Of a DNA stretch of 64,000 nucleotides, positions 1 to 64,000 are shown in pieces (position 1 is the first letter of the stretch; each line of letters begins with the position of its first letter). Location of the stretch: positions 991,189 through 1,055,188 of the forward strand of contig BPHJ01000001.1 in assembly GCA_026003475.1 (NCBI GenBank), written 5' to 3'. Source of the DNA: Candidatus Kapaibacterium sp. Lineage in GTDB: Bacteria; Bacteroidota; Ignavibacteria; Kapaibacteriales; NICIL-2. A program made the translations under genes and the position numbers. The notes under the pieces were generated by a model. That model saw only the letters and a list, made by a program, of their open reading frames with translations. It made no database searches and had not been told where the DNA came from.

Positions 1-161
1 CGGGAGGGGACAAGGTACACCCAGAGCGAATCGCTCTGAACGTCGGAGACGATACTTCCAAAGGACACGAAGAATTCCGTCCCCCAATGCGAGCTCACCT
101 GCGCATGCATCGGCACGAATGCTAAGACAACAAGCACCAATACACAGTGCAGCAATCTCAT
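1..161 (-). CDS. Secreted protein, N-terminal fragment (possible IgGFc-binding-type domain)
   Basis: Only the first 53 codons lie in the window; the gene runs off the left edge. It opens with a clear Sec signal peptide (MRLLHCVLVLVV, then a small-residue cleavage region near MHAQ). The mature part begins with a GTEFFVSFGS segment. A G-[TR]-[ED]-F-[WFY]-V-x-F motif directly after the signal peptide is typical of the IgGFc-binding-like domain found in large Bacteroidota surface proteins, but 30 mature residues are too few to be sure. It lies 81 bases downstream of the glycosyltransferase gene on the same strand and may be in its transcript. The domain call is inference; the secreted nature is directly visible. 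Confidence 0.6.
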   Translation of the reverse strand, partial: MRLLHCVLVLVVLAFVPMHAQVSSHWGTEFFVSFGSIVSDVQSDSLWVYLVPS

Positions 162-242
162 GGTGTTCGTAGAACGGTGAGCATACATACCAGCAACAGC
201 GCAGCGATAGTGCTGCCACTGAACGCGAAACGTTTGTGGTAG

Positions 243-1367
243 TTATCGGCTCGTACGGGAAGCTTCTGTAATCTGCTGGCAGAGAGCAAGCATTTGCTCA
301 GCGGATGTGTCCCAGGAGAACTGCCGTGCCCACTCAATGGCTCCGCTGGAGAGTTTCTCTCGGAGCGCTGGATCCCCGATCACAAGGGCAATTGCCTTGC
401 TGAGTGCTTCGATGTCACCAAAGCGGTAGAGTAAACCAGAGACGCCATCTGCAACAGCATCCCGCAACCCTGGGACATCGGCTGCAATTACCGCTGTCCC
501 ACAGGCATTGGCTTCAATGGTTGTGATTCCCCAACCCTCTTTCATGGAGGTATTGACCACACACCAACTCCGGCTTAGGTATGCAATTTTCTCTTCCTCG
601 GAGACGCGACCAGTCCAGTGTACACGTGAAGCTATTCCCAGCTCTGTCGCTTGCCGTTGGAGCGATGGAATATAGTCTCCATCACCGACGAAGAAAATTT
701 CTGCCGTTGGGAATTGATCTGCGATTCGCGCGAATGCCTCCAACAGGTGATCGGGGCATTTGTAGCGCTTGATGCGACCAAAGTAGGTAATCATCGGATG
801 GAGCGACTTCGAACCCACCGCCATCGGAAACGTGCGGTGGTCAATACCGTTGTGGATGACATGGAGTTGTTCTGGCCGGAATCCTCGCGCGATGAATTCG
901 CGTCGAGTGCTCTCTGACACAACTGCAACGTGCTGCCGTCGGTAGATGCAAGGAACAAGTTGCTCTGCAAGGTAGACGTATCCGCCGCGGAGCAGATCGA
1001 CTTCGCGAAAGATAGACCGACCGAAAAAGTGATGCGCAATGCACAGAAGCGGTTCTCGGACATAGAGGGGTGTCCAGAATGGAATCTTGTTGAGGTCATC
1101 AACGACGATATCCGGTTCAAAGCGTCGCCGGAGTTGACGGTACGTGCTCGGCACGACAAAGTTGAACAGTGCCCGCGACCCTCGGCGAACGACGTAGATT
1201 CCATCATCGAGCAACTGTTCAGCCTGAGCACCCGGATATGCACATGCAAGCAAAACGACGCGGTGTCCCCTCCGCGCGATGCGGGAGAAAATTTCGTGGA
1301 GATGCGTTTCTGCCCCGCCAGCAAACGGATTGGACTTGTCCTGCCAATTGATGACAAGGATTGTCAT
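243..1367 (-). CDS. Glycosyltransferase family 4 (GT-B fold)
   Basis: 374 residues, the usual length for a GT4 sugar transferase. The N-terminal Rossmann half starts with a beta strand (MTILVINWQD) followed by the acceptor-side glycine-rich AGGAETHLHEI loop. The C-terminal half holds HNGID near residue 174, YFGRIKRYK near 195-203, and the EX7E signature E277/E285 within KEGWGITTIEANACG, which binds the nucleotide-sugar donor. There is no membrane segment, so it probably acts at the cytoplasmic face on a lipid-linked or other glycan acceptor. It follows secG by 25 bases on the same strand. Donor and acceptor cannot be told from the sequence; no other polysaccharide genes are adjacent. Confidence 0.9.
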   Translation of the reverse strand: MTILVINWQDKSNPFAGGAETHLHEIFSRIARRGHRVVLLACAYPGAQAEQLLDDGIYVVRRGSRALFNFVVPSTYRQLRRRFEPDIVVDDLNKIPFWTPLYVREPLLCIAHHFFGRSIFREVDLLRGGYVYLAEQLVPCIYRRQHVAVVSESTRREFIARGFRPEQLHVIHNGIDHRTFPMAVGSKSLHPMITYFGRIKRYKCPDHLLEAFARIADQFPTAEIFFVGDGDYIPSLQRQATELGIASRVHWTGRVSEEEKIAYLSRSWCVVNTSMKEGWGITTIEANACGTAVIAADVPGLRDAVADGVSGLLYRFGDIEALSKAIALVIGDPALREKLSSGAIEWARQFSWDTSAEQMLALCQQITEASRTSR

Positions 1368-1392
1368 GGTCCCGGCTGGCGGCGGCGATACG

Positions 1393-1701
1393 TTATTTCT
1401 GGGTTGGAGTGGCTGGCGCTTCGGTTGGTGCCTGGGCTCCTTCGATTTGCGGGCGAATTTCGCTGCTGGATGGCAAGAAAAATTTGTTGACAGCGTAGGA
1501 AAGGACTAAAAGCACTGCCGCCAGTACGATGGTTGTCTTGATGATGAAATCCGCTGCTCGACGCATGCCCATCATCGAACCAAACTGCCCGCCCAGTGCA
1601 CCCAGCCCTGTCGCTGCATCACCTTTACCCGGCTGAATCAAAACAACCGCAATCAGCAGGATGCTCACCAGGAGCGCCACGATCATCAACAGTGTGTACA
1701 T
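1393..1701 (-). CDS. secG: Preprotein translocase subunit SecG
   Basis: 102 residues with two transmembrane helices separated by the diagnostic cytoplasmic loop. The first helix is at about residues 2-24 and is followed by VVLIQPGKGD. The glycine/methionine-rich loop then contains GLGALGGQFGSMMGMR, and the second helix (IIKTTIVLAAVLLVLSYAV) is at about 50-70. The polar tail is rich in Pro, Ala and Thr. SecG is the non-essential third subunit of the SecYEG channel. The reading frame continues 32 codons upstream, but that extension is polar and unlike SecG, so I start at the Met of MYTLLMIVALL. A TAnnTTTG box lies 28 bases upstream of this ATG. It heads a short operon with the GT4 gene and diverges from uvrC. 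Confidence 0.93.
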   Translation of the reverse strand: MYTLLMIVALLVSILLIAVVLIQPGKGDAATGLGALGGQFGSMMGMRRAADFIIKTTIVLAAVLLVLSYAVNKFFLPSSSEIRPQIEGAQAPTEAPATPTQK

Positions 1702-1728
1702 CGAATTCTCGAAATGTTGAATGCGTTG

Positions 1729-1736
1729 CAAATTTA
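1729..1736 (-). promoter_or_regulatory. Candidate Bacteroidota-type -7 box for secG
   Basis: The minus strand reads TAAATTTG followed by C, matching the TAnnTTTG -7 element of Bacteroidota sigma factor promoters. It ends 28 bases before the secG ATG. No convincing -33 TTTG is visible at the expected distance, so this is a partial match. Confidence 0.45.
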
Positions 1737-1769
1737 CGCTACATTTACTTGTCACTTCGTTTGTGCGGT

Positions 1770-3641
1770 ATGCATATGGCTCGCATCGAACCTTCATCTA
1801 CTGTAGCCGAGAAGGCTGCTGTGCTTCCGCAGCAGCCAGGAGTGTACCTGTTCAAAAATGCCGATGGGACGATTCTCTACGTCGGCAAGGCAAAAAATCT
1901 CCGTCAGCGAGTCCGGCAATATCTCGACCGTTCCAGACATCACGACGCAAAAACAGTCGCAATGCTCCGCCGTGCAACCGACCTTGATTGCATCGTCACG
2001 GATACCGACGTCGAGGCGTTGTTATTGGAAAACAACCTCATCAAGCAATACCAGCCACGCTATAACATTTTGCTCAAGGATGACAAAACCTACCCATACA
2101 TCTGCATCACCAACGAGGAGTATCCACGGATCTTTCCGACTCGCCGGGTTATTCGCGACGGGAGTCTCTACTTCGGCCCCTATGCCGACGTCCAGCACAT
2201 GCACTTTCTGCTGAAAACCATCCGTACTCTTTTTCCCATCCGGAGCTGCTCTCTCCCGCTCAGTTCAGAGACGATTGCACAAGGCAAGTTCAGTGTATGT
2301 CTGGACTACCACATCGGCAAATGCGAAGGTCCATGCGAAGGGTTGGTCTCGAAGGAACACTATCGCCACCACATCGAACAGGTGATAAGTCTGCTCCGAG
2401 GTAAAACAGCAGCGATCGAAGAGCAACTTGTCGAACAGATGCAGCGCTTGGCCGAAGAGCTCAAATTCGAACAGGCTGCTGCTGTGCGCGATCGGCTGGA
2501 AAAGCTCCGCTCCTATGTGGCACGCCAAAAGGTTGTCTCCACAGAACTTCTCGACCGCGACGTGGTTGGATTTGCTACGCTCGATGGGTATGCCTGCGTG
2601 GTCATCCTCATGACGCGTGAAGGGAAACTCATCGGCAAGCATCAGTGGATTATTCCATCCGCTTCGGACGAGAGTGCTGAAGTTGTTCGAGTGGTGCTGG
2701 AACGGTGGTACTTGGAATCGGAGGAACTGCCACGCGAAATTCTGCTGCCAATCGAGCTTGGCGATCATGCTGATTTTCTGGTGGAATGGTTCGAGCAGGT
2801 TCGCCAGCAACGCGTCGAGTTGATTGTCCCGAAAATTGGGGATAAGCGGAAACTGGTCAATCTTGCATGCGCCAATGCTGAATTCCAGCTCCGCGAATTT
2901 GCCTTGCATCGCGCAAAGCGGGAGCAAGCAGTCTCGCGTAGCGTCGCCGCCCTCCAACGCGACCTACGACTGCCGTCACCACCGATGCGCATCGAATGTT
3001 TCGACAACTCCCACCTGCAAGGAAGCGAGTATGTTTCCTCGATGGTTGTTTTCGTCAACGGCAAACCCCACAAGAACCAGTACCGTCGGTATCGTCTGCG
3101 CACGGTTGAGGGCAACGACGACTTCCGCGCTATGGCCGAAGTTATTCGTCGCCGCTATCAATGGGTGCTTCAGGAGCAGCAGCCACTCCCGGATTTGATT
3201 ATCGTGGACGGCGGCAAGGGGCAGCTTTCGGCAGCACGAACGGTACTGCAGGAATTGGGCATTGCTGAAAGAGTACCGATAATTGCCCTTGCCAAGCGGC
3301 TGGAGGAAATTTTCATCCCCGAAAGCCCAGATTCGATTCTGCTACCCCGAACCTCGAGCAGTTTGCGATTGCTCCAGCACATCCGGGACGAAGCACATCG
3401 CTTTGCCATCGAATACCACCGCTTGCTCCGCACCAAGCGCACCCTCCGTTCGGAGCTGCTCGATATACCGGGCGTCGGCACTGCTACAGCAACCAAGTTG
3501 CTCCGCCATTTCGGATCTGTCGCGGCGTTGCGCACTGCTTCGCTTGATCAGCTCTCAGCTGTGGTGAGCAGTCGCATTGCCGAGAAAATCCACACCTACT
3601 TCCACACAAAACCCAACGAACCAACGATCGAGGAAATCTGA
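1770..3641 (+). CDS. uvrC: Excinuclease ABC subunit C
   Basis: The dual-incision nuclease of nucleotide excision repair. About 623 residues, normal for UvrC. The GIY-YIG 3'-incision domain is at the N-terminus (PGVYLFKNADGTILYVGKAK). A UVR domain that contacts UvrB lies around residues 205-240 (LAEELKFEQAAAVRDRLEKL). The RNase H-like 5'-incision domain has IECFDNSH and LIIVDGGKGQL. A helix-hairpin-helix pair closes the protein (LLDIPGVGTATATKLLRHFG). The open frame extends 58 codons further upstream over secG's start, so I use ATG 1770; ATG 1776 is equally possible. Its stop overlaps the next start as TGATG, so it is translationally coupled to the GH13 gene and heads a five-gene operon. Confidence 0.95.
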   Translation: MHMARIEPSSTVAEKAAVLPQQPGVYLFKNADGTILYVGKAKNLRQRVRQYLDRSRHHDAKTVAMLRRATDLDCIVTDTDVEALLLENNLIKQYQPRYNILLKDDKTYPYICITNEEYPRIFPTRRVIRDGSLYFGPYADVQHMHFLLKTIRTLFPIRSCSLPLSSETIAQGKFSVCLDYHIGKCEGPCEGLVSKEHYRHHIEQVISLLRGKTAAIEEQLVEQMQRLAEELKFEQAAAVRDRLEKLRSYVARQKVVSTELLDRDVVGFATLDGYACVVILMTREGKLIGKHQWIIPSASDESAEVVRVVLERWYLESEELPREILLPIELGDHADFLVEWFEQVRQQRVELIVPKIGDKRKLVNLACANAEFQLREFALHRAKREQAVSRSVAALQRDLRLPSPPMRIECFDNSHLQGSEYVSSMVVFVNGKPHKNQYRRYRLRTVEGNDDFRAMAEVIRRRYQWVLQEQQPLPDLIIVDGGKGQLSAARTVLQELGIAERVPIIALAKRLEEIFIPESPDSILLPRTSSSLRLLQHIRDEAHRFAIEYHRLLRTKRTLRSELLDIPGVGTATATKLLRHFGSVAALRTASLDQLSAVVSSRIAEKIHTYFHTKPNEPTIEEI

Positions 3642-5242
3642 TGCCAACGCCGCTGGAGTCCGTGTGCAAGCGCTTGGAGACACTGAGCACCCTCCAAACA
3701 ACCGTGCAGTACAGGATTCCTGCACTCTGGATTCCGCCCCATACCACTGGAGGAGTTCGACTCCTTCGTAACCCTGCCGCCTACTATCACAGCATAGTAC
3801 GCTCGATCCTTGAGCAACCACTTTCCCCGCAGAAGCAGCCAACAAGAGAGAGCACAGGCTTGATCTACTTGACCTACATTCGCCACACGACCGCCTGGGA
3901 TCACGATGGGAGCGGAACAATAACCTACGATCTCGGCACCGACCACTGGCGGCAGACTGGCACCTGCCTCAAACTCATTGCGCTGTTGCCCTACCTGCGC
4001 TGGCTGGGAGTAACAACCCTGCTGCTCCTTCCACCAACAACACATGGGCGAACGCATGCAAAAGGTACGCTCGGATCGCCCTACGCTCCACAGGACCACT
4101 GCACTATCGAGGAGACCCTTGCAGAACCGATCCTCGAGGAAGGAGCCACCATTGAGTTTGCTGCATTGGTTGAAGCATGCCATCGCTTGGGGATGCAAGT
4201 GATTGTGGAACTGGCGATGCGCGTGGCATCCTTGGATTGTCCGCTCATTGCCCACCATCCAGACTGGTTTTACTGGGTCCGCGAGGATGTCCCCCAACCA
4301 CTGCGACCGCCACACTTCCTACCTGAGCAGGTTACGCAGATCAAGGAGGCTGTCGAACGTCGCGATTTTTCTGAACTTCCTCCACCACCACCCGAATACC
4401 GTGCTCAGTTCGTTGAGCCGCCACAGCGCGTTCTGCAGCGGAGTGACGGTTTGTTTGTTGGTGAAACGACATCTGGAGAGCGCTGCATCGTTCCGAGTGT
4501 ATTTGCGGACTATCCACCAGACGACAACCAACCACTCTGGACGGACATCACCTACTTCCGTCTGCACACCCATTCACACTGCAACTACATTGCCTACGAC
4601 ACCGTCCGCTACTACCGCCCTGAGCTGGAAGGCTCAGTAAATACCGCACTCTGCAACTACATTGCATCGGTCATTCCTCGGTGGATCGAACGATTCCATG
4701 TGGATGGTGTTTTGCTCGATATGGGTCATGCATTTCCACCGTCACTCCATAGAGCAATCATCGAGAATGCACGAAGAAGTCAGCGAGACTTGATCATGAT
4801 TGAGGAAAGCTTCGACCGTAGCGACCCTTCTATCCGGCAACTAGGATACGACCTTGTTGTCGGCGATGTCTGGCACTGGTCAAGTTCAATTGCATCGCTG
4901 CAGCATTTCTCGCAAACGCATGCACCGAAGAGCAGCAACCGCTATCTGGCATCACCGGACACCCACAACACACCTCGAATTGCTTCGCGAGGCATTTGCA
5001 CTGCGCTCTACGCATTTGCCGTCTGTTCGCAGTTGCCCGGCGGAATTCCCCTCATCACAAGCGGAAGTGAACTCGGTGAATGCGAACCTATCAACACCGG
5101 ACTGGGATTTTCTGCCGACGATATAGCCCACTACCCTCCGGAGCGGCTGCCCTTGTTCTCTGGTCGAACGCTGCGTTGGGATCATCCGGATTGGGAAATC
5201 CTGGAGTTCATTGGCTCAATCTACGGGCGCAAGGCTCACTAA
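3641..5242 (+). CDS. Alpha-amylase family (GH13) protein with divergent catalytic regions
   Basis: 533 residues with no signal peptide, so probably cytoplasmic. GH13 landmarks appear in order: the LIALLPYLRWLGVTTLLLLP strand-helix, the LGSPYAPQDH loop near residue 146, and a GlgE-like stretch MQVIVELAMRVAS followed by HHPDWFYW. HVDGVLLDMGHAF then carries the likely nucleophile D360, MIEES carries the general acid E388 or E389, and SPDTHNTPR carries D440. The acidic triad therefore seems present. However, the Arg normally two residues before the nucleophile is Leu, and the usual region IV His-Asp pair is absent, as in GlgE-type maltosyltransferases. There is no clear C-terminal beta domain. 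Activity could be a glucan hydrolase, a transglycosylase or a degenerate relative. It is translationally coupled to uvrC. Confidence 0.75.
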   Translation: MPTPLESVCKRLETLSTLQTTVQYRIPALWIPPHTTGGVRLLRNPAAYYHSIVRSILEQPLSPQKQPTRESTGLIYLTYIRHTTAWDHDGSGTITYDLGTDHWRQTGTCLKLIALLPYLRWLGVTTLLLLPPTTHGRTHAKGTLGSPYAPQDHCTIEETLAEPILEEGATIEFAALVEACHRLGMQVIVELAMRVASLDCPLIAHHPDWFYWVREDVPQPLRPPHFLPEQVTQIKEAVERRDFSELPPPPPEYRAQFVEPPQRVLQRSDGLFVGETTSGERCIVPSVFADYPPDDNQPLWTDITYFRLHTHSHCNYIAYDTVRYYRPELEGSVNTALCNYIASVIPRWIERFHVDGVLLDMGHAFPPSLHRAIIENARRSQRDLIMIEESFDRSDPSIRQLGYDLVVGDVWHWSSSIASLQHFSQTHAPKSSNRYLASPDTHNTPRIASRGICTALYAFAVCSQLPGGIPLITSGSELGECEPINTGLGFSADDIAHYPPERLPLFSGRTLRWDHPDWEILEFIGSIYGRKAH

Positions 5243-5281
5243 TTTCGTAGCACACTTGCACGATTACGAGGATTTTGCGAC

Positions 5282-7543
5282 GTGAAATCCATCATCGCCC
5301 TCATTCGGAACGAATACGTCGTCGCTACTGCCACGTTTTTGCTTACCACGTTCCTTTTTTTTCGCCCCAACATTCTTGGGAAAGCCTACTTCTGGGATGA
5401 CTTCATCGAGCAAGTCTATCCCAATCGCGTCTATGCCGGACGCATGCTCGCACAGGGTGAGTTTCCTCAATGGAACCCCTACAGCTTCTGTGGTATGCCA
5501 TTCCAAGCCGACGTGCAGACAGCGCTCTACTACCCACCTTACATGCTTTTCGACCGAATCATCGGCGCACACACACCGATGGGCGCTTATTGGCTTCAAC
5601 TGCTCATCATTACGCATTTTGTTGTCGCACAACTTGGCATGTACATTCTTGCCCGACAGCTTGCGCTTTCGCCCATCGCCGGTGGCATCGCAGCGATTGC
5701 CTACGCTTTTGCTGCGCCGCTTGCGCTTCATACCCACCATCCCATGTTCATTGAGCATTTAGCCTGGCTGCCGCTGGTTATGGTATTTCTGCGGAAAGCA
5801 GTGACGACGACTTCGATTGCTGCAATCGGGTGGGGCGCTCTGTTGGGTGGGATAATGTTGCTTTCGGGCGCGCCACAGATGAGCTTGTATGCGTTATCTC
5901 TGCTCAGCATTGTGGCGATATGGTGGAGCATCGCCGAGACATCCGCTCGGCGGCAACGTCTGATCCGATTAGGGAAAGGTTTTGCTCTGCTCCTTGTGGC
6001 AGTTGGGTTGTACGGCATCCAGTATTTTCCATCGCGACAATTAGCCGCAGAGTCCGAGCGAGCAACATTATCATATGAGCAGGCAACCGAAGGTTCACTC
6101 GAACTGAGCGGGCTACTGACGGCAGTCGTTCCCAAAGCATTCGGCGTGGTTCTTCCGCCTGGTGTACCAAATTCCATGCCCTACGTTGGTTCTGAGCACG
6201 CATACCTGTATTGGGACACAGCATTCTACTTTGGCATTGGCATCGTTGCCTTGGCGCTCTGGGCAGCAATCATGGGATGGAAGGAGAACTCACTGGTCAA
6301 ACTCTTGGTTGTGGTGAGTGTACTTGCCGTGCTGTTTGCCTTAGGGTCCAATGGCTTTCTCTACCGGCTGATGTATCACCTACCGCTGTTCGGTAACGTT
6401 CGCATCCCGGCACGGATGATGTTCGTCGTTGCCTTTGCAGCATCACTTTTAGCCGGATGGGGATGGGACCGGCTTGGTCCCGGCATTTTCCGACGTCACC
6501 GCACCATGTTTCTTGGCATCGGTGGCCTATTAGGACTCGTCGTTGTTGGCGTTGGGAGCGGCTTGCTCGCAGCCGCTCCGGGCCGTGCGGGAGTGGCTAT
6601 TGCTTCGAGTGCGTGGAGCCAGATGGTGTATCTTCTGCTTGTTGGAGCAGCGGTTCTGGTCCGTCTTCGTGGCCTACGAACAAAGTGGATCGGAGTAGCA
6701 GTTGCTGCTGTCTGTTTTTTTGATCTCCAATCGGCGCACGCAGGTTTTAGCCAGGGCAAGGTCAATCCGGAAAGTGATTACCGAGCAGCACTCAACGATT
6801 CGCTCCGTGCACTGCTGGTCCCCACCTCACCAGCGAACCTGTTTCGCGTCTCGATGCGACGACCAGAGATTATTGCTCTCAAGCGGAACCAAGGTCTGGT
6901 GGACGGCGTGATGCTTTTTGAAGGGTACAATCAACTCCTCCTCAAGCGACGTCATCCTACAGTGAGATCAGCGGAACAGGTTGCAGATTTGCTCTCGGTA
7001 CGGTGGGCAATCGGACGAGACACCCTCGGGCAATGGGCATTCCTTCCTCGTCCGACAGCGTATCCAATGGCATGGCTTGTTCATTCGGCGCGCAACGTTC
7101 CTGACGACCGTGTTGTAACGGTCATGCAAAACGATACGACGATTGATTACCATACCACCGCGGTTATCGAAGAAGAACCGCCCTTCCAACTCGGTGCTGC
7201 TGATCCTGGCGATAGTATCGCAATCACACTGTACACCAATGACAAAATTCGATACGTTACACACTGTGCTCAGCCTGCATTGGCCGTGTTGAGCGAAATC
7301 TACTATCCCGCATGGAATGCGTACGTTGATGGCGAACGTGTACCCCTTCTTCGCGCCAACTACTGCCTTCGCGCTGTTCCGATCCCCGCAGGTTCGCACA
7401 CGGTCGAACTACGGTACGAGAGTGCTGAGTTCACCAAAGGTTCACTGGTGACCACTGCTTCGCTTGCGGCGACGGTGGTTCTCCTTATGCTCGACATGCT
7501 CCGACGCGTGCAGGGACGTTCCACCTTCGGACACAAGCCATGA
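5282..7543 (+). CDS. YfhO-family polytopic membrane protein
   Basis: 753 residues with a GTG start, 39 bases after the GH13 stop. The N-terminal helix is followed by a large loop with FWDDFIEQVYPNRVYAG and FPQWNPYSFCGMPFQAD, the hallmark of the YfhO/GT-C-like family. About a dozen hydrophobic segments run to about residue 490. The C-terminal 250 residues are soluble, beta-rich and probably extracytoplasmic, ending in one more helix (SLVTTASLAATVVLLML). YfhO proteins of Firmicutes are linked to glycosylation of lipoteichoic acid. In the Bacteroidota group the acceptor is unknown, so a role in lipid-carrier-dependent sugar transfer is only inference. The stop overlaps the next start as ATGA. 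Confidence 0.85.
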   Translation: MKSIIALIRNEYVVATATFLLTTFLFFRPNILGKAYFWDDFIEQVYPNRVYAGRMLAQGEFPQWNPYSFCGMPFQADVQTALYYPPYMLFDRIIGAHTPMGAYWLQLLIITHFVVAQLGMYILARQLALSPIAGGIAAIAYAFAAPLALHTHHPMFIEHLAWLPLVMVFLRKAVTTTSIAAIGWGALLGGIMLLSGAPQMSLYALSLLSIVAIWWSIAETSARRQRLIRLGKGFALLLVAVGLYGIQYFPSRQLAAESERATLSYEQATEGSLELSGLLTAVVPKAFGVVLPPGVPNSMPYVGSEHAYLYWDTAFYFGIGIVALALWAAIMGWKENSLVKLLVVVSVLAVLFALGSNGFLYRLMYHLPLFGNVRIPARMMFVVAFAASLLAGWGWDRLGPGIFRRHRTMFLGIGGLLGLVVVGVGSGLLAAAPGRAGVAIASSAWSQMVYLLLVGAAVLVRLRGLRTKWIGVAVAAVCFFDLQSAHAGFSQGKVNPESDYRAALNDSLRALLVPTSPANLFRVSMRRPEIIALKRNQGLVDGVMLFEGYNQLLLKRRHPTVRSAEQVADLLSVRWAIGRDTLGQWAFLPRPTAYPMAWLVHSARNVPDDRVVTVMQNDTTIDYHTTAVIEEEPPFQLGAADPGDSIAITLYTNDKIRYVTHCAQPALAVLSEIYYPAWNAYVDGERVPLLRANYCLRAVPIPAGSHTVELRYESAEFTKGSLVTTASLAATVVLLMLDMLRRVQGRSTFGHKP

Positions 7544-8232
7544 TTGAAGCGGTCATTTTCGATCTGGACAATACATTGGTGGACTTCATGGCAATGAAAC
7601 GGCAAGCAATTGATGCTGCCATTGTGGCCATGATTGATGCAGGACTCGACTTGACCTTCGATAAGATTCGTTCACACATTGATCAGATTTACCAGGAACA
7701 GGGCATCGAGTATCAACGCGTGTTCGATCAATTGTTGCAAGAATGTTTGGGGCGGGTTGATTACCGCATTCTTTCGGCAGGGATCATTGCGTACCGTCGG
7801 GCCCGCGAGGCCGCCCTGGTTCCCTACCCCCATGCAACCGCAACATTGATGGCGCTTGTCCGTCGAGGCATTCGGCTCGGTGTTGTCTCCGACGCACCTG
7901 CTCGTGAGGCATGGCTGCGGCTCTGCTACATCAACTATCATCACCTATTCGAGGCCGTTGTCACCTACGACGACACCGGCGAGCGGAAACCAAGTCCGAA
8001 ACCGTTTCTGACTGCGCTGGCACACTTGAACATTCCCCCTCATCGCGCGATCATGGTCGGCGATTGGGCCGAACGCGATATGGTCGGCGCGAAAAATGTC
8101 GGAATGCTCACCGCATTTGCAAAGTATGGTGATGCGTTCGGCAACCAGAACGTCGTTGCTGATTTCGTGCTCGAAGACATCAGTGATTTGCTTACCGTTA
8201 TTGACTCGATCAATCAATCGCAGGACCGATGA
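7540..8232 (+). CDS. HAD-superfamily hydrolase
   Basis: 230 residues. Motif I is VIFDLDNTLVD with nucleophile D8 and D10. Motif II is the LGVVSDAP strand, and motif III is the Lys of ERKPSPKPF. Motif IV is MVGDWAERDMVGAKNVGM. The cap inserted between motifs I and II is helical (subfamily I, C1 cap). These enzymes are mostly phosphatases of small metabolites such as phosphoglycolate or sugar phosphates; the substrate cannot be read here. Both ends overlap neighbours by four bases (ATGA at 7540 and again at 8229), so it is tightly coupled to YfhO upstream and def downstream. Confidence 0.9.
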   Translation: MIEAVIFDLDNTLVDFMAMKRQAIDAAIVAMIDAGLDLTFDKIRSHIDQIYQEQGIEYQRVFDQLLQECLGRVDYRILSAGIIAYRRAREAALVPYPHATATLMALVRRGIRLGVVSDAPAREAWLRLCYINYHHLFEAVVTYDDTGERKPSPKPFLTALAHLNIPPHRAIMVGDWAERDMVGAKNVGMLTAFAKYGDAFGNQNVVADFVLEDISDLLTVIDSINQSQDR

Positions 8233-8795
8233 TACTGCCAATCTACATCTACAACCACCCCGTACTTCGCCAGCGGGCCTTGCCAATCCGACACGTGGAC
8301 GATGCTATCCGTGCGCTGGCAGACAATATGTTCGAGACCATGCACAACGCCAACGGGATTGGGTTGGCTGCTAACCAAGTCGGGCTCCGCCACGCTATGA
8401 TTGTTGTGGACATCAGCGATATGGACGAAGGCGACAGTACTCCACCACTGTGCCTGCTGAACCCTCGCATTGCAGCATCCTCCGAAACCGAAATCGAGTA
8501 CGAAGAAGGCTGTTTGAGCGTTCCGGGCATTCGCGACCTTGTGGTGCGCCCCGATGCCGTCACGGTTGAGTATGACGATCTCGAGCTACGGCACCACCGC
8601 ATCGAAGCCAGTGGATTGCTTGCTCGTGTTCTCCAGCATGAGATTGATCACCTCAATGGAGTGTACTTTTTCGATCGTGTCTCTCCCGTTCGGCGGGCAC
8701 TTCTGAAAAACAAGCTCAAAAAAATCGAACGTGGCAACTTCGAGTGTAGTTACCCTACCGTTCACCCGGTTGTCAATGATGAGGCCAGACTCTGA
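8229..8795 (+). CDS. def: Peptide deformylase
   Basis: 188 residues. It removes the N-formyl group from nascent proteins using a bound metal, usually Fe(II). All three signature motifs are intact: GIGLAANQ at 43-50, EEGCLS at 92-97 with metal ligand C95, and QHEIDH at 136-141 with ligands H137 and H141 and catalytic E138. It is the last gene of the uvrC operon, overlapping the HAD gene by ATGA. It runs convergently into the biotin carrier gene with a 13-base gap. Confidence 0.97.
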   Translation: MILPIYIYNHPVLRQRALPIRHVDDAIRALADNMFETMHNANGIGLAANQVGLRHAMIVVDISDMDEGDSTPPLCLLNPRIAASSETEIEYEEGCLSVPGIRDLVVRPDAVTVEYDDLELRHHRIEASGLLARVLQHEIDHLNGVYFFDRVSPVRRALLKNKLKKIERGNFECSYPTVHPVVNDEARL

Positions 8796-8808
8796 GTAGT
8801 CACTATCC

Positions 8809-9396
8809 TCAGTGGACACCATCGAGTTCGATCGTGCAGAGCAGATCCCCTTTTTCGACGGTCGTTCCAGGCCCAATCATCAACGCACGAACAATGCCCG
8901 ATGTTGGAGCGCGGAGAAGGTTCTCCATCTTCATCGCTTCGAGGACGATGATGCTCTCACCACGGCGCACGGTCGCTCCAATGTTGATGTTGACCGCTTT
9001 GACCAAGCCGGGCATTGGCGCACGCAGTTGAACGCTCCGATGGTCATGCTGGTGGGAGCGTTTCACTAAATCGAGATATTCGCCTAACCGTGCTGGATAG
9101 CACTGCAGCGAGAAGCTATAGCCGCGGATTGTCAGCGTGACTTTTCCCGTGGAAGTGCATTCAGCATACACAGGAATTTCCCCAGACTGACTGCGAACCA
9201 TCCAAATGCCACGTTGCTCGGAGTGTTCAATGTGGAACACCCGGTTACCGACCACAACAACACCATCGCTCCGAAGTGTCACCTGGCTGGGAGCATCACC
9301 ACCAAGGATCTCGCCGTCAACACGGTAGGTTGTTTCGAGCACACGGATTGGCCAATCGTTGAACTTGGAAACAAAATTACCATGTACCACTGGCAT
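8809..9396 (-). CDS. Biotin/lipoyl carrier protein (BCCP-like)
   Basis: 195 residues from the chosen ATG. The C-terminal third (about 123-192) is a biotinyl domain: APMPG near 127, then EAMKMEN with the biotin acceptor K156, and the hinge ATVRRGESIIVL. The N-terminal half is beta-rich and resembles the linker region of acyl-CoA or pyruvate carboxylase carrier subunits. No carboxylase or carboxyltransferase gene is adjacent, so its partner enzyme must be encoded elsewhere. The frame continues to a possible ATG at 9495, but that extension would overlap the divergent gene and looks non-homologous. ATG 9396 leaves an 88-base divergent promoter region and is preferred, with moderate certainty. Confidence 0.85.
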   Translation of the reverse strand: MPVVHGNFVSKFNDWPIRVLETTYRVDGEILGGDAPSQVTLRSDGVVVVGNRVFHIEHSEQRGIWMVRSQSGEIPVYAECTSTGKVTLTIRGYSFSLQCYPARLGEYLDLVKRSHQHDHRSVQLRAPMPGLVKAVNINIGATVRRGESIIVLEAMKMENLLRAPTSGIVRALMIGPGTTVEKGDLLCTIELDGVH

Positions 9397-9484
9397 AGCT
9401 CTTGCAGTAGCGTTATTGCATCGTAAATGACGATATTTGCCATCGAGCGGTCGCGCAGCAAACCGTAGGACCTTTTCCGTGCGA

Positions 9485-10900
9485 GTGTCAATCATCACAA
9501 TTGGGCTTCTCCTGATCAGCGTCGCTGCGGATGCAGCGCCGGTGGATAGTATCGTGCGCGTGCTGCGTCTATCGTCCCAGGAGCTGTTGCTTGTGACCAC
9601 GGGCGAATCTGTTCGTTACCGCGAAGACCTATCAGCACCTCCCAATCAGATTCGCATCGAGCTCAAGGGTGCACGCCCGGCTGATAGCATCCGCACCGTC
9701 ACTTTTGAGCAAGGCTCTGCCTTCACGTCGCTGTTCATTCAAAACAAAGCAGGAGGAGCACTGGCAATAATCGAGAGCAACAGGCAGCAGGGGCACGTCG
9801 TGGCACTATTGCCCTTTTCGAATGCGATCTACGTTCGGATGGTCAATTGGAACGACCTGCGGGATTGCTACTTGGGTTGGGGTATCGCTGCATGGGCTTC
9901 GGGTCAGTACACACAAGCGCTGCGACTATGGCGAACGGCTGCCACCCATGGTGCGTCGGAAGCGACACTCTGGCTTGGCATTGCAGAAGCACTCCAGCAA
10001 CACGAGACCCAAACCCTCGACTATCTCGAACCTCTTGCACAGCGCACCGACGTACTCCCCGATGTTCATGCTGCACTTGCTCGTGCATACACAGCCCGCA
10101 ACGAGGAGCAGCGCAGCCAACGCCACACACAAATTTTCACCCGCGCCATCGGACGGGCTCCACACTGGCCACCGGTGCTAACGATCGAATCGGAATCATC
10201 GGAGGGAAACACAGCTCCAAGCCTACTCGATGTATTCGAGCAGATCCAAGCACCCACTGCGGCACAATCATCGCCTTCGCCAATTGCGACGGAGAAACCA
10301 CCAGCGGATTCGGATCTTTTCGCACAGTTGCGCCAATTCCAACAACGCAACTCGCAAGCAACCTACACCGATGAACGTGACATGGGTTCCTCCCCCAGCG
10401 GTGGCTGGGCAATCCTGCTTGCAATCGGGTGTGCACTGTTGCTATCGGGGCTTGTCCTGCTGCGCAGTTACCGTCGTTGGAAATCCCATCGCATCGAAGC
10501 GATGGCACAGGCATTGGCTCGGCAGCAATCACCTCCAGCTCCGCCAACGCCGCCAGCGTCCCATCCTCCGACGACCTTCGACGAACTGGTTCGCTTCGAA
10601 TCCTCGCTGACCTCGGATAAAATGCAGCAGCAACCACCACCGCCTCCCGAAGAGAGCGAACCAGCACTCTTCGACTTTGATGAAGAAACATACCGTCAGC
10701 ATGAAGCACGCAAAGCAGCGTCTCCAATGTCGATTGACGAGCAGCTTCTCTACCAGTCCGAGGCCGATCTCCAGCTCAGCCAAGAATCACCTTCGGCTAT
10801 TGCACACGAACTTTCCGAACAAGAGCGCGATTTGCTCCGCATTCTCGAGCGTATCAGCAAGCAATATGACGATCACAGCAGAGACGGTGCTCGCACATAA
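9485..10900 (+). CDS. Membrane-anchored protein: AMIN-like domain, repeat region, one TM helix, acidic tail
   Basis: About 471 residues from a GTG start that opens a signal peptide (VSIITIGLLLISVAADAAPV). A beta-rich segment of about 90 residues follows, with an NQIRIELKGA-type strand resembling AMIN domains, which bind peptidoglycan or envelope partners. Next comes a helical region with a TPR-like CYLGWGIAAWASGQYTQALRLW pattern cut into pairs of helices. A single transmembrane helix (WAILLAIGCALLLSGLVLL) lies at about 306-326. The cytoplasmic tail is Pro-rich, acidic and Gln-rich with predicted helices at the end. The order recalls FimV-like polar organisers, but I see no LysM domain and claim no homology. 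The function is unknown. A longer start at 9437 is possible but would place an odd extension before the signal peptide. Confidence 0.7.
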   Translation: MSIITIGLLLISVAADAAPVDSIVRVLRLSSQELLLVTTGESVRYREDLSAPPNQIRIELKGARPADSIRTVTFEQGSAFTSLFIQNKAGGALAIIESNRQQGHVVALLPFSNAIYVRMVNWNDLRDCYLGWGIAAWASGQYTQALRLWRTAATHGASEATLWLGIAEALQQHETQTLDYLEPLAQRTDVLPDVHAALARAYTARNEEQRSQRHTQIFTRAIGRAPHWPPVLTIESESSEGNTAPSLLDVFEQIQAPTAAQSSPSPIATEKPPADSDLFAQLRQFQQRNSQATYTDERDMGSSPSGGWAILLAIGCALLLSGLVLLRSYRRWKSHRIEAMAQALARQQSPPAPPTPPASHPPTTFDELVRFESSLTSDKMQQQPPPPPEESEPALFDFDEETYRQHEARKAASPMSIDEQLLYQSEADLQLSQESPSAIAHELSEQERDLLRILERISKQYDDHSRDGART

Positions 10901-10928
10901 CACCATCCTGAAGTCAACCGCAATGGGC

Positions 10929-10936
10929 TATCTTTG
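10929..10936 (+). promoter_or_regulatory. Candidate -7 box upstream of the T9SS-tailed mini-protein
   Basis: TATCTTTG matches TAnnTTTG exactly and ends 28 bases before the possible ATG at 10964, the same distance as at secG. It lies in the 63-base gap after the preceding gene. I see no good -33 element, so the match is partial. Confidence 0.4.
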
Positions 10937-10969
10937 TCAAAGATTGCAAACCACCTCTGGAAAATGTCC

Positions 10970-11431
10970 ATGAACCGTTTCGCACCATGGTCATTTGTAC
11001 TTGCGGTTGTGATAGGTATCTCTGCTCCGAATGCAGAATGCACCTGCTGTGCTGCTGTTGCAATCGATCATGTGCAACGCAGTCCGAAGATCGCGTTAGC
11101 AACACCCCTGCTCCAAACCGCAAAACTCCCCAAACAACAACTCAACGACACGACGCGGAGGACATCACGGATTGTGGGAACATCCCTCGATGCAAGCAGT
11201 GACGTTCTTACCATTCGGATGGAGCTTGCCGAAAGCCAATCCTGGATGGAGGTCGCGCTGTTCAATATGCTGGGCAAGCGCGTCAAGGATATTTACCGTG
11301 GTCCAGCACAAGCGGATGATTCGGTACGGGATTTTTCGGCGACTGTAAGCGATCTGCCAAACGGACTCTACATTGTCTCCGTTCAGGGTTCAACGGTCCG
11401 TCTTGCCGACAAAGTGTTCATCTCTCGCTAA
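10970..11431 (+). CDS. Small secreted protein consisting mainly of a T9SS type A sorting domain
   Basis: 153 residues from ATG 10970 (ATG 10964 adds two). A signal peptide (MNRFAPWSFVLAVVIGIS) is followed by a Cys cluster, ECTCC. A short Gln/Lys-rich linker comes next, then a C-terminal beta-sandwich of about 75 residues. That part carries the hallmarks of the Por secretion (type IX) C-terminal sorting domain: MEVALFNMLGKRVKDIY, the LPNGLYIVSV strand and a terminal basic strand, DKVFISR. Normally this tail is attached to a large cargo; here almost nothing but the tail is present. It is 10 bases upstream of a PorV/PorQ-like gene and probably co-transcribed with it. The Cys cluster might allow lipidation or disulfide formation, which is inference. 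Confidence 0.78.
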   Translation: MNRFAPWSFVLAVVIGISAPNAECTCCAAVAIDHVQRSPKIALATPLLQTAKLPKQQLNDTTRRTSRIVGTSLDASSDVLTIRMELAESQSWMEVALFNMLGKRVKDIYRGPAQADDSVRDFSATVSDLPNGLYIVSVQGSTVRLADKVFISR

Positions 11432-11440
11432 GCAGTTATC

Positions 11441-12439
11441 GTGAAGGGATTCACCATCGCGGCTGCTCTGTTTCTCCTGAGCATTGGTGCGTTCTGCCAA
11501 GAAACCGCCACGCTGTTGCCATCGAGTTACGCGTATCGCCCTATCGGAGCGCGCGCTGCGGGATTGTCGGGTATGCAAGTTGCCTGCGCCGACGATCCTT
11601 CGGCGCTGTACACCAACCCAGCATGTCTTGGCTACCTGGTAGCACCGAATAGTTTGTTCGGAAGCATTACCCCACTCTCATTCGGACGATCCCTATCCAA
11701 CCTTGCAGCAACGCTCGCCGTCGGTACGAATGCTCACGTGGGGTTTGGTCTTGTTGCAATGAACGCAGGAACCATTACACGACGTGATGCAGCGGGCACT
11801 CTCCAAGGCACAAGTACACTCTGGCAAGGGACTGCTGCTGTCGCTGCTTCGTATATGCTCACTGATCAAAGCAGCGTCGGAGTCGCCGGGCGATTGCACA
11901 TTGCTTCGGCACCCGACCCGGCCTCCAGCGGCACTGGCATCGGTGTAGATATTGGTTACGTTACGTCGGTGCTGGGCATGGCAACTCTGGGCGCAAGTCT
12001 CCAAAATCTTGGTACGATGACAATCGGCTCCGAACGGTTTGCGCTCCCGTGGATGCTTCGCGTTGGCGTGTGTACAGTCATTCCCTTCGAGGAGCAAGTC
12101 GCAACGACGACATCGGCGACGCTTGGTACATCCGATACCATCGTGATCCCAAGCAGTGAATGCGTTCTTATTGGCATCGAAGCGCAGTACCGCGCACAAT
12201 CACCGACACCGACGCTGATTGTTGGCACCGAAATTATCCCCCATTCGTTGGTTGCTATCCGTGGTGGCATCGCAATCTATGGTGAGTCGCTCGGTGTGCC
12301 TCAGCTTATCCCTGGCACATTCTTCAGTGGCGGAGTCTCGCTTCACTTGCCATCAGCACTTCGCCTCGATTATGCGATTGCCCGCGGTGTGACAACGGCT
12401 CTTGTTCATACTCTCTCCATCGTAGCTCGGCTTGATTGA
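11441..12439 (+). CDS. PorV/PorQ-family outer-membrane beta-barrel
   Basis: 332 residues, GTG start, signal peptide ending at GAFCQ. The N-terminal segment RPIGARAAGLSGMQVACADDPSALYTNPACL is spread over residues 29-60 and is the family signature shared by PorV, PorQ and related FadL-like barrels. The rest alternates glycine-rich beta strands (VGFGLVAMNAG, IGVDIGYVTSVLG, FSGGVSLHLP) and ends in an aromatic-poor strand, VHTLSIVARLD. PorV and PorQ act in T9SS as carriers or parts of the attachment complex that binds sorting domains. Its position just after a mini-protein that is mostly sorting domain suggests the two interact. The stop overlaps the next start as TGATG. Confidence 0.85.
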   Translation: MKGFTIAAALFLLSIGAFCQETATLLPSSYAYRPIGARAAGLSGMQVACADDPSALYTNPACLGYLVAPNSLFGSITPLSFGRSLSNLAATLAVGTNAHVGFGLVAMNAGTITRRDAAGTLQGTSTLWQGTAAVAASYMLTDQSSVGVAGRLHIASAPDPASSGTGIGVDIGYVTSVLGMATLGASLQNLGTMTIGSERFALPWMLRVGVCTVIPFEEQVATTTSATLGTSDTIVIPSSECVLIGIEAQYRAQSPTPTLIVGTEIIPHSLVAIRGGIAIYGESLGVPQLIPGTFFSGGVSLHLPSALRLDYAIARGVTTALVHTLSIVARLD

Positions 12440-13563
12440 TGCGCCGCGTCGGTAGATGGACTTTGGGGTTGATCGTGTTCATCTTGAGCGTTCCCTACGC
12501 AGCGGCACCGATTTATTCAGTTGCACCGGCCAAACCACTGAGCGGCAACACGTGGTTCAATCCTTACGCAAATGCCAACGGTCAGTGGATCAAAGCAAAC
12601 GTCCACCTTCACACGCGCACGTGGTGGGGAGCGACCGATGGTCACAAAAATTCTCTCCGAGCCGTGGATTCTGTCTATCGAGCATTCGGCTATGGAGCAT
12701 TGGCGCTATCGAACTATCAACAGATCACAGAACTTGGGCAAAGCTGGAAACACCTTCCCTGCTACGAACACGGCTACAATATTCAGAAAACACATCAATT
12801 AGCTCTTGGTGCGCAATCGGTTATTTGGCTCGATTGTATCCTGCCCCAAACGCTTTTTGTCAAGCAGTGGATACTCGATGTGCTTCGTCCAACCTGCAGT
12901 GTCCTCATCGCAGCCCACCCAGCCTTTGGCCGCCCAAGCTACACAGCTGCTGAGATGGCGCACCTTGCCAATTACCATTGCATCGAGGTGTTCAACCACT
13001 ATCGCACCTCACTTGTGCATTGGGATTCGGCTCTCTCTGCGGGTATAGCTGTGTGGGCGGTCGGCAACGATGATTGCCACGATGTTTCCTCTGAGGGTGA
13101 GACAGGCGTCTGCCTGACGCTCCTCCCTGTACCACAGACGTGGAGTGCCAACGATCTATACCAGGCGTACCAGCAGGGCGCCACAATAGCTGTGCGTACC
13201 AGCCGTGGCCAGTTACCCATCGGCGTGCCTCACCAAATCCTTCGCAACGACTCGCTCATCATCGAACTCGATGGTATCGCCGATTCCGTGCGCTTTGTAA
13301 CGCATGGCGGAACAGAATTCTTTGTTGCCAAGCATTGCAGCCGCGCAGCCGCACCACTTTCGCTTGCTCGTGGATACCTTCGTGCTGAAGTGTACGCAGG
13401 CTCAACGCTCTATGCACTCAACCCAGTGATCCGCACGGAGGCGCACCACCTGACGCAGTACCGACGCCTGCACGAAGACGGACCGCTGACGATGCTTTAC
13501 CGAACGTTGTGGCTGCTGATCTACATTCGTGGAATTGTTCTTCTCCGAGGTCGCAAGCGCTAA
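12439..13563 (+). CDS. PHP-domain metal-dependent hydrolase, membrane-anchored
   Basis: About 374 residues. A hydrophobic N-terminus (LGLIVFILSVPYAAAPI) looks like a signal peptide or anchor, so the catalytic part is probably periplasmic. KANVHLHTRTW around residues 53-63 is PHP motif I with two His ligands. A histidine in LIAAHPAF near 160 and NDDCHD near 210 supply further metal-site residues. A C-terminal hydrophobic helix followed by basic residues (LLIYIRGIVLLRGRKR) would make a second anchor. PHP proteins hydrolyse phosphoesters; the substrate here is unknown. I start at ATG 12439, which overlaps the upstream stop, and the gene overlaps the next one as TAATG. Both overlaps imply coupled translation. 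Confidence 0.82.
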   Translation: MRRVGRWTLGLIVFILSVPYAAAPIYSVAPAKPLSGNTWFNPYANANGQWIKANVHLHTRTWWGATDGHKNSLRAVDSVYRAFGYGALALSNYQQITELGQSWKHLPCYEHGYNIQKTHQLALGAQSVIWLDCILPQTLFVKQWILDVLRPTCSVLIAAHPAFGRPSYTAAEMAHLANYHCIEVFNHYRTSLVHWDSALSAGIAVWAVGNDDCHDVSSEGETGVCLTLLPVPQTWSANDLYQAYQQGATIAVRTSRGQLPIGVPHQILRNDSLIIELDGIADSVRFVTHGGTEFFVAKHCSRAAAPLSLARGYLRAEVYAGSTLYALNPVIRTEAHHLTQYRRLHEDGPLTMLYRTLWLLIYIRGIVLLRGRKR

Positions 13564-15200
13564 TGGAACGAAACACTCTTCGCACAGCGATCGTGTTTGC
13601 TGGCTTTGTCGCACTGACGGTAGTTCCACTGCTGGGGAATGCGTATCTATTCGACTGGGACGAAGTCAACTTTGCCGAATGTGCACGCGAGATGCTTGTC
13701 AGCGGTGATTACCTCCATCCGCAAATCGAATTTGAACCATTCTGGGAGAAGCCACCGCTGTTTTTCTGGCTCCAAGCAGCAGCAATGCACGTGTTCGGAG
13801 TCAATGAATTTGCTGCACGTTTTCCGAATGCACTTGTCGGGATCGCAACAGTGGTCCTCCTCGTTATCGTAGGCACACGCTGGCTCGATAGGCAGTTCGG
13901 TATGGTGTGGGCGTTGCTATGGATCGGTTCTCTCCTGCCGCAATTCTACATGCATTCCGGGCTGATTGATCCGCTGTTCAACCTGTTGATGTTTTCCTCG
14001 CTTGTTGCAGCACTGACAAGCCTCGAGTCGAGCCAGCGCTACTGGTGGCTTGCGGGAAGTGGCCTTCTCCTGGGATGTGCGGTGTTGACAAAAGGTCCCG
14101 TTGCATTGTTGTTAGTCGGTCTGCCGCTCGTAGTTCTCTGGACGATCTCCCTGGGATGGAAGCGCATGCTCGCCGATGGAATGCTTATTCTACTACTGTC
14201 GGCTCTCCCGTTTGTGGTGTGGCTTTTCAGCGACCAGAGCCAATACGGTCAGTGGTTCATGCGCTCGTTTGTAGAGTATCAAGTTCGATTGCTCACGACC
14301 GGCGATGCTGGTCATAGCGGACCGATCTATTACCACCTTGTTGTACTTCTGGCCGGTTGCTTTCCTGCATCCTGGCTTGCACTGGCGGGATTGCGCCCAG
14401 CATGGCGAGTGGCACTGCTCCAGCGGCAATCGTTTGCCATGGCGTTGATGCTTGCAACAGTCGTGGTTATGTTCTCGATCGTTCAAACCAAGATTGTGCA
14501 CTACTCATCGCTGGCTTACTATCCACTGACATTTTTTGGAGCGCAGGTACTCTACCGCTGGTGGCAACAGCCGCGCCAACGCTTTCCACTTGTCATCGCT
14601 ATGGTCGGTACAGCAATCGTTGGTGTTACGATGATTCTTACCCCGGTGATCCTGGCAAACCGTGATCTGCTCCTGTCGCTGGTGCGGGATGAATTTTCTC
14701 GAAGCATCATCGAAACAACAACTCCGCACTGGAAGGGTATCGAATGGTCTGCAGGAGCGTTGGCATTGATCGCAATGCTTGGAGCTATAGCACTTGCACG
14801 CCGATTGCCACGTGCAGCCATTGTCGCAGTGCTCGTGGGGCTTGCGCTGAGTGTATCAGCATTTCTTCGCATTGTTGCTCCGCGAATCCAGGATTTCACG
14901 CAACGCCGCGTCGTCGAATTCTGCAAACGATACTCCACCAGCGATGCGATCATCCATCCGATTGGTTTCAAAACCTACCTGCACTTGTTCTACGCCAAAC
15001 GTCGTCGAGAGCGTAGCCCGCGGGGGCTGGGTGTTGCACGTCCTCAGTGGGAAGCCTACTTGCTCGACGGCAAACTACCGTGCGATGTTATCTTCCTTGC
15101 CAAGCGCACGAAAGCAATAGACCTTCTCCGACGCACCGATCTTGTTCCACTCGACGACCCGAATCTTCCATGGCTTTTCCTGCTCCGCGCACACAAATAA
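13563..15200 (+). CDS. ArnT-like glycosyltransferase (GT39/GT83, GT-C fold)
   Basis: 545 residues from ATG 13563, which overlaps the previous stop. About a dozen transmembrane helices. The first periplasmic loop carries FDWDEVNFAECAREM, the D-E-x-x-[FY]-A-E signature that contains the catalytic Asp of lipid-linked-sugar transferases of the PMT/ArnT group, followed by PFWEKPPLFFWLQAA. The C-terminal 100 residues form a soluble domain. These enzymes move a sugar from a polyprenyl-phosphate donor to lipid A, protein or another envelope acceptor on the periplasmic side. No aminoarabinose genes are nearby, so the name arnT is not justified. Confidence 0.87.
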   Translation: MERNTLRTAIVFAGFVALTVVPLLGNAYLFDWDEVNFAECAREMLVSGDYLHPQIEFEPFWEKPPLFFWLQAAAMHVFGVNEFAARFPNALVGIATVVLLVIVGTRWLDRQFGMVWALLWIGSLLPQFYMHSGLIDPLFNLLMFSSLVAALTSLESSQRYWWLAGSGLLLGCAVLTKGPVALLLVGLPLVVLWTISLGWKRMLADGMLILLLSALPFVVWLFSDQSQYGQWFMRSFVEYQVRLLTTGDAGHSGPIYYHLVVLLAGCFPASWLALAGLRPAWRVALLQRQSFAMALMLATVVVMFSIVQTKIVHYSSLAYYPLTFFGAQVLYRWWQQPRQRFPLVIAMVGTAIVGVTMILTPVILANRDLLLSLVRDEFSRSIIETTTPHWKGIEWSAGALALIAMLGAIALARRLPRAAIVAVLVGLALSVSAFLRIVAPRIQDFTQRRVVEFCKRYSTSDAIIHPIGFKTYLHLFYAKRRRERSPRGLGVARPQWEAYLLDGKLPCDVIFLAKRTKAIDLLRRTDLVPLDDPNLPWLFLLRAHK

Positions 15201-16672
15201 TGCGACTCTACTTTCTGGGCATTGGTGGTATTGCAATGGGTTCCGTTGCGATCGCCTGCCATCGTCTGGGCTATACTGTCAGCGGCTGCGACAGTGGCGT
15301 TTATCCTCCCATGAGCGAGATGCTTGCCTCCTGCGGTATTGACTACGCCAACACGTACAGCGCCGACCATATCATAGGGTTCGCGCCCGACTACGTGGTG
15401 GTTGGGAATGCAATTAGTCGAGGCAATCCGGCGCTCGAAGCTGCGTTGGATGGTAACATGCCGCTCCTTTCAATGCCGGAACTTTTGCGATGGCGCTTTA
15501 TGCTCCGAGCGCAGCGGCTCGTCGTGACCGGTACGCATGGAAAAACAACCACAACCAGCATGCTCGCGTGGATTCTGCAGCAATGCGGACTTCCCACCGG
15601 TTATCTCATTGGTGGAAGTGTTCCGCAGCTCGGTGAAAGTTGCAAGCCAGCACCAGAGAGTGGGTTCTTCGTGCTTGAAGGCGATGAATACGACACCGCT
15701 TTCTTCGACAAACGGAGCAAATTCCTCCACTCGATGCCGCACGTACTCATCATCACCAGCATCGAGTACGACCATGCAGACATCTTTCCCAACTACGAGA
15801 GCATTCTTGCTGCATTCGGCAACGTGACGAAGTTGGTCCCATCGAGTGGACTCGTGTTGATTTGCGGCGACGATCCAGGCGCTGCGCTTGTGAGCCGGCA
15901 ATCTCTCGCACCAGTTCAGCAGTATGGGCTGTCGGCACACTGCGATTGGCAGGCATCAATCATCGAGTCCACCACCGATGGAACGCAGTTTCACATCCGA
16001 AGAACTGGCACCAGCGTTGGCAACTTTCGTATCCAGCTGCATGGAGAACACAACGTCCGTAATGCCACGGCAGCAATCGCTGCGGCATCCGCACTCGGGC
16101 TCGAAGCCCATCGCATTGCGGGTGCGCTGGAAACATTCGCCCCGCCCAAGCGACGATTTGAACTACTCTGCACGTGGAACGGTGCAGTCGTCGTTGACGA
16201 CTTTGCCCATCACCCAACTGCTATCGGTACAACTATCCAGGCAGCTCGCACACGCTTTCCCAGTCGTCGCATCATCGCATGCTTTGAACCACGATCGAAC
16301 ACATCCGTCCGCGCAATCTTCCAACGTGAATTGACCGATGCCCTTGCCAGCGCAGACATTGCCATCATTTGCCCTCTCTATCGCGGTGATCGCTATGCAC
16401 CCGAAGAACGCCTCGACCGGGAGCGCATCCAACGTGATTTACTCGATCGTGGGATCGAATGCCATTGTATACCTGAAAGCAGCAATTGGGGCGATAATGC
16501 GTTCGCGTTGCTCCGTTCACTAGTGAGCGACCAGGATGTCCTTCTCTTGCTGAGCAACGGCAACATCGGCGGTTTACGGCAACGGATTCTCCGTGCTGCT
16601 ACCAGCGAAACCCAAACACCGCAACACCAGGAACAATCCTCGCGCACGGAGCAGGAAGCCGCACAAGGTTGA
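15200..16672 (+). CDS. mpl: UDP-N-acetylmuramate:L-Ala-gamma-D-Glu-meso-DAP ligase (Mpl)
   Basis: 490 residues from ATG 15200, overlapping the upstream stop as TAATG. It recycles murein tripeptide by ligating it to UDP-MurNAc with ATP. The Rossmann motif GIGGIAMG at 7-14 binds UDP-MurNAc, and the ATP P-loop GTHGKTTTT is at 111-119. GDEYDTAFFDKRSKF is the feature that separates Mpl from MurC, which lacks this tripeptide-ligase sequence. The Mur ligase C-terminal domain includes VVDDFAHHPTAI and FEPRSNTS. The final 25 residues are a polar Gln/Glu/Thr-rich tail encoded where the gene overlaps the convergent DUF2279 gene by 74 bases. No other cell-wall genes are beside it. Confidence 0.93.
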   Translation: MRLYFLGIGGIAMGSVAIACHRLGYTVSGCDSGVYPPMSEMLASCGIDYANTYSADHIIGFAPDYVVVGNAISRGNPALEAALDGNMPLLSMPELLRWRFMLRAQRLVVTGTHGKTTTTSMLAWILQQCGLPTGYLIGGSVPQLGESCKPAPESGFFVLEGDEYDTAFFDKRSKFLHSMPHVLIITSIEYDHADIFPNYESILAAFGNVTKLVPSSGLVLICGDDPGAALVSRQSLAPVQQYGLSAHCDWQASIIESTTDGTQFHIRRTGTSVGNFRIQLHGEHNVRNATAAIAAASALGLEAHRIAGALETFAPPKRRFELLCTWNGAVVVDDFAHHPTAIGTTIQAARTRFPSRRIIACFEPRSNTSVRAIFQRELTDALASADIAIICPLYRGDRYAPEERLDRERIQRDLLDRGIECHCIPESSNWGDNAFALLRSLVSDQDVLLLLSNGNIGGLRQRILRAATSETQTPQHQEQSSRTEQEAAQG

Positions 16673-17468
16673 CAATTCGGAGCAACGACCGCACGAGCGG
16701 AGATTCGACAGGGATAGCTTCCAAGTTGTAATCAAGCGTGACCCAGAGTTCGTGGGTGCCAGTAAAGGTGTAAGCGCCCCCTGTCCCAACAGTGCCGCGA
16801 ACCGAATGTCCGAGACCAATACCAAAGGCATCCTTCCACCACGATTGCTCTCCCCCAAGGACTGCTCCCAACGGAAAACATAGCCAATGGTACTGGCTCT
16901 CGTAGTCGTCGAGGATACTTTGGAAGTAGCCCCGTTCAACGTTGCCTGCCGAATGGAGGGAGAACTTGTAGCGAAGTTGTTCGATGAACCGGCTGTCTGC
17001 GCGGTAGTAGTGTTGGGCAACAGGCAGCAATGCTCCCACCATATTGGCAAGCATATCGCCCCAACTCCACCCCAAGTAGGGCACACTGCTCCCGTCCCGT
17101 GCAACGTGGGTTGCATCTCGGTACTCGACGATAGTCTGGTTAGTGAGTGCGACCGCAGCACCTATCCATATCCCAACAGTGGTATCTACGCCGCTCCACC
17201 ACAATCCCTGCGAAATCCCTACCGTGATTGCGTACGCAGCAAATCCATGCCCAAACTTATCGGCATTGGCAGCATAGCGGTAATCATCACCAGTGTTGAC
17301 GGTAAATGGTGCTGGCACTTTCCAGTACTGCCGTTGCTGAGCAAGCTGCGTCATAACCACGCCACCGGCAATCATCACCGAAAATGGAAGTAGCCGTTCC
17401 ATCCTGATGTGCGTTGTATCGCGTGCCACCATACAGACGCTCAGCAGCAGCACGAGCGCAGCTTTCAT
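16599..17468 (-). CDS. DUF2279 family protein (YfiM-like)
   Basis: 289 residues with a short hydrophobic N-terminus (MKAALVLLLSVCMVA) that may act as a signal peptide. NADKFGHGFAAYAITVG near residue 70 and LGWSWGDMLANMVGAL near 133 are the two conserved segments of DUF2279; the first His and nearby Asp are the family's invariant polar residues. It contains several hydrophobic stretches and glycine-rich beta-type sequence, consistent with an envelope location. Its function is unknown. The ATG overlaps the stop of the upstream subtilase gene by four bases (ATGA), so the two are translationally linked. Its 3' end runs 74 bases into mpl on the opposite strand. Confidence 0.78.
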   Translation of the reverse strand: MKAALVLLLSVCMVARDTTHIRMERLLPFSVMIAGGVVMTQLAQQRQYWKVPAPFTVNTGDDYRYAANADKFGHGFAAYAITVGISQGLWWSGVDTTVGIWIGAAVALTNQTIVEYRDATHVARDGSSVPYLGWSWGDMLANMVGALLPVAQHYYRADSRFIEQLRYKFSLHSAGNVERGYFQSILDDYESQYHWLCFPLGAVLGGEQSWWKDAFGIGLGHSVRGTVGTGGAYTFTGTHELWVTLDYNLEAIPVESPLVRSLLRIVNLVRLPAPCARIVPGVAVFGFRW

Positions 17469-20400
17469 GGTACGACAACAAATTTTTGAACAGGACCCTG
17501 GCTACCATCAGCATTCCGCACCGCGTAGAGGTAAATGCCCTCCGGTAGCAACGATCCATTCGAAAGACGCGGCACCCACCGCACACCACCGGCTGGATCG
17601 GTGCAAGGTATCTGGCTAATCTCGATGCCGCCAAGCGTTGTCACAACAACGCTCGCGCCAAGCGGCACGTGGGAGAACCGAATCTCCGCATGACGGCTCC
17701 TTGACCAGGGCTGCGGAAATGCTCGTGTTGAATCGCTCGATTGTGGCGCATACATCCACGCGACCGTATTGCCGCTGCCACGTGTCATTGGTACTCCCTG
17801 AACCGAACGAAATGTCGGTGGAAGCACAAACCAATACAACAGGCCACGGGATTCATAACGAAAACGCTGATCGAGCACAAAGCGGAGTACCCTCGGGTCG
17901 GACTGCTGCTCGATGGCGATAATCGAACCATAGGGATGCACCTGCACGTTTTTCAATGGTAGCGTCGCTGCATCCGGTTCCGCTGAGAAGCGCACCGCAA
18001 CTGCCTCGTGCGTTGCCTCGACCACCTGCTCAACGTGAAATTCCTCTTCCGCCCTACCAGGTTGCACAATCAGCACTGCTTCCGATGCTGGAGATGGATT
18101 CCCGTATCCATCGCGGGTGCCCTCTATCAACGCAACACGATACGTTCCTGCCACCAGCGGTGCCGATAGCCATACCACTAAGGTTTGATTGCCACTTGCC
18201 ACGGTGAAGGTGGCATGCCATCGAACATCGTCGCGTTCGATTATCAACGCATCGGCAGGTATTCCTTTTGGCGGAAGATATCCGCGCACAGTGAAATGCA
18301 GCATCTGCGCCCCTTCTGTTGTAGGCTCGACGCGATCAATGCGCAAGAATTCCCCACGAATGACAATGGCAGGATCACTCCAGTTGGACGAATCATTTCC
18401 GCGCACTGCCCGAATCTCGACGCGGCACTCCCGACAGGACGGCAATGCAACCGATGGGACAACAAGCACTGTATCTGCTGTTTCAGCAACAACATCACCG
18501 CTGATTCGCACTGTAAATATTTCTCCGGTGTCTCGTCGGGACCAACGACAGAAGAGACCACTATCGAGAGTTTGATATGCTTCGAGGATGGACGGCGCTT
18601 GCATCACCGCAGGAGCATACTGGTAAAACACGGTTCTCGGTGCAATTAGCCCTCGTGTCAATGCGAGCTCTGTTGTGCCGCCGCCATCGAAATCGGCGAC
18701 AAGCGCACCATTTGACCAAACAGAATCACACACAAGCAGAGGCACCAGGGCTGTTCCGTTCCAGGTGAGAACGTAGGCATTGGGAAACAGCGAGGCAATG
18801 ATCTCGGCTTTACCATCACGGGTAAGGTCGCCAGCAGCGACACCGTTGTAATACGGTCGTCCATACCGGACCCCCCAAACGAAGTCCTCCCAAACAATGG
18901 AGTACTGATTTGCCGCTGTGCTTTTGAGCAAAGCAAGATGCCAGAGTGGTGGCTCATACTCACCAATGGTGTTGTAGGCTGGAAGGGCAGGTGCGGCAAA
19001 GAATACTTCCTCAGCTGAGTCACCATCAACATCGGCTGCAACAACAAATTCCGTTCCCGCTCCCGCCAAGAATGGCTGCGGTGGCGCGCCATACTCCAGC
19101 ACGAACCGACCGTCCCTCCATTCGGCAATCTCCAAGTCCCCATCACTATCGGCATAGGCAATCTCGATTGCGCCATCGCGATCGAAATCCCCTACTGCAC
19201 AGGCAGGTGCGGTGATGGTATTGATCGTGCGTCCCCCACGCGGTACTGAAGCAAGTTCGATACTATCGAGAACGTGGTAGGATGAACCATCCCAACTGAG
19301 CGCAACCAAGGCATCACTTCGTGGCTGGAGGGAGCCATCCGAGGCAATTCCAACACGACGCGTACGAAAACCCAACACCTCAGCGCGGCCATCACCGGTT
19401 ATGTCGGCAAGGCCTGCAGCCCAGAACGAGCCGGTAGTTGTATCCCCCCAGATCACCTTCCCCAATGGTACTGGATCGAATTGGTACAAACGTGTCTGCC
19501 CTGCATCGTAGGTAAGCACTTCCCGACGTCCATCCCCATCGGTATCCCCGATGCCACGAAGGAACAGCGTTCGGTTTGCTAATACACTCATGCGAAACGT
19601 GTCCTGGTTGCGCTCCAAGACGACCGCGTGCTGTGGCACCGCCATTTGTGTTGCAATGAATGATCCGGGGGCAACCACCTTACTTCCGCTCAGCAAGAGT
19701 GGCTCTGCTGTATATGGTCGTGGCTGCCAGTCGGCTTTCGAAACCACCGTCTCCATCGTCCGGATGCTATCGAGCACGGCAACGGTGGTATCTGTATCGT
19801 CCCACACGGTGAAGCGAATGCGATAGACACCCGACGCGCGCACATCCAAGAGCACTGTATGAAGTCGGCGGAACTGACCATCATTCCAAGCTGATGCAAC
19901 CTGCTGCCCACGATCATCAACCACGTCTGCGCGGACTTCGCAGGGACGATTTGCCAGCACAATTCCAGCAAGCTGCCGGCGAGAACCAACCCATACCATC
20001 ACTGCACGGGCTTGATCAATACTGAGTTGCTCTGGATCGCTCTCGAGTACTGCTGCATCTTCGATGGTCTTTCCTGTTCGCAGATATGCGCGCAGCCGAA
20101 TTACCACCGGCGTATCGCTTGCTGAAGGGAAACTGTCGAAGTGCCGGTGGTAGCCGATGGCGGCACCATCCCCACTATCGAGCAGCATTGCAGTACTTCC
20201 AACCGATGCGAGCAACTCCCACCGTTCCAGTAACGGATGGAGAACATTCATTCCAACAGCCAATGACCCGCGAAGCGAACGCCACCTGCTCCGATGAAAA
20301 GGTTCGGTAATTCGGACTGTCCCAAGGAGGAACGATCGTTCCAGGGCAGCAAGGGGTGAGACGATACCATGCCCGGAGCGTGGGTTCCACTTCCCGACCA

Positions 20401-21688
20401 ATGGTGAGGCACTCTCGGCAAGAACGACCCGAGTTTGCTCTGCGGTGAGCATCGGATTTGCAGAGCGCAGCAATGCCGCTGTAGCGCTGACAAGCGGCGC
20501 AGCAAACGAAGTACCACTGACGCTGGTAAATCCACCGCCAGCAGCAGCAGTGAGAATGTCTTGTCCGGGAGCAAGCAAGAAAAGCCGTTCTCCGTAGCTG
20601 CTAAAAACTGCCACACGCCCCGATTCGGTGGAAGCTCCGATGCTCAAGACAGTCGGCTCATCGCTGGGGTAGTGCGGTGTTGCAGAGCCACTATTCCCGG
20701 ACGAAGCAACCACCACCACATCGGCAGCTTCGGCGGCAGCAAGCGCAAACGCGATCAGCTTTGAGCGCACAATATCGCCGAAGCTGCAGTTGATGATACG
20801 TGCACCGTTGAGCACTGCATAGATGATTGCGACTGCGATATCATCTTCTTGCCCCACACCCGTCAGATCGAATGCTCGAAGCGCCATCACACGAGCCTCG
20901 AAGGCTAAGCCCATCAGTCCCCGATTATCTGGTGATCGAGCAGCAATCACTGCCGCAACGGCTGTGCCGTGTCCATTTTGATCGTACGGAAAGGGTCCGG
21001 CTCCCAGCCCCAGTGGGGGCGGTGCTTGGTTGACAAAGCTAAATCCGACGACATCATCGGCGAAACCATTTCCATCATTGTCGGTGCCATCGAGATCGCC
21101 ATAAACTCCATCGCGTTGCTCAGTGCTCGGCCATGGATCGAAGCGCCCATTCCGATTGAGGTCTTCAGCAGCGTTGACCCACAGGGAGGATTCCAGGACG
21201 GGATGGAGCCAATCAATGCCTGTATCAATCACCCCCACCACAATACCGCTTCCGGTGGCGATGCGCCATGCTTGCCGAGCCTTGAGCGAATCCAGATACC
21301 ACTGGGATGGCAACGGCACGGGTTCATCTCCGGTCCGGGACGTTTCGATGTGATAACGCTGCGGTACCCACACAGCACTAATGCCAGGCTCCCACCGCAT
21401 CCGTCGGAGGAGACTATCGGGATTGGACGTGTACACCACGGCGACCTTCCGCAGCGAATCAATCCAACGAGTAAGATCGGATCCTTGAGCGCTGTTCTGA
21501 AGTGTTGTTCGCTTGGTGGCCAGGTCAACCGGAACCAACACCCGAGCAGTAGCAGTGCGAGAAATGTACTGCTGGCAGACTTCCGGACTGTTGAACGCAA
21601 CGAGGAGCTTTTCCTGTGCCTGGGCACACGGCACAGCAAGAGCAAGTGCCAAGAATACACAACAGGTGACTGCATCAAACCTTTTCAT
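17465..21688 (-). CDS. Secreted subtilisin-family (S8) protease with FG-GAP/VCBS repeats and T9SS tail
   Basis: 1407 residues. A signal peptide ends near AQAQ (residue 25) and a pro-region runs to about 115. The S8 catalytic domain spans about 125-455: Asp155 in VGVIDTGIDW, His240 in NGHGTAVAA, oxyanion Asn332 in SSGNSGS and Ser394 in SGTSFAAPL. A Ca-binding-like Asp/Asn/Gly-rich stretch lies between Asp155 and His240 (DLNRNGRFD, DGTDNDGNG). The central part (about 640-1010) has at least six FG-GAP/VCBS-type loops (DTDGDGRREV, DITGDGRAEV, DFDRDGAIEI, DVDGDSAEEV, DLTRDGKAEI, DFDGGGTTEL), suggesting a beta-propeller. An Ig-like region follows, then a type A sorting domain ending VQKFVVVP. It is probably exported by T9SS to the cell surface or medium. 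Confidence 0.93.
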   Translation of the reverse strand: MKRFDAVTCCVFLALALAVPCAQAQEKLLVAFNSPEVCQQYISRTATARVLVPVDLATKRTTLQNSAQGSDLTRWIDSLRKVAVVYTSNPDSLLRRMRWEPGISAVWVPQRYHIETSRTGDEPVPLPSQWYLDSLKARQAWRIATGSGIVVGVIDTGIDWLHPVLESSLWVNAAEDLNRNGRFDPWPSTEQRDGVYGDLDGTDNDGNGFADDVVGFSFVNQAPPPLGLGAGPFPYDQNGHGTAVAAVIAARSPDNRGLMGLAFEARVMALRAFDLTGVGQEDDIAVAIIYAVLNGARIINCSFGDIVRSKLIAFALAAAEAADVVVVASSGNSGSATPHYPSDEPTVLSIGASTESGRVAVFSSYGERLFLLAPGQDILTAAAGGGFTSVSGTSFAAPLVSATAALLRSANPMLTAEQTRVVLAESASPLVGKWNPRSGHGIVSPLAALERSFLLGTVRITEPFHRSRWRSLRGSLAVGMNVLHPLLERWELLASVGSTAMLLDSGDGAAIGYHRHFDSFPSASDTPVVIRLRAYLRTGKTIEDAAVLESDPEQLSIDQARAVMVWVGSRRQLAGIVLANRPCEVRADVVDDRGQQVASAWNDGQFRRLHTVLLDVRASGVYRIRFTVWDDTDTTVAVLDSIRTMETVVSKADWQPRPYTAEPLLLSGSKVVAPGSFIATQMAVPQHAVVLERNQDTFRMSVLANRTLFLRGIGDTDGDGRREVLTYDAGQTRLYQFDPVPLGKVIWGDTTTGSFWAAGLADITGDGRAEVLGFRTRRVGIASDGSLQPRSDALVALSWDGSSYHVLDSIELASVPRGGRTINTITAPACAVGDFDRDGAIEIAYADSDGDLEIAEWRDGRFVLEYGAPPQPFLAGAGTEFVVAADVDGDSAEEVFFAAPALPAYNTIGEYEPPLWHLALLKSTAANQYSIVWEDFVWGVRYGRPYYNGVAAGDLTRDGKAEIIASLFPNAYVLTWNGTALVPLLVCDSVWSNGALVADFDGGGTTELALTRGLIAPRTVFYQYAPAVMQAPSILEAYQTLDSGLFCRWSRRDTGEIFTVRISGDVVAETADTVLVVPSVALPSCRECRVEIRAVRGNDSSNWSDPAIVIRGEFLRIDRVEPTTEGAQMLHFTVRGYLPPKGIPADALIIERDDVRWHATFTVASGNQTLVVWLSAPLVAGTYRVALIEGTRDGYGNPSPASEAVLIVQPGRAEEEFHVEQVVEATHEAVAVRFSAEPDAATLPLKNVQVHPYGSIIAIEQQSDPRVLRFVLDQRFRYESRGLLYWFVLPPTFRSVQGVPMTRGSGNTVAWMYAPQSSDSTRAFPQPWSRSRHAEIRFSHVPLGASVVVTTLGGIEISQIPCTDPAGGVRWVPRLSNGSLLPEGIYLYAVRNADGSQGPVQKFVVVP

Positions 21689-21919
21689 CGCTCGAAACTA
21701 CTACACCTTGACCAACACTGTCGTCAGTTTGCCGTTCGGTTCGGCAACTATCCATGGACACAAGAAACAACGATGCACACATACCACCCATCCGTGCAAG
21801 GTTTTCTGCCACCTGCAATCACCATTACAGGCTGATGGTAGCGTTTCGGCAACTGCCGTGAAACTATTTCACTTACCCATTCGTTTTAGCACCCGGTTTT
21901 CCTTCTACATCAATGGTTG
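21689..21919. other. Divergent intergenic region, protease / TolC operons
   Basis: The longest gene-free stretch in the window (231 bases). It must hold the promoters of the minus-strand protease and the plus-strand efflux operon, but I find no exact TAnnTTTG box on either strand. No RNA gene, strong hairpin or repeat is apparent. Confidence 0.5.
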
Positions 21920-23242
21920 ATGGTATCTCGCATTCCTCTCTTCATCACCACAGCTCATCTTTTTTCGCTCGCGATTCTTGCACAGCCGACACTGACGCTC
22001 ACACTCGACGATGCAGAGCAACGTGCGATTCAAACCAGCAAGCTGCTCCGCAGCAGCAACGCACGGATCGAACAAGCCAGACTTCGCACCGATGAAGTCG
22101 CAACCGCAAAATTGCCGAGCTTGGCATTCCAAGCTGGCTACACGCATCTATCGCCGGTACCAGCATTTACGTTTACCCCACCATTTCCCGGATCAACGCC
22201 GGTCACGATTGCGCCGGTCATTCTCGATCAAACGCAAATGCGCGTTCAGCTTCAGCAAATCCTCTTCGCTGGTGGCAGAATCAGCGCAACCGAACAAGCC
22301 GCTGCTCTCCAAGCCCAAGCCGCAACCGATGACTATCGAAGCGATGAGCTCAAAGTCCGCCTAACGGTCCGAACGCTCTACTGGAATCTCTACAAGCTCC
22401 GTGCGACACTGCGCGCGATTGAACAATCGCTGGAGCAACTCCAAGCTCGCGTCCGCGATGCCGAAAACCTCAACAAGGCAGGTCTGCTCACGTCCAATGA
22501 TGTTCTCAAGCTCCAGGTTCAGCAATCCAACACCCACGCGCAACTCCTCGAAACGAAGGCGCAGGAAAGTAGCTTGGTTGTCCAACTCAACAATCTCATC
22601 GGGATGCCACTTTCGACGCAGCTCACGCTTGCCACCGATCCAACAACCGACGACACACTCGATACTGACTTGGATCGAATGATTGCTGAAGCGCTGGACA
22701 GCCGCCCTGACCTTGTTGCGACGAAAACACGCTTGCAATCAGCGGAAGCATCCGTTTCAGCAGCCAATGCCGCATGGTTCCCGACGATTGCATTCAATGC
22801 GGGCTACACCCTCGCCAATCCCAATCAGCGAATTCTGCCGAATCGAAAGCAGTTCGATGGAACCTGGGATGTTGGTATTAGCATGAGCTGGAATCTTTGG
22901 AACTGGCTCCAGCCCCAGTATCAAGTTGGGCAAGCACGCGCGCAATACGACCAAGCTCGTGCAACGAATGAATTGCTCCGCGATAATGCAGCCGTCGAGA
23001 TTACCCAGAATTACGTCATGCTCCGGCCTGCACGTGAGCGCATTAGCGTCGCTCACCGCGCCGTTCTCCAAGCAGAAGAAAACTACTCCCAGGTTGCAAG
23101 CCGATTTGCTGCTGGCATCGCAACCAGCACCGACGTCCTGGAAGCTGAATTGCTCCTTCTCCAAGCTCGAACCGCTGAAATCAGCGCGCAAGCTGACTAT
23201 ATGCTCGCAAAAGCCCGCTACCTGAGCTCACTTGGTAAGTAA
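21920..23242 (+). CDS. TolC-family outer-membrane efflux protein
   Basis: 440 residues from ATG 21920; a TTG three bases earlier is less likely. A signal peptide ends near AILAQ. LTLDDAEQRAIQTSKLLRSS starts the first outer-membrane-factor repeat, and the second begins near residue 230 with IAEALDSRPDLVATK. Long coiled-coil helices (RVRDAENLNKAGLLTSNDVLKLQ and YSQVASRFAAGIATSTDVLEAE patterns) form the periplasmic tunnel. The conserved N-AGLLTSNDVL / F-AGIATSTDVLEAE pairs are typical of the family. It is first in an operon with a membrane fusion protein (19-base gap) and an RND pump, so the three probably form one tripartite exporter. Confidence 0.93.
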   Translation: MVSRIPLFITTAHLFSLAILAQPTLTLTLDDAEQRAIQTSKLLRSSNARIEQARLRTDEVATAKLPSLAFQAGYTHLSPVPAFTFTPPFPGSTPVTIAPVILDQTQMRVQLQQILFAGGRISATEQAAALQAQAATDDYRSDELKVRLTVRTLYWNLYKLRATLRAIEQSLEQLQARVRDAENLNKAGLLTSNDVLKLQVQQSNTHAQLLETKAQESSLVVQLNNLIGMPLSTQLTLATDPTTDDTLDTDLDRMIAEALDSRPDLVATKTRLQSAEASVSAANAAWFPTIAFNAGYTLANPNQRILPNRKQFDGTWDVGISMSWNLWNWLQPQYQVGQARAQYDQARATNELLRDNAAVEITQNYVMLRPARERISVAHRAVLQAEENYSQVASRFAAGIATSTDVLEAELLLLQARTAEISAQADYMLAKARYLSSLGK

Positions 23243-23261
23243 CAACTTTGCATGCACTTTT

Positions 23262-24332
23262 ATGAAACGTTGGAAGTTCATCCTTGCCGCACTTGTATTG
23301 TCCGGTATCATCGTTGCCGTTCTGGCCAATAACAAACGCACTATCGAACAGCGTCGCAGCGAGAACGTCCTGCAAACAGTTATCCCCGTCGTCACAGCAC
23401 CTGTCCGATGGGACACACTTGACAATTCCCTCGAACTAACTGGCACGATCAGCGCCAACAATGTTGTCCAAGTTGCTTCCGAAGCAAATGGTCGAATCGT
23501 ACGCTCGGCGATTGAACTGGGACGCACCGTTCAACAAGGTGAGGTTCTTGCTGTTCTCGATGATGAGCTTCGGCGAGCACAGCTGCTGACTGCTGAAGCC
23601 AACTATGCCAAAGCAAAGAGCGATTCGGCACGGTATTGGTTCCTCAAGCAAAAAGAATCCGTCCCCGATGCGCAGTGGGAACAAGTCCTCTTGCAATACC
23701 GGCTGGCGGAAGCGCAACTGATTCAAGCGCGCCGAGCTTTCAACGACACGCGCATCAAAGCCCCTATCAGTGGTACCATCACTGCCAAACGTGTTGACGT
23801 TGGCACAATGGTCAATCCCGGCACAATTGTCTGCGAACTTGTTGATGTATCCAAGCTGAAGGTTCTCCTCGATGTTGCCGAGCGAGATATTTTCTCGATT
23901 CGCGTCGGAACCCCCGTTGAAATCACAAGCGACGTAGTTCCGGGCAAAACCTTCCGCGGACAGGTAACAGCGATTGCGCCGAAAGCCTCCGACGCACACA
24001 CGTTCCCGGTTGAAATCACGATCACTCCGCCCTACAGTGAGCTGAAAGCAGGAATGTTCGTTCGGGTACGATTCCTTGCACTTGCTCGACTGGTTGGGTT
24101 GGTCATTCCACGCGATGCTATTATCGGCAGCTTGCAACACGCCCGCGTGTACGTTGTGGAAACAACAACCAACACCGCGTCCGAACGCATTATTCGCTGT
24201 GGAGCCGAGCGCAATGGATCGGTGATTGTGCTTGATGGACTTTCCGCCGGTGAACAGGTTATCGTCACCGGAAACAACGTAGTGACCGATGGTGCTCGAG
24301 TTGTCCGACGTTCTCAGCAGGAGTCCCAATGA
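23262..24332 (+). CDS. RND efflux periplasmic adaptor (membrane fusion protein)
   Basis: 356 residues from ATG 23262. An N-terminal membrane anchor (FILAALVLSGIIVAVLA) is followed by the split lipoyl-type domain (VASEANGRIVRSAIELGRTVQQGEVLAVLDD, then FNDTRIKAPISGTI). A short alpha-hairpin sits between these halves. The beta-barrel domain (DVAERDIFSIRVGTPVEI) and a membrane-proximal domain with VIPRDAI and GLSAGEQVIVTG complete it. It bridges the inner-membrane pump and the TolC protein. The short hairpin is typical of adaptors paired with the HAE-1-type pump. The stop overlaps the pump's start by ATGA. Confidence 0.93.
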   Translation: MKRWKFILAALVLSGIIVAVLANNKRTIEQRRSENVLQTVIPVVTAPVRWDTLDNSLELTGTISANNVVQVASEANGRIVRSAIELGRTVQQGEVLAVLDDELRRAQLLTAEANYAKAKSDSARYWFLKQKESVPDAQWEQVLLQYRLAEAQLIQARRAFNDTRIKAPISGTITAKRVDVGTMVNPGTIVCELVDVSKLKVLLDVAERDIFSIRVGTPVEITSDVVPGKTFRGQVTAIAPKASDAHTFPVEITITPPYSELKAGMFVRVRFLALARLVGLVIPRDAIIGSLQHARVYVVETTTNTASERIIRCGAERNGSVIVLDGLSAGEQVIVTGNNVVTDGARVVRRSQQESQ

Positions 24333-27300
24333 CGATTACTGAACTTTCGATCAAGCGACCGTCGCTGGTCATTGTCCTGTTTACGGTGTTGCTCTTACTG
24401 GGAGTCTATAGCTACACGACGCTCCAGTACGAGCTGCTCCCGAAAATGAACATCCCCTTTGTGACCGTCATCACCACCTACCCCGGTGCTGCACCGGAAG
24501 AGATCGAAGCAACGGTCACCAAGCCAATCGAAGATGCTGTCTCTGGTGTGGACAAAGTGTCCAGCATCACAGCGACCTCCCAGGAAGGCGTATCCATCGT
24601 TTCGATTGAATTCGACCAAGACGCTACGATCGAGTTCGCGCTGCAAGACGTCCAGCGGAAGGTTGGTGCAATCAAAGCGCAACTCCCCAGCGGTATCAAG
24701 GACCCAGTCATCAACAAGATTGCCTTCGACGAGATTCCCATCCTGCGGCTTGGTGCGACGTCGAATTTGCCACCACGCGATTTCTACCAATTCGTTCTCG
24801 ACAACATCAAGCCCAAATTTAGCCGCGTACCAGGAGTAGCAGACGTCATCTTGCTTGGGGGCGAGCAACGCGAGGTTCACGTTTTACTGGACCCAGCGAA
24901 GTTGCGTGCCTATCGGGTTTCTCTGACGCAGGTGCAGCAAGCAGTGGCGGCAGCAAACCTTGATTTCCCCGCTGGCAAAGTCACCGACGATGCCACCCAA
25001 TTCATTGTACGACTCAGCGGAAAATTCACCTCGCTCGACCAGGTTCGTGACCTTGTCATTCAGCGGCTTCCGCAAGGACAAGAAATTCGCATCGGTGACA
25101 TTGCCGAAGTCCGCCAAGCCAGCGCCGAACGCACGACGTATTACCGCGTCAACGGCAAGCCATCCTTGGGGATTTACATCCTCAAGCAATCGGAAGCCAA
25201 TGCTGTAGACGTCGCAGCGGCGGTAAGAAAAGAAATTGCTCAGTTGGAAAAGCAGTATGCCTACGCTGGGTTGTCGCTGAACATTGCTCAGGATGCCTCG
25301 CGCTTCACGCTTGATGCTGTCCATGCAGTGCAGTTTGACCTGGGCTTAGCAGTGCTCATCGTTGCCGCGGTCATGCTGCTTTTCCTGCACAGCATCCGGA
25401 ATTCGTTCATCGTCATGCTGGCCATTCCGACCTCACTGGTGACGACCTTCATCGGAATGCTTGCATTCGGGCTTACGCTGAATTTGATGACGCTCCTTGG
25501 CATGTCGCTGGTTATCGGCATTCTCGTTGATGATTCCATCGTTGTGCTGGAGAATATCTACAAGCACCTCGAACATGGGGAAGACCGCGTAACTGCATCC
25601 ATTCGGGGTCGAAATGAGATTGGTTTTGCAGCATTAGCAATCACATTGGTTGATGTTGCAGTCTTTCTTCCGCTGTCGTTGGTAAGCGGCATCGTCGGGA
25701 ATATCATGCGTGAGTTTGCCTTGGTTGTCGTTACCTCGACGTTGCTCTCGTTACTGGTATCGTTCACGCTGACTCCAATGCTGGCATCACGCTTTGCACG
25801 CATCGAAAATCTCTCTCGCGGTTCGCTTCTTGGGCGTATTGCTATCGCATTCGAAGAATGGTTCAGCAGCATGGTTGAGCGCTATGGTGCTGCATTGCGT
25901 TGGACATTGCGCAGGCGATGGGTACCAGTTGCTATTACGGGTGCTTCGTTTCTTGTGGTGCCTGTCCTTTTTGCCAATGGGTTGATTGGTTTCGAATTTT
26001 TCACCCAAGCCGATCGCGGTGAATTTGCCGTAACCATTGAGTTCCCGCCAAGCTACTCATTGCAAGAGACCGACCGCCAAGCTCAGCGGATTGAGCAATT
26101 CCTCTTTTCGATTCCGGAAGTCGAACGTGTCATCACTGGTGTTGGTGTTTCCAATGAAGGGCTGATTGGGCAAAGCTCGAACAACACGGTCGAGTTCAAT
26201 GTGACACTGGTCCCCAAAAACCAGCGGAAACGGAGCACCGACGAAATTGGCAACATTATCAAGCGGGAAGTTTTCACCATCCCTGGGGTCAAGGCAAGGG
26301 TCAATCCCGTTGGCATTTTTGGTACAGCGAACATGACGCCGGTGCAGATTGTCGTCAGCGGTACCGATCGCGCTCTGGTGGACTCTGCTGCCGGTATCGT
26401 CGCAAAGACGTTACGCGGTATTCAAGGTGCCACGGACATTCGTCTCAGCTCCGAAGCGGGCAAACCTGAGCTTCAGATTCACGTTGATCGTGACAAGCTG
26501 GCGCAATTTGGGTTGAGCATTGCCGAAGTTGGCAACGCTCTCCGCATCGCGATGCAAGGCAATGACGAGGTCAAGTATCGCTATCAAGGCAACGAATATC
26601 CGCTCCGCGTGTGGCTAAGCGAGGAAGCTCGATCGAACCCTGATGTGATTGCGCATTTGACTGTCACGAATCGCACCGGACAGCAAATTGAAATTAGTCA
26701 ATTTGCAACGGTGACACTCGGCACGGGACCAACAAAACTCCAGCGTCGCGATCGCAACCCAGCCGTCATTGTCTATGCCCAGACCTATGGCAAAGCCAGC
26801 GGAAGCATCGCCAATGAATTTGACCGCTTGATTCAAGGAAAACTGCCCATCGGTGTCCGCTACGAATATGCTGGCGATGTCAAAAACCAACGGCAAGGAT
26901 TCGGCGATCTGGGTATCGCAATGCTCGGTGCAATCATTTTCGTGTACCTGATCATGGTTGCGCTCTACGACTCGTACTTCTATCCATTCGTGAACCTCTT
27001 CTCTGTTCCGGGGGCTGTCATCGGCGCTTTCTTGGCATTAGCACTTTCGATGAAGAACCTCTCGATTATCGCGATGTTGGGGTTAATCATGTTGATTGGT
27101 CTGGTCACAAAGAATGCAATTCTGCTCGTGGACCGGACCATCGCAAACATCAAGGAGCGTGGGCTACCGATCCATCATGCCTTGGTCGAAGCCGGTGAAT
27201 CCCGTCTGCGGCCAATCGTTATGACAACCGTTGCAATGGTCGTCGGGATGCTCCCCATCGCACTGAGCAATAGTCCCGGCAGCGAATGGAAAGCCGGCTT

Positions 27301-27487
27301 AGCTTGGGCACTCATCGGTGGCCTGACAAGTTCGATGTTTCTGACACTCTTCCTTGTACCAGTAGTGTTTTCGTATCTGTCGCAACTGTTTGGGAGTATC
27401 CGGCGGCGTTTCCGTCCAGCGCCAGCACTCAGTACAAATGGCACTCCCACAGAACAGTCACGGGACGTTGTCACAAGCGACGTTTGA
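24329..27487 (+). CDS. RND-superfamily efflux permease (AcrB/HAE-1 type)
   Basis: 1052 residues. TM1 is followed by the NIPFVTVITTYPGAAPEEIE porter start. GVDKVSSITATSQEG and VDDSIVVLENIYKH are signature segments; the adjacent Asp pair in GILVDDSIV of TM4 is the proton relay of this family. The second repeat begins around residue 525, with TM11-12 containing GLVTKNAILLVD and the ESRLRPIVMTTVAM helix. It drives proton-coupled export; the substrate is not readable. It is the last gene of the efflux operon, and its final 17 bases overlap the convergent outer-membrane protein gene. Confidence 0.95.
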   Translation: MTITELSIKRPSLVIVLFTVLLLLGVYSYTTLQYELLPKMNIPFVTVITTYPGAAPEEIEATVTKPIEDAVSGVDKVSSITATSQEGVSIVSIEFDQDATIEFALQDVQRKVGAIKAQLPSGIKDPVINKIAFDEIPILRLGATSNLPPRDFYQFVLDNIKPKFSRVPGVADVILLGGEQREVHVLLDPAKLRAYRVSLTQVQQAVAAANLDFPAGKVTDDATQFIVRLSGKFTSLDQVRDLVIQRLPQGQEIRIGDIAEVRQASAERTTYYRVNGKPSLGIYILKQSEANAVDVAAAVRKEIAQLEKQYAYAGLSLNIAQDASRFTLDAVHAVQFDLGLAVLIVAAVMLLFLHSIRNSFIVMLAIPTSLVTTFIGMLAFGLTLNLMTLLGMSLVIGILVDDSIVVLENIYKHLEHGEDRVTASIRGRNEIGFAALAITLVDVAVFLPLSLVSGIVGNIMREFALVVVTSTLLSLLVSFTLTPMLASRFARIENLSRGSLLGRIAIAFEEWFSSMVERYGAALRWTLRRRWVPVAITGASFLVVPVLFANGLIGFEFFTQADRGEFAVTIEFPPSYSLQETDRQAQRIEQFLFSIPEVERVITGVGVSNEGLIGQSSNNTVEFNVTLVPKNQRKRSTDEIGNIIKREVFTIPGVKARVNPVGIFGTANMTPVQIVVSGTDRALVDSAAGIVAKTLRGIQGATDIRLSSEAGKPELQIHVDRDKLAQFGLSIAEVGNALRIAMQGNDEVKYRYQGNEYPLRVWLSEEARSNPDVIAHLTVTNRTGQQIEISQFATVTLGTGPTKLQRRDRNPAVIVYAQTYGKASGSIANEFDRLIQGKLPIGVRYEYAGDVKNQRQGFGDLGIAMLGAIIFVYLIMVALYDSYFYPFVNLFSVPGAVIGAFLALALSMKNLSIIAMLGLIMLIGLVTKNAILLVDRTIANIKERGLPIHHALVEAGESRLRPIVMTTVAMVVGMLPIALSNSPGSEWKAGLAWALIGGLTSSMFLTLFLVPVVFSYLSQLFGSIRRRFRPAPALSTNGTPTEQSRDVVTSDV

Positions 27488-29348
27488 GGTTAAGGTACAG
27501 ATTGGGTAGTACTTGGCGTGTTCCGTCGTTTACTGTACGGACTTCATACCAACCGCCAAGCTCCAGCAGGACCGCATCGAGTGTCAGACGAATGCCTGCT
27601 TCTGGCGCGATGCTCTGTTGGCTGCTCGATAGTTGCGACAGGGCTGCCGCGTTCAAGTGCTGCTGTAGGAGGTACCACCGGCAGCCGATACCGATCGAAA
27701 ATGGCTGGCTGCTACGCCAGTACATGCCCCGGAGAAATTGCTCTCGCCCTGTGCCGGTTGGATATTCGGCAAAGAGCGACCACGAAAAATCCCCGCGCAG
27801 AAACCAGCGGAAATAGAGCTGTGCTTCCACGCTTCCGCTGGCAAGCACAAACCGCAAGGAATCGCGGTACGATACCTGCCGAAACGAAAAGCTCGTCGGC
27901 ACTCCACTTTTCCCCTCAAAGTCGTACGTGGTGTATTGCGCAATAATTTCGAAGGAGGGGTACCACTGGAATGCTGGAAGGATGTAGCCGAACGTGGATG
28001 CAAGACGGAATGAGCGATTCCAATTGCTCAAGGCACTTCGCTGCGCGCGCAAGAACACAAAATGTGTTGCGGCATATTCGAACGTAGCGGTGTTTGCAAG
28101 CACATCCGTCCATTGGCGCCGATACGATAGTCGTCCCAGTAGTGCAAGCTCATCGCGATCGTCGTAGTTGAGCGGGCTTGGTGTGTCGTAGCGCACCAAG
28201 CGGCTCTGTCCAACAAGCATGAGTGTGTCGCGCCGTCGCAGTGCAAGATGATGAATCGTTCCAATCTGCACTAGTCGCGATTGATTGTCACGCATCCGCT
28301 CGCTCAGTCGCAGCTCCTCCACTAACTGTGGTGTCGGTGACGAAAACCGATCGAACGTTGCGTTGCTTTCATCCCGGCTCCCGACGATGAATTCGACTCG
28401 GTGGTTTGTCCACGATGTCTGAGCCACCAATATGGCACGGAGCTGCCCACTGATTTCATCGAGCCTTCGCCGAACGTAGGTAAGTGCACTGGTGGTCACT
28501 GGTGCATCGAAAAATCGCTCGACCATTGTCACCTGAACGTCGGGCGTGATTGCGATGCTCAACCAATCCCAAAGCTGCTGATCAATGGTGGCGGCGATGG
28601 TCCATCGCTGTTCGGTGCGATGTTCGAGTGCAATGGTCGAGGTAATTCCCAGTGTTGTGTAGTAGTCCCGTTGCTGGCGACGGTGCTCAATGCTCACCCC
28701 AAACGATCCCGTTGCACTGCGTATCGAAGTAATCTCGAGACGCCCACCAAGATCAGCATTTGTCCGTACTCGCAACCCGACATACTCCCCACCGACGTTG
28801 AACGCAATACCGACATCACCTATGGCATACTGCGTTCCCCTCCACTGCGCGCCCAGTGCAGTACCGGCTTCACGCACACCAAGTTGTTCAGCGTGTTCGC
28901 TGCCTGCGAATACATGAATGTCACCCAGCGACGATTGATAGCCCCAACCACCGACAATCCGAAGCCGTTCGAGTTTTGCGATTCCCAGCGAGCGCGTGTC
29001 GTTGGATACGTCCCACTCCACGCGCGGAACGATGCTCACGCGTGGGTGGATTGCGTAGCGCCATTCGGCTCGGAATAACTCGTCGTCCCGGAAGGAAACT
29101 GTTCCGACAAGGAGAGATGCGCCGCGGTATTGCTGCTGAAGGGAAAGTATTCCACCGAGGACTGCTTGTCGGAATGCTGCATCGCCATGGAACACCGATG
29201 TAAACGCGATCCTCGAAACGCCAATGCTCAGTTGCTGCGATACTGCCGTGGTATCCAACGTTGGTGGAAGGACCTGCCCACGGGCGCTTGGCGGCAGTTC
29301 CATGATCATCATGATTGCAGCAAGAACTATCCTACTACATCGTTCCAC
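27471..29348 (-). CDS. Predicted outer-membrane beta-barrel protein, function unknown
   Basis: About 625 residues from GTG 29348, chosen because it gives a compact signal peptide (VERCSRIVLAAIMMIME) and only a 14-base overlap with the permease gene upstream; ATG 29369 or 29402 are alternatives. After the signal peptide the protein is a long series of alternating strands rich in Arg, Tyr and Trp (FRAEWRYAIHPRVSIVPRVEW, FSIGIGCRWYLL, VLLELGGWYEVRTV). It ends in NLYLNLKRRL, which is not the usual terminal aromatic. I recognise no family. It lies downstream of the two ABC permease genes on the same strand and could be in their operon. Confidence 0.6.
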   Translation of the reverse strand: MERCSRIVLAAIMMIMELPPSARGQVLPPTLDTTAVSQQLSIGVSRIAFTSVFHGDAAFRQAVLGGILSLQQQYRGASLLVGTVSFRDDELFRAEWRYAIHPRVSIVPRVEWDVSNDTRSLGIAKLERLRIVGGWGYQSSLGDIHVFAGSEHAEQLGVREAGTALGAQWRGTQYAIGDVGIAFNVGGEYVGLRVRTNADLGGRLEITSIRSATGSFGVSIEHRRQQRDYYTTLGITSTIALEHRTEQRWTIAATIDQQLWDWLSIAITPDVQVTMVERFFDAPVTTSALTYVRRRLDEISGQLRAILVAQTSWTNHRVEFIVGSRDESNATFDRFSSPTPQLVEELRLSERMRDNQSRLVQIGTIHHLALRRRDTLMLVGQSRLVRYDTPSPLNYDDRDELALLGRLSYRRQWTDVLANTATFEYAATHFVFLRAQRSALSNWNRSFRLASTFGYILPAFQWYPSFEIIAQYTTYDFEGKSGVPTSFSFRQVSYRDSLRFVLASGSVEAQLYFRWFLRGDFSWSLFAEYPTGTGREQFLRGMYWRSSQPFSIGIGCRWYLLQQHLNAAALSQLSSSQQSIAPEAGIRLTLDAVLLELGGWYEVRTVNDGTRQVLPNLYLNLKRRL

Positions 29349-30378
29349 GCAACCGTGGGTCCGTTGCATCACGCAAGGCATCGCCAATGAGGTTGTAGGC
29401 ACTAACGGTCAGGAAGATCATCAACCCTGGGAAGAGCCCCATCCACCACGCACTCACATCCGAACGTGCACGGAAAAGCATCGATCCCCATGTTACCACT
29501 GTCGGGGGCACGCCAAACCCCAAGAAACTCAACGCCGACTCGACAAGCACCGCACTGGCGACACCAAATGCAGCTGCGACCAGAACCGGCGCAATCGCAT
29601 TCGGGAGGATATGGTTGACGATGATTCTGCCGGTCGAAAATCCCAACGCCTCCGCTGCAGTGATGTAGTCGAGTGCCCGAATACGCAGGACTTCTCCACG
29701 GATCAGGCGAGCTACTGTCGTCCAGTTTGTCAGACCAATGACTGCCATAATCAGCAGCAGCCTCCCAGCATAGACAACGTCCTGCACTAATGCGACGATT
29801 GTGATAATCAGGAAAAATGTCGGCAACGAAATGACAATTTCGATCAAGCGGGAGATGAGCAAATCCAGCCACCCACCGAAGTATCCAGCAAGAGCACCGA
29901 GCATTATGCCGATAGCCAGTGCGATCCCCATCGCAATAAAACCGATCGAGAGTGCTGTGCGTGTTCCGTGGATGATACCAGCAAGAATATCACGGCCGAT
30001 ATCGTCGGTACCAAGCCAATGGCGAGCTGATGGCGCTCGATCCCGGCTTCGGTGAACCATTGGGTCAACTGTTTCCGCCGTGTAGGGAATCGGTGGAAAG
30101 ACCGCCCAATCATACTCGAGTGTCTTCCAGTTTGCACGTCGCTCGCTTTCGTCCCACTGCGCGATACCAAGCCCGACAGCGTACTGCTTGAAAATCGGGA
30201 AGTGAAGTTTGCCCCTCTGCTGTGCGATAATGGGTTTATCGTTGGCAAGGAAATCGGCAAAGACTGCGACAACTCCCAATGCAATCACCAGCCAGAGAGC
30301 AACCACACCGAGACGGTTCCGTGCATATTGCCGCCGAACATACTCGAAATAGGTTTGGCTACGCTGATCGTTTGCCAT
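29335..30378 (-). CDS. ABC transporter permease, OppC/YejE type
   Basis: 347 residues from ATG 30378; a longer frame exists but overlaps the upstream permease further. An N-terminal helix is followed by an unusually long periplasmic insert that contains VFPPIPYTAETVD and HWLGTDDIGRDILAGIIHG. The insert plus the LGTDDIGRD motif is characteristic of YejE-like oligopeptide permeases. Five more helices follow, with the EAA-loop equivalent AAEALGFSTGRIIVNHILPNA. It overlaps the partner permease by 20 bases. No ATPase or substrate-binding protein is encoded nearby. Confidence 0.92.
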   Translation of the reverse strand: MANDQRSQTYFEYVRRQYARNRLGVVALWLVIALGVVAVFADFLANDKPIIAQQRGKLHFPIFKQYAVGLGIAQWDESERRANWKTLEYDWAVFPPIPYTAETVDPMVHRSRDRAPSARHWLGTDDIGRDILAGIIHGTRTALSIGFIAMGIALAIGIMLGALAGYFGGWLDLLISRLIEIVISLPTFFLIITIVALVQDVVYAGRLLLIMAVIGLTNWTTVARLIRGEVLRIRALDYITAAEALGFSTGRIIVNHILPNAIAPVLVAAAFGVASAVLVESALSFLGFGVPPTVVTWGSMLFRARSDVSAWWMGLFPGLMIFLTVSAYNLIGDALRDATDPRLRGTM

Positions 30379-31372
30379 AGGCAATCCGGGGATCAACAAT
30401 GGAATACAAAATATCCGAAAGGAGAATCCCAACGAGCGTCAGCACAGCGCTCAGGGTAAAAATTGCCATGATCATCGGGTAGTCGCGCGATACCAGCGCC
30501 ATGTAGGATAGTTCACCCATGCCGGGAATGCTGAAGATGGTCTCGACAATCACACTACCACCAACCAAACTGGGTAGAATCCCCGCAAGCAGCGTGATGA
30601 TCGGGATCAAGGAATTCCGCATTGCATGCACGAAGATGACGCGACGCTCCGAAAGACCTTTTGCACGTGCTGTGCGGATAAAATCCTGTCGGATAGTTTC
30701 CAACATTGCGCTGCGCATTTGCCGAGATAGAAATGCAAACGAGCCATACGTGTACACGGCCATCGGGAGCACAAGATGCCAGAGAATATCGCCGATCTTG
30801 CTCCAGAATGGAAGAAAATCGAAGCGGTTCGAAAACAGCCCATGCGATGGGAAGAGGTACACAAATTCCGGATTGCAGACAAACGTTAGTGCAAGCGTTG
30901 CGACCCAGAATGTTGGAAGTGAGTAGAGTGCAAAGAGCATGAAGGTGATCGTTCGATCGAGCAGCGTTCCAGAGCGCACAGCCGAGAGCACCCCCAGCGG
31001 GATTGCAACGATGTATGCGAGGAAAACAGCGAAAATGTTCATCGTCAGAGTTACCGGCAGTCGTTCGCCAATCTTCTCGAGTACGGGACGATTATCAACG
31101 AACGACACACCGAAATCGAGCCGTGCAATGTCGCCTAGCCAAAGGATGTACTGCTCCAGGACCGGACGGTCGAGACGCATTTGCTTCCGCCATAGCTCGA
31201 AGGTTTCTTTGGTCATGACATTGCGTGCGGAAAGTGCACCATCGGCACCAATACCCGCCTTGACAGCAGCGGGATCACCCGGAGCAAGTCGCGTAAGTCC
31301 GAAGGCAATGAGCGTAATCAGCAGAAACGTCGGTACAAAGAGCAGGATACGCTGAGCGATGTACTGAAGCAT
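30359..31372 (-). CDS. ABC transporter permease, OppB/YejB type
   Basis: 337 residues. The N-terminus MLQYIAQRILLFVPTFLLIT and LTRLAPGDPA are classic for DppB/OppB. LPVTLTMNIFAVFLAYIVAIPLGV is the family's central segment, and ARAKGLSERRVIFVHAMRN is the EAA loop that docks the ATPase. It ends with DILYSIVDPRIAYG. It pairs with the OppC/YejE-type permease to form the channel of a peptide importer. The gene follows cca by 11 bases, an odd neighbour. Confidence 0.92.
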   Translation of the reverse strand: MLQYIAQRILLFVPTFLLITLIAFGLTRLAPGDPAAVKAGIGADGALSARNVMTKETFELWRKQMRLDRPVLEQYILWLGDIARLDFGVSFVDNRPVLEKIGERLPVTLTMNIFAVFLAYIVAIPLGVLSAVRSGTLLDRTITFMLFALYSLPTFWVATLALTFVCNPEFVYLFPSHGLFSNRFDFLPFWSKIGDILWHLVLPMAVYTYGSFAFLSRQMRSAMLETIRQDFIRTARAKGLSERRVIFVHAMRNSLIPIITLLAGILPSLVGGSVIVETIFSIPGMGELSYMALVSRDYPMIMAIFTLSAVLTLVGILLSDILYSIVDPRIAYGKRSA

Positions 31373-31383
31373 GCTGCCTGCTG

Positions 31384-32868
31384 CTATGATTCAACCGTGG
31401 CGAAATTACCGTCCGGAGAGGACTGCTGCCTCCGTCGCGTATAAAACCGGGCATTGGCGTGTTGGGCAAGTTCGGCAAATTCTGCACGATGATCGAGCAA
31501 GTACTGCTTGGCATCCTCGTAGGTGTTGGGAACTTTGCCATCGAGGATTGCTTGCTCAAGCGCTTCCTTGATTGCACCGACAGCCGGTGATGGTGGAAGC
31601 TCGAACAATGCCATGATTTCATCGCCGCGCACTGGGGATTGGAATGCAGCAAGCCGATCACGTTCGCGAACGTCGAGAATTTTTTGATAGACAATCTCGT
31701 AATTGGCAAGGTATTGCCGCGCGCGCTGCTTGTTCTGTGTGGTGATGTCCGCACGGCAGAGAATAAACAAATCATCGAGCCACTCCCCTGCCTGGACCGC
31801 TAAACGACGCAGGGCAGAATCAGTGACTCCCTCATCCACGAGCGCCATGGGGCGCTGGTGCAGACGAACCAAGGTCTCGACGTATGGCAGATGCTCCAAT
31901 GGGAGTTTGAGACGGCGGAAGATGCGCTCTTGCCAGCGTGCACCGAGCTCCTCGTGTCCGTGAAAGGTCCACCCAACACCTGGTACAAACTTTTTTGTCT
32001 TCGGTTTGGCGATGTCGTGCACCAACGTTGCAAACCGCAGCCAGAGATTATCGCTGATGGCAGCAACGTTGTCGAGGACTTTCATCGTGTGAAAGAACAC
32101 ATCCTTATGGGCATAGCGTCGCTGCCCATCTGTTGCTAATTCAACGCCAGCAAGCCGATCCAATTCTGGAAAGATAAAGCGTAGCAACCCCGTTTTGTGG
32201 AGAATAACCAGTCCAACGCTCGGCTTTGGTGCTGCAAGGATTTTCAGGAACTCATCGGTAATCCGCTCTTGCGAAACGATGGTTATCCGTTCGGCCATTG
32301 CCTTGATGGCATCGAATGCATCGTCGGCAATCCGAAACTGTAGTTGCGCGGCAAATCGTGCCGCCCGAACCATTCGCAGAGGATCTTCGTGGAATGTCTC
32401 CATTGGTGGACGCGGTGTCCGAAGGATTCGGCACTCCAAGTCGTGGAGTCCTCCGCATAGGTCGAGAACCTCACCAGCATTTGCTCCAACCAATGGTACT
32501 GCGAGTGCGTTGACGGTAAAATCGCGACGAAAAATATCATCTTCGAGCGTTCCATCGGTTACAAGCGGCTTCCGGGATGTTTCATCGTAGAACTCTTTGC
32601 GCGTCCCCACAAATTCAAGGTGATAGTCTCCAACCGGTACCATTGCGGTGCGGAAGCGCTCGTAGAGTATGGGTTTGGATCGGAAATGGCGGGCGACTTT
32701 CTGCGCAAAGTCAAGAGCATCACCGATAACAGTGCAATCAATATCTGTTCGTGGGCGACCGAGAAGCCAATCGCGGACGTAACCGCCGACAAGATAGACT
32801 TGGGCGTGGTGCCGTCGGGCTAATCGCTGGAGTTTGACGACGATAGGATCATCGAGTGGAAATCGCAT
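31384..32868 (-). CDS. cca: CCA tRNA nucleotidyltransferase with HD domain
   Basis: 494 residues. The class II nucleotidyltransferase head is at residues 20-160: YLVGGYVRDWLLGR and TDIDCTVIGD, with the metal-binding Asp pair, then RRDFTVNALAV. A PolyA-pol RNA-binding region holds EDPLRMVRAARFAAQL. An HD domain follows with FATLVHDIAKPKTK. The enzyme adds or repairs the 3' CCA of tRNAs. A TAnnTTTG box lies 37 bases upstream, just beyond the SusD terminator, so this gene starts a new transcript that may continue into the ABC permeases. Confidence 0.93.
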   Translation of the reverse strand: MRFPLDDPIVVKLQRLARRHHAQVYLVGGYVRDWLLGRPRTDIDCTVIGDALDFAQKVARHFRSKPILYERFRTAMVPVGDYHLEFVGTRKEFYDETSRKPLVTDGTLEDDIFRRDFTVNALAVPLVGANAGEVLDLCGGLHDLECRILRTPRPPMETFHEDPLRMVRAARFAAQLQFRIADDAFDAIKAMAERITIVSQERITDEFLKILAAPKPSVGLVILHKTGLLRFIFPELDRLAGVELATDGQRRYAHKDVFFHTMKVLDNVAAISDNLWLRFATLVHDIAKPKTKKFVPGVGWTFHGHEELGARWQERIFRRLKLPLEHLPYVETLVRLHQRPMALVDEGVTDSALRRLAVQAGEWLDDLFILCRADITTQNKQRARQYLANYEIVYQKILDVRERDRLAAFQSPVRGDEIMALFELPPSPAVGAIKEALEQAILDGKVPNTYEDAKQYLLDHRAEFAELAQHANARFYTRRRQQSSPDGNFATVES

Positions 32869-32904
32869 GATGCGCTTGAAAAATCATCAGCAATAGTGGT
32901 CGTG

Positions 32905-32912
32905 CAAAATTA
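32905..32912 (-). promoter_or_regulatory. Candidate -7 box upstream of cca
   Basis: The minus strand reads TAATTTTG followed by CA, an exact TAnnTTTG match, 37 bases before the cca ATG. It lies in a 15-base sequence (32901-32915) that recurs identically upstream of lpxC at 42084-42098. No clear -33 TTTG. Confidence 0.45.
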
Positions 32913-32922
32913 CCGGGAGCAG

Positions 32923-32966
32923 AAAAAGCAGCGGAGCCTTTGCCCACTTCGAAGCAAAGGCTCCGC
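32923..32966 (-). terminator. Rho-independent terminator of the SusC/SusD transcript
   Basis: A perfect 13-base stem: 32931-32943 pairs with 32954-32966 around a 10-base loop. On the minus strand the stem is followed by TGCTTTTTC. It begins 24 bases after the SusD stop. There is no T-run on the plus side, so it acts in one direction only. Confidence 0.9.
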
Positions 32967-32989
32967 CAGCATGAGGGCAACGAAGACTC

Positions 32990-34375
32990 TTATTCGTCCC
33001 ACCACATGGGTGCGAACTTCCAATCAGCGCTGGTTGATCCGGCAGGAATGTTTGCGCCGTTGAACAAACGCTCGCTTTGAGGTAGTGGGAAGCGGCGTGG
33101 AATGCGGTTGCCCATCATTGGTGTCAGCGTCGGGAAGTTGGTCCGCCGCCAATCGGTCCAGGTTTCGAACTGGGTGTAGAGCGCGATGTACTTCTGTGTC
33201 ATGATGTGCTCTAAGGTGATGTCGCCGGCTGGTACAACGGCTGGGTTGGCAAGGTATGCAGCCGCATCAGCATCGGCGACACCATACCACGCCATGGATG
33301 CACGTATTGCATCAACGTAGGCGTTCTTCGCACCACTGAGGTCTCCAGTACGCAATCGTGCTTCGGCTTCGATGAACTTCAGCTCTGCATACGAAAGCAA
33401 AACAACCGGCGAGTTGATCGAGGCATAGAATGCTCCTAAGTCGTCGTTTGCGGGGATGGAATCTGTAGCAGTTTTTGGGGTCGCGCCGATCATCGGTCGC
33501 CGCGGGTCTTGCAAGCGATTGAGCAAATCTGTAAAGTACGGTGCAATGCGAATATCGTTGCGTTCTTGAACGAACGCATAGAGTGGATTGTAGTTCGTCT
33601 GCGATTCGCCGAAACGGAGGACAAGATCATCGCTATTAGAGCTGAAGCTATTTGCTATCGCAGCTAATGCAGCATTCGACGATTGGGCTGCATCGCGCTT
33701 GGTCAAGTGGATAGCATAGCGCGCTCTGAGTGCCCAGGCTGCTTTTTTCCACTTTGCCCGGTCGCCACCGTAGAAATAGTCGTCACTGCCGGGACTCAAA
33801 ACTGATTGCGCATCAAGATCCTGCATTGCCTGATCGAGCAATTGGCCGATCGTCAGGTAAATCTGCTGCTGCGAGTCGTAGCGCGGTGTGGTGTTTTGTT
33901 CGCCTTTGAGAGCATCCGAAAATGGAGCGTCACCGAAGGCATCGGTAATGTTGCCGATCGCGTACGCAAGAAGAATCCGCGCAACACCAGCATAATGTGG
34001 CGAGTTCTGAGCTTCTGCTTTCTTGATGAGAATGTTTGCGTTGTTCATAACGATGGTATACATCGCTTGCCAGTAGTTATCCACGTCGCTTTCGGTGAAG
34101 GCATAGTTTTCGTAGAAGCTCATGTGCTGGCGATCGACACCGCTGTGGTGCTGGGTAATTACGCTGGCAAAACGGCTTGGGTCGCTACCGTAGTACCACG
34201 CCAAGCTACCCTCGACAGCAGGCAAGAGCAGCTTCATGGGAACGTCGGCAGGATTGTTGGGATCAACGTTGAGCGAGGTATCCACCCAGCGATCACAGGC
34301 AACCGGAAGGAGTGCCAACAAGGAAACAAGCAATGCAGCAAGTGACCGATGCTGCGTCAACTTTGGCTTATTCAT
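32990..34375 (-). CDS. SusD/RagB-family outer-membrane lipoprotein
   Basis: 461 residues from ATG 34375. A lipoprotein signal peptide ends in the lipobox LLPVAC, with lipidation expected at that Cys. The mature protein is alpha-helical with TPR-like units (VARILLAYAIGNITDAFGD, WKKAAWALRARYAIHL), PLYAFVQERNDIR, and the C-terminal VLLSYAELKFIEAEARLRTGD and KYIALYTQFETWTDWRRTNFP segments of the SusD-like_2 group. It would sit as a lid on the SusC channel and capture substrate. It is 40 bases downstream of susC and ends at a strong terminator. No glycoside hydrolase or peptidase follows, so the substrate class is open. Confidence 0.93.
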   Translation of the reverse strand: MNKPKLTQHRSLAALLVSLLALLPVACDRWVDTSLNVDPNNPADVPMKLLLPAVEGSLAWYYGSDPSRFASVITQHHSGVDRQHMSFYENYAFTESDVDNYWQAMYTIVMNNANILIKKAEAQNSPHYAGVARILLAYAIGNITDAFGDAPFSDALKGEQNTTPRYDSQQQIYLTIGQLLDQAMQDLDAQSVLSPGSDDYFYGGDRAKWKKAAWALRARYAIHLTKRDAAQSSNAALAAIANSFSSNSDDLVLRFGESQTNYNPLYAFVQERNDIRIAPYFTDLLNRLQDPRRPMIGATPKTATDSIPANDDLGAFYASINSPVVLLSYAELKFIEAEARLRTGDLSGAKNAYVDAIRASMAWYGVADADAAAYLANPAVVPAGDITLEHIMTQKYIALYTQFETWTDWRRTNFPTLTPMMGNRIPRRFPLPQSERLFNGANIPAGSTSADWKFAPMWWDE

Positions 34376-34415
34376 GGCATGATGCGTACAATTGTTCAAC
34401 ATGTTCTCAACTCTG

Positions 34416-37400
34416 TTAGAAGCTTGCACGAAGACCAAAACCGAAGGAGCGAATGCCGGGATTGTTGAAGTAGTCAATCCCTTGCCCATTGCCCGCACCG
34501 ACGAGTGATGTTTCCGGGTCAACGCCCGTGTACTTCGTACTGAGGAAGACGTTCCGCCCTGTGACGAACACATCCAACCCCTTGACGAAGCCGAGAGCAT
34601 CAGTGACCACTTTGGGCATGCGGTACGAAATGGTAACTTCCCGCAAACGAATCCAGCCACCGTCTTCAACAAATGGTTCTGTATTTGAGCTGTTGAAGTT
34701 GTTGTAGAAGCCACCAGTGCCCCAGAAGTTCTGTCCTAAGCCACCACTGACGGGGATATCATTGGTCACATAGGTGACGTTCCCCTGATCGTCGGTAACC
34801 ATCTTGACGCCATCAACTACTCCGTTGCGAATGGTAATGCCGCCGTAGCTGCCGTTGAGTGTACCGCGGTCCTCGGTTTCCTTGCTCATACCGAAGAAGT
34901 TCAGTGCCGCACGTGTTCCATTCCACATTTTTCCGCCCTGTTTCCAATCCAGGACAGCATTGATGGAGAGATTGCTGTACGAGATCGTCAGATTGGCACC
35001 GGCAATCCAATCGGGGATGAAGGAACCCCAGGCTTTCTCTGTTTGGTCCACAAGTGGCAATCCATTATTACCGACGACAATACGCCCTTGGGGATCGCGC
35101 ATCCAGCCACCGCCATAAATCTGGCCGTAGGGCTGGCCTGCTGCAGCACGAATTGATCCGCCGGCGAAACCAGAAAGGGAGATTGTCTCGATTCCCGGAG
35201 CAAGGGATTCAACCGTATTGCTGAAGGTGGAGAAATTCACATCCAGCGCGACGTTCCAATCCTGATCTTGGTACGGCACCAGATGGAGCACTGCCTCGAT
35301 GCCTGAATTTTTCATCGTTCCCACATTACGGTATTGCGAATTGAATCCACTTGAACGCGCGATACTCACTGCAAGTATCTGGTCAATGTTGCGGGTTTGG
35401 TAGAACGTCAGATCGAGCCCAACACGGTTTTCAAAAAACTTCAACTCAAGACCAAGCTCGATTTCCTCCCGTTTTTCCGGACGGAGCTGATCGCTTCCCA
35501 ACCCGGTGCCTTTAATGAATCCCGGCACCCCATTGAGTGGCCACTGGATTCCATTGACCCATCCATCCGCAATAGATGCCCGCGTGAAGGGAGTATTCAG
35601 CACAAAAAGTGGCGCATCACTGCCAACAGTCGCATACGATGCCCGCAACTTGCCAAACGAGAGCACGCTACTTTCACGATCGAAGAGTTCGGAAAAAACA
35701 AAGCTCATCGCAATGTTTCCATATCCGAATGCATTATTGTCTTTTGGCAACGTTGTCGAGCGCTCGACACGATAGCTACCGTTCAGATAAAGCAATTCTC
35801 GATAGGAGATTTGGGCATCGAAGAATGTCCCCAGTCGTCGCAGTGTTCCGTTCCGGAAGTATGGCGTGAAGGTCGAAGCATTCGATAGGTCGTAGAAGTC
35901 CGGTATTGTCAAACCGTCGCCTTGAATGACCATGTTCCGGAAGTCGGTGTTGTAAATCTGTGTACCCAGGGTCAAGCGGGCGCCAATATCTTCTGTGATC
36001 TCACGGTTGAACGTCAGCAGCAAGTCGGCGTTGATATTGCGATTGCGAATGTCCCCAGTGACAACGCGTCCAGCCGGTGCCGTCGCGGAGTTAACGGCGA
36101 TACCATTGCGCTCTTGCGTTGCGTACACGTCTGCTCCTACACGAATAGTTGCCGAGATACTGCCAAGCCACTGATCACCGAACCATGATTCGGGATAGTA
36201 GTCCATCTGCGCTGACCCAATTACCCGATCGGTGATATCGGTGTATGCGTTCTTGTTGACCGTCCAGAATGGGTTGTCGTAATTCCCAGTTCCACGGTAG
36301 GTTCGTTGCGTGCCATCGGGGAAGGAGTAAGCAGAGGGGTTGTACACCGCATCTGGACCGAAACCATTCGAGTTGTCGAACGAAGGTGTCGTCCGCAACA
36401 GACCGAGCATAACCCCGGAGGTGTTCGACCCCTTCTGCACACGCCGACCGCCAGAACGGACATACTGCGCTGCAGTTGAAATTTTCAGATCGCTCCGCAA
36501 GTTGGCATCAGCATTCAGCCGAAGCGAGCTTCGTTCGAAGCTGCTCAGTGGGACCACACCTGTTGTCCGGGTATTCTGCACACTGAAGTAGTACGATCCC
36601 CAACTGGAACCGGAAGTGATTGCCAAGTTGTGATTGGTCGTTCCACCGGTGGTGAAGAAGTTCCCCGTGTTGTCGTATGGGGTCACAGGTTTTGCCCCTG
36701 GCGGTGCTGCACTGAGACCGACGATGCGCCCGTTTTTGTCCCATGGATAGTTTGTGCTACCGTCGAATCGCAAGGTGTCCATCAGCGGTCCCCACGACGT
36801 GCTCGTGCGCGTTTCTGGTCCGCGGTAGTTACCGCCAGTCCCTTGCGCAAATCGGCTCTGAAGCTCGGGGAGTTTGTTGACTTCATCGAAGGTGGTATTG
36901 TAGCTGTACTGCACGTTGACCGTCCCATCACGGCGGCCTTTCTTCGTGGTGATGACAATCGCACCTGCAGCAGCCGACAAACCATACAGCGACGTTGCGG
37001 CAGCACCCTTGAGGACGTTGATGCTTTCGATGTCATCGGGATTGATATCGAGAATCCGCGACACTTGATCAACCCCGTTGACCATGTTCCCTGCTGTTCC
37101 CTCTGCGGCATTCGATGCATTGACAAAGCCAGCGTAGTCGGAGTTGTCAATGAAGACACCATCAACAATGAACAGCGGCTGATTATTGAACGAGACCGAA
37201 TTGACCCCGCGCAGTCGAATGTACGAGGCCGAGCCTGGCGAACCAGAGGATGAATTGATCTGAACTCCCGCCACCTTACCCACCAGAGCATTGACGAGGT
37301 TCTGCTCTCGGTTCTGGGAGATGGCAGTTCCACCGATCTCCTGCGTGGAATAGCCCAGCGACCGCTTTTCCCGTTCAATCCCAACGGCTGTCACGACGAC

Positions 37401-37748
37401 TTTCTGTAATTCCAAGACGTCGTTGTTCAAGTAAATAGTCACATTGTCCTTCCCTGCGACATTGACCTCTTCGGTCAACTTGCCCACCAAACTCACCACC
37501 AAGATTTGCGAGGAGTTGGTCGGAACGTCAATCGAGAATTCACCATCGGAGCGACGGACCACTGTTCCCACTTTGGTGCCCTTGACCTTGATCACTGCAC
37601 CGAGGAGGGGTTCCTTTGTATCGGCATCGAGCACTCTACCAGTAACGCGGCGAACGTCCTGTGCATGCAACGGATGCACGATACCAACTACAACTGCAAC
37701 CGACGCGACAAGCGTCAATCCAGCGAGAATCCGAAGCAACGGCTTCAT
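34416..37748 (-). CDS. SusC/RagA-family TonB-dependent outer-membrane transporter
   Basis: 1110 residues from ATG 37748; the frame extends 93 codons upstream, but that stretch covers the leader and promoter. A signal peptide ends near HPLHAQ. A carboxypeptidase-regulatory-like domain follows (RVTGRVLDADTKEPLLGAVIKVKGT, about 30-110). A TonB-box-like VVVTAVGIEREKRSLGYS comes next, then the plug (LVGKVAGVQINSSSGSPG, RLRGVNS, PLFIVDGV, SINVLKGAAATSLYG). A 22-strand barrel runs to the C-terminus, ending SFGFGLRASF. It imports a large nutrient using TonB energy together with the SusD lipoprotein. A good promoter and a leader hairpin lie upstream. Confidence 0.95.
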   Translation of the reverse strand: MKPLLRILAGLTLVASVAVVVGIVHPLHAQDVRRVTGRVLDADTKEPLLGAVIKVKGTKVGTVVRRSDGEFSIDVPTNSSQILVVSLVGKLTEEVNVAGKDNVTIYLNNDVLELQKVVVTAVGIEREKRSLGYSTQEIGGTAISQNREQNLVNALVGKVAGVQINSSSGSPGSASYIRLRGVNSVSFNNQPLFIVDGVFIDNSDYAGFVNASNAAEGTAGNMVNGVDQVSRILDINPDDIESINVLKGAAATSLYGLSAAAGAIVITTKKGRRDGTVNVQYSYNTTFDEVNKLPELQSRFAQGTGGNYRGPETRTSTSWGPLMDTLRFDGSTNYPWDKNGRIVGLSAAPPGAKPVTPYDNTGNFFTTGGTTNHNLAITSGSSWGSYYFSVQNTRTTGVVPLSSFERSSLRLNADANLRSDLKISTAAQYVRSGGRRVQKGSNTSGVMLGLLRTTPSFDNSNGFGPDAVYNPSAYSFPDGTQRTYRGTGNYDNPFWTVNKNAYTDITDRVIGSAQMDYYPESWFGDQWLGSISATIRVGADVYATQERNGIAVNSATAPAGRVVTGDIRNRNINADLLLTFNREITEDIGARLTLGTQIYNTDFRNMVIQGDGLTIPDFYDLSNASTFTPYFRNGTLRRLGTFFDAQISYRELLYLNGSYRVERSTTLPKDNNAFGYGNIAMSFVFSELFDRESSVLSFGKLRASYATVGSDAPLFVLNTPFTRASIADGWVNGIQWPLNGVPGFIKGTGLGSDQLRPEKREEIELGLELKFFENRVGLDLTFYQTRNIDQILAVSIARSSGFNSQYRNVGTMKNSGIEAVLHLVPYQDQDWNVALDVNFSTFSNTVESLAPGIETISLSGFAGGSIRAAAGQPYGQIYGGGWMRDPQGRIVVGNNGLPLVDQTEKAWGSFIPDWIAGANLTISYSNLSINAVLDWKQGGKMWNGTRAALNFFGMSKETEDRGTLNGSYGGITIRNGVVDGVKMVTDDQGNVTYVTNDIPVSGGLGQNFWGTGGFYNNFNSSNTEPFVEDGGWIRLREVTISYRMPKVVTDALGFVKGLDVFVTGRNVFLSTKYTGVDPETSLVGAGNGQGIDYFNNPGIRSFGFGLRASF

Positions 37749-37754
37749 ACTGCA

Positions 37755-37793
37755 TACCCGAAAATGGTTCAACAAATACCACAGCTTCGGGTA
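37755..37793 (-). promoter_or_regulatory. Hairpin in the susC leader next to the start codon
   Basis: An 8-base perfect inverted repeat (37755-37762 with 37786-37793) encloses a 4-base inner pair (TGGT 37778-37781 on the minus strand, ACCA 37765-37768). It lies 7 bases before the susC ATG, over the place a ribosome-binding site would occupy. It might limit translation; the regulatory role is inference. Confidence 0.4.
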
Positions 37794-37871
37794 GAGAGTA
37801 CACTCGCAAATGACTGCCCGTGATGCCTTGATCTTTCTCTGGTGGTGAAGATTCCCTCCATCCTCCCGGCG

Positions 37872-37903
37872 CAAACATACAACACCGCAGAGGTTTTTGC
37901 AAA
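37872..37903 (-). promoter_or_regulatory. susC promoter, Bacteroidota type
   Basis: The minus strand has TTTG at 37903-37900, then 20 bases, then TATGTTTG at 37879-37872 followed by C. This fits the -33/-7 consensus TTTG-N19~20-TAnnTTTG and is the best promoter in the window. It sits against the end of ychF and predicts a leader of about 115-120 bases. Confidence 0.65.
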
Positions 37904-37905
37904 CC

Positions 37906-38994
37906 TTACACGTTGAACCGAAAGTAAACGATATCACCATCGGCGATGATGTAGTCTCGCCCTTCGATGCGATAGAGTCCAGCTTCGCGAACTGCTTGCT
38001 CAGAGCCAAGCCGCTCCCAATCAGCATAACTCATCACTTCGGCACGAATGAACCCTCGTTCGAAATCGGAATGGATCACCCCTGCTGCCTCTGGTGCACG
38101 CGTCCCCTGCCGCACGGTCCATGCACGAGTTTCCTTGGGTCCAGCAGTGAAAAACGTAATCAAGCCCAGCAATCGGTAAGCACGCTGAATCAAGCGGTCC
38201 AAGGCAGGATGCTCCATACCTAACTCTGCCAGAAAAAATCTGCGTTCGTCGTCCTGCATGGTTGCAATCGCAGCTTCGATGCTCCCGCAGAGTACGACAA
38301 CATCAGCACCTTCTGCTTGGGCACGCGTTTGGACAGCCTCCACCCAGTGATTCCCCTGGCGAAAACCAGTTTCATCGGTGTTGGCAACGTAGAGCACAGG
38401 CTTGGCTGTTAGCAAGGACAACTCACGCATCCATGCCAACTCTCGATCACTCAAAGGAGCAAGTGTTCGTGCAGGTTTGCCCTCATTCAAGTGCACATTC
38501 AGCCGATCAAGGAACGCGCGTTCCTCGGCAACATCCGGCTGTCGCTTTCGTCCAAGCGATTCCATTCGCCGCTGCACGGTTTCAAGATCCTTGAGCAGCA
38601 ATTCAGTCTCGATGACGCTGATGTCGCGAATCGGATCAACCGTTCCCGCTACGTGAACCACGTTTGGATCATCAAAACAGCGAACCACGTGCACGATGAC
38701 ACTGACCTCCCGAATGTGCGATAGGAACTGGTTCCCAAGACCTTCCCCTCGGGCTGCCCCTTCGACCAATCCTGCAATGTCAACAAACTGCACTGTTGCT
38801 GAAATAACCTTCGCGCTCTTATAGGCATCGGCAAGCCGTTCCAAGCGCGCATCGGGAACCGGAACAATCCCAACATTCGGTTCGATGGTACAGAACGGAT
38901 AATTCTCCGCTGGAATATCGTTCGACGTGAGCGCATTGAAGAGCGTGGATTTGCCGACGTTCGGCAAACCAACAATGCCACAGGATAGTGCCAT
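37906..38994 (-). CDS. ychF: Redox-regulated ATPase YchF (Obg-like)
   Basis: 362 residues. The P-loop is [14 protein letters not shown] near residue 9, and switch II is [20 protein letters not shown]. The specificity motif is the NTDE-type sequence in YVANTDETG instead of NKxD, as expected for the ATP-preferring YchF/OLA1 group. The C-terminal TGS-like domain has [31 protein letters not shown] and DIVYFRFNV. It binds ribosomes and affects stress responses and translation start choice. It is the last gene of the envelope operon, 28 bases after the DUF1207 gene. Confidence 0.96.
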
Positions 38995-39022
38995 TGATCA
39001 TTCGTTGGTGATGGTGAGAAAG

Positions 39023-39886
39023 TCAGAACAACACTTGTGTACCGAACGCCCAATACTGGTCGCGTCGGTCGAACCACATCCCGTGCATGGAAAAACCAGC
39101 GTAGTAATAGCTGCAGAGGGCGACTCGACCCGTGCTCCGATCGAGCACAACGGCTCCAAACTGTGCAGCGTGCACTGCCTGCGTTACTCCCCCGATCCCA
39201 ACAATTCGAACATCATAGCCCGCAACCACCGGAACACCCAACCTGCCAGACCACTCGACACCAAACTGTGGAATGATCCGGCTCACTGGTGTTGGAAGTT
39301 CTTTGACCGTGAGCAGCACAGTCCCCCCACCATAGACCCGCACGTTCATCGCAAGCCATTCATGCGCAACGATTGCATCCAGGAACTCTCGGCTGTAGAT
39401 GAACGGACGCTGTCGAAGCATGCCGGTCGAATCAGCAAAGCCATCGGCCAGATGCGCTGAAATATGTGCCAGCCGTACTCGAGCGGAAAGCATTCGTCCA
39501 TCAAGACGCCATCGGGAGGATGCGTTTATCCCGAACATGTAGTCAACCATCTCGACGGGGAACTTCAGATTTGCTTCGGAGCGCAGCCGTGAGTAGGTGA
39601 ATGCGTCCACCCCCAGTGCAAGCCGAGCATCGTCTGCACTTGCCTCATCGCGTGCAAGAGAAGTGTTCAAAACATCTGCAGAAAAGCCTATGTCAAGCCG
39701 CAATCGCTCGAGAGATGGCTGAAACTGAAAACCTATCCGTGGCTCAAAGACTGCTGCCACTAGTGGGCGGAAACACAAGGAGCTCTTCAGTACAGACGCC
39801 AATGCTGTGTCCGCCGACGTGTCCTCTTGCGCTGGTGCGGAAACAAGAATGCAGCCTAATACCAGGAGCACAAGCACTCTGTTCAC
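39023..39886 (-). CDS. DUF1207-like outer-membrane protein
   Basis: 287 residues from GTG 39886. This start is preferred because an AGGAG ribosome-binding site lies 7 bases upstream and the GTG overlaps the lpxA stop as GTGA; the longer GTG at 39910 lacks these. The signal peptide is VNRVLVLLVLGCILVSAPAQ. The mature part has CFRPLVAAVFEPRIGFQF and the closing VALCSYYYAGFSMHGMWF plus FGTQVLF, both resembling DUF1207 proteins, which look like outer-membrane barrels of unknown role. Its position between lpxA and ychF in an operon for outer-membrane assembly suggests an envelope role, but nothing more specific can be said. Confidence 0.75.
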   Translation of the reverse strand: MNRVLVLLVLGCILVSAPAQEDTSADTALASVLKSSLCFRPLVAAVFEPRIGFQFQPSLERLRLDIGFSADVLNTSLARDEASADDARLALGVDAFTYSRLRSEANLKFPVEMVDYMFGINASSRWRLDGRMLSARVRLAHISAHLADGFADSTGMLRQRPFIYSREFLDAIVAHEWLAMNVRVYGGGTVLLTVKELPTPVSRIIPQFGVEWSGRLGVPVVAGYDVRIVGIGGVTQAVHAAQFGAVVLDRSTGRVALCSYYYAGFSMHGMWFDRRDQYWAFGTQVLF

Positions 39887-40659
39887 CGGTACACTCCTCG
39901 CGTCGAGCACTCAACAAATTCGATAACCTCTGCGACGACACCATTGGGATGGGGATACTGCTGTCGGTATGCAGCTATACCATCACTCATGTTATAGCCA
40001 GAAAAAAATGCGATTGAGTAAAACGTCTCGAGTGCTTCGATCTGCTCGGAGGAAAATCCTCGTCGCTGCAAGCCAATGCGATTGATGCCTTCGACCTTGA
40101 CTGGATCACGACCAACCAATGCATAGGGCGGGACATCCTTGGTGATCATAGCATCGGCGGCAACCATTGCATGCTTGCCGATACGGCAGAACTGATGCAC
40201 CTTTGCAACTCCACCTAAAACTGCCCAGTCACCAATCTCGACATGACCGCCAAGCTGCACGGCATTGGCAAGAACAACGTGATCACCGATGACACAATCG
40301 TGCGCAACATGAACGTATGCCATCACCAAGCAATCGCTACCGATATGTGTTGCCGGTGAGTGAGAGGCACGGTTGAGCGTTGCAAACTCTCGAATCGTCG
40401 TTCGGTCGCCAATAATCACCGTCGTCGGTCCCCCGTCGTACCTCAAATCCTGGGGTTCAGCGCCAATGATTGCACTGGGATAAATCATGCACTCAGCGCC
40501 GATTCGTGCACCGTTCAAAATCACGGCATGCGGATAGATGCATGTGCCATCGCCGATGACGACATCGTCGCCAACGATTGCATAGGCACCGATTTCGACA
40601 CCGTCGCCTATGGATGCACGATCCGAAACAATTGCCGTTGGGTGAATCTGTGTTGCCAT
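39883..40659 (-). CDS. lpxA: Acyl-ACP:UDP-GlcNAc O-acyltransferase
   Basis: 258 residues. First step of lipid A synthesis: it transfers a 3-hydroxyacyl chain from ACP to UDP-GlcNAc. The N-terminal two thirds are hexapeptide repeats forming a left-handed beta-helix (IGDGVEIGAYAIVG, VHVAHDCVIGDHVVLANAVQLGGHVEIG). The His of VAHDCVIGD matches the catalytic His125 of the E. coli enzyme. GRDPVKVEGINRIGLQRRGFS begins the helical C-terminal domain. It starts at ATG 40659, which overlaps the lpxC/fabZ stop as TGATG, and it ends overlapping the next gene as GTGA. Confidence 0.96.
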   Translation of the reverse strand: MATQIHPTAIVSDRASIGDGVEIGAYAIVGDDVVIGDGTCIYPHAVILNGARIGAECMIYPSAIIGAEPQDLRYDGGPTTVIIGDRTTIREFATLNRASHSPATHIGSDCLVMAYVHVAHDCVIGDHVVLANAVQLGGHVEIGDWAVLGGVAKVHQFCRIGKHAMVAADAMITKDVPPYALVGRDPVKVEGINRIGLQRRGFSSEQIEALETFYSIAFFSGYNMSDGIAAYRQQYPHPNGVVAEVIEFVECSTRGVYR

Positions 40660-42065
40660 CACGCCTCCCGATCAACTACTGCTGCCTGCAGGTCGGCTTC
40701 GGCAACTAATTGCTCAGCGACGTAGGCTTTTGCATGGAGAGCAATAGTGTTGAACCGCTTGCCAGTCATGACGACATCGAGAACGAGCTGATCGCCAGGA
40801 GTAACGGGTTTACGGAACTTCGCGTTGTTGATACCCATGAAGAACACCAGCTTACTTGCATCGTACATGCCATCAACGTTCAGGAGCAGAATGCATCCGA
40901 CCTGCGCCATTGCCTCCAAGATCAGCACTCCTGGCATTACCGGTCGAACGGGAAAGTGTCCAGGGAAGTAGGGTTCGTTGATCGTCACGTTTTTGATGCC
41001 GACGATGCGATTGTGCTCGCTATCGAACTCGATGATGCGATCCACCATCAAGAACGGGAAACGATGCGGCATGATCTTGAGAATCGCATTGACATCGAGA
41101 ACGGCTCCATCACTTCGCTTGGGCTGGTAGCGACGGAGAAGGCGTTTTTGTTCGTAGTGTTTCCGGATCTTCCGCGCAAATTCAATATTACTTGCATGGC
41201 CAGGGCGTGCTGCCAGAATCTGCGCTTTCATCGGGACACCTACCAATGCTAAGTCGCCCATCAAATCGAGCAGCTTGTGACGAGCTGGTTCGTTTTTGAA
41301 GCGAAGCTGCGTATTATTCAGGATGCCGCTAGACCCAAGCACCACATTCCGGGCAACACCGAGTTTCTGGAGTAGTGCATGAAGCTGATCACTGCTCATT
41401 TCCCGGTCTACGATGACAATGGCGTTATCTAAGTTGCCACCGCGGATGAGTCCTTGATCCCAGAGCATTTCAACTTCATGGAGGAAGCAGAACGTACGTG
41501 CTGGCGCAAACTCGGTGACAAATTCCTTTTCGAGATTGAACAGCCCCGTATGCTGGCTACCCAAGGCGGGGTTGTTGTAGTCAATCATCACCGTGATGCG
41601 GTAATCATCGTTGGGCAGCGCGACAAGATCAACGCCTTTCTCCTCGTTGGTATAGCGAATTGGTTGATCGAAGACCAAATATTCACGGGGTGCCGATTGC
41701 TCAACAATGCTCGTTTGTTGCAATGCTTCCACGAACGGCAGCGCACTTCCATCGCCGACGGGTGGTTCGTTCGCCGACAGTTCCATACGACAATTGTCGA
41801 TCTGCAACCCGACCAATGCTGCCAGGACGTGCTCGACAGTATGGACCGATGCCCCGTCGTAGGAGATCGTTGTTCCTCGGGCGATGTCGGTAACGTAATC
41901 AACCAGTGCAGGGATTTCCGGACTGTTGGCCAGATCGGAACGGACGAAACGATAACCATAATTCTCGGGTGCTGGGTGGAAGGTAATCGTTGAGGGATTA
42001 CCCGTATGCAGGCCAACTCCAGAAAAGCTAACAGGCTCCTTGATCGTGCGCTGACGGTCAACCAT
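40659..42065 (-). CDS. lpxC/fabZ: Bifunctional UDP-3-O-acyl-GlcNAc deacetylase / 3-hydroxyacyl-ACP dehydratase
   Basis: 468 residues, a fusion. Residues 1 to about 305 are LpxC, the Zn-dependent committed step of lipid A synthesis: GVGLHTG, HTVEHVLAAL with a Zn His, RTFCFLHEVE, and ARHKLLDLMGDLAL with the other ligands (H-x3-D). Residues about 325-468 are FabZ: MPHRFPFLMVDRI with the catalytic His and FPGHFPVRPVMPGVLILEAMAQ with the catalytic Glu; it dehydrates hydroxyacyl-ACP in fatty acid synthesis. Joining the two balances lipid A and phospholipid supply, since both compete for hydroxymyristoyl-ACP. The fusion is known in the Bacteroidota/Chlorobiota group. A TAnnTTTG box 23 bases upstream suggests an internal promoter. 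Confidence 0.96.
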   Translation of the reverse strand: MVDRQRTIKEPVSFSGVGLHTGNPSTITFHPAPENYGYRFVRSDLANSPEIPALVDYVTDIARGTTISYDGASVHTVEHVLAALVGLQIDNCRMELSANEPPVGDGSALPFVEALQQTSIVEQSAPREYLVFDQPIRYTNEEKGVDLVALPNDDYRITVMIDYNNPALGSQHTGLFNLEKEFVTEFAPARTFCFLHEVEMLWDQGLIRGGNLDNAIVIVDREMSSDQLHALLQKLGVARNVVLGSSGILNNTQLRFKNEPARHKLLDLMGDLALVGVPMKAQILAARPGHASNIEFARKIRKHYEQKRLLRRYQPKRSDGAVLDVNAILKIMPHRFPFLMVDRIIEFDSEHNRIVGIKNVTINEPYFPGHFPVRPVMPGVLILEAMAQVGCILLLNVDGMYDASKLVFFMGINNAKFRKPVTPGDQLVLDVVMTGKRFNTIALHAKAYVAEQLVAEADLQAAVVDREA

Positions 42066-42087
42066 TATCGTTTCAGAAAAATGCGTG

Positions 42088-42095
42088 CAAAATTA
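42088..42095 (-). promoter_or_regulatory. Candidate internal -7 box upstream of lpxC/fabZ
   Basis: The minus strand reads TAATTTTG followed by CA, 23 bases before the ATG, in the 55-base gap after lpxD. The surrounding 15 bases (42084-42098) are identical to those upstream of cca at 32901-32915. Confidence 0.45.
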
Positions 42096-42120
42096 CCGTA
42101 TCGCCGTTCGGCTCGGGCGG

Positions 42121-43185
42121 TTAGTCGTGCTCGTCCCGCAGTTGATCTGTCGGAGTGGGTGCGAACTTCTGGGTAAGGGATTCCAGAATTGGGAGCAGTT
42201 CCACCAAGCGACGTAGCGCAGCTTCGCTGCGAAGGCGTCTTTTCAGCTCAACAGCAGGGGTGCCGCTGTATTCACCCGGCTCGGTGATGGATTTCGACAC
42301 TCCCGCTTGGGCACCAATGGTTACATCATTGCACGTTTGAATATGGCCAGTCAATCCGGCTTGTCCACCGATGCGATTGCGCTCTCCGATATGGGTGCTG
42401 CCGGCAATACCAGCCTGGGCTGCGATCGCTGTCTGCTGACCAATGGTTACGTTATGAGCGATATGCACTAAGTTGTCGAGCTTTGCCCCACGCCGAATGA
42501 TTGTCGAGCCAAGCAATGCACGATCTATGCACGTATTGGCTCCGATTTCGACATCATCTTCAACGACAACATTCCCGATGTGCGGCAGTCGGCGATAGCC
42601 ACCCTCGGCGGTTGCAACGTAGCCGAACCCTTCCGATCCAATCACCGCACCTTCTCCAATGCGGCAGTTGTTCCCGATCACACACAGACGGCAGATAATT
42701 GCTCCCGCACCAATGACAGTCCCATCGCCAATAACCACTCCATCCTCGATGACTGCGTTCATCCCTATCTCGACATTCTCGCCTATTGTGGCATGCTCAC
42801 CGATCACCACTCCAGCAGCAATTTGTGCGCTTTTCGCAATCGTACTCGATGGCGCAATAGATGCGGTGTGGTGCACGGTACCACCGTGGTATTTTTCGCT
42901 TGCAACGATCTGCTCGAGAATCGTTGCCAATGCGTGTTCGGGAGCTGGGTGGATGATGCGATGCACTGTCGCTGGAAGGTGGCCGGCAAATTCCTCGGTG
43001 GTGATGACGGCGCCGGCATGTGTTCGCGTTGCCAGGTCAAGAAACTCCCGTCGCGCGACAAAGGACAGATCGCTCGGAGTTGCTTGGTCAAGCGGGGCAA
43101 TACCCGTCACGAAAAATGCGGCATCACCTTCGACTCTGCCGCCGACAAGCGAAGCAATTTCTGAAAGCTGAAATCGTACGTTCAT
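42121..43185 (-). CDS. lpxD: UDP-3-O-(3-hydroxyacyl)glucosamine N-acyltransferase
   Basis: 354 residues from ATG 43185 ([11 protein letters not shown]); a start seven codons earlier is less likely. The N-terminal uridine-binding domain (about 1-100) is followed by the left-handed beta-helix of hexapeptide repeats ([23 protein letters not shown]). [22 protein letters not shown] is diagnostic for LpxD, and [21 protein letters not shown] carries the catalytic His. The C-terminal helix is STKRLLSEA-like with a polar end. It carries out the third step of lipid A synthesis. It lies 30 bases after the second skp-like gene in the envelope operon. Confidence 0.96.
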
Positions 43186-43215
43186 GATGTTTGTTTCTAG
43201 TGACAAAAAAATGAC

Positions 43216-43875
43216 TCAGCGTGGAATTTCCTCCGATTCCGGTTGTGGCGCATCTGATGCTGGCGTTCTGCTCCGACGTCGAGGTGCTGGGGGTGATTGT
43301 TTCTGCTGCGCCTTATTGCGTGGGTCTTCCTCAATTGCTTTTGCTAATTCTTTCTCCAAGTCTTCGGCGGCGATGTTGAGCTTTTTCATCACCTTCACTG
43401 TCAGGTCGTACTTGGGGTTGACGTAGGGGATCACCTGCGTGCTCTTATCGAGAACAATGTCGAAACCTTCGTTGGCTGCAACATCTTGAACTGCTGCGTA
43501 GAGCTTCTCCTCGACTGGCCGGAGAATGAGTTGGGTTTGTTGATCGTATTCGCCACCAGGTTCGAATTTTTGTTTGAGGAATCGTTCGCGCTCATCCTTG
43601 AGTCGAGCAAGCTCGGCTTCTTTCTGCTGCCGTTCATCGGCGCTCCAGACGAGACGATTTTTTTTGATCTCCGCTTCGAGTGTCTCGATGGCTTTCTGTT
43701 GCTCAGCTGCTTGGCGTTTCCAATCATCAACCAGGCTTTGGATGCGTTGCTCGGCCTGTTGCATTTCAGGCCAGCGTGAACGAATGGCATCAGAAGCAAT
43801 AAAGCCAACCTTCTGTGCCTGAGATGCAGCACTGCTGAGCACCAGCAGCACTGCACACAGGGTAAAAAACCTCAC
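43216..43875 (-). CDS. OmpH/Skp-family periplasmic chaperone, second copy
   Basis: 219 residues from GTG 43875, which gives a good signal peptide (VRFFTLCAVLLVLSSAASQAQ). KVGFIASDAI is the typical first strand of OmpH proteins, then long charged helices form the coiled-coil arms (about 45-120). ILRPVEEKLYAAVQDVAANEGFDIVLDKS closes the core. The C-terminal 45 residues are an added Lys/Arg/Pro/Glu-rich tail not found in classical Skp. It should hold unfolded outer-membrane proteins in the periplasm on the way to BamA. It is separated from the first copy by 13 bases and from lpxD by 30. Confidence 0.9.
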   Translation of the reverse strand: MRFFTLCAVLLVLSSAASQAQKVGFIASDAIRSRWPEMQQAEQRIQSLVDDWKRQAAEQQKAIETLEAEIKKNRLVWSADERQQKEAELARLKDERERFLKQKFEPGGEYDQQTQLILRPVEEKLYAAVQDVAANEGFDIVLDKSTQVIPYVNPKYDLTVKVMKKLNIAAEDLEKELAKAIEEDPRNKAQQKQSPPAPRRRSRTPASDAPQPESEEIPR

Positions 43876-43888
43876 GTCGTTTGGGAGA

Positions 43889-44431
43889 TTACTTCGAGCC
43901 ACGCTTGATGCGATCGAGAACTTTGTACGTAATGTCGGCTTTATCCTCTGCATAGAGCAGAAAGCTTGAGGCACGATCGAAGACGAAGTTGTAGCGCTCT
44001 TCTTTTGCAACAGCAGCTACCGCTTCTTGGACTTTTTTCAGAATCGGGCTCAAGAGCGAATCCCGCCGACGCGCCAGCTCTCCTTGTAAGCCGAACTTTT
44101 CTTCCTGATAGAGCGCGTACTGTTGCTGCAATGCTCGCAGGTCATCTTCCTCTTTACGTTGAGCATCGGATGTCATCATTGCTTTGCTCTTTTGGTAGGA
44201 CTCGAAGCGTTCTTTGAATCGGGTCTCCATCATCTGGAGCGTATCGAGATACCGTTTGCGAAGCTCGGTCAGCTCACGATCTGCTGCAACAGCTTCGGGC
44301 AGTTCCTTGGCAATTTTCTCCAAGTCTGCGATTGCAATGCGTAGCGGTTGTTCTTTGAATCCAGCTCCATCACGCTGCGCAAGGAGAGTTACCGTTGCTA
44401 CCACCGTCAACAACAACACAGGGTATTTCAT
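43889..44431 (-). CDS. OmpH/Skp-family periplasmic chaperone, first copy
   Basis: 180 residues with signal peptide MKYPVLLLTVVATVTLLA. LRIAIADLEKIAKELPEA is the strand and first turn, and the middle is a long alpha-helical arm pair (METRFKERFESYQKSKAMM, LRALQQQYALYQEEKFGLQ). ILKKVQEAVAAVAKEERYNFVFDRA and DITYKVLDRI form the body. It shares the fold of the next gene but little sequence, so they are old paralogues, not a recent duplication. It lies 29 bases after bamA, the usual place for skp in this group. Confidence 0.9.
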   Translation of the reverse strand: MKYPVLLLTVVATVTLLAQRDGAGFKEQPLRIAIADLEKIAKELPEAVAADRELTELRKRYLDTLQMMETRFKERFESYQKSKAMMTSDAQRKEEDDLRALQQQYALYQEEKFGLQGELARRRDSLLSPILKKVQEAVAAVAKEERYNFVFDRASSFLLYAEDKADITYKVLDRIKRGSK

Positions 44432-44460
44432 CCGAACAAGTCGTAGAGTTGTGAAACAAG

Positions 44461-46815
44461 TTAGCGATTACCAAATTGAATGTGGAAGTTCCAGCCTCCG
44501 CGGGTACCGGTGATGTTATCGGTGTCGAACCCGTACCCATAGTCGAAACCGATCAATCCAATCGGATTGAGCAGGATACGCATCCCAAGGCCTGCCGAAC
44601 GCTTGAGCGTGAATAAATCCGCATCGCGCAATCGCGGCCATGCGTTCCCCGCTTCTGCAAATGCGAGGACATAGATCGGCATTGGGTTGAGTGAAAGCGC
44701 AAATCGCAGTTCTGCCGTTTGGCGAAAGTATGCAAGATTGTTATTACCAGGCACACCAACACTTCGGTCGGAATAGCCACGCAGCGGAATAACGTTGATG
44801 CCGGCTATTCCATTACCTCCCATGGCATAGTATTGAATGAGTGGGACAATGCCGCCAGGACGATTACCGATGCGTCCGACATTGCCGAATTCTGTATTGA
44901 GATACATCACCAGCCGATCGAATCCTTCGATCTGGAGCAAGGGATTGACAAACTCGATCTGCACTTCGTTTTTGAGGAAGTCCGACGAACCGATACCCAA
45001 CGCTCCTAACGAGGCTTGCACTGTCCACCGAAATCGCGAACCACTCGACGGGAAAATCAAATTGTCGTAGCTGATACGGCTGATTGTCTGCAGGATAGAA
45101 ATTTCATCAAAGGTGCGCGTCGGTTCGAGTGTTTGAGTGTACTCAACCTGCCGCTGGTAGGTCAGCGACCAATCGCCGCGGAAAAAGTCGTCCGGGAAGC
45201 GGAAACGTCGTCCGATGTTGATCGTGCCACCGGTGCGGCGCCCCTCGATGTTCCAGAAATAGCGCGTATCGTACACATTGAATCCAACCGACGTTGGGTG
45301 CCCAAACAACCACGGCTCGGCAAAGCTGACGCTAAAGGTCTGGAACCGATTCCCCTGCCCGAAATCCCACTGAAAGCTGAACACCTGACCAGCACCACCG
45401 AATAGAGGGCGGCTCAAGTCGAAGTTATTGAATGCAACCCCAATTGAACCCGTCAGACCGAACTGCCCAGCATATCCGATCGAAGCATTGAGCACATCAG
45501 TCGAACGCTCCTCGACTTGGTAAACAAGGTCCACTTGATTCGATGCTCCTGGCACACGACGCACATCGGGACGAAGTTTTTCCGGATTGAAAAAGTTGAG
45601 CACGCCTAATCCTTTCACGGAACGAATGATGGCAGCACGGTTGAAGTAGTCACCTGGACGCGTGAACAGTTCACGCCGAATGACACGGTCTTGCGTTTTC
45701 GTATTACCGACGATGTCCACACGACGAATGGTGAAGCGTTCTCGTTCGTAGATACGAACAATCAAATCAACGCTATCGGTGGCGCTGCGTAGGACATCGT
45801 AGAGGATCGTAGCTTCCAAGTAGCCGTGATCAAGGTACAGCGAACGAATTTCTGTTTGGTCCTCGTTACCGTTGATATTTTTCTCAATGCGGTCAAGATT
45901 GACCGGACTGCCGATTTCGACGTCCAGCCGACGCATGAGTAATTCTGTTGGAAAAATCGTATTCCCTTCGAAGCGAACCGTGCGGAGGTAGTAACGCTTC
46001 CCTTCTTGGAGAGCGATGGTAATATCAACAGCTTTCGCATCCCGATCAATGGAAAAGGTCGTAGCCACCGTGTCGGCATCAATAAATCCTCGCGAGTGGT
46101 AGTAGCGGAGAATGGCGGGCACATCCGCCTCGTAGAATTTTTTGCGGTCGAACGTTGCCGAGCGCCAAAATTGCCACCACTGTTTCGGCTTGTTTTCCTC
46201 CAGCGCAGAGAGTAATTCCTCTTGGGGGACTGCGCTGGCCCCATCGAAGGTGACACTCCGAACCTTGTATGCATCCCCTTCCGTGATTGTCAAGACCACA
46301 TCAACATAGCCCGGTTGCTTTGCAGGCACGGTGTCTGCCTCAACGTCAGCAAACAACAATCCTTCCTTTTCGTAGAGCTTGAGGACCCGTTGCCGGATCA
46401 GTGCCACCTCGTGGAAGGGCAGCAAATCACCAGTTGCCTTCCCGACGGCTTCCTTGATTTTCTCCAGGCTGATTTCTTTGTTGCCTCGAATCTCGACCGC
46501 GTTGAAGCGCGCAACTTCCCGCACAATGATTTTGAGAAACACACCCAACGATGTGACTTTATCAACGACGATCCGCACGTCGGCAAACTGCCGTCGTTGC
46601 CAAAGGTTGCGGATTGCTTGTTGGAGAATATCCGAGCGGGGATCGAGACGCTCCCCAACGTGGAGCTGGGCTATGGCTAGGATGGTTGCTTCGTCCACAA
46701 AGCGGTTTCCTTCAACTGTCACGCCAGCAATGCGCGGTGCCTCTTGCGCTGTCGCAGTCAAGGGAAGCGCCCCTACCAAGAGGACACAGACGAGTCGGGC
46801 TGCTCTAATCATCAC
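44461..46815 (-). CDS. bamA: Outer-membrane protein assembly factor BamA
   Basis: 784 residues. The signal peptide ends at TATAQ. Five POTRA domains occupy about 27-420, marked by repeated patterns such as IAGVTVEGNRFVDEATIL, FNAVEIRGNKEISLEKI, VRSVTFDGASAVPQEEL, LRTVRFEGNTIFPTELL and IRRVDIVGNTKTQDRVI. The 16-strand Omp85 barrel follows, with the loop 6 VPLRGYSDRSVG motif (the conserved RGY/F) and a terminal aromatic strand, GWNFHIQFGNR. It folds beta-barrels into the outer membrane. Its start overlaps the uppS stop by ATGA, and two chaperone genes follow, a conserved order. Confidence 0.97.
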   Translation of the reverse strand: MMIRAARLVCVLLVGALPLTATAQEAPRIAGVTVEGNRFVDEATILAIAQLHVGERLDPRSDILQQAIRNLWQRRQFADVRIVVDKVTSLGVFLKIIVREVARFNAVEIRGNKEISLEKIKEAVGKATGDLLPFHEVALIRQRVLKLYEKEGLLFADVEADTVPAKQPGYVDVVLTITEGDAYKVRSVTFDGASAVPQEELLSALEENKPKQWWQFWRSATFDRKKFYEADVPAILRYYHSRGFIDADTVATTFSIDRDAKAVDITIALQEGKRYYLRTVRFEGNTIFPTELLMRRLDVEIGSPVNLDRIEKNINGNEDQTEIRSLYLDHGYLEATILYDVLRSATDSVDLIVRIYERERFTIRRVDIVGNTKTQDRVIRRELFTRPGDYFNRAAIIRSVKGLGVLNFFNPEKLRPDVRRVPGASNQVDLVYQVEERSTDVLNASIGYAGQFGLTGSIGVAFNNFDLSRPLFGGAGQVFSFQWDFGQGNRFQTFSVSFAEPWLFGHPTSVGFNVYDTRYFWNIEGRRTGGTINIGRRFRFPDDFFRGDWSLTYQRQVEYTQTLEPTRTFDEISILQTISRISYDNLIFPSSGSRFRWTVQASLGALGIGSSDFLKNEVQIEFVNPLLQIEGFDRLVMYLNTEFGNVGRIGNRPGGIVPLIQYYAMGGNGIAGINVIPLRGYSDRSVGVPGNNNLAYFRQTAELRFALSLNPMPIYVLAFAEAGNAWPRLRDADLFTLKRSAGLGMRILLNPIGLIGFDYGYGFDTDNITGTRGGWNFHIQFGNR

Positions 46816-47672
46816 CGACGCTGGATCAGAGTGTCAAAAAGTTCCTTGAGATAGTCGCGATAGCTGCTCGCTCGCTGGTTGTCATGGAGCTGATCGCTGG
46901 TCATTCCAAAACGACGCTCGCGGCGAGCATAGTCAGCTAATGCGGCATAGTATTCCTTGCGGCGGAAGTCAGGCCAAAGCGTTTCCGTCGAGTACAGTTC
47001 CGTATAGGCGATCTCCCAGAGTAAGAAGTTGCTGATGCGCAACTCCCCGCTGGTGCGGATGAGCAAGTCCGGTTCTGGCAATAAACCAGTGGACAGATAC
47101 GAAGCAAACAACTCTTCACTGATGTCTTCGGGGGAGAGTTTTCCGCGTCGCACATCGAGAGCAATGAGCTGGAGCGCACGAAGGATATCCCACCGCCCAC
47201 TGTAACTGAGTGCAAGAGTCAGCACAAGCCCAGTATTGTTGGCTGTCTGTTCGATCGCGCGTTTGAGAACCCGCTGCACCCGCTTGGGAAGAGCCATCAC
47301 CTTGCCAATCGCATTAATGCGAACATTATTGCGATCAAGCTCATCGACTTCGGCTTTGAGATAGTACTCCAGCAATCGCATCAATGCATTGACTTCTGCC
47401 TCCGGACGACGCCAATTTTCGGTACTGAATGCATAGAGGGTCAAATACCCAATCCCCAGCTCTGCCGATGCTTTGACGATGTCACGGACTGATTCGATTC
47501 CCTCTCGATGCCCAGCCACACGAGGTAGATTCCGTGCGTGTGCCCAACGCCCATTGCCATCCATGATAATGGCAACATGGCGTGGCAGCCGATTGAGCTG
47601 GCGGAGCACCTGCTGACACTCGATGTCTTCCGGCGTCCGTTCACGGAGCCACTGGCTTGGTGTATCGTTCAT
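46812..47672 (-). CDS. uppS: Undecaprenyl (isoprenyl) diphosphate synthase
   Basis: 286 residues from ATG 47672; an upstream extension in frame is not homologous. It makes the C55 lipid carrier for peptidoglycan and O-antigen from FPP and IPP. HVAIIMDGNGRWAHARNL carries the catalytic Asp, followed by HREGIESVRDIV, YAFSTENWRRP, LALSYSGRWDILRA and PDLLIRTSGELRISNFLLW with the substrate-binding Args. It is the first gene of a nine-gene operon through bamA and lpx genes to ychF. A near -7 box with one mismatch (TATTTTCG, 47718-47711) lies 39 bases upstream. Confidence 0.96.
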   Translation of the reverse strand: MNDTPSQWLRERTPEDIECQQVLRQLNRLPRHVAIIMDGNGRWAHARNLPRVAGHREGIESVRDIVKASAELGIGYLTLYAFSTENWRRPEAEVNALMRLLEYYLKAEVDELDRNNVRINAIGKVMALPKRVQRVLKRAIEQTANNTGLVLTLALSYSGRWDILRALQLIALDVRRGKLSPEDISEELFASYLSTGLLPEPDLLIRTSGELRISNFLLWEIAYTELYSTETLWPDFRRKEYYAALADYARRERRFGMTSDQLHDNQRASSYRDYLKELFDTLIQRR

Positions 47673-47774
47673 CGGGTCGGTGAGACAGTCAGGAAAGATA
47701 ACAAGGCTTGCGAAAATAGCGCATCTTCGGCCAGAGCAGAGAACGACAAGCCCGCACGTTTCGCGTGCTGACTG

Positions 47775-47782
47775 TATATTTG
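47775..47782 (+). promoter_or_regulatory. Candidate -7 box for the HU-type gene
   Basis: TATATTTG followed by C, an exact TAnnTTTG match, 86 bases before the ATG, within the 196-base divergent region between uppS and the HU gene. No TTTG at the -33 distance. The rest of that region shows only a short GTTGC/GCAAC palindrome near 47806. Confidence 0.45.
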
Positions 47783-47868
47783 CGCGACTGGAGCAAAAGT
47801 TGCGCTGCAACGCAAGCGGATGCTCCAGGTTTGGATGGAGGAATAACCACAACTGCAGAGGTTCTTTG

Positions 47869-48183
47869 ATGGCAAACAACGTCACCAAGGCCGAGTTGGT
47901 TGACTATTGCGCTGGTAAAACCGGCTTAACAAAGCTCGAGGTCAAGGCGGTCGTCGAGTGTTTACTCGAGGGCATCAAGAACGCCATGATCCAAGGCCGC
48001 CGGATCGAGATTCGTGGATTTGGCATCTTCACCGTCAAGGCGCGCCGTGCACGCATGGCGCGGAATCCGCGAACCGGAGCACAAGTTCCTCTCGGCGAGC
48101 GCTACATTCCCAATTTCCGACCGTCGGATGAATTCATTGCAGAAGTTGATCGAAGCATCAAAGCACGTGTGGCTGCAGAATAA
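47869..48183 (+). CDS. HU/IHF-family DNA-binding protein
   Basis: 104 residues from ATG 47869, with an AGAGG ribosome-binding site about 9 bases upstream. MANNVTKAELVDYCAGKTGLTK is the helical dimerisation part. IEIRGFGIFTVKARRARMARNPRTGAQVPLGE spans the beta-arm, with the RNPRTG tip whose Pro intercalates DNA. FRPSDEFIAEVD is the C-terminal helix. It is a nucleoid-shaping protein that bends DNA. The sequence does not let me choose between HU and IHF-like. It is the first gene of a plus-strand group ending at ispG. Confidence 0.95.
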   Translation: MANNVTKAELVDYCAGKTGLTKLEVKAVVECLLEGIKNAMIQGRRIEIRGFGIFTVKARRARMARNPRTGAQVPLGERYIPNFRPSDEFIAEVDRSIKARVAAE

Positions 48184-48233
48184 GGCAGCATTGGAGGCTC
48201 TGACCACAGATATGTTCTCCTGCACCGTTACTG

Positions 48234-48857
48234 GTGAAGGCACGCGTGCGTAGTGCTCTCTTGCTTGTAGCCATCGCCATCATCGTTGCCGGAGGCAGCT
48301 TTGGGATTCGGCGTGCAATACTTGCCGAGCAGGAGCAGCGCGGGCGTCGCGAACATGGCGAGAAAATCGCCCAGCAAATTGAGCAGATTCGGCAAAGCCA
48401 AGCATTCCAGGAACAACGCCGGCAGCAGAGTGCACAGCTTGCGCTGCTAGTAGATTCCCTTGCTCGCAATCCCCAAGACACATCGCTGCTACTTCCCATC
48501 GGAACACTCATGCTCCAGACCGGTGATACACTCGGTGCGATTGCAACCTATCGGCGGTACGTTGACTCGGTCAATGCAACCAATGTCGTCGCACTCACCG
48601 ATTACGCGTTTTTACTCTACCTAAGCGGCAATCGACAGCAAGGGCGCGCTCTGACAGCACGTGCCCTCCGCCTTGCACCACGCTACCAAATTGCGCTCTA
48701 CAACATGGCGGTCATGGAATACGACCAAAACAACATCGGCAGCGCAATTTCGTGGATGGAGCGTTGCCGCTCAGTTGATTCAGTCTCGCCGTTGGGTCAG
48801 TTGGCACAACGTGCGCTCGAAGAACTTCGAAAAATGCAGCGGACATCTCCGCACTAA
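48234..48857 (+). CDS. Membrane-anchored TPR protein
   Basis: 207 residues from a GTG start. An N-terminal helix (SALLLVAIAIIVAGGSFGI) is followed by basic residues and a Gln/Glu/Arg-rich coiled-coil segment (about 30-65). Three tetratricopeptide-type repeats come next: PIGTLMLQTGDTLGAIATYRR, ALTDYAFLLYLSGNRQQGRA and ALYNMAVMEYDQNNIGSAIS. The soluble part is probably periplasmic. TPR units bind protein partners; none can be named. The gene is 50 bases downstream of the HU gene, and its start may be served by the same transcript. Confidence 0.8.
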   Translation: MKARVRSALLLVAIAIIVAGGSFGIRRAILAEQEQRGRREHGEKIAQQIEQIRQSQAFQEQRRQQSAQLALLVDSLARNPQDTSLLLPIGTLMLQTGDTLGAIATYRRYVDSVNATNVVALTDYAFLLYLSGNRQQGRALTARALRLAPRYQIALYNMAVMEYDQNNIGSAISWMERCRSVDSVSPLGQLAQRALEELRKMQRTSPH

Positions 48858-48900
48858 GCGACATTTGTTCATTTGTTTCACCCATTTTCAGGTTCTGCCT

Positions 48901-48996
48901 ATGCCTTGCGGTCGTAAGCGAAAGCGCCACAAAATGGCAACGCACAAGCGGAAAAAACGCTTGCGGAAGAATCGCCATAAGAAGAAAAAACGCTAA
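48901..48996 (+). CDS. 31-residue basic protein, AURKAIP1/COX24 (mS38/bS22-like) type, probable ribosomal protein
   Basis: A complete small gene of 31 codons that automatic annotation often misses. The product is almost half Lys and Arg, with the pattern GRKRKRHKMATHKRKKR and then LRKNRHKKKK. Short proteins of this form are conserved in the Bacteroidota group under the AURKAIP1/COX24 domain name. The same domain is the mitochondrial small-subunit protein mS38 and the mycobacterial ribosomal protein bS22. From this family I infer binding to 16S rRNA on the small subunit. It lies 43 bases after the TPR gene. A longer frame read through from upstream exists but has no related sequence. Confidence 0.82.
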   Translation: MPCGRKRKRHKMATHKRKKRLRKNRHKKKKR

Positions 48997-50064
<1,068 letters not shown>

Positions 50065-50080
50065 TCTGGGAGACAGCGCA

Positions 50081-51271
50081 ATGATTCGCACGCTTGCTCA
50101 ATTGGAGGTCGAACACCGTCGTGTGCTCGTCCGCGTTGATTTCAATGTGCCCCTCACACCCGAACAGAAAGTGCGTGATGACACCCGCATCCGCGCAGCA
50201 CTTCCAACAATCCAAGCGATATCCGATCGGGGTGGCATACCAATTCTACTCTCCCACCTGGGGCGTCCCAAGGGCGCTCGATCGCCAGCATTCTCGCTTC
50301 GTCCCGTTGCTGAGCACCTGGAGTCCTTGGTTGGAAAATCCGTCCACTTTGGGCAAGACTGCATCGGTGACCCTGCACGCGCTGCAATCGAACAAGCACG
50401 CCCTGGTGATATAGTCCTGCTCGAAAATCTTCGCTTCCACCCGGAAGAAGAAGCCAACGACCCAACCTTTGCTGCTATGCTGGCAGCACTTGGCGATGCC
50501 TACGTCAACGATGCGTTCGGCGCAGCACACCGTGCCCACGCGAGCATTAGCGCGATCACCGAGCATTTTGTTGGCCGCCGCGCCGTTGGGCTTCTCATGG
50601 AACGAGAGCTTGCCTATTTATCGAAAGTCTTCCATGATCCGCCACGACCGTTCGTTGCTATTGTCGGTGGCGCGAAGGTTTCCGATAAAATTCGCGTCTT
50701 GGAAAGCCTCCTCGAACGTGCCGATGCTGTGCTCATTGGCGGTGGCATGGCCAACACGTTTTTGGCTGCGCAAGGTCATGGTATCGGCGACTCAATCTTC
50801 GACGAACGCTACCTTAGCCATGCAAAGTCGCTCTATCAGCGCTATCCTACCAAGCTCATACTCCCGACCGATGCTGTTCTTGCCGATGAGCTGAGCGATA
50901 CAGCACCAGTTACGGTTCTCGACCTTCAACAAATTCCCACTGAAACCGAACTGCGTATTCTCGACATCGGTCCCGACACCATTGCAACGTTTCAAGACGC
51001 GATCAGCACCGCAGCGCTGGTTCTCTGGAATGGTCCGATGGGAGCGTTTGAGTTCAAACAATTTCGCAAGGGAACCATTGCCATCGCAACCGCTGTTGCT
51101 CAGGCAACCGATCGCGGCGCAACAACGATCGTCGGAGGCGGTGATTCGATTGCTGCAATCGCGATGGCAGGTGTAAGCGATCGCATCACGCACGTATCTA
51201 CTGGCGGTGGTGCCACCCTGGAATACCTTGAAGGTAAACCACTACCTGGTATTGTTGCTCTCGAAGAGTAG
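50081..51271 (+). CDS. pgk: Phosphoglycerate kinase
   Basis: 396 residues from ATG 50081, with GGGAGA about 9 bases upstream as ribosome-binding site. RVLVRVDFNVPL near residue 15 is the substrate-binding signature, followed by LLSHLGRPKG and ENLRFHPEEE. FVAIVGGAKVSDKIRVLESLL opens the nucleotide domain. LVLWNGPMGAFE and TTIVGGGDSIAAI are the ATP-binding loops, and HVSTGGGATLEYLEGKPLPG ends the protein. It makes ATP from 1,3-bisphosphoglycerate, the step after gap. Confidence 0.97.
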   Translation: MIRTLAQLEVEHRRVLVRVDFNVPLTPEQKVRDDTRIRAALPTIQAISDRGGIPILLSHLGRPKGARSPAFSLRPVAEHLESLVGKSVHFGQDCIGDPARAAIEQARPGDIVLLENLRFHPEEEANDPTFAAMLAALGDAYVNDAFGAAHRAHASISAITEHFVGRRAVGLLMERELAYLSKVFHDPPRPFVAIVGGAKVSDKIRVLESLLERADAVLIGGGMANTFLAAQGHGIGDSIFDERYLSHAKSLYQRYPTKLILPTDAVLADELSDTAPVTVLDLQQIPTETELRILDIGPDTIATFQDAISTAALVLWNGPMGAFEFKQFRKGTIAIATAVAQATDRGATTIVGGGDSIAAIAMAGVSDRITHVSTGGGATLEYLEGKPLPGIVALEE

Positions 51272-51331
51272 CAATTGTTGCACCGTGCATCCGTCTTCGA
51301 TTGCAGCACAGTCCATCTCCGTTCCACTCTC

Positions 51332-52243
51332 ATGAGAAAGACAAATTTTGGTCTCGGCGCGTTCGTTCCCCCAACAATAAAGGTGTTGGTGGGGATCAAC
51401 GTCGTGGTCTTCGCAATGGACTGGCTAGTTCTTGGGATGCTGACCTATCGCGGCGTTCGACTCGATCAGTGGCTCGTCCAACTCTTCGGCTTGATGCCAA
51501 TCGGTTCAGAGTACTTTTTTCCCTATTGGCAGCTTGTCACATACCAATTCCTCCACGGCGGATTCTGGCATCTGTTCTTCAACATGTTCGCCCTCTGGAT
51601 GTTTGGCTCCGAGCTTGACTACCTGTGGGGTTCACGACGATTCTTGACATACTACCTGCTCAGTGGTATTGGTGGCGGCATTCTCAATTTGCTTGTCAGC
51701 GATGCACCCACCGTCGGTGCTTCTGGTGCGATTATGGGAGTCTTGGTTGCATATGGGATGACCTTCCCCGATCGTCCTGTTCTGATGTTCCCGCTTTTTA
51801 TCCCAATCCCTGCGAAGTATTTTGTCATTCTCTATGCGGCACTCGACCTTTTCTCGGGGTTGACAGCAACTGACTCTGGCGTCGCTCATTTTGCCCATCT
51901 TGGTGGTGCCATCACAGGTTTTCTGTTGCTTCGTTTCGGTGATCGTATTGGCGTCTTCTCCATCGCAGAGCGGCTCGGCAGTCCGCGCTCAGCACGCCAG
52001 CACCGTTCTCCTCCACCGCCTGAACCAATCGAGGCAGAATTCATCGAAATTCCAGCCCGATCGGCACCCGGTGCAAAACCGATGTTCCACGGTGCCTCGT
52101 TTTTCTACAAGGGCGAATACATAAGCGAAGAGACGGTTGACCGCATACTGGAGAAAATTGCCGCTGAAGGTTTCGATTCACTCAGCGATCGCGAAAAGGA
52201 CATTCTCTACGAAGTCAGTCGTCGCATGCAACAATCCTCCTGA
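51332..52243 (+). CDS. Rhomboid-family intramembrane serine protease
   Basis: 303 residues from ATG 51332. Six transmembrane helices. HLFFNMFALWMFGSELD gives the H80-x3-N84 oxyanion element, GASGAIMG carries the nucleophile S131, and AHFAHLGGAITG the catalytic H189. After the membrane core there is a cytoplasmic tail of about 100 residues: a Pro-rich linker, then a small helical segment (EETVDRILEKIAAEGFDSL and REKDILYEVSRRM) that resembles the C-terminal domain seen in other FCB rhomboids. The substrate is unknown. It sits between pgk (60-base gap) and ispG (7-base gap). Confidence 0.93.
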   Translation: MRKTNFGLGAFVPPTIKVLVGINVVVFAMDWLVLGMLTYRGVRLDQWLVQLFGLMPIGSEYFFPYWQLVTYQFLHGGFWHLFFNMFALWMFGSELDYLWGSRRFLTYYLLSGIGGGILNLLVSDAPTVGASGAIMGVLVAYGMTFPDRPVLMFPLFIPIPAKYFVILYAALDLFSGLTATDSGVAHFAHLGGAITGFLLLRFGDRIGVFSIAERLGSPRSARQHRSPPPPEPIEAEFIEIPARSAPGAKPMFHGASFFYKGEYISEETVDRILEKIAAEGFDSLSDREKDILYEVSRRMQQSS

Positions 52244-52250
52244 GCAGACT

Positions 52251-53393
52251 ATGGATTTACCCGTCCTGTCGAGCAATACCGCGGCAGAACCAATTGCTAC
52301 GTTTCCATTTCGCCGGCGTCGCGCCAAGCAAGTTCTCGTCGGAGCGGTGCCAATCGGTGGCAATGCGCCGATCGCTGTTCAGTCAATGACGAAAACAAAA
52401 ACCGCCGACGTCGAAGCAACACTGGCGCAGATCCAACGCTGCGCTGATGCTGGTGCGGACATCATGCGAGTTACCGTCAATGATTGGGAGGCTGCAGAAG
52501 CGATTTCTGAGATTGTGCGGCGATCGCCGGTGCCGATCGTTGCCGATATTCACTTCAACCACGTGTTTGCGCTGAAAGCCATCGAGGCAGGCGTTGCCAA
52601 GGTCCGCATCAATCCAGGAAACATCGGTTCACGCGATCGGATCAAGCAAGTACTCCAGGCTGCTAAAGAACGAGGCATTCCCATCCGAATCGGGGTCAAT
52701 AGCGGCTCACTCGAAAAGGACATCCTCGAAAAGCATGGCTACCCCACCGCCGAAGCACTCTTCGAAAGCGCCATGCGACACGTCGAAATCGCACAAGAAT
52801 TTGGATTCGACGACATCATCATCTCGGTCAAATCCACCGACGTCCGCTTGATGATCGAAGCCTATCGCATGATTGCCGAGCGGACAGAATTTCCCCTCCA
52901 TCTCGGTGTCACAGAAGCAGGTACAACGAAGGTCGGCACGATCAAATCATCAGTGGGCATCGGCACGTTGCTTGCCGAGGGAATTGGCGATACCATCCGC
53001 GTATCGTTGACCGATCACCCCGAAGAAGAAGTCACAGTCGGAAAAGAAATTTTGCGGTCGCTGGGTCTTGCGCAACGCAGCGTCGAAATCATTGCTTGCC
53101 CGACCTGTGGACGGATCGAGGTTGATTTGTTTTCGATCGTCCGACAGCTTGAAGAGCGCGTCAAGGGAATCCGGAAGCCCGTCAAAGTTGCTCTCCTCGG
53201 GTGCGTCGTCAATGGTCCGGGCGAAGCAAGCGAAGCCGACATCGGCATTGCTGCTGGTCGTGGCGTTGGTATCCTCTACCGCAAGGGCGAAGTTGTACGC
53301 CGCGTCAAGGAACACGAGATTGTCGAGGCAGTTGTGGAAGAAATTTTGAATTTTGTTCCGGACGAAAACAATAATCCCCAAACTCATTCGTGA
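52251..53393 (+). CDS. ispG: 4-hydroxy-3-methylbut-2-en-1-yl diphosphate synthase
   Basis: 380 residues from ATG 52251. Penultimate step of the MEP isoprenoid pathway, using a [4Fe-4S] cluster. A TIM barrel starts at APIAVQSMTKTKTADVEAT and includes VADIHFNHVFALKA, KVRINPGNIG and HLGVTEAGTTKVG. The cluster-binding C-terminal domain has CPTCGR (two Cys) and GCVVNGPGEASEADIG. It is the compact bacterial form; many Bacteroidota instead carry a longer version with an inserted domain. It needs Fe-S clusters such as those built by the suf operon in this window. A clear terminator follows. Confidence 0.96.
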   Translation: MDLPVLSSNTAAEPIATFPFRRRRAKQVLVGAVPIGGNAPIAVQSMTKTKTADVEATLAQIQRCADAGADIMRVTVNDWEAAEAISEIVRRSPVPIVADIHFNHVFALKAIEAGVAKVRINPGNIGSRDRIKQVLQAAKERGIPIRIGVNSGSLEKDILEKHGYPTAEALFESAMRHVEIAQEFGFDDIIISVKSTDVRLMIEAYRMIAERTEFPLHLGVTEAGTTKVGTIKSSVGIGTLLAEGIGDTIRVSLTDHPEEEVTVGKEILRSLGLAQRSVEIIACPTCGRIEVDLFSIVRQLEERVKGIRKPVKVALLGCVVNGPGEASEADIGIAAGRGVGILYRKGEVVRRVKEHEIVEAVVEEILNFVPDENNNPQTHS

Positions 53394-53446
53394 ATAGCCC
53401 CAGAGCCGAGCGGTATTCTCTCCCCTGAATGCCGCGCCAGAGGTTC

Positions 53447-53491
53447 GAGCCTGACACTTCCCCAAAAGTAGTGTCGGGCTCTTTTGTTTTT
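53447..53491 (+). terminator. Rho-independent terminator after ispG
   Basis: A 12-base stem (53447-53458 with 53470-53481, one G-U pair) with an 11-base loop is followed on the plus strand by TTTTGTTTTT. The T-run overlaps the stop codon of the convergent rpe gene. There is no T-run on the minus side, so it serves ispG. Confidence 0.9.
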
Positions 53492-54155
53492 ATCGCTGAG
53501 CTGCTTGGCGGAGCGCGCGAATACTTTCGGCAATCGAGGAGCCCCCAAAGACCCCAGCACCGCTGACTAGAATACTGGCGCCCGCCCGGACAACATCTGC
53601 AACAGTCGCAGCAGTAATCCCACCATCAACTTCAATGGGAATCTCCAGCCCACTACGCTCAAGCCAGTTGCGGAGACGTTCGATCCGCTGGAGCACTGAG
53701 GGGATAAATTGTTGCCCACCGAAACCCGGATTGACGCTCATGAGCAACACAAAGTCTGCCCACGGCGCAGCCTCGAAGGCGTATTCCAATGGTGTGAGCG
53801 GGTTGAGGACAATGCCTGCTTTTGCTCCCAATGCCCGTATCTGCTCCAGCGTACGATGAAGGTGCACGCACGTTTCTGCATGCACCGAAATCCAGTCGGC
53901 ACCAGCTTCACGAAACGTCTGAAGGTATCGCTCTGGTTCGATGATCATCAAGTGGCAATCGAGCGGCAGCGACGTCACCTTTCGCACAGCAGCAATAATA
54001 GCGGGTCCGAAGGTAATGTTTGGCACAAATCGGCCGTCCATGATGTCGAGGTGGAGCAAGTCAGCGTCGGCTTCCTGGCAAGCAACCACCTGCTGGCCGA
54101 GTTTGGTAAAATCTGCAGACAGCAGCGATGGAGCAATCAATATTTGATCACGCAT
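53490..54155 (-). CDS. rpe: Ribulose-phosphate 3-epimerase
   Basis: 221 residues from ATG 54155. A TIM barrel of the pentose phosphate pathway, interconverting ribulose-5-phosphate and xylulose-5-phosphate with a bound metal. APSLLSADFTKLGQQV is the first signature, with the catalytic Asp in LHLDIMDGRFVPNITFGP. DCHLMIIEPERY holds another ligand His, and MSVNPGFGGQQFIP and EVDGGITAATV are the phosphate-binding loops. The start overlaps folP by 8 bases. The frame continues upstream into folP, but that part has no homology. Confidence 0.96.
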   Translation of the reverse strand: MRDQILIAPSLLSADFTKLGQQVVACQEADADLLHLDIMDGRFVPNITFGPAIIAAVRKVTSLPLDCHLMIIEPERYLQTFREAGADWISVHAETCVHLHRTLEQIRALGAKAGIVLNPLTPLEYAFEAAPWADFVLLMSVNPGFGGQQFIPSVLQRIERLRNWLERSGLEIPIEVDGGITAATVADVVRAGASILVSGAGVFGGSSIAESIRALRQAAQR

Positions 54156-54981
54156 GGACCCGGGACCGGAGTGATTCAACGTCAGTAAGCGCGTGCCAGA
54201 GAGTGCGTAGTTGGGCGTGGAGTGCGACATTGTGAACGCGGATATACTCGATGGGAGCATCAACGAGCAACGCGTGCATCAATGCCGTCGCTTGATCACG
54301 ATCACTTGGTTGCTCTATCCCCGTGATCGCACCAAGAAAGCGTTTCCTCGAAACACCCAGCAACAACGGCACACCGAGTGCAGCAAATCGGTCAAGGTGT
54401 GCAAGAAGTTTCAGGTTATGCTCTACTGTCTTCCCGAAGCCAATACCAACGTCGGCGATAATGTGCTGCACACCGTGAGCACGTGCAGATTCAATCCGCT
54501 CCTGAAGAAATGCGAAGACCTCCTCGACCACGTCGAGATAGTGTGGATTCTCTTGCATTGTCTTTGGTGTCCCCTGCATATGCATGAGCACGATAGGTAC
54601 GTTGCGTTCGGCTGCCAGCGGGAACATGGCCGGATCGAATCGCCCTGCGCTGATATCGTTGATCATGGTGGCACCATGATCGAGTGCAGCGCGAGCGACA
54701 GCCGCTTTCGTCGTGTCAATGCTGATCGGTATTGCAGCATTCACGCGACGAATACCATCAATAACGGGCACAACCCGACGAATTTCTTCGACTTCAGGAA
54801 CTCGGTCTGATCCTGGACGCGAGCTTTCGCCGCCGATATCGAGCAAATCGGCTCCGACAGCGATCAGCTCCAACGCATGGGCAATTGCTCGGTCGGGCTC
54901 AACATAGCGTCCACCGTCGCTGAAGGAGTCCGGCGTGACGTTGACAATACCCACGATAGCAGGAAACTGTCGGCGTCTCAC
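54148..54981 (-). CDS. folP: Dihydropteroate synthase
   Basis: 277 residues. It condenses p-aminobenzoate with dihydropterin diphosphate in folate synthesis and is the sulfonamide target. GIVNVTPDSFSDGGRY is the pterin-diphosphate loop, then DIGGESSRPGSD, ATMINDISAGRF, IVLMHMQGTPKTMQ, IADVGIGFGKTVEHN and LLLGVSRKRFLG; the closing HNVALHAQ-type segment is intact. It is coupled to the Lon-N gene by ATGA and overlaps rpe. Confidence 0.96.
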   Translation of the reverse strand: MRRRQFPAIVGIVNVTPDSFSDGGRYVEPDRAIAHALELIAVGADLLDIGGESSRPGSDRVPEVEEIRRVVPVIDGIRRVNAAIPISIDTTKAAVARAALDHGATMINDISAGRFDPAMFPLAAERNVPIVLMHMQGTPKTMQENPHYLDVVEEVFAFLQERIESARAHGVQHIIADVGIGFGKTVEHNLKLLAHLDRFAALGVPLLLGVSRKRFLGAITGIEQPSDRDQATALMHALLVDAPIEYIRVHNVALHAQLRTLWHALTDVESLRSRVHA

Positions 54982-55640
54982 AGTTGCCGATCGGGAGTGA
55001 GATAACCGTCCGTCCGCGCAATGCGGTATAATTCCTCGGCTCGATCAAGTCGAGGAAGGAGTTCTGCCAGATGTTGTGCGATGAACTCCAGCCGTTCGTT
55101 CTCGCTCTGGAGGGAGAGCACCACTTGTTTTTCGACCAGTTTCAGACCAGCTTTCTGCGCCATGAAAAACGATGGCGTCGAGCCTTTGATCTCTGGGATA
55201 GCATCAGTCGGAAGCTTGAGGCGATCAGGATTGGGGAAAACACGCTCAACGAGCGCGTTGTAGAGCGTTACGCAGTGGCGATAGGATTCCAAGCGAGCTG
55301 CACCATCAGGGCGATCCTCGATGTACTCGATTGTCCCGACAAAGTACGGTTTCGACTGGTCATCGAACGATTGGAGAACGTACCGCCGCCTTCCAACGAC
55401 CACAATATCAAGCCGCCCGTCGTCGTACCGGCGTACAATACCTTCAACTTCGGCAGTACACCCGATAAGATGCAGATCACCTTCATCGAGCAGATTGATG
55501 CCGAACGGCAATCTCGACGACAAGCATTCTCCAATTAGCTGGCGATACCGCGGCTCGTAGATATGGAGTGGCAGATATGTGCCGGGAAAGAGCACTACTC
55601 CAAGTGGGAATAATCCGATTTGTTCAACGGCAGTAGCCAT
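54978..55640 (-). CDS. Lon N-terminal (substrate-binding) domain protein
   Basis: 220 residues without the Lon AAA+ or protease parts. IGLFPLGVVLFPGTYLPLHIYEPRYRQLI spans residues 8-36 and is the typical opening of the LonN domain, followed by GCTAEVEGIVRRYDDGRLDIVVVGRRRY. The C-terminal half (about 110-220) is helical with leucine repeats (RLEFIAQHLAELLPRLDRAEEL). Stand-alone LonN proteins are widespread, but their function is not settled; substrate or partner binding is likely. First of a three-gene operon with folP and rpe. The 84 bases upstream to sod hold no obvious promoter or terminator. Confidence 0.9.
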   Translation of the reverse strand: MATAVEQIGLFPLGVVLFPGTYLPLHIYEPRYRQLIGECLSSRLPFGINLLDEGDLHLIGCTAEVEGIVRRYDDGRLDIVVVGRRRYVLQSFDDQSKPYFVGTIEYIEDRPDGAARLESYRHCVTLYNALVERVFPNPDRLKLPTDAIPEIKGSTPSFFMAQKAGLKLVEKQVVLSLQSENERLEFIAQHLAELLPRLDRAEELYRIARTDGYLTPDRQL

Positions 55641-55724
55641 GGCTTCAAAAAATCATGGGTGTGCTCTTCCACTTGCGCAGAGAACCTTCGGCAACGACAC
55701 CGGCGGCTCTATCTGGACGCGGTC

Positions 55725-56351
55725 TTATCGGAGCACGTATCGTTTGTAGCGCTCGTTGATGCGACCCCAGTGCAAATTCGCCAAGAAGTTGTCGATGTAC
55801 CGCGCTCGAGCTGGGCCGTCTTTGTGGTAGTATGCATGCTCGAACACATCACAGGCAATGAGTGGAATGCCACCCCAAATTGCGCCGTAATGGTGCTCAT
55901 CAACGAGTACATTCAGGAGTCGTCCGCTGTAGAGCATATCGTAGGCCAGCACACCCCAGCCCGAGAGTTTTGCTGCGACGGCTGTTGCCTTGAAATCCTC
56001 CTTCCAGGCATCGAGCGAACCAAATTCGCGCTCGATGGCAGCAACAACATCCGGTCCCTGCGAGGGATCACCGTTACCACCGAGGACTTCCCAGTAAACG
56101 TCGTGCAAGAGCGCTCCGGCATGATTCCACGTGAAGCGACGCTTGAGTTCGCCGAATGTGGACCAGTTGCCGTTCGCTGCTGACTTATCAGCAGTTGGAA
56201 GTTCGCTCTCGATTTTGTTGAGAAAGGTAACGTAACCCTTGTGATGGGTGTTGTAGTGCCAATCAGCGGTTTCCGGTGAGATTACACCTTTGAGAAGCTC
56301 TTTTGCTTCCTCATCCGAGTATGGACGTGGATTGAATTTCCATTCTGCCAT
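55725..56351 (-). CDS. Superoxide dismutase, Fe/Mn family
   Basis: 208 residues from ATG 56351, with no signal peptide, so cytoplasmic. Metal ligands by alignment to family motifs: H32 in WHYNTHHKGYV, H83 in LLHDVYWEVL, D168 and H172 in CDVFEHAYY. The second-ligand region NHAGALLHDVYW resembles the longer archaeal-type motif more than the short NHTFYW form of enterobacteria. I cannot decide between Fe, Mn or cambialistic from the sequence. It lies 27 bases after the A-type Fe-S carrier gene and appears to be the last gene of the suf operon, fitting protection of Fe-S clusters from superoxide. Confidence 0.93.
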   Translation of the reverse strand: MAEWKFNPRPYSDEEAKELLKGVISPETADWHYNTHHKGYVTFLNKIESELPTADKSAANGNWSTFGELKRRFTWNHAGALLHDVYWEVLGGNGDPSQGPDVVAAIEREFGSLDAWKEDFKATAVAAKLSGWGVLAYDMLYSGRLLNVLVDEHHYGAIWGGIPLIACDVFEHAYYHKDGPARARYIDNFLANLHWGRINERYKRYVLR

Positions 56352-56378
56352 TGGTACGGAGCAACAGTGGTGGAACAA

Positions 56379-56795
56379 TCATGCAGCAAACGAACTGCCA
56401 CACCCACAGGTGCGCGTCGCATTGGGGTTTTTGAAGGTAAAGCCACGCCCCATGAGCCCATCGCTAAAATCGAGCGTGACTCCCATCAGGTAGAACATGC
56501 TCTTGGGATCAATGAACACGCGGAGACCATCCGCATCGAGAACAATGTCGTTGGCTCGAGGTTCTGCATCAAAGCCGAGAGCATAGGAAAATCCTGAACA
56601 CCCGCCACCACGGACACCCATGCGGAGACCGTAGGTTTCGGGAATGTTGTTCTGCTCTCGAATGCGTTTGATTTCGGCGATTGCCTTCGCGGTGATGGTG
56701 ATATTGTCGCTATCTTCTGCCCCGACAATGCCCGTCGGGATCGAGATGTTACCATCAACGAATACTGCAGTCGCTTCCATTGGTGTTCGATCCAT
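56379..56795 (-). CDS. A-type iron-sulfur carrier (IscA/SufA/ErpA family)
   Basis: 138 residues. The conserved cysteines are C66 in GGGCSGFSY and C130/C132 in TCGCGSSF, the C-x63-C-x-C arrangement that binds an Fe-S cluster for delivery to apoproteins. The N-terminal 30 residues are an extra polar segment before the family core begins at ITITAKAIAEIKRI; ATG 56780 is an alternative start within it. It follows the second cysteine desulfurase by 8 bases and precedes sod. Confidence 0.93.
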   Translation of the reverse strand: MDRTPMEATAVFVDGNISIPTGIVGAEDSDNITITAKAIAEIKRIREQNNIPETYGLRMGVRGGGCSGFSYALGFDAEPRANDIVLDADGLRVFIDPKSMFYLMGVTLDFSDGLMGRGFTFKNPNATRTCGCGSSFAA

Positions 56796-56803
56796 TTGTG
56801 GTA

Positions 56804-57982
56804 CTACATTGCAACGACACGAGCACTGGCTTTCTTGAGCGCTGCTTGGAAATAACCAATTGCTCGCTCAATCTGTTCATGGGTAGTAAAACGACCAACA
56901 CCGATACGAATTGCAGAACGGGCACGTTGTTCTCCGATGCCCATCGCCTCCAGCACATGCGAGATGCGGTGTTCACCGCTGCCACAGGCAGAGACTGTGC
57001 TTACAGCTACATTGCCAAGAAAACTGATAAGGGATTCGGCCTCGATGCCAGGAAAACTTACATTGAGATTTCCCGGTAACCGACGGTCGGCATGGTCGTC
57101 AAGTCGTGGACCATTGACAACAGCTTGTGGGTAGCTCTCAGAGAGAGCAGCCCATAACTGATCGCGCAACTCTTTTAGTCGCCGAGATTCCTGGTCATAC
57201 TCAGCCACAGCGATCTCCAACGCTTTGGCAAGACCGACAATTCCCGGTACGTTGACCGTTCCACTCCGCAGACCGAATTCATGCCCCCCACCGTGAATCA
57301 GCGGCTCAAGGCGAATACGCGGGAATCGCTTCCGTACATAGAGAACTCCACAGCCTTTGGGCCCATAGAACTTGTGTGCAGTAAACGACGCCAAATCCAC
57401 ATTGCACTGATCAACCGAAAAGGGCACCTTCCCGATTGCTTGGGTAGCATCGGTGTGGAAGAGAACCCCACGCTGACGGCAGAGTGCGCCAATTGCGGCA
57501 ATGTCCTGAATAGTGCCGACCTCGTTGTTGGCATGCATGATCGAAACGACAAGAGTATCTGGAGCAAACGATCGCTCCAGTTGCCCCCAATCAATGAACC
57601 CTTCCGAATCAACATCAAGGTATGTCACCCTGTACCCACGGCGTTCTAACCAACGGCAGGTGTCGAGAACGGCATTGTGTTCTGTTTTTGCGGTGATAAT
57701 GTGTCCGCCTTCGTTCTGGAGAGCAATTCCCTTGAGCGCAAGGTTTACCGATTCGGTAGCACCGGACGTGAAGATAATCTCCTGAGGTTCGGCGGCACCG
57801 ATGAGCTCGGCAACCGTGCGGCGTGCTGCCGAGACGGCTGCTTCTGCTTTCCATCCATAGCGGTGCAATGCCGAGGATGGATTGCCGAAATGCTCGAAAA
57901 AATATGGCTCCATCGCATCGCGAACGCGGGGGTCGAGGGGCGTGGTCGCGTGGTAGTCGAGGTAAATACAGTCACTGTCCAT
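56804..57982 (-). CDS. iscS: Cysteine desulfurase, IscS/NifS group
   Basis: 392 residues from ATG 57982, overlapping the Rrf2 gene by 11 bases. A PLP enzyme that takes sulfur from cysteine. IYLDYHATTPLDPRV opens the fold, ATESVN and EHNAVLDTC line the cofactor site, and HTDATQAIGK precedes the PLP lysine K204 in SFTAHKFYGPKG. C333 in STVSACGSGEHR is the persulfide Cys on a long flexible loop, which marks group I (IscS/NifS) as opposed to the SufS group. The operon also encodes a SufS, so two desulfurases of different groups share one transcript. Confidence 0.94.
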   Translation of the reverse strand: MDSDCIYLDYHATTPLDPRVRDAMEPYFFEHFGNPSSALHRYGWKAEAAVSAARRTVAELIGAAEPQEIIFTSGATESVNLALKGIALQNEGGHIITAKTEHNAVLDTCRWLERRGYRVTYLDVDSEGFIDWGQLERSFAPDTLVVSIMHANNEVGTIQDIAAIGALCRQRGVLFHTDATQAIGKVPFSVDQCNVDLASFTAHKFYGPKGCGVLYVRKRFPRIRLEPLIHGGGHEFGLRSGTVNVPGIVGLAKALEIAVAEYDQESRRLKELRDQLWAALSESYPQAVVNGPRLDDHADRRLPGNLNVSFPGIEAESLISFLGNVAVSTVSACGSGEHRISHVLEAMGIGEQRARSAIRIGVGRFTTHEQIERAIGYFQAALKKASARVVAM

Positions 57983-58412
57983 CGGGCAACTCCAACTGCA
58001 CTGGTGGTTGTTCGAGCAAATTTGCAATCGTCGTTGACTCAAATATACGCTCAATCTGCGATTGGAGCGTCACCAGTGGGGAGCGGATCGTGCAGTGTGG
58101 TTCAGCATAACACGGTTGGCTTTCCTGTTCCTCGCATTGCAAAATGTGGACGTGCTGCCCCTCGACGATACGGAGTACATCGGCTAACGTGACCTGCTCT
58201 GGCGATCGCTCGAGGCGAAAACCTCCATGAACGCCATGAATCGCCTGCAGAATACCACCCCGTGCTAAGCTACTGAGCACCTTTGCCACCAATTCCGGGG
58301 AAAGTCCACAGCATTCGGCAATTTCCTTTGAGGATACTACCTCGTCTTGCCGACCTGCCATGTACTGGAGGGCAAAGAGTGCATACTCGACTCGTTTCGT
58401 CAACCGTAGCAT
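57972..58412 (-). CDS. Rrf2-family transcriptional regulator (IscR-like)
   Basis: 146 residues. A winged helix-turn-helix starts at LTKRVEYALFALQYMA, with recognition region SPELVAKVLSSLARGGI and the wing GVHGGFRLERSPEQVTLADVLR. Three cysteines, C93, C101 and C107, form a likely [2Fe-2S] site, as in IscR, where spacing is C92-x5-C98-x5-C104; here the first gap is seven residues. It probably senses cluster status and controls this suf operon from within it. It lies 3 bases after the ferredoxin gene and overlaps iscS. No operator can be placed because the operon's promoter is outside the window. Confidence 0.93.
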   Translation of the reverse strand: MLRLTKRVEYALFALQYMAGRQDEVVSSKEIAECCGLSPELVAKVLSSLARGGILQAIHGVHGGFRLERSPEQVTLADVLRIVEGQHVHILQCEEQESQPCYAEPHCTIRSPLVTLQSQIERIFESTTIANLLEQPPVQLELPDGQ

Positions 58413-58415
58413 TGC

Positions 58416-58715
58416 CTATTGGTCGTAGTCCACACAAACACCATGGACAACAGGATGAGACTGGCATGTTAGGATGTATCCCTCGGCGAGCTCATCCTCG
58501 CTGAGCACGTCGTTTGCGTCCATCGTCACCTGACCGTCGAGCAACTTGGCCCGGCACGTTGCGCAAGTTCCGGAAAGACACGAATACGGCGGATCAAGAT
58601 TGGCGCGAACTGCCGCAACAAGAATCGTTTCGCCTGGATTGACCGTCACGTCGTGTTCGTCACCGTAGAGCCGAACACGCACGACCGTCGGCTCGCTCAA
58701 GTAACCATTCTGCAT
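58416..58715 (-). CDS. [2Fe-2S] ferredoxin, plant type
   Basis: 99 residues from ATG 58715; a longer frame to 58778 would overlap sufT. Cluster ligands C46, C51, C54 and C84 follow the C-x4-C-x2-C-x29-C pattern of plant/PaaE-type ferredoxins, in YSCLSGTCATCRAK and YILTCQSHP. It probably donates electrons, perhaps for sulfur reduction during cluster assembly or to cluster-dependent enzymes. It is embedded in the suf operon between sufT and the Rrf2 gene. Confidence 0.93.
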   Translation of the reverse strand: MQNGYLSEPTVVRVRLYGDEHDVTVNPGETILVAAVRANLDPPYSCLSGTCATCRAKLLDGQVTMDANDVLSEDELAEGYILTCQSHPVVHGVCVDYDQ

Positions 58716-58723
58716 ACCGTTGT

Positions 58724-59041
58724 TCAGAACAGTCCGAGTTCCAACTTCACGTGATCGGGCATCATGCTCATATCCCATGGTGGATCAAACGTAAGTTCAA
58801 CATGCACATCTCGAACCCCGTCGAGCGAACCGACAACCTGCTCAACGTGTTTGGGGAGCGTATCGGCAACGGGGCAATTCGGCGCTGTGACGGTCATCAC
58901 AATCTTTACCGACCCTTCGTCGCTTACCGCGACCTCGTAGACCAGTCCTAAGTCGTAGATGTTGACTGGAATCTCTGGATCGTACACGGTTCGGAGCGCT
59001 TCGATAACACGCTCTTTGAGTTCTTGAGGAGTTACCATCAT
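58724..59041 (-). CDS. sufT: SufT / MIP18-family (DUF59) Fe-S maturation factor
   Basis: 105 residues from ATG 59041, which overlaps the sufU stop as ATGA; the next ATG, 59038, is equally plausible. DPEIPVNIYDLGLVYEV at 21-37 is the DUF59 signature, and TAPNCPVAD carries the conserved Cys56. VRDVHVELTFDPPWD is the second conserved strand. SufT-type proteins help mature Fe-S proteins, mainly under high cluster demand. Related PaaD-like proteins occur in other operons, but the suf context here fixes the assignment. Confidence 0.93.
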   Translation of the reverse strand: MMVTPQELKERVIEALRTVYDPEIPVNIYDLGLVYEVAVSDEGSVKIVMTVTAPNCPVADTLPKHVEQVVGSLDGVRDVHVELTFDPPWDMSMMPDHVKLELGLF

Positions 59042-59508
59042 TCTTCCGTCGAAGTGGTACCGCCACCGTCCAATGCTTGCAAGAGCGTGTGCCATGCCAG
59101 CGTCGCACACTTGATTCGCGTCGGGAATTCACGCACACCGAGCAGGACAACAAGCTTGCCCAAGCCACGGCCATCCACCGATGCAGATGGATCAGAGGTA
59201 ATCGCCTGGTGGAAACGCTCAAAGAGCATGCGGGCATCACCGACGGTTTTGCCTTTGATTTCTTCGGTCATCAACGATGCGGATGCACGACTGATCGCGC
59301 ATCCCTTGCCATCGAAATGAACATCTTCGATCCTACCATCATCGGCTATGCGAAGATAGAGTTCGAGCTGATCACCACATAGCGGGTTGTACCCTTCGGC
59401 AGCGTGCGTATGAGGCTCGAGCTTGCCGAAATTTCGTGGCGAGCGACTGTGGTCGAGGATGACTTCCTGGTAGAGCTGTCGGAGCTGGTCGTCTGCTTGC
59501 ATCACCAT
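59038..59508 (-). CDS. sufU: SufU, zinc-dependent sulfur transfer partner of SufS
   Basis: 156 residues from ATG 59508, overlapping the sufS stop as TGATG; ATG 59502 is an alternative. LYQEVILDHSRSPRNFG opens the fold. Zn and sulfur ligands are C44 and D46 in NPLCGDQ, C70 in GKGCAISRASASLM and C134 in RIKCATLAW. The insertion between the second and third Cys (about 18 residues longer than in IscU) marks SufU, which accepts persulfide from SufS; it is not an IscU scaffold. The SufBCD complex encoded upstream is then the scaffold. Confidence 0.94.
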   Translation of the reverse strand: MVMQADDQLRQLYQEVILDHSRSPRNFGKLEPHTHAAEGYNPLCGDQLELYLRIADDGRIEDVHFDGKGCAISRASASLMTEEIKGKTVGDARMLFERFHQAITSDPSASVDGRGLGKLVVLLGVREFPTRIKCATLAWHTLLQALDGGGTTSTEE

Positions 59509-60752
59509 CACCGTAACAGGGTGAGACACTGCTCGAGCGCACGGACAGCATACTCGATCTCCTCAGGCGTGTTGTAGGCAGCCACCGAAAATCGCGATGA
59601 TGCTGCGATGCTGAAGAAATCCATCAAGGGTTGAGCGCAGTGGTGGCCGGCTCGGAGTGCGATGCCTTCACGATCGAGGATGGTGGCAATATCATGAGGA
59701 TGAACCCCCTCACAAACGAACGAGACAACAGCAGCACGATCGGTTCGCGGACCGAGAATCCGTACACCCTCGATACGCTCAAGAAGCTGAGTGCACTGCT
59801 CAATAAGGTGGCCTTCCCACTGTTCGATCTGCTCTATCCCGATGGATTGCACAAACTCGAGTGCACGTCCCAATCCAACCGCTTCAGCGATCGGGGGCGT
59901 GCCCGCTTCGAACTTGTAGGGCAGGTCGTTGTAAGTTGTTCGCTCAAATGTTACGCGGCGAATCATATCCCCACCGCCTTGGTATGGTGGCATGGACTCA
60001 AGCACTGCACGCTTCCCGTAGAGCACACCAATACCCGTGGGACCATAGACTTTATGCCCGGAAAACACGTAAAAATCACAATCGAGTTTCTGGACATCAA
60101 CTCCGCAGTGGGCGATTGCCTGTGCTCCATCGAGGAGTACCAAAGCCCCTACCTCATGGGCGCGCTCGATGATTGCATCAACAGGCACTATCAACCCAAG
60201 CACGTTCGATACGTGCGCAATCGCAACGATGCGTGTCCGCTCGGTGATGGTATCGAGTGCACGATCGAGCGAAAACGATCCATCCGATTCCAGCGGTATG
60301 ATTCGAAGTTCCGCACCCGTCCGCTGGGCAACAAGCTGCCAGGGCACAATGTTCGAATGGTGCTCGAACGTGCTGAGGACAATCTGATCACCGGCGCGAA
60401 GATTTGCCCCACCCCATGATGCTGCAACGAGATTGATGCTGTCGGTTGTGCCCCGTGTGAACACAACCTCTTCTCGGCCGGCTGCCCCAATGAAGCGACA
60501 GACAATATCGCGCGCATGCTCAAAGGCTGCAGTGGCGCGCTCGCTCAAATAGTGAATTCCCCGATGCACGTTGCTATGGATGGTTGTGTAGTACTCGGTC
60601 ATCGCATCGAGGACACACTGCGGTTTCTGCGTAGTGGCTGCGTTATCGAGGTACACCAGCGGTTTCCCATATGGCGTCTGCTGTAGGATCGGAAATTGCT
60701 GACGCACGCTGGTCACACCGTATGCTGTCTGAACGGAACTATGCGAGTTCAT
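59508..60752 (-). CDS. sufS: Cysteine desulfurase SufS
   Basis: 414 residues from ATG 60752, overlapping sufD by 14 bases. LVYLDNAATTQKP, NVHRGIHYLSERAT and EHHSNIVPWQ are SufS signatures. K234 in FSGHKVYGPTG binds PLP and C372 in LRAGHHCAQPLMDFF is the persulfide Cys on a short loop, typical of group II enzymes that need SufU or SufE. SufU is the next gene. It supplies sulfur to the SufBCD scaffold. Confidence 0.96.
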   Translation of the reverse strand: MNSHSSVQTAYGVTSVRQQFPILQQTPYGKPLVYLDNAATTQKPQCVLDAMTEYYTTIHSNVHRGIHYLSERATAAFEHARDIVCRFIGAAGREEVVFTRGTTDSINLVAASWGGANLRAGDQIVLSTFEHHSNIVPWQLVAQRTGAELRIIPLESDGSFSLDRALDTITERTRIVAIAHVSNVLGLIVPVDAIIERAHEVGALVLLDGAQAIAHCGVDVQKLDCDFYVFSGHKVYGPTGIGVLYGKRAVLESMPPYQGGGDMIRRVTFERTTYNDLPYKFEAGTPPIAEAVGLGRALEFVQSIGIEQIEQWEGHLIEQCTQLLERIEGVRILGPRTDRAAVVSFVCEGVHPHDIATILDREGIALRAGHHCAQPLMDFFSIAASSRFSVAAYNTPEEIEYAVRALEQCLTLLR

Positions 60753-62058
60753 CTGCACCGAGGAGATGTTCAATCTGTGCGTTGATCTCAGTCCGGAGCA
60801 CGTTGAGCGGCACAGTACCAGTGATTTCTTCGGCAAACGCCGTCAGCAGCAATGCTTCGGCTTCCTTCGTGCTGAGTCCGCGGGTGCGGAGGTAGAACAG
60901 TGCCTCGCGGTCAAGCCGACCGACAGTACAGCCATGGGTGCAGCGCACATCGTTGGCAAAAATTTCCAGTTGCGGTTTCGTGTTGATTGTAGCACGGTTG
61001 CTGAGGACAATGTTCCGATTGGCCTGGTAGGCAGACGTTTTCTGCGCATGGGGACGCACTACGATTTTTCCGTTGAAGACCCCTGTCGAACGCCCATCGA
61101 GGATTGCTTTGTAGAGTTCGTTGCTGGTACAGTTTGGGACAGCATGATCAACCGTCGTATGATGATCAACGAGCATCGTCCCATCAGCGATCGTCAGTCC
61201 GTAGAGCTGGGCATCTGCGCCCTCACCTGCCAAGCGAACGACCGGCATATTGCGAATGAACCCACCGCCAATGCTAATCGTCGTCATGTGCAGGCGTGCA
61301 TTGCGCTCCAACTCGATGCAATGGGTTGTGATCGCATGGTTCGTCGCTGGTGCATCCTGCACAAGGATGAGGCGGAGAGTGGAATCTTCTCCTACCCAAC
61401 CTTCGAGGACCTGCTCAAGCAGCACTTGGCCATCGCCAAGCGACCGTTGCACCAACACCAGCGTCAGCGACGACCGACGTCCAAGCTGCAGAAGGTGACG
61501 TTCATGGACGACAACATTTCCATCCCGACCATCAAGCAACGAGACAAGCACGATGGGAGTGCCATATTCGACACCATCTCCAACACGGATTACAGCACCA
61601 TCACGAAGGAACGCTGTATTCCACGCAATGATAGCATCACCCTTGAATGGGGCAAGCTTCCCAAGCTCCGTAAGGAACGACTGATCCATTTCCAGTGCAT
61701 GCCGCAGCGAACCAACAACAGAGGCTGCAGGCGGATGCAACATGCCATTGACGACAAGGGCAGGCTCACCCCAGTGCCGAAACTGTGCGGAGACAGTATC
61801 GGTCATCTGAGCTGCGTCCACCTCCGTTGCAAGGGAAAAATTCTTCGCCAGGAGCGGAAAGAGATTGGTGTACTTCCACTCCTCGTGTCGCACTGTTGGG
61901 ATGCCGAGTCGTTGGAACTCTTCCATCGCTTGCAGGCGCAGTGTTGCAAGGTGCTTACCCTGCTGCCCGTTGAGACGATCGAGAAATTGCCGATGCTCTC
62001 GAACGATGCGTTCGAGGATCGGAGATTGTACAGGCGATTGTGTCGAAACTGTGCTCAT
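60739..62058 (-). CDS. sufD: Fe-S cluster assembly protein SufD
   Basis: 439 residues. The N-terminal helical part includes PTVRHEEWKYTNLFPLL, the conserved HEEWKYT segment of SufD. The central right-handed beta-helix contains GGGFIRNMPVVRLAGEGAD and HHTTVDHAVPNCTSNELYKAIL. The C-terminal FANDVRCTHGCTVGRLDREALFYLRTRGL motif includes the His/Cys region at the SufB-SufD interface where clusters form. Its start overlaps the sufC stop as ATGA. Confidence 0.95.
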   Translation of the reverse strand: MSTVSTQSPVQSPILERIVREHRQFLDRLNGQQGKHLATLRLQAMEEFQRLGIPTVRHEEWKYTNLFPLLAKNFSLATEVDAAQMTDTVSAQFRHWGEPALVVNGMLHPPAASVVGSLRHALEMDQSFLTELGKLAPFKGDAIIAWNTAFLRDGAVIRVGDGVEYGTPIVLVSLLDGRDGNVVVHERHLLQLGRRSSLTLVLVQRSLGDGQVLLEQVLEGWVGEDSTLRLILVQDAPATNHAITTHCIELERNARLHMTTISIGGGFIRNMPVVRLAGEGADAQLYGLTIADGTMLVDHHTTVDHAVPNCTSNELYKAILDGRSTGVFNGKIVVRPHAQKTSAYQANRNIVLSNRATINTKPQLEIFANDVRCTHGCTVGRLDREALFYLRTRGLSTKEAEALLLTAFAEEITGTVPLNVLRTEINAQIEHLLGADELA

Positions 62059-62825
62059 GCTTCAACCTCGGCCTCGTCCTTGATCCAGTCGTACCCTTTC
62101 GCTTCGAGTTCAAGCGCGAGTTCCTTCGTCCCGGACTTGATAATGCGCCCACGGTAGAGCACATGGACAATGTCGGGGACAATGTAGTTGAGCAGTCGTT
62201 GGTAGTGAGTAATCACGACAAATGCTCGGTCTGGTGTGCGAAGAGCGTTGACGCCATCGGCAACAATGCGGAGCGCATCAATATCGAGTCCGGAATCGGT
62301 TTCATCGAGTATCGCCAAGCGTGGCTCCAGCATCGCAAGCTGGAAGATTTCGTTGCGTTTTTTCTCGCCGCCGGAGAAACCTTCGTTGAGTGACCGCGAA
62401 AAGAATGCAGGGTCAATGTTGACCAATGCCGCACGCTCTCGCATCAACTCCATAAATTCCATCGCATCGAGGGGCGACTGGCCGCGATGCTTACGAAGCT
62501 CATTGAGCGCCGTTTTCAAGAATGTTGCCGTCGAGACGCCGGGAATCTCGACCGGATACTGGAACGCCAAAAACAAACCTTCCCGCGCCCGATCTTCGGG
62601 GGAAAGCTCAAGCAAATTCTTCCCATCGAAAAGGACTTCCCCTTCGGTTACTTGGTAGTCCTCGCGTCCGGCAAGCACTGCGGCAAGGGTGCTTTTGCCA
62701 GAACCATTGGGACCCATGATCGCATGAACTTGTCCTGGATAGACCGTCAGATCAACACCGCGGAGAATCTCACGTTCACCAACACGCGCATGAAGGTTTC
62801 GAATTTCCAGAATCGGTTGTATCAT
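62055..62825 (-). CDS. sufC: Fe-S cluster assembly ATPase SufC
   Basis: 256 residues from ATG 62825. An ABC ATPase without a membrane partner: Walker A GPNGSGKSTL near residue 37, Q-loop FLAFQYPVEIPGV, signature motif FSGGEKKRNEI, and Walker B LAILDETDSGLDIDAL. ThitHYQRLL-type switch His is present (VITHYQRLL). It powers conformational change of the SufB-SufD scaffold. It lies 28 bases after sufB and overlaps sufD. Confidence 0.96.
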   Translation of the reverse strand: MIQPILEIRNLHARVGEREILRGVDLTVYPGQVHAIMGPNGSGKSTLAAVLAGREDYQVTEGEVLFDGKNLLELSPEDRAREGLFLAFQYPVEIPGVSTATFLKTALNELRKHRGQSPLDAMEFMELMRERAALVNIDPAFFSRSLNEGFSGGEKKRNEIFQLAMLEPRLAILDETDSGLDIDALRIVADGVNALRTPDRAFVVITHYQRLLNYIVPDIVHVLYRGRIIKSGTKELALELEAKGYDWIKDEAEVEA

Positions 62826-62853
62826 CGGTACAGAGTACAGAAAGGGTGAAACA

Positions 62854-64000
62854 TTATCCAACGCTGCCTTCGAGCGAAATGGCTAACAGCTTCTGTGCCT
62901 CGACGGCAAATTCCATGGGGAGCTTACTGAGAACTTCGCGTGCATAGCCATTGATGATGAGGGCTACCGCTGTTTCTGTGTCAATCCCCCGTTGATTGCA
63001 GTAGAACAGAATATCCTCTCCAATCTTGGAAGTGGTGGCTTCATGTTCGACGATCGCGGTGGGATTATTGACTTCGATGTATGGGAATGTGTGCGCGCCA
63101 CACTGGTCACCAATGAGCAACGAATCGCACTGTGAAAAGTTCCGCGCATTCTCGGCGCTGGGATTGACGCGAACCAGTCCGCGGTATGAGTTCTGACTGT
63201 AGCCAGCACTGATACCTTTGGAGACTATTCGACTGCGTGTATTACGACCAACGTGGGTCATTTTCGTGCCAGTATCGGCTTGTTGGCGATGGTTCGTCAC
63301 AGCGACCGAGTAGAATTCTCCCACCGAATTATCACCCTTCAAGATGACGCTCGGATATTTCCATGTGATGGCAGAACCTGTTTCGACCTGCGTCCAGGAA
63401 ATTTTCGAATTCTCTCCCAAGCAAATGCCCCGCTTTGTCACAAAGTTGTAGATGCCACCACGTCCTTCTTTATCGCCGGGATACCAGTTTTGCACGGTTG
63501 AGTACTTGATCTCGGCATCCTTGAGGGCAATCAATTCGACGACAGCAGCATGAAGCTGGTTTTCATCTCGCATGGGCGCGGTGCATCCTTCCAAGTAGCT
63601 GACGTAGGCGCCTTCATCTGCGATGATGAGGGTACGCTCAAATTGGCCGGTGTTGCGTGCATTGATACGGAAGTACGTCGAAAGCTCGATCGGACACCGC
63701 ACTCCAGGTGGCACATAGCAGAACGACCCATCGGAGAAAACCGCCGAATTGAGCGCTGCGAAAAAGTTGTCGTTGGGAGGAACCACAGTGCCCAAATATC
63801 GCCGCACTAGATCGGGATATTCCCGAATTGCCTCGCTCATTGAACAAAAAATGATACCGAGCGATTGCAGTTTTTCCCGAAACGTCGTCGCAACGGAAAC
63901 ACTATCGAGCACGGCATCAACAGCGACGCCCGCAAGAATCTCTTGTTCGTGGAGTGGGATGCCGAGTTTTTCGAACGTGCGCCGTAGTTCGGGGTCAACT
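62854..64000 (-). CDS. sufB: Fe-S cluster assembly protein SufB (5' end outside window)
   Basis: 382 codons are present; the frame stays open to the window edge, and the usual length is about 470-480, so roughly 90-100 N-terminal residues are missing. Near the edge it reads [16 protein letters not shown], a standard SufB segment. [47 protein letters not shown] and [19 protein letters not shown] follow, with [21 protein letters not shown] near the end; the Cys in the [17 protein letters not shown] region is the cluster-building site. It is the upstream-most visible gene of the operon. Confidence 0.95.

Follow-up and report, generated by a model that had tools for sequence, protein, structure and literature searches.

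A short type A-like sorting-domain protein and a PorV-family barrel form a conserved gene pair in Candidatus Kapabacteria and kin

The stretch of DNA analysed in this study (hereafter the window; G000:C1:991189-1055188, 64,000 nucleotides) is part of a Candidatus Kapaibacterium genome that consists of one contig of 2.16 Mb. Two adjacent genes are considered here. The first (10970..11431, + strand, stop codon TAA included) encodes a mini-protein of 153 aa, or of 155 aa if the alternative ATG at 10964 is taken as its start, and the second (11441..12439, + strand, stop included) encodes a 332-aa outer-membrane barrel of the PorV/PorQ family that begins with GTG. The TAA and the GTG are separated by 9 bases, not by the ten given in an earlier note on this DNA. 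From its N-terminus onwards, the mini-protein contains a hydrophobic stretch recognised by eye and presumed to be a Sec signal peptide (about residues 1-22; 10970..11035, +), a C-T-C-C cluster (residues 24-27; 11039..11050, +), a variable linker with a pLDDT below 50 (residues 28-59; 11051..11146, +), and a C-terminal sorting domain (CTD) of T9SS type A with seven strands (residues 60-153; 11147..11428, +), assigned from a match to Pfam PF18962 and from predicted strands.

The gene upstream of the pair (9500..10900, +) combines a TPR model match with a transmembrane stretch and a long tail. The gene downstream (12439..13563, +), the ATG of which overlaps the barrel stop by one base, may encode a CehA/McbA-like metallohydrolase, its match being weak (27.2 bits, cut-off 80). 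Among the loci compared, strong matches to either neighbour are confined to the genus, and the TPR gene is therefore placed outside the conserved unit. A larger conserved operon was rejected for the three neighbour genes traced, none of which is constant. In other loci a cystathionine gamma-synthase-like gene, named by eye, follows: in f2 (L007-L014, L017) it comes after a CTD protein gene without a barrel, and in f5 and part of f9 it comes after the barrel. Scans for promoters and terminators gave results no better than those from shuffled sequences.

The C-terminus of the mini-protein matches PF18962 (Por_Secre_tail) with 27.3 bits, just above the gathering threshold of 27, and stays under the cut-offs of TIGR04183 (20.4 bits, cut-off 23) and CHU_C (12.5 bits, cut-off 27); TIGR04131 did not match the window pair in the model scan. 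The profile check that the earlier note had proposed for this tail, with TIGR04183 and TIGR04131, thus succeeds just over threshold with PF18962 and with neither of the two models it named. AlphaFold predicts a seven-stranded Ig-like sandwich (strands 67-74, 79-85, 93-98, 104-111, 119-125, 132-140, and 144-151) with a pLDDT mostly above 90, the fold matches of which include T9SS CTDs (6za2_A, Z 9.1; 8qb1_C, Z 8.9) alongside many other Ig-like folds with equal or higher Z. When 39 CTD proteins were aligned, about the last 94 residues could be aligned, the N-part being unalignable between families, and five positions were invariant: N99, L101, and K103 in the loop between strands 3 and 4, G132, and K148 near the C-terminus. 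A lysine near the C-terminus is described in PMC10994853 as a feature of T9SS type A CTDs, and the invariance of K148 over the 39 rows agrees with it. The reading of the 153-residue protein as the bearer of a type A sorting domain is thereby borne out. Synonymous change was unsaturated, and the dN/dS ratio of the CTD thus computable, in five of eight pairs; the values there are 0.04-0.19, and the CTD is under purifying selection.

The part that precedes the CTD looks different. Residues 13-60 have a pLDDT below 50 in the AlphaFold model and are probably disordered, and the remark in the earlier note that there is no room for a normal cargo holds. In the four computable pairs, dN/dS of the N-part is below 1; it is as low as that of the CTD in one of them, and the N-part is under weaker constraint than the CTD in the other three. 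A hydrophobic start is also present in the other rows of the alignment, for which starts were chosen partly for such a start. The cluster C24-T-C26-C27 to which attention had been drawn is present in the window protein and absent from five congeners and the rest of the 39 rows; as it is missing even in congeners, it is not part of the shared design, and its interpretation as a functional cluster was rejected. Lastly, the AlphaFold model of the CTD has no extra ribbon beyond the seven strands, such as PMC11285876 describes for PorU and PorZ, the CTDs of which are not cleaved, so that the mini-protein CTD might be cleaved as in normal cargo.

The window barrel matches the PorV/PorQ family model NF033709 with 83.6 bits (E 1.8e-23), under the curated cut-off of 90, which two of the three orthologous barrels scanned exceed (L066, 118.3 bits; L065, 108.7 bits; L067, 72.8 bits). 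The matches to the more specific PorQ and PorV models are far lower (NF033711, 47.3 bits, cut-off 220; NF033710, 30.3 bits, cut-off 250), and the PorP model gave no match for the window barrel in the model scan. Its best fold match in the PDB is 8gl6_F, which is PorV in the CTD-bound translocon (Z 33.1, rmsd 3.7, 283 residues aligned), followed by PorV 6h3i_F (Z 32.7), and a profile of 28 barrels finds the same PorV 6h3i_F in the PDB with E 1.1e-11. Fold and profile agree with an assignment to the PorV/PorQ family, with a family-model score somewhat under the cut-off.

In a first survey, each protein was searched in 61 genomes, the window genome included, and both were found at adjacent places in many of them. 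Related loci were searched for with six congeneric barrels as query, and the order as a whole was surveyed by profile searches over 123 genomes (E<=1e-40 for the barrel, E<=1e-12 for the CTD protein). The barrel family is present in 72 of these genomes, in one copy each (251-496 bits, the lowest scores being those of fragments); 105 genomes have the CTD protein. Of the 72 barrel genomes, 63 have the CTD gene immediately before the barrel gene on the same strand, with a median hit-to-hit gap of 24 bases; gene gaps are as small as 4-base overlaps, with starts picked by a heuristic. The nine others include three genomes of f4 (G010, G019, G026) in which a longer CTD protein with a head and a diverged CTD lies upstream and was missed by the profile, one (G006) in which the CTD gene lies upstream of a barrel that is split over two frames, one (G240) with a 408-aa upstream ORF the end of which reaches only 14.9 bits with the CTD profile, and one (G241) in which the CTD gene is on a different contig from the barrel; the remaining three (G032, G222, G239) showed no CTD gene immediately before the barrel. 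The pair is therefore real and conserved beyond chance neighbourhood, and it stays together far beyond the genus. A T9SS CTD model does match the tail and the two genes remain neighbours in most barrel genomes, so that neither of the outcomes that the earlier note had named as refuting its proposal was observed. Over the whole order some adjacent CTD proteins score just 56-75 bits and an unrelated-looking place without a barrel partner reaches 60, so the CTD score is not cleanly separated order-wide.

The pairing is not universal. At the cut-off used, a barrel of the pair family was not detected in 39 of the 105 genomes that have the CTD protein; 18 of these belong to f2, 8 to f7, and 7 to genus g22, which leaves 6 others, and draft gaps may contribute to these absences. 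Two of the five pairs with computable CTD dN/dS are f2 genomes without the barrel, and purifying selection acts there too, indicating that the CTD protein has a use without the pair barrel; it may then use the common PorV or another barrel. These 39 genomes count against an obligate pair, and the four barrel genomes without an adjacent CTD gene (G032, G222, G239, G241) weigh against a joint unit as well.

Beyond the order, 149 genomes drawn from the class were searched. The barrel profile gave 391-496 bits in the ten order genomes with the pair barrel and at most 134 bits elsewhere among the matches listed, and the CTD profile gave 113-163 bits in 22 order genomes and at most 54 bits at the other places listed. 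In f13, a family of another order, a short CTD gene lies upstream of a PorV-like barrel in all five genomes drawn. Four of these barrels score 127-135 bits with the barrel profile and, in a tree, fall together with the 31 barrels of the order (95/90), to the exclusion of seven further barrels, among which are the PorV and PorQ matches of the window genome. The branches of the three paralogues from that genome are long, which leaves their exact place unsure. The barrel of the fifth f13 genome (G082) reaches 81.5 bits, a value near that of the PorV of the window genome, and at 38-52 bits the f13 CTDs do not exceed what ordinary cargo CTDs attain. Since these latter scores are ordinary, it is the tree of the four barrels, and only this, that supports a common origin of the order and f13 pairs.

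In the window genome, 67 CTD places reach E<=0.001; its PorV-family barrels at E<=0.1 number four, and the window barrel gives the weakest match among them. A PorU match over the cut-off at 782322 is followed by the best PorV-model match (785787; 248 bits, just under the cut-off of 250), the two spanning 782322-786758. The best PorQ-model match (1340246, - strand; 162.9 bits, below the cut-off of 220) is not adjacent to the PorZ match, which exceeds the cut-off (1560027, - strand; a candidate of 783 aa with PF21544). With PorU, PorZ, and the best PorV and PorQ matches located elsewhere, the pair is an extra unit, and its identity with any of these four was rejected. A substitution of PorZ/PorQ by the pair was likewise rejected, since 58 of the 61 genomes have PorZ and 59 have a PorQ-model match of at least 139 bits, which in 21 of them passes the cut-off. 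Weaker PorQ-model matches occur in 61 of 61 and mean little, because the model also matches other PorV-family barrels.

Some further loci of the window genome are recorded here. Another PorV-family barrel (G000:C1:724559-725506; 158 bits) has no CTD place within several kb among those listed for the genome. Short CTD proteins are also encoded elsewhere (L116, 1427-1933, 168 aa; L118, 1406-1888, 160 aa), with no PorV-family barrel nearby in the genome's barrel list. At L117 (G000:C1:1664300-1669800), three near-identical CTD protein genes of about 468 aa are neighbours, and two of the frames are interrupted.

The CTD proteins of the order come with or without a head. Among the 63 adjacent CTD frames, 58 are 102-260 aa long and five are 508-602 aa, and CTD proteins of f4, f8, f10, and part of f7 are extended at the N-terminus by about 400 residues, a propeller-like part that is homologous in the eight headed forms aligned. 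The best PDB profile match of this N-part is a BNR glycosyl hydrolase (3.8e-5), with 3ott (BT4663, in keeping with PMC8545088) reaching only 0.058. The link to PorZ is weak: hhalign gave 61% over 139 columns for one sequence only, and PF21544 did not match in the four headed forms scanned. On a tree that leaves out the barrel-less f7 CTD proteins and in which deep forks are little supported, one change at fewest explains gain or loss of the head, and the headless form would be derived from the headed one. As the head is absent in the window lineage and most others, these retain the CTD and the barrel. In f25 and f21, families of class relatives (L100, L109, L111, L114), an ORF of about 490-500 aa, by eye propeller-like and with an FlgD-like C-terminus, immediately precedes a PorV-family barrel, which may represent another form of headed pair.

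Several known systems resemble the pair in part. For Porphyromonas gingivalis, PMC5562754 describes subcomplexes in which PorQ holds PorZ and PorV holds PorU, and the PorZ CTD is not cleaved (PMC8545088). The likeness to PorZ:PorQ consists in a CTD-bearing surface protein with its own PorV-family barrel and, in the headed relatives, a propeller-like region joined to a CTD. However, PorZ has two propellers (PMC8545088), whereas the mini-protein has no propeller match and no folded N-part, and the window genome has the separate PorZ candidate and the better PorQ match given above. The PorU:PorV arrangement, in which a CTD gene precedes a PorV-family barrel gene (as at 782322-786758 in the same genome), differs in that PorU is a sortase of more than 1000 aa and the mini-protein lacks an enzyme part. 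PorA (PGN_0123) is likewise a small protein with a CTD; according to PMC7712824 its CTD binds PorV and the protein affects PorXY-SigP signalling, but it has a FimH-like N-domain where the mini-protein shows only the low-confidence residues 13-60. Lastly, the type B CTDs of Flavobacterium johnsoniae are linked to genes for cognate PorP/SprF-like carriers, as PMC12618676 describes; there too the CTD protein and a dedicated carrier barrel are encoded together, while the window pair combines a type A-like CTD with a PorV-like barrel and matches neither TIGR04131 nor PorP. The pair is a form of the known theme of CTD and carrier that appears to be new.

The order of the genes, in which that of a PorV-family barrel follows a conserved CTD gene, together with the optional nature of the head, is fitted best by a unit of CTD and carrier. 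By analogy with PorZ:PorQ and PorU:PorV, the pair may represent an extra T9SS surface unit consisting of a CTD protein and its own PorV-family carrier, a reading to which we assign a probability of about one half. The mini-protein would cross the inner membrane by Sec and leave through the T9SS translocon, and its CTD would stay on the extracellular loops of the barrel encoded by the neighbouring gene; the pair would most likely serve the attachment or exit machinery as an anchored accessory component and not act as a released effector. Export, CTD-barrel binding, surface location, and role are what we infer from the features above. An AlphaFold docking attempt, in which the two genes were fused as one chain with a mostly unpaired alignment, did not show docking (pTM 0.67, domains with pLDDT of about 95, no inter-domain error reported), and no docking claim is made from a pTM of this size without an inter-domain error. 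Inside the translocon of F. johnsoniae, the extracellular loops of PorV and SprA bind a type A CTD (PMC10994853); the contact at the periplasmic side of the barrel for which the earlier note had proposed a test is not the one known for T9SS CTDs. According to the same source, the hold of PorV on the CTD is expected to be weaker outside the translocon, and this counts against lasting binding unless the dedicated barrel differs.

The main rival is a dedicated substrate/shuttle pair, in which the short N-part would be the cargo of an ordinary small T9SS substrate (a peptide, an adhesin, or a cell-wall piece), delivered by its own shuttle, with the CTD cleaved or anchored. Cognate pairs of CTD and shuttle genes are known for type B CTDs, dN/dS of the N-part is below 1 in the computable pairs, other families have propeller-like cargo, and the seven-stranded CTD resembles a cleavable one. 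However, a pair driven by its cargo would be expected to conserve the N-part over the CTD, and here the reverse is found, the N-part being unaligned and probably disordered; moreover, type A CTDs are reported in PMC12618676 to share one PorV carrier. We therefore regard this explanation as possible but on the unlikely side. As for the dedicated unit that the earlier note had set against it, the pairing in 63 of 72 genomes and the distinctness from the genome's PorU, PorZ, PorV, and PorQ agree with it, and the roles of plug or regulator suggested there are unsupported; a dedicated unit is the reading favoured over an ordinary substrate with its shuttle, though it is not established.

A surface sensor or regulator that reports the state of the T9SS or the envelope, somewhat like PorA of P. 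gingivalis, would accord with the published regulatory role of a CTD protein and with the retention of the CTD protein in 39 genomes without a detected pair barrel. Yet PorA has a folded N-domain (PMC7712824) where the mini-protein shows none, and the three neighbour genes traced are neither constant nor matched to a regulator family, which makes such a role improbable. Nor do we give much credit to the barrel as a FadL-like transporter or a BAM/BamG-like scaffold with the CTD gene as a mere operon companion. FadL transporters match its fold at Z 30.8 and below and chains of the Bacteroidota BAM complex at Z 24-26, and BamG is described in PMC12611786 as a FadL-family protein that anchors a surface protein; PorV, however, is best by both profile and fold, the family-model match is to PorV/PorQ, and the order of CTD and barrel genes is retained in 63 of the 72 genomes. 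The existence of headed and headless forms of the same gene could also suggest the decayed remnant of a propeller protein, functionless today. This is scarcely credible and already contradicted by the low dN/dS of the CTD, the open frames, and the hydrophobic start kept in the aligned rows.

Within the preferred reading of a CTD protein with its own carrier, we tentatively propose that the passenger-free CTD, held by its own PorV-family barrel, is itself the working part, so that the pair would be a further fixed T9SS unit beside PorU:PorV and PorZ:PorQ. No publication on a pair of a bare CTD and a PorV-family barrel was found in a literature search with limited reach into subscription papers. 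The pair is small, with a CTD of 94 residues and a barrel precursor of 332 aa, and offers a natural system in which to ask how a PorV-family carrier holds a CTD away from the translocon and by what features a retained CTD differs from one that is cleaved, a question that PMC11285876, in the parts consulted, leaves open. T9SS CTDs are usually treated as export tags that serve a passenger. Here the tag is the sole conserved part of its gene, beside its own barrel across much of the order, which suggests that a tag can function alone. If the sorting domain is the working part, the unit would deliver no cargo in Candidatus Kapabacteria and kin and would instead occupy, cap, or pace the exit and attachment machinery.
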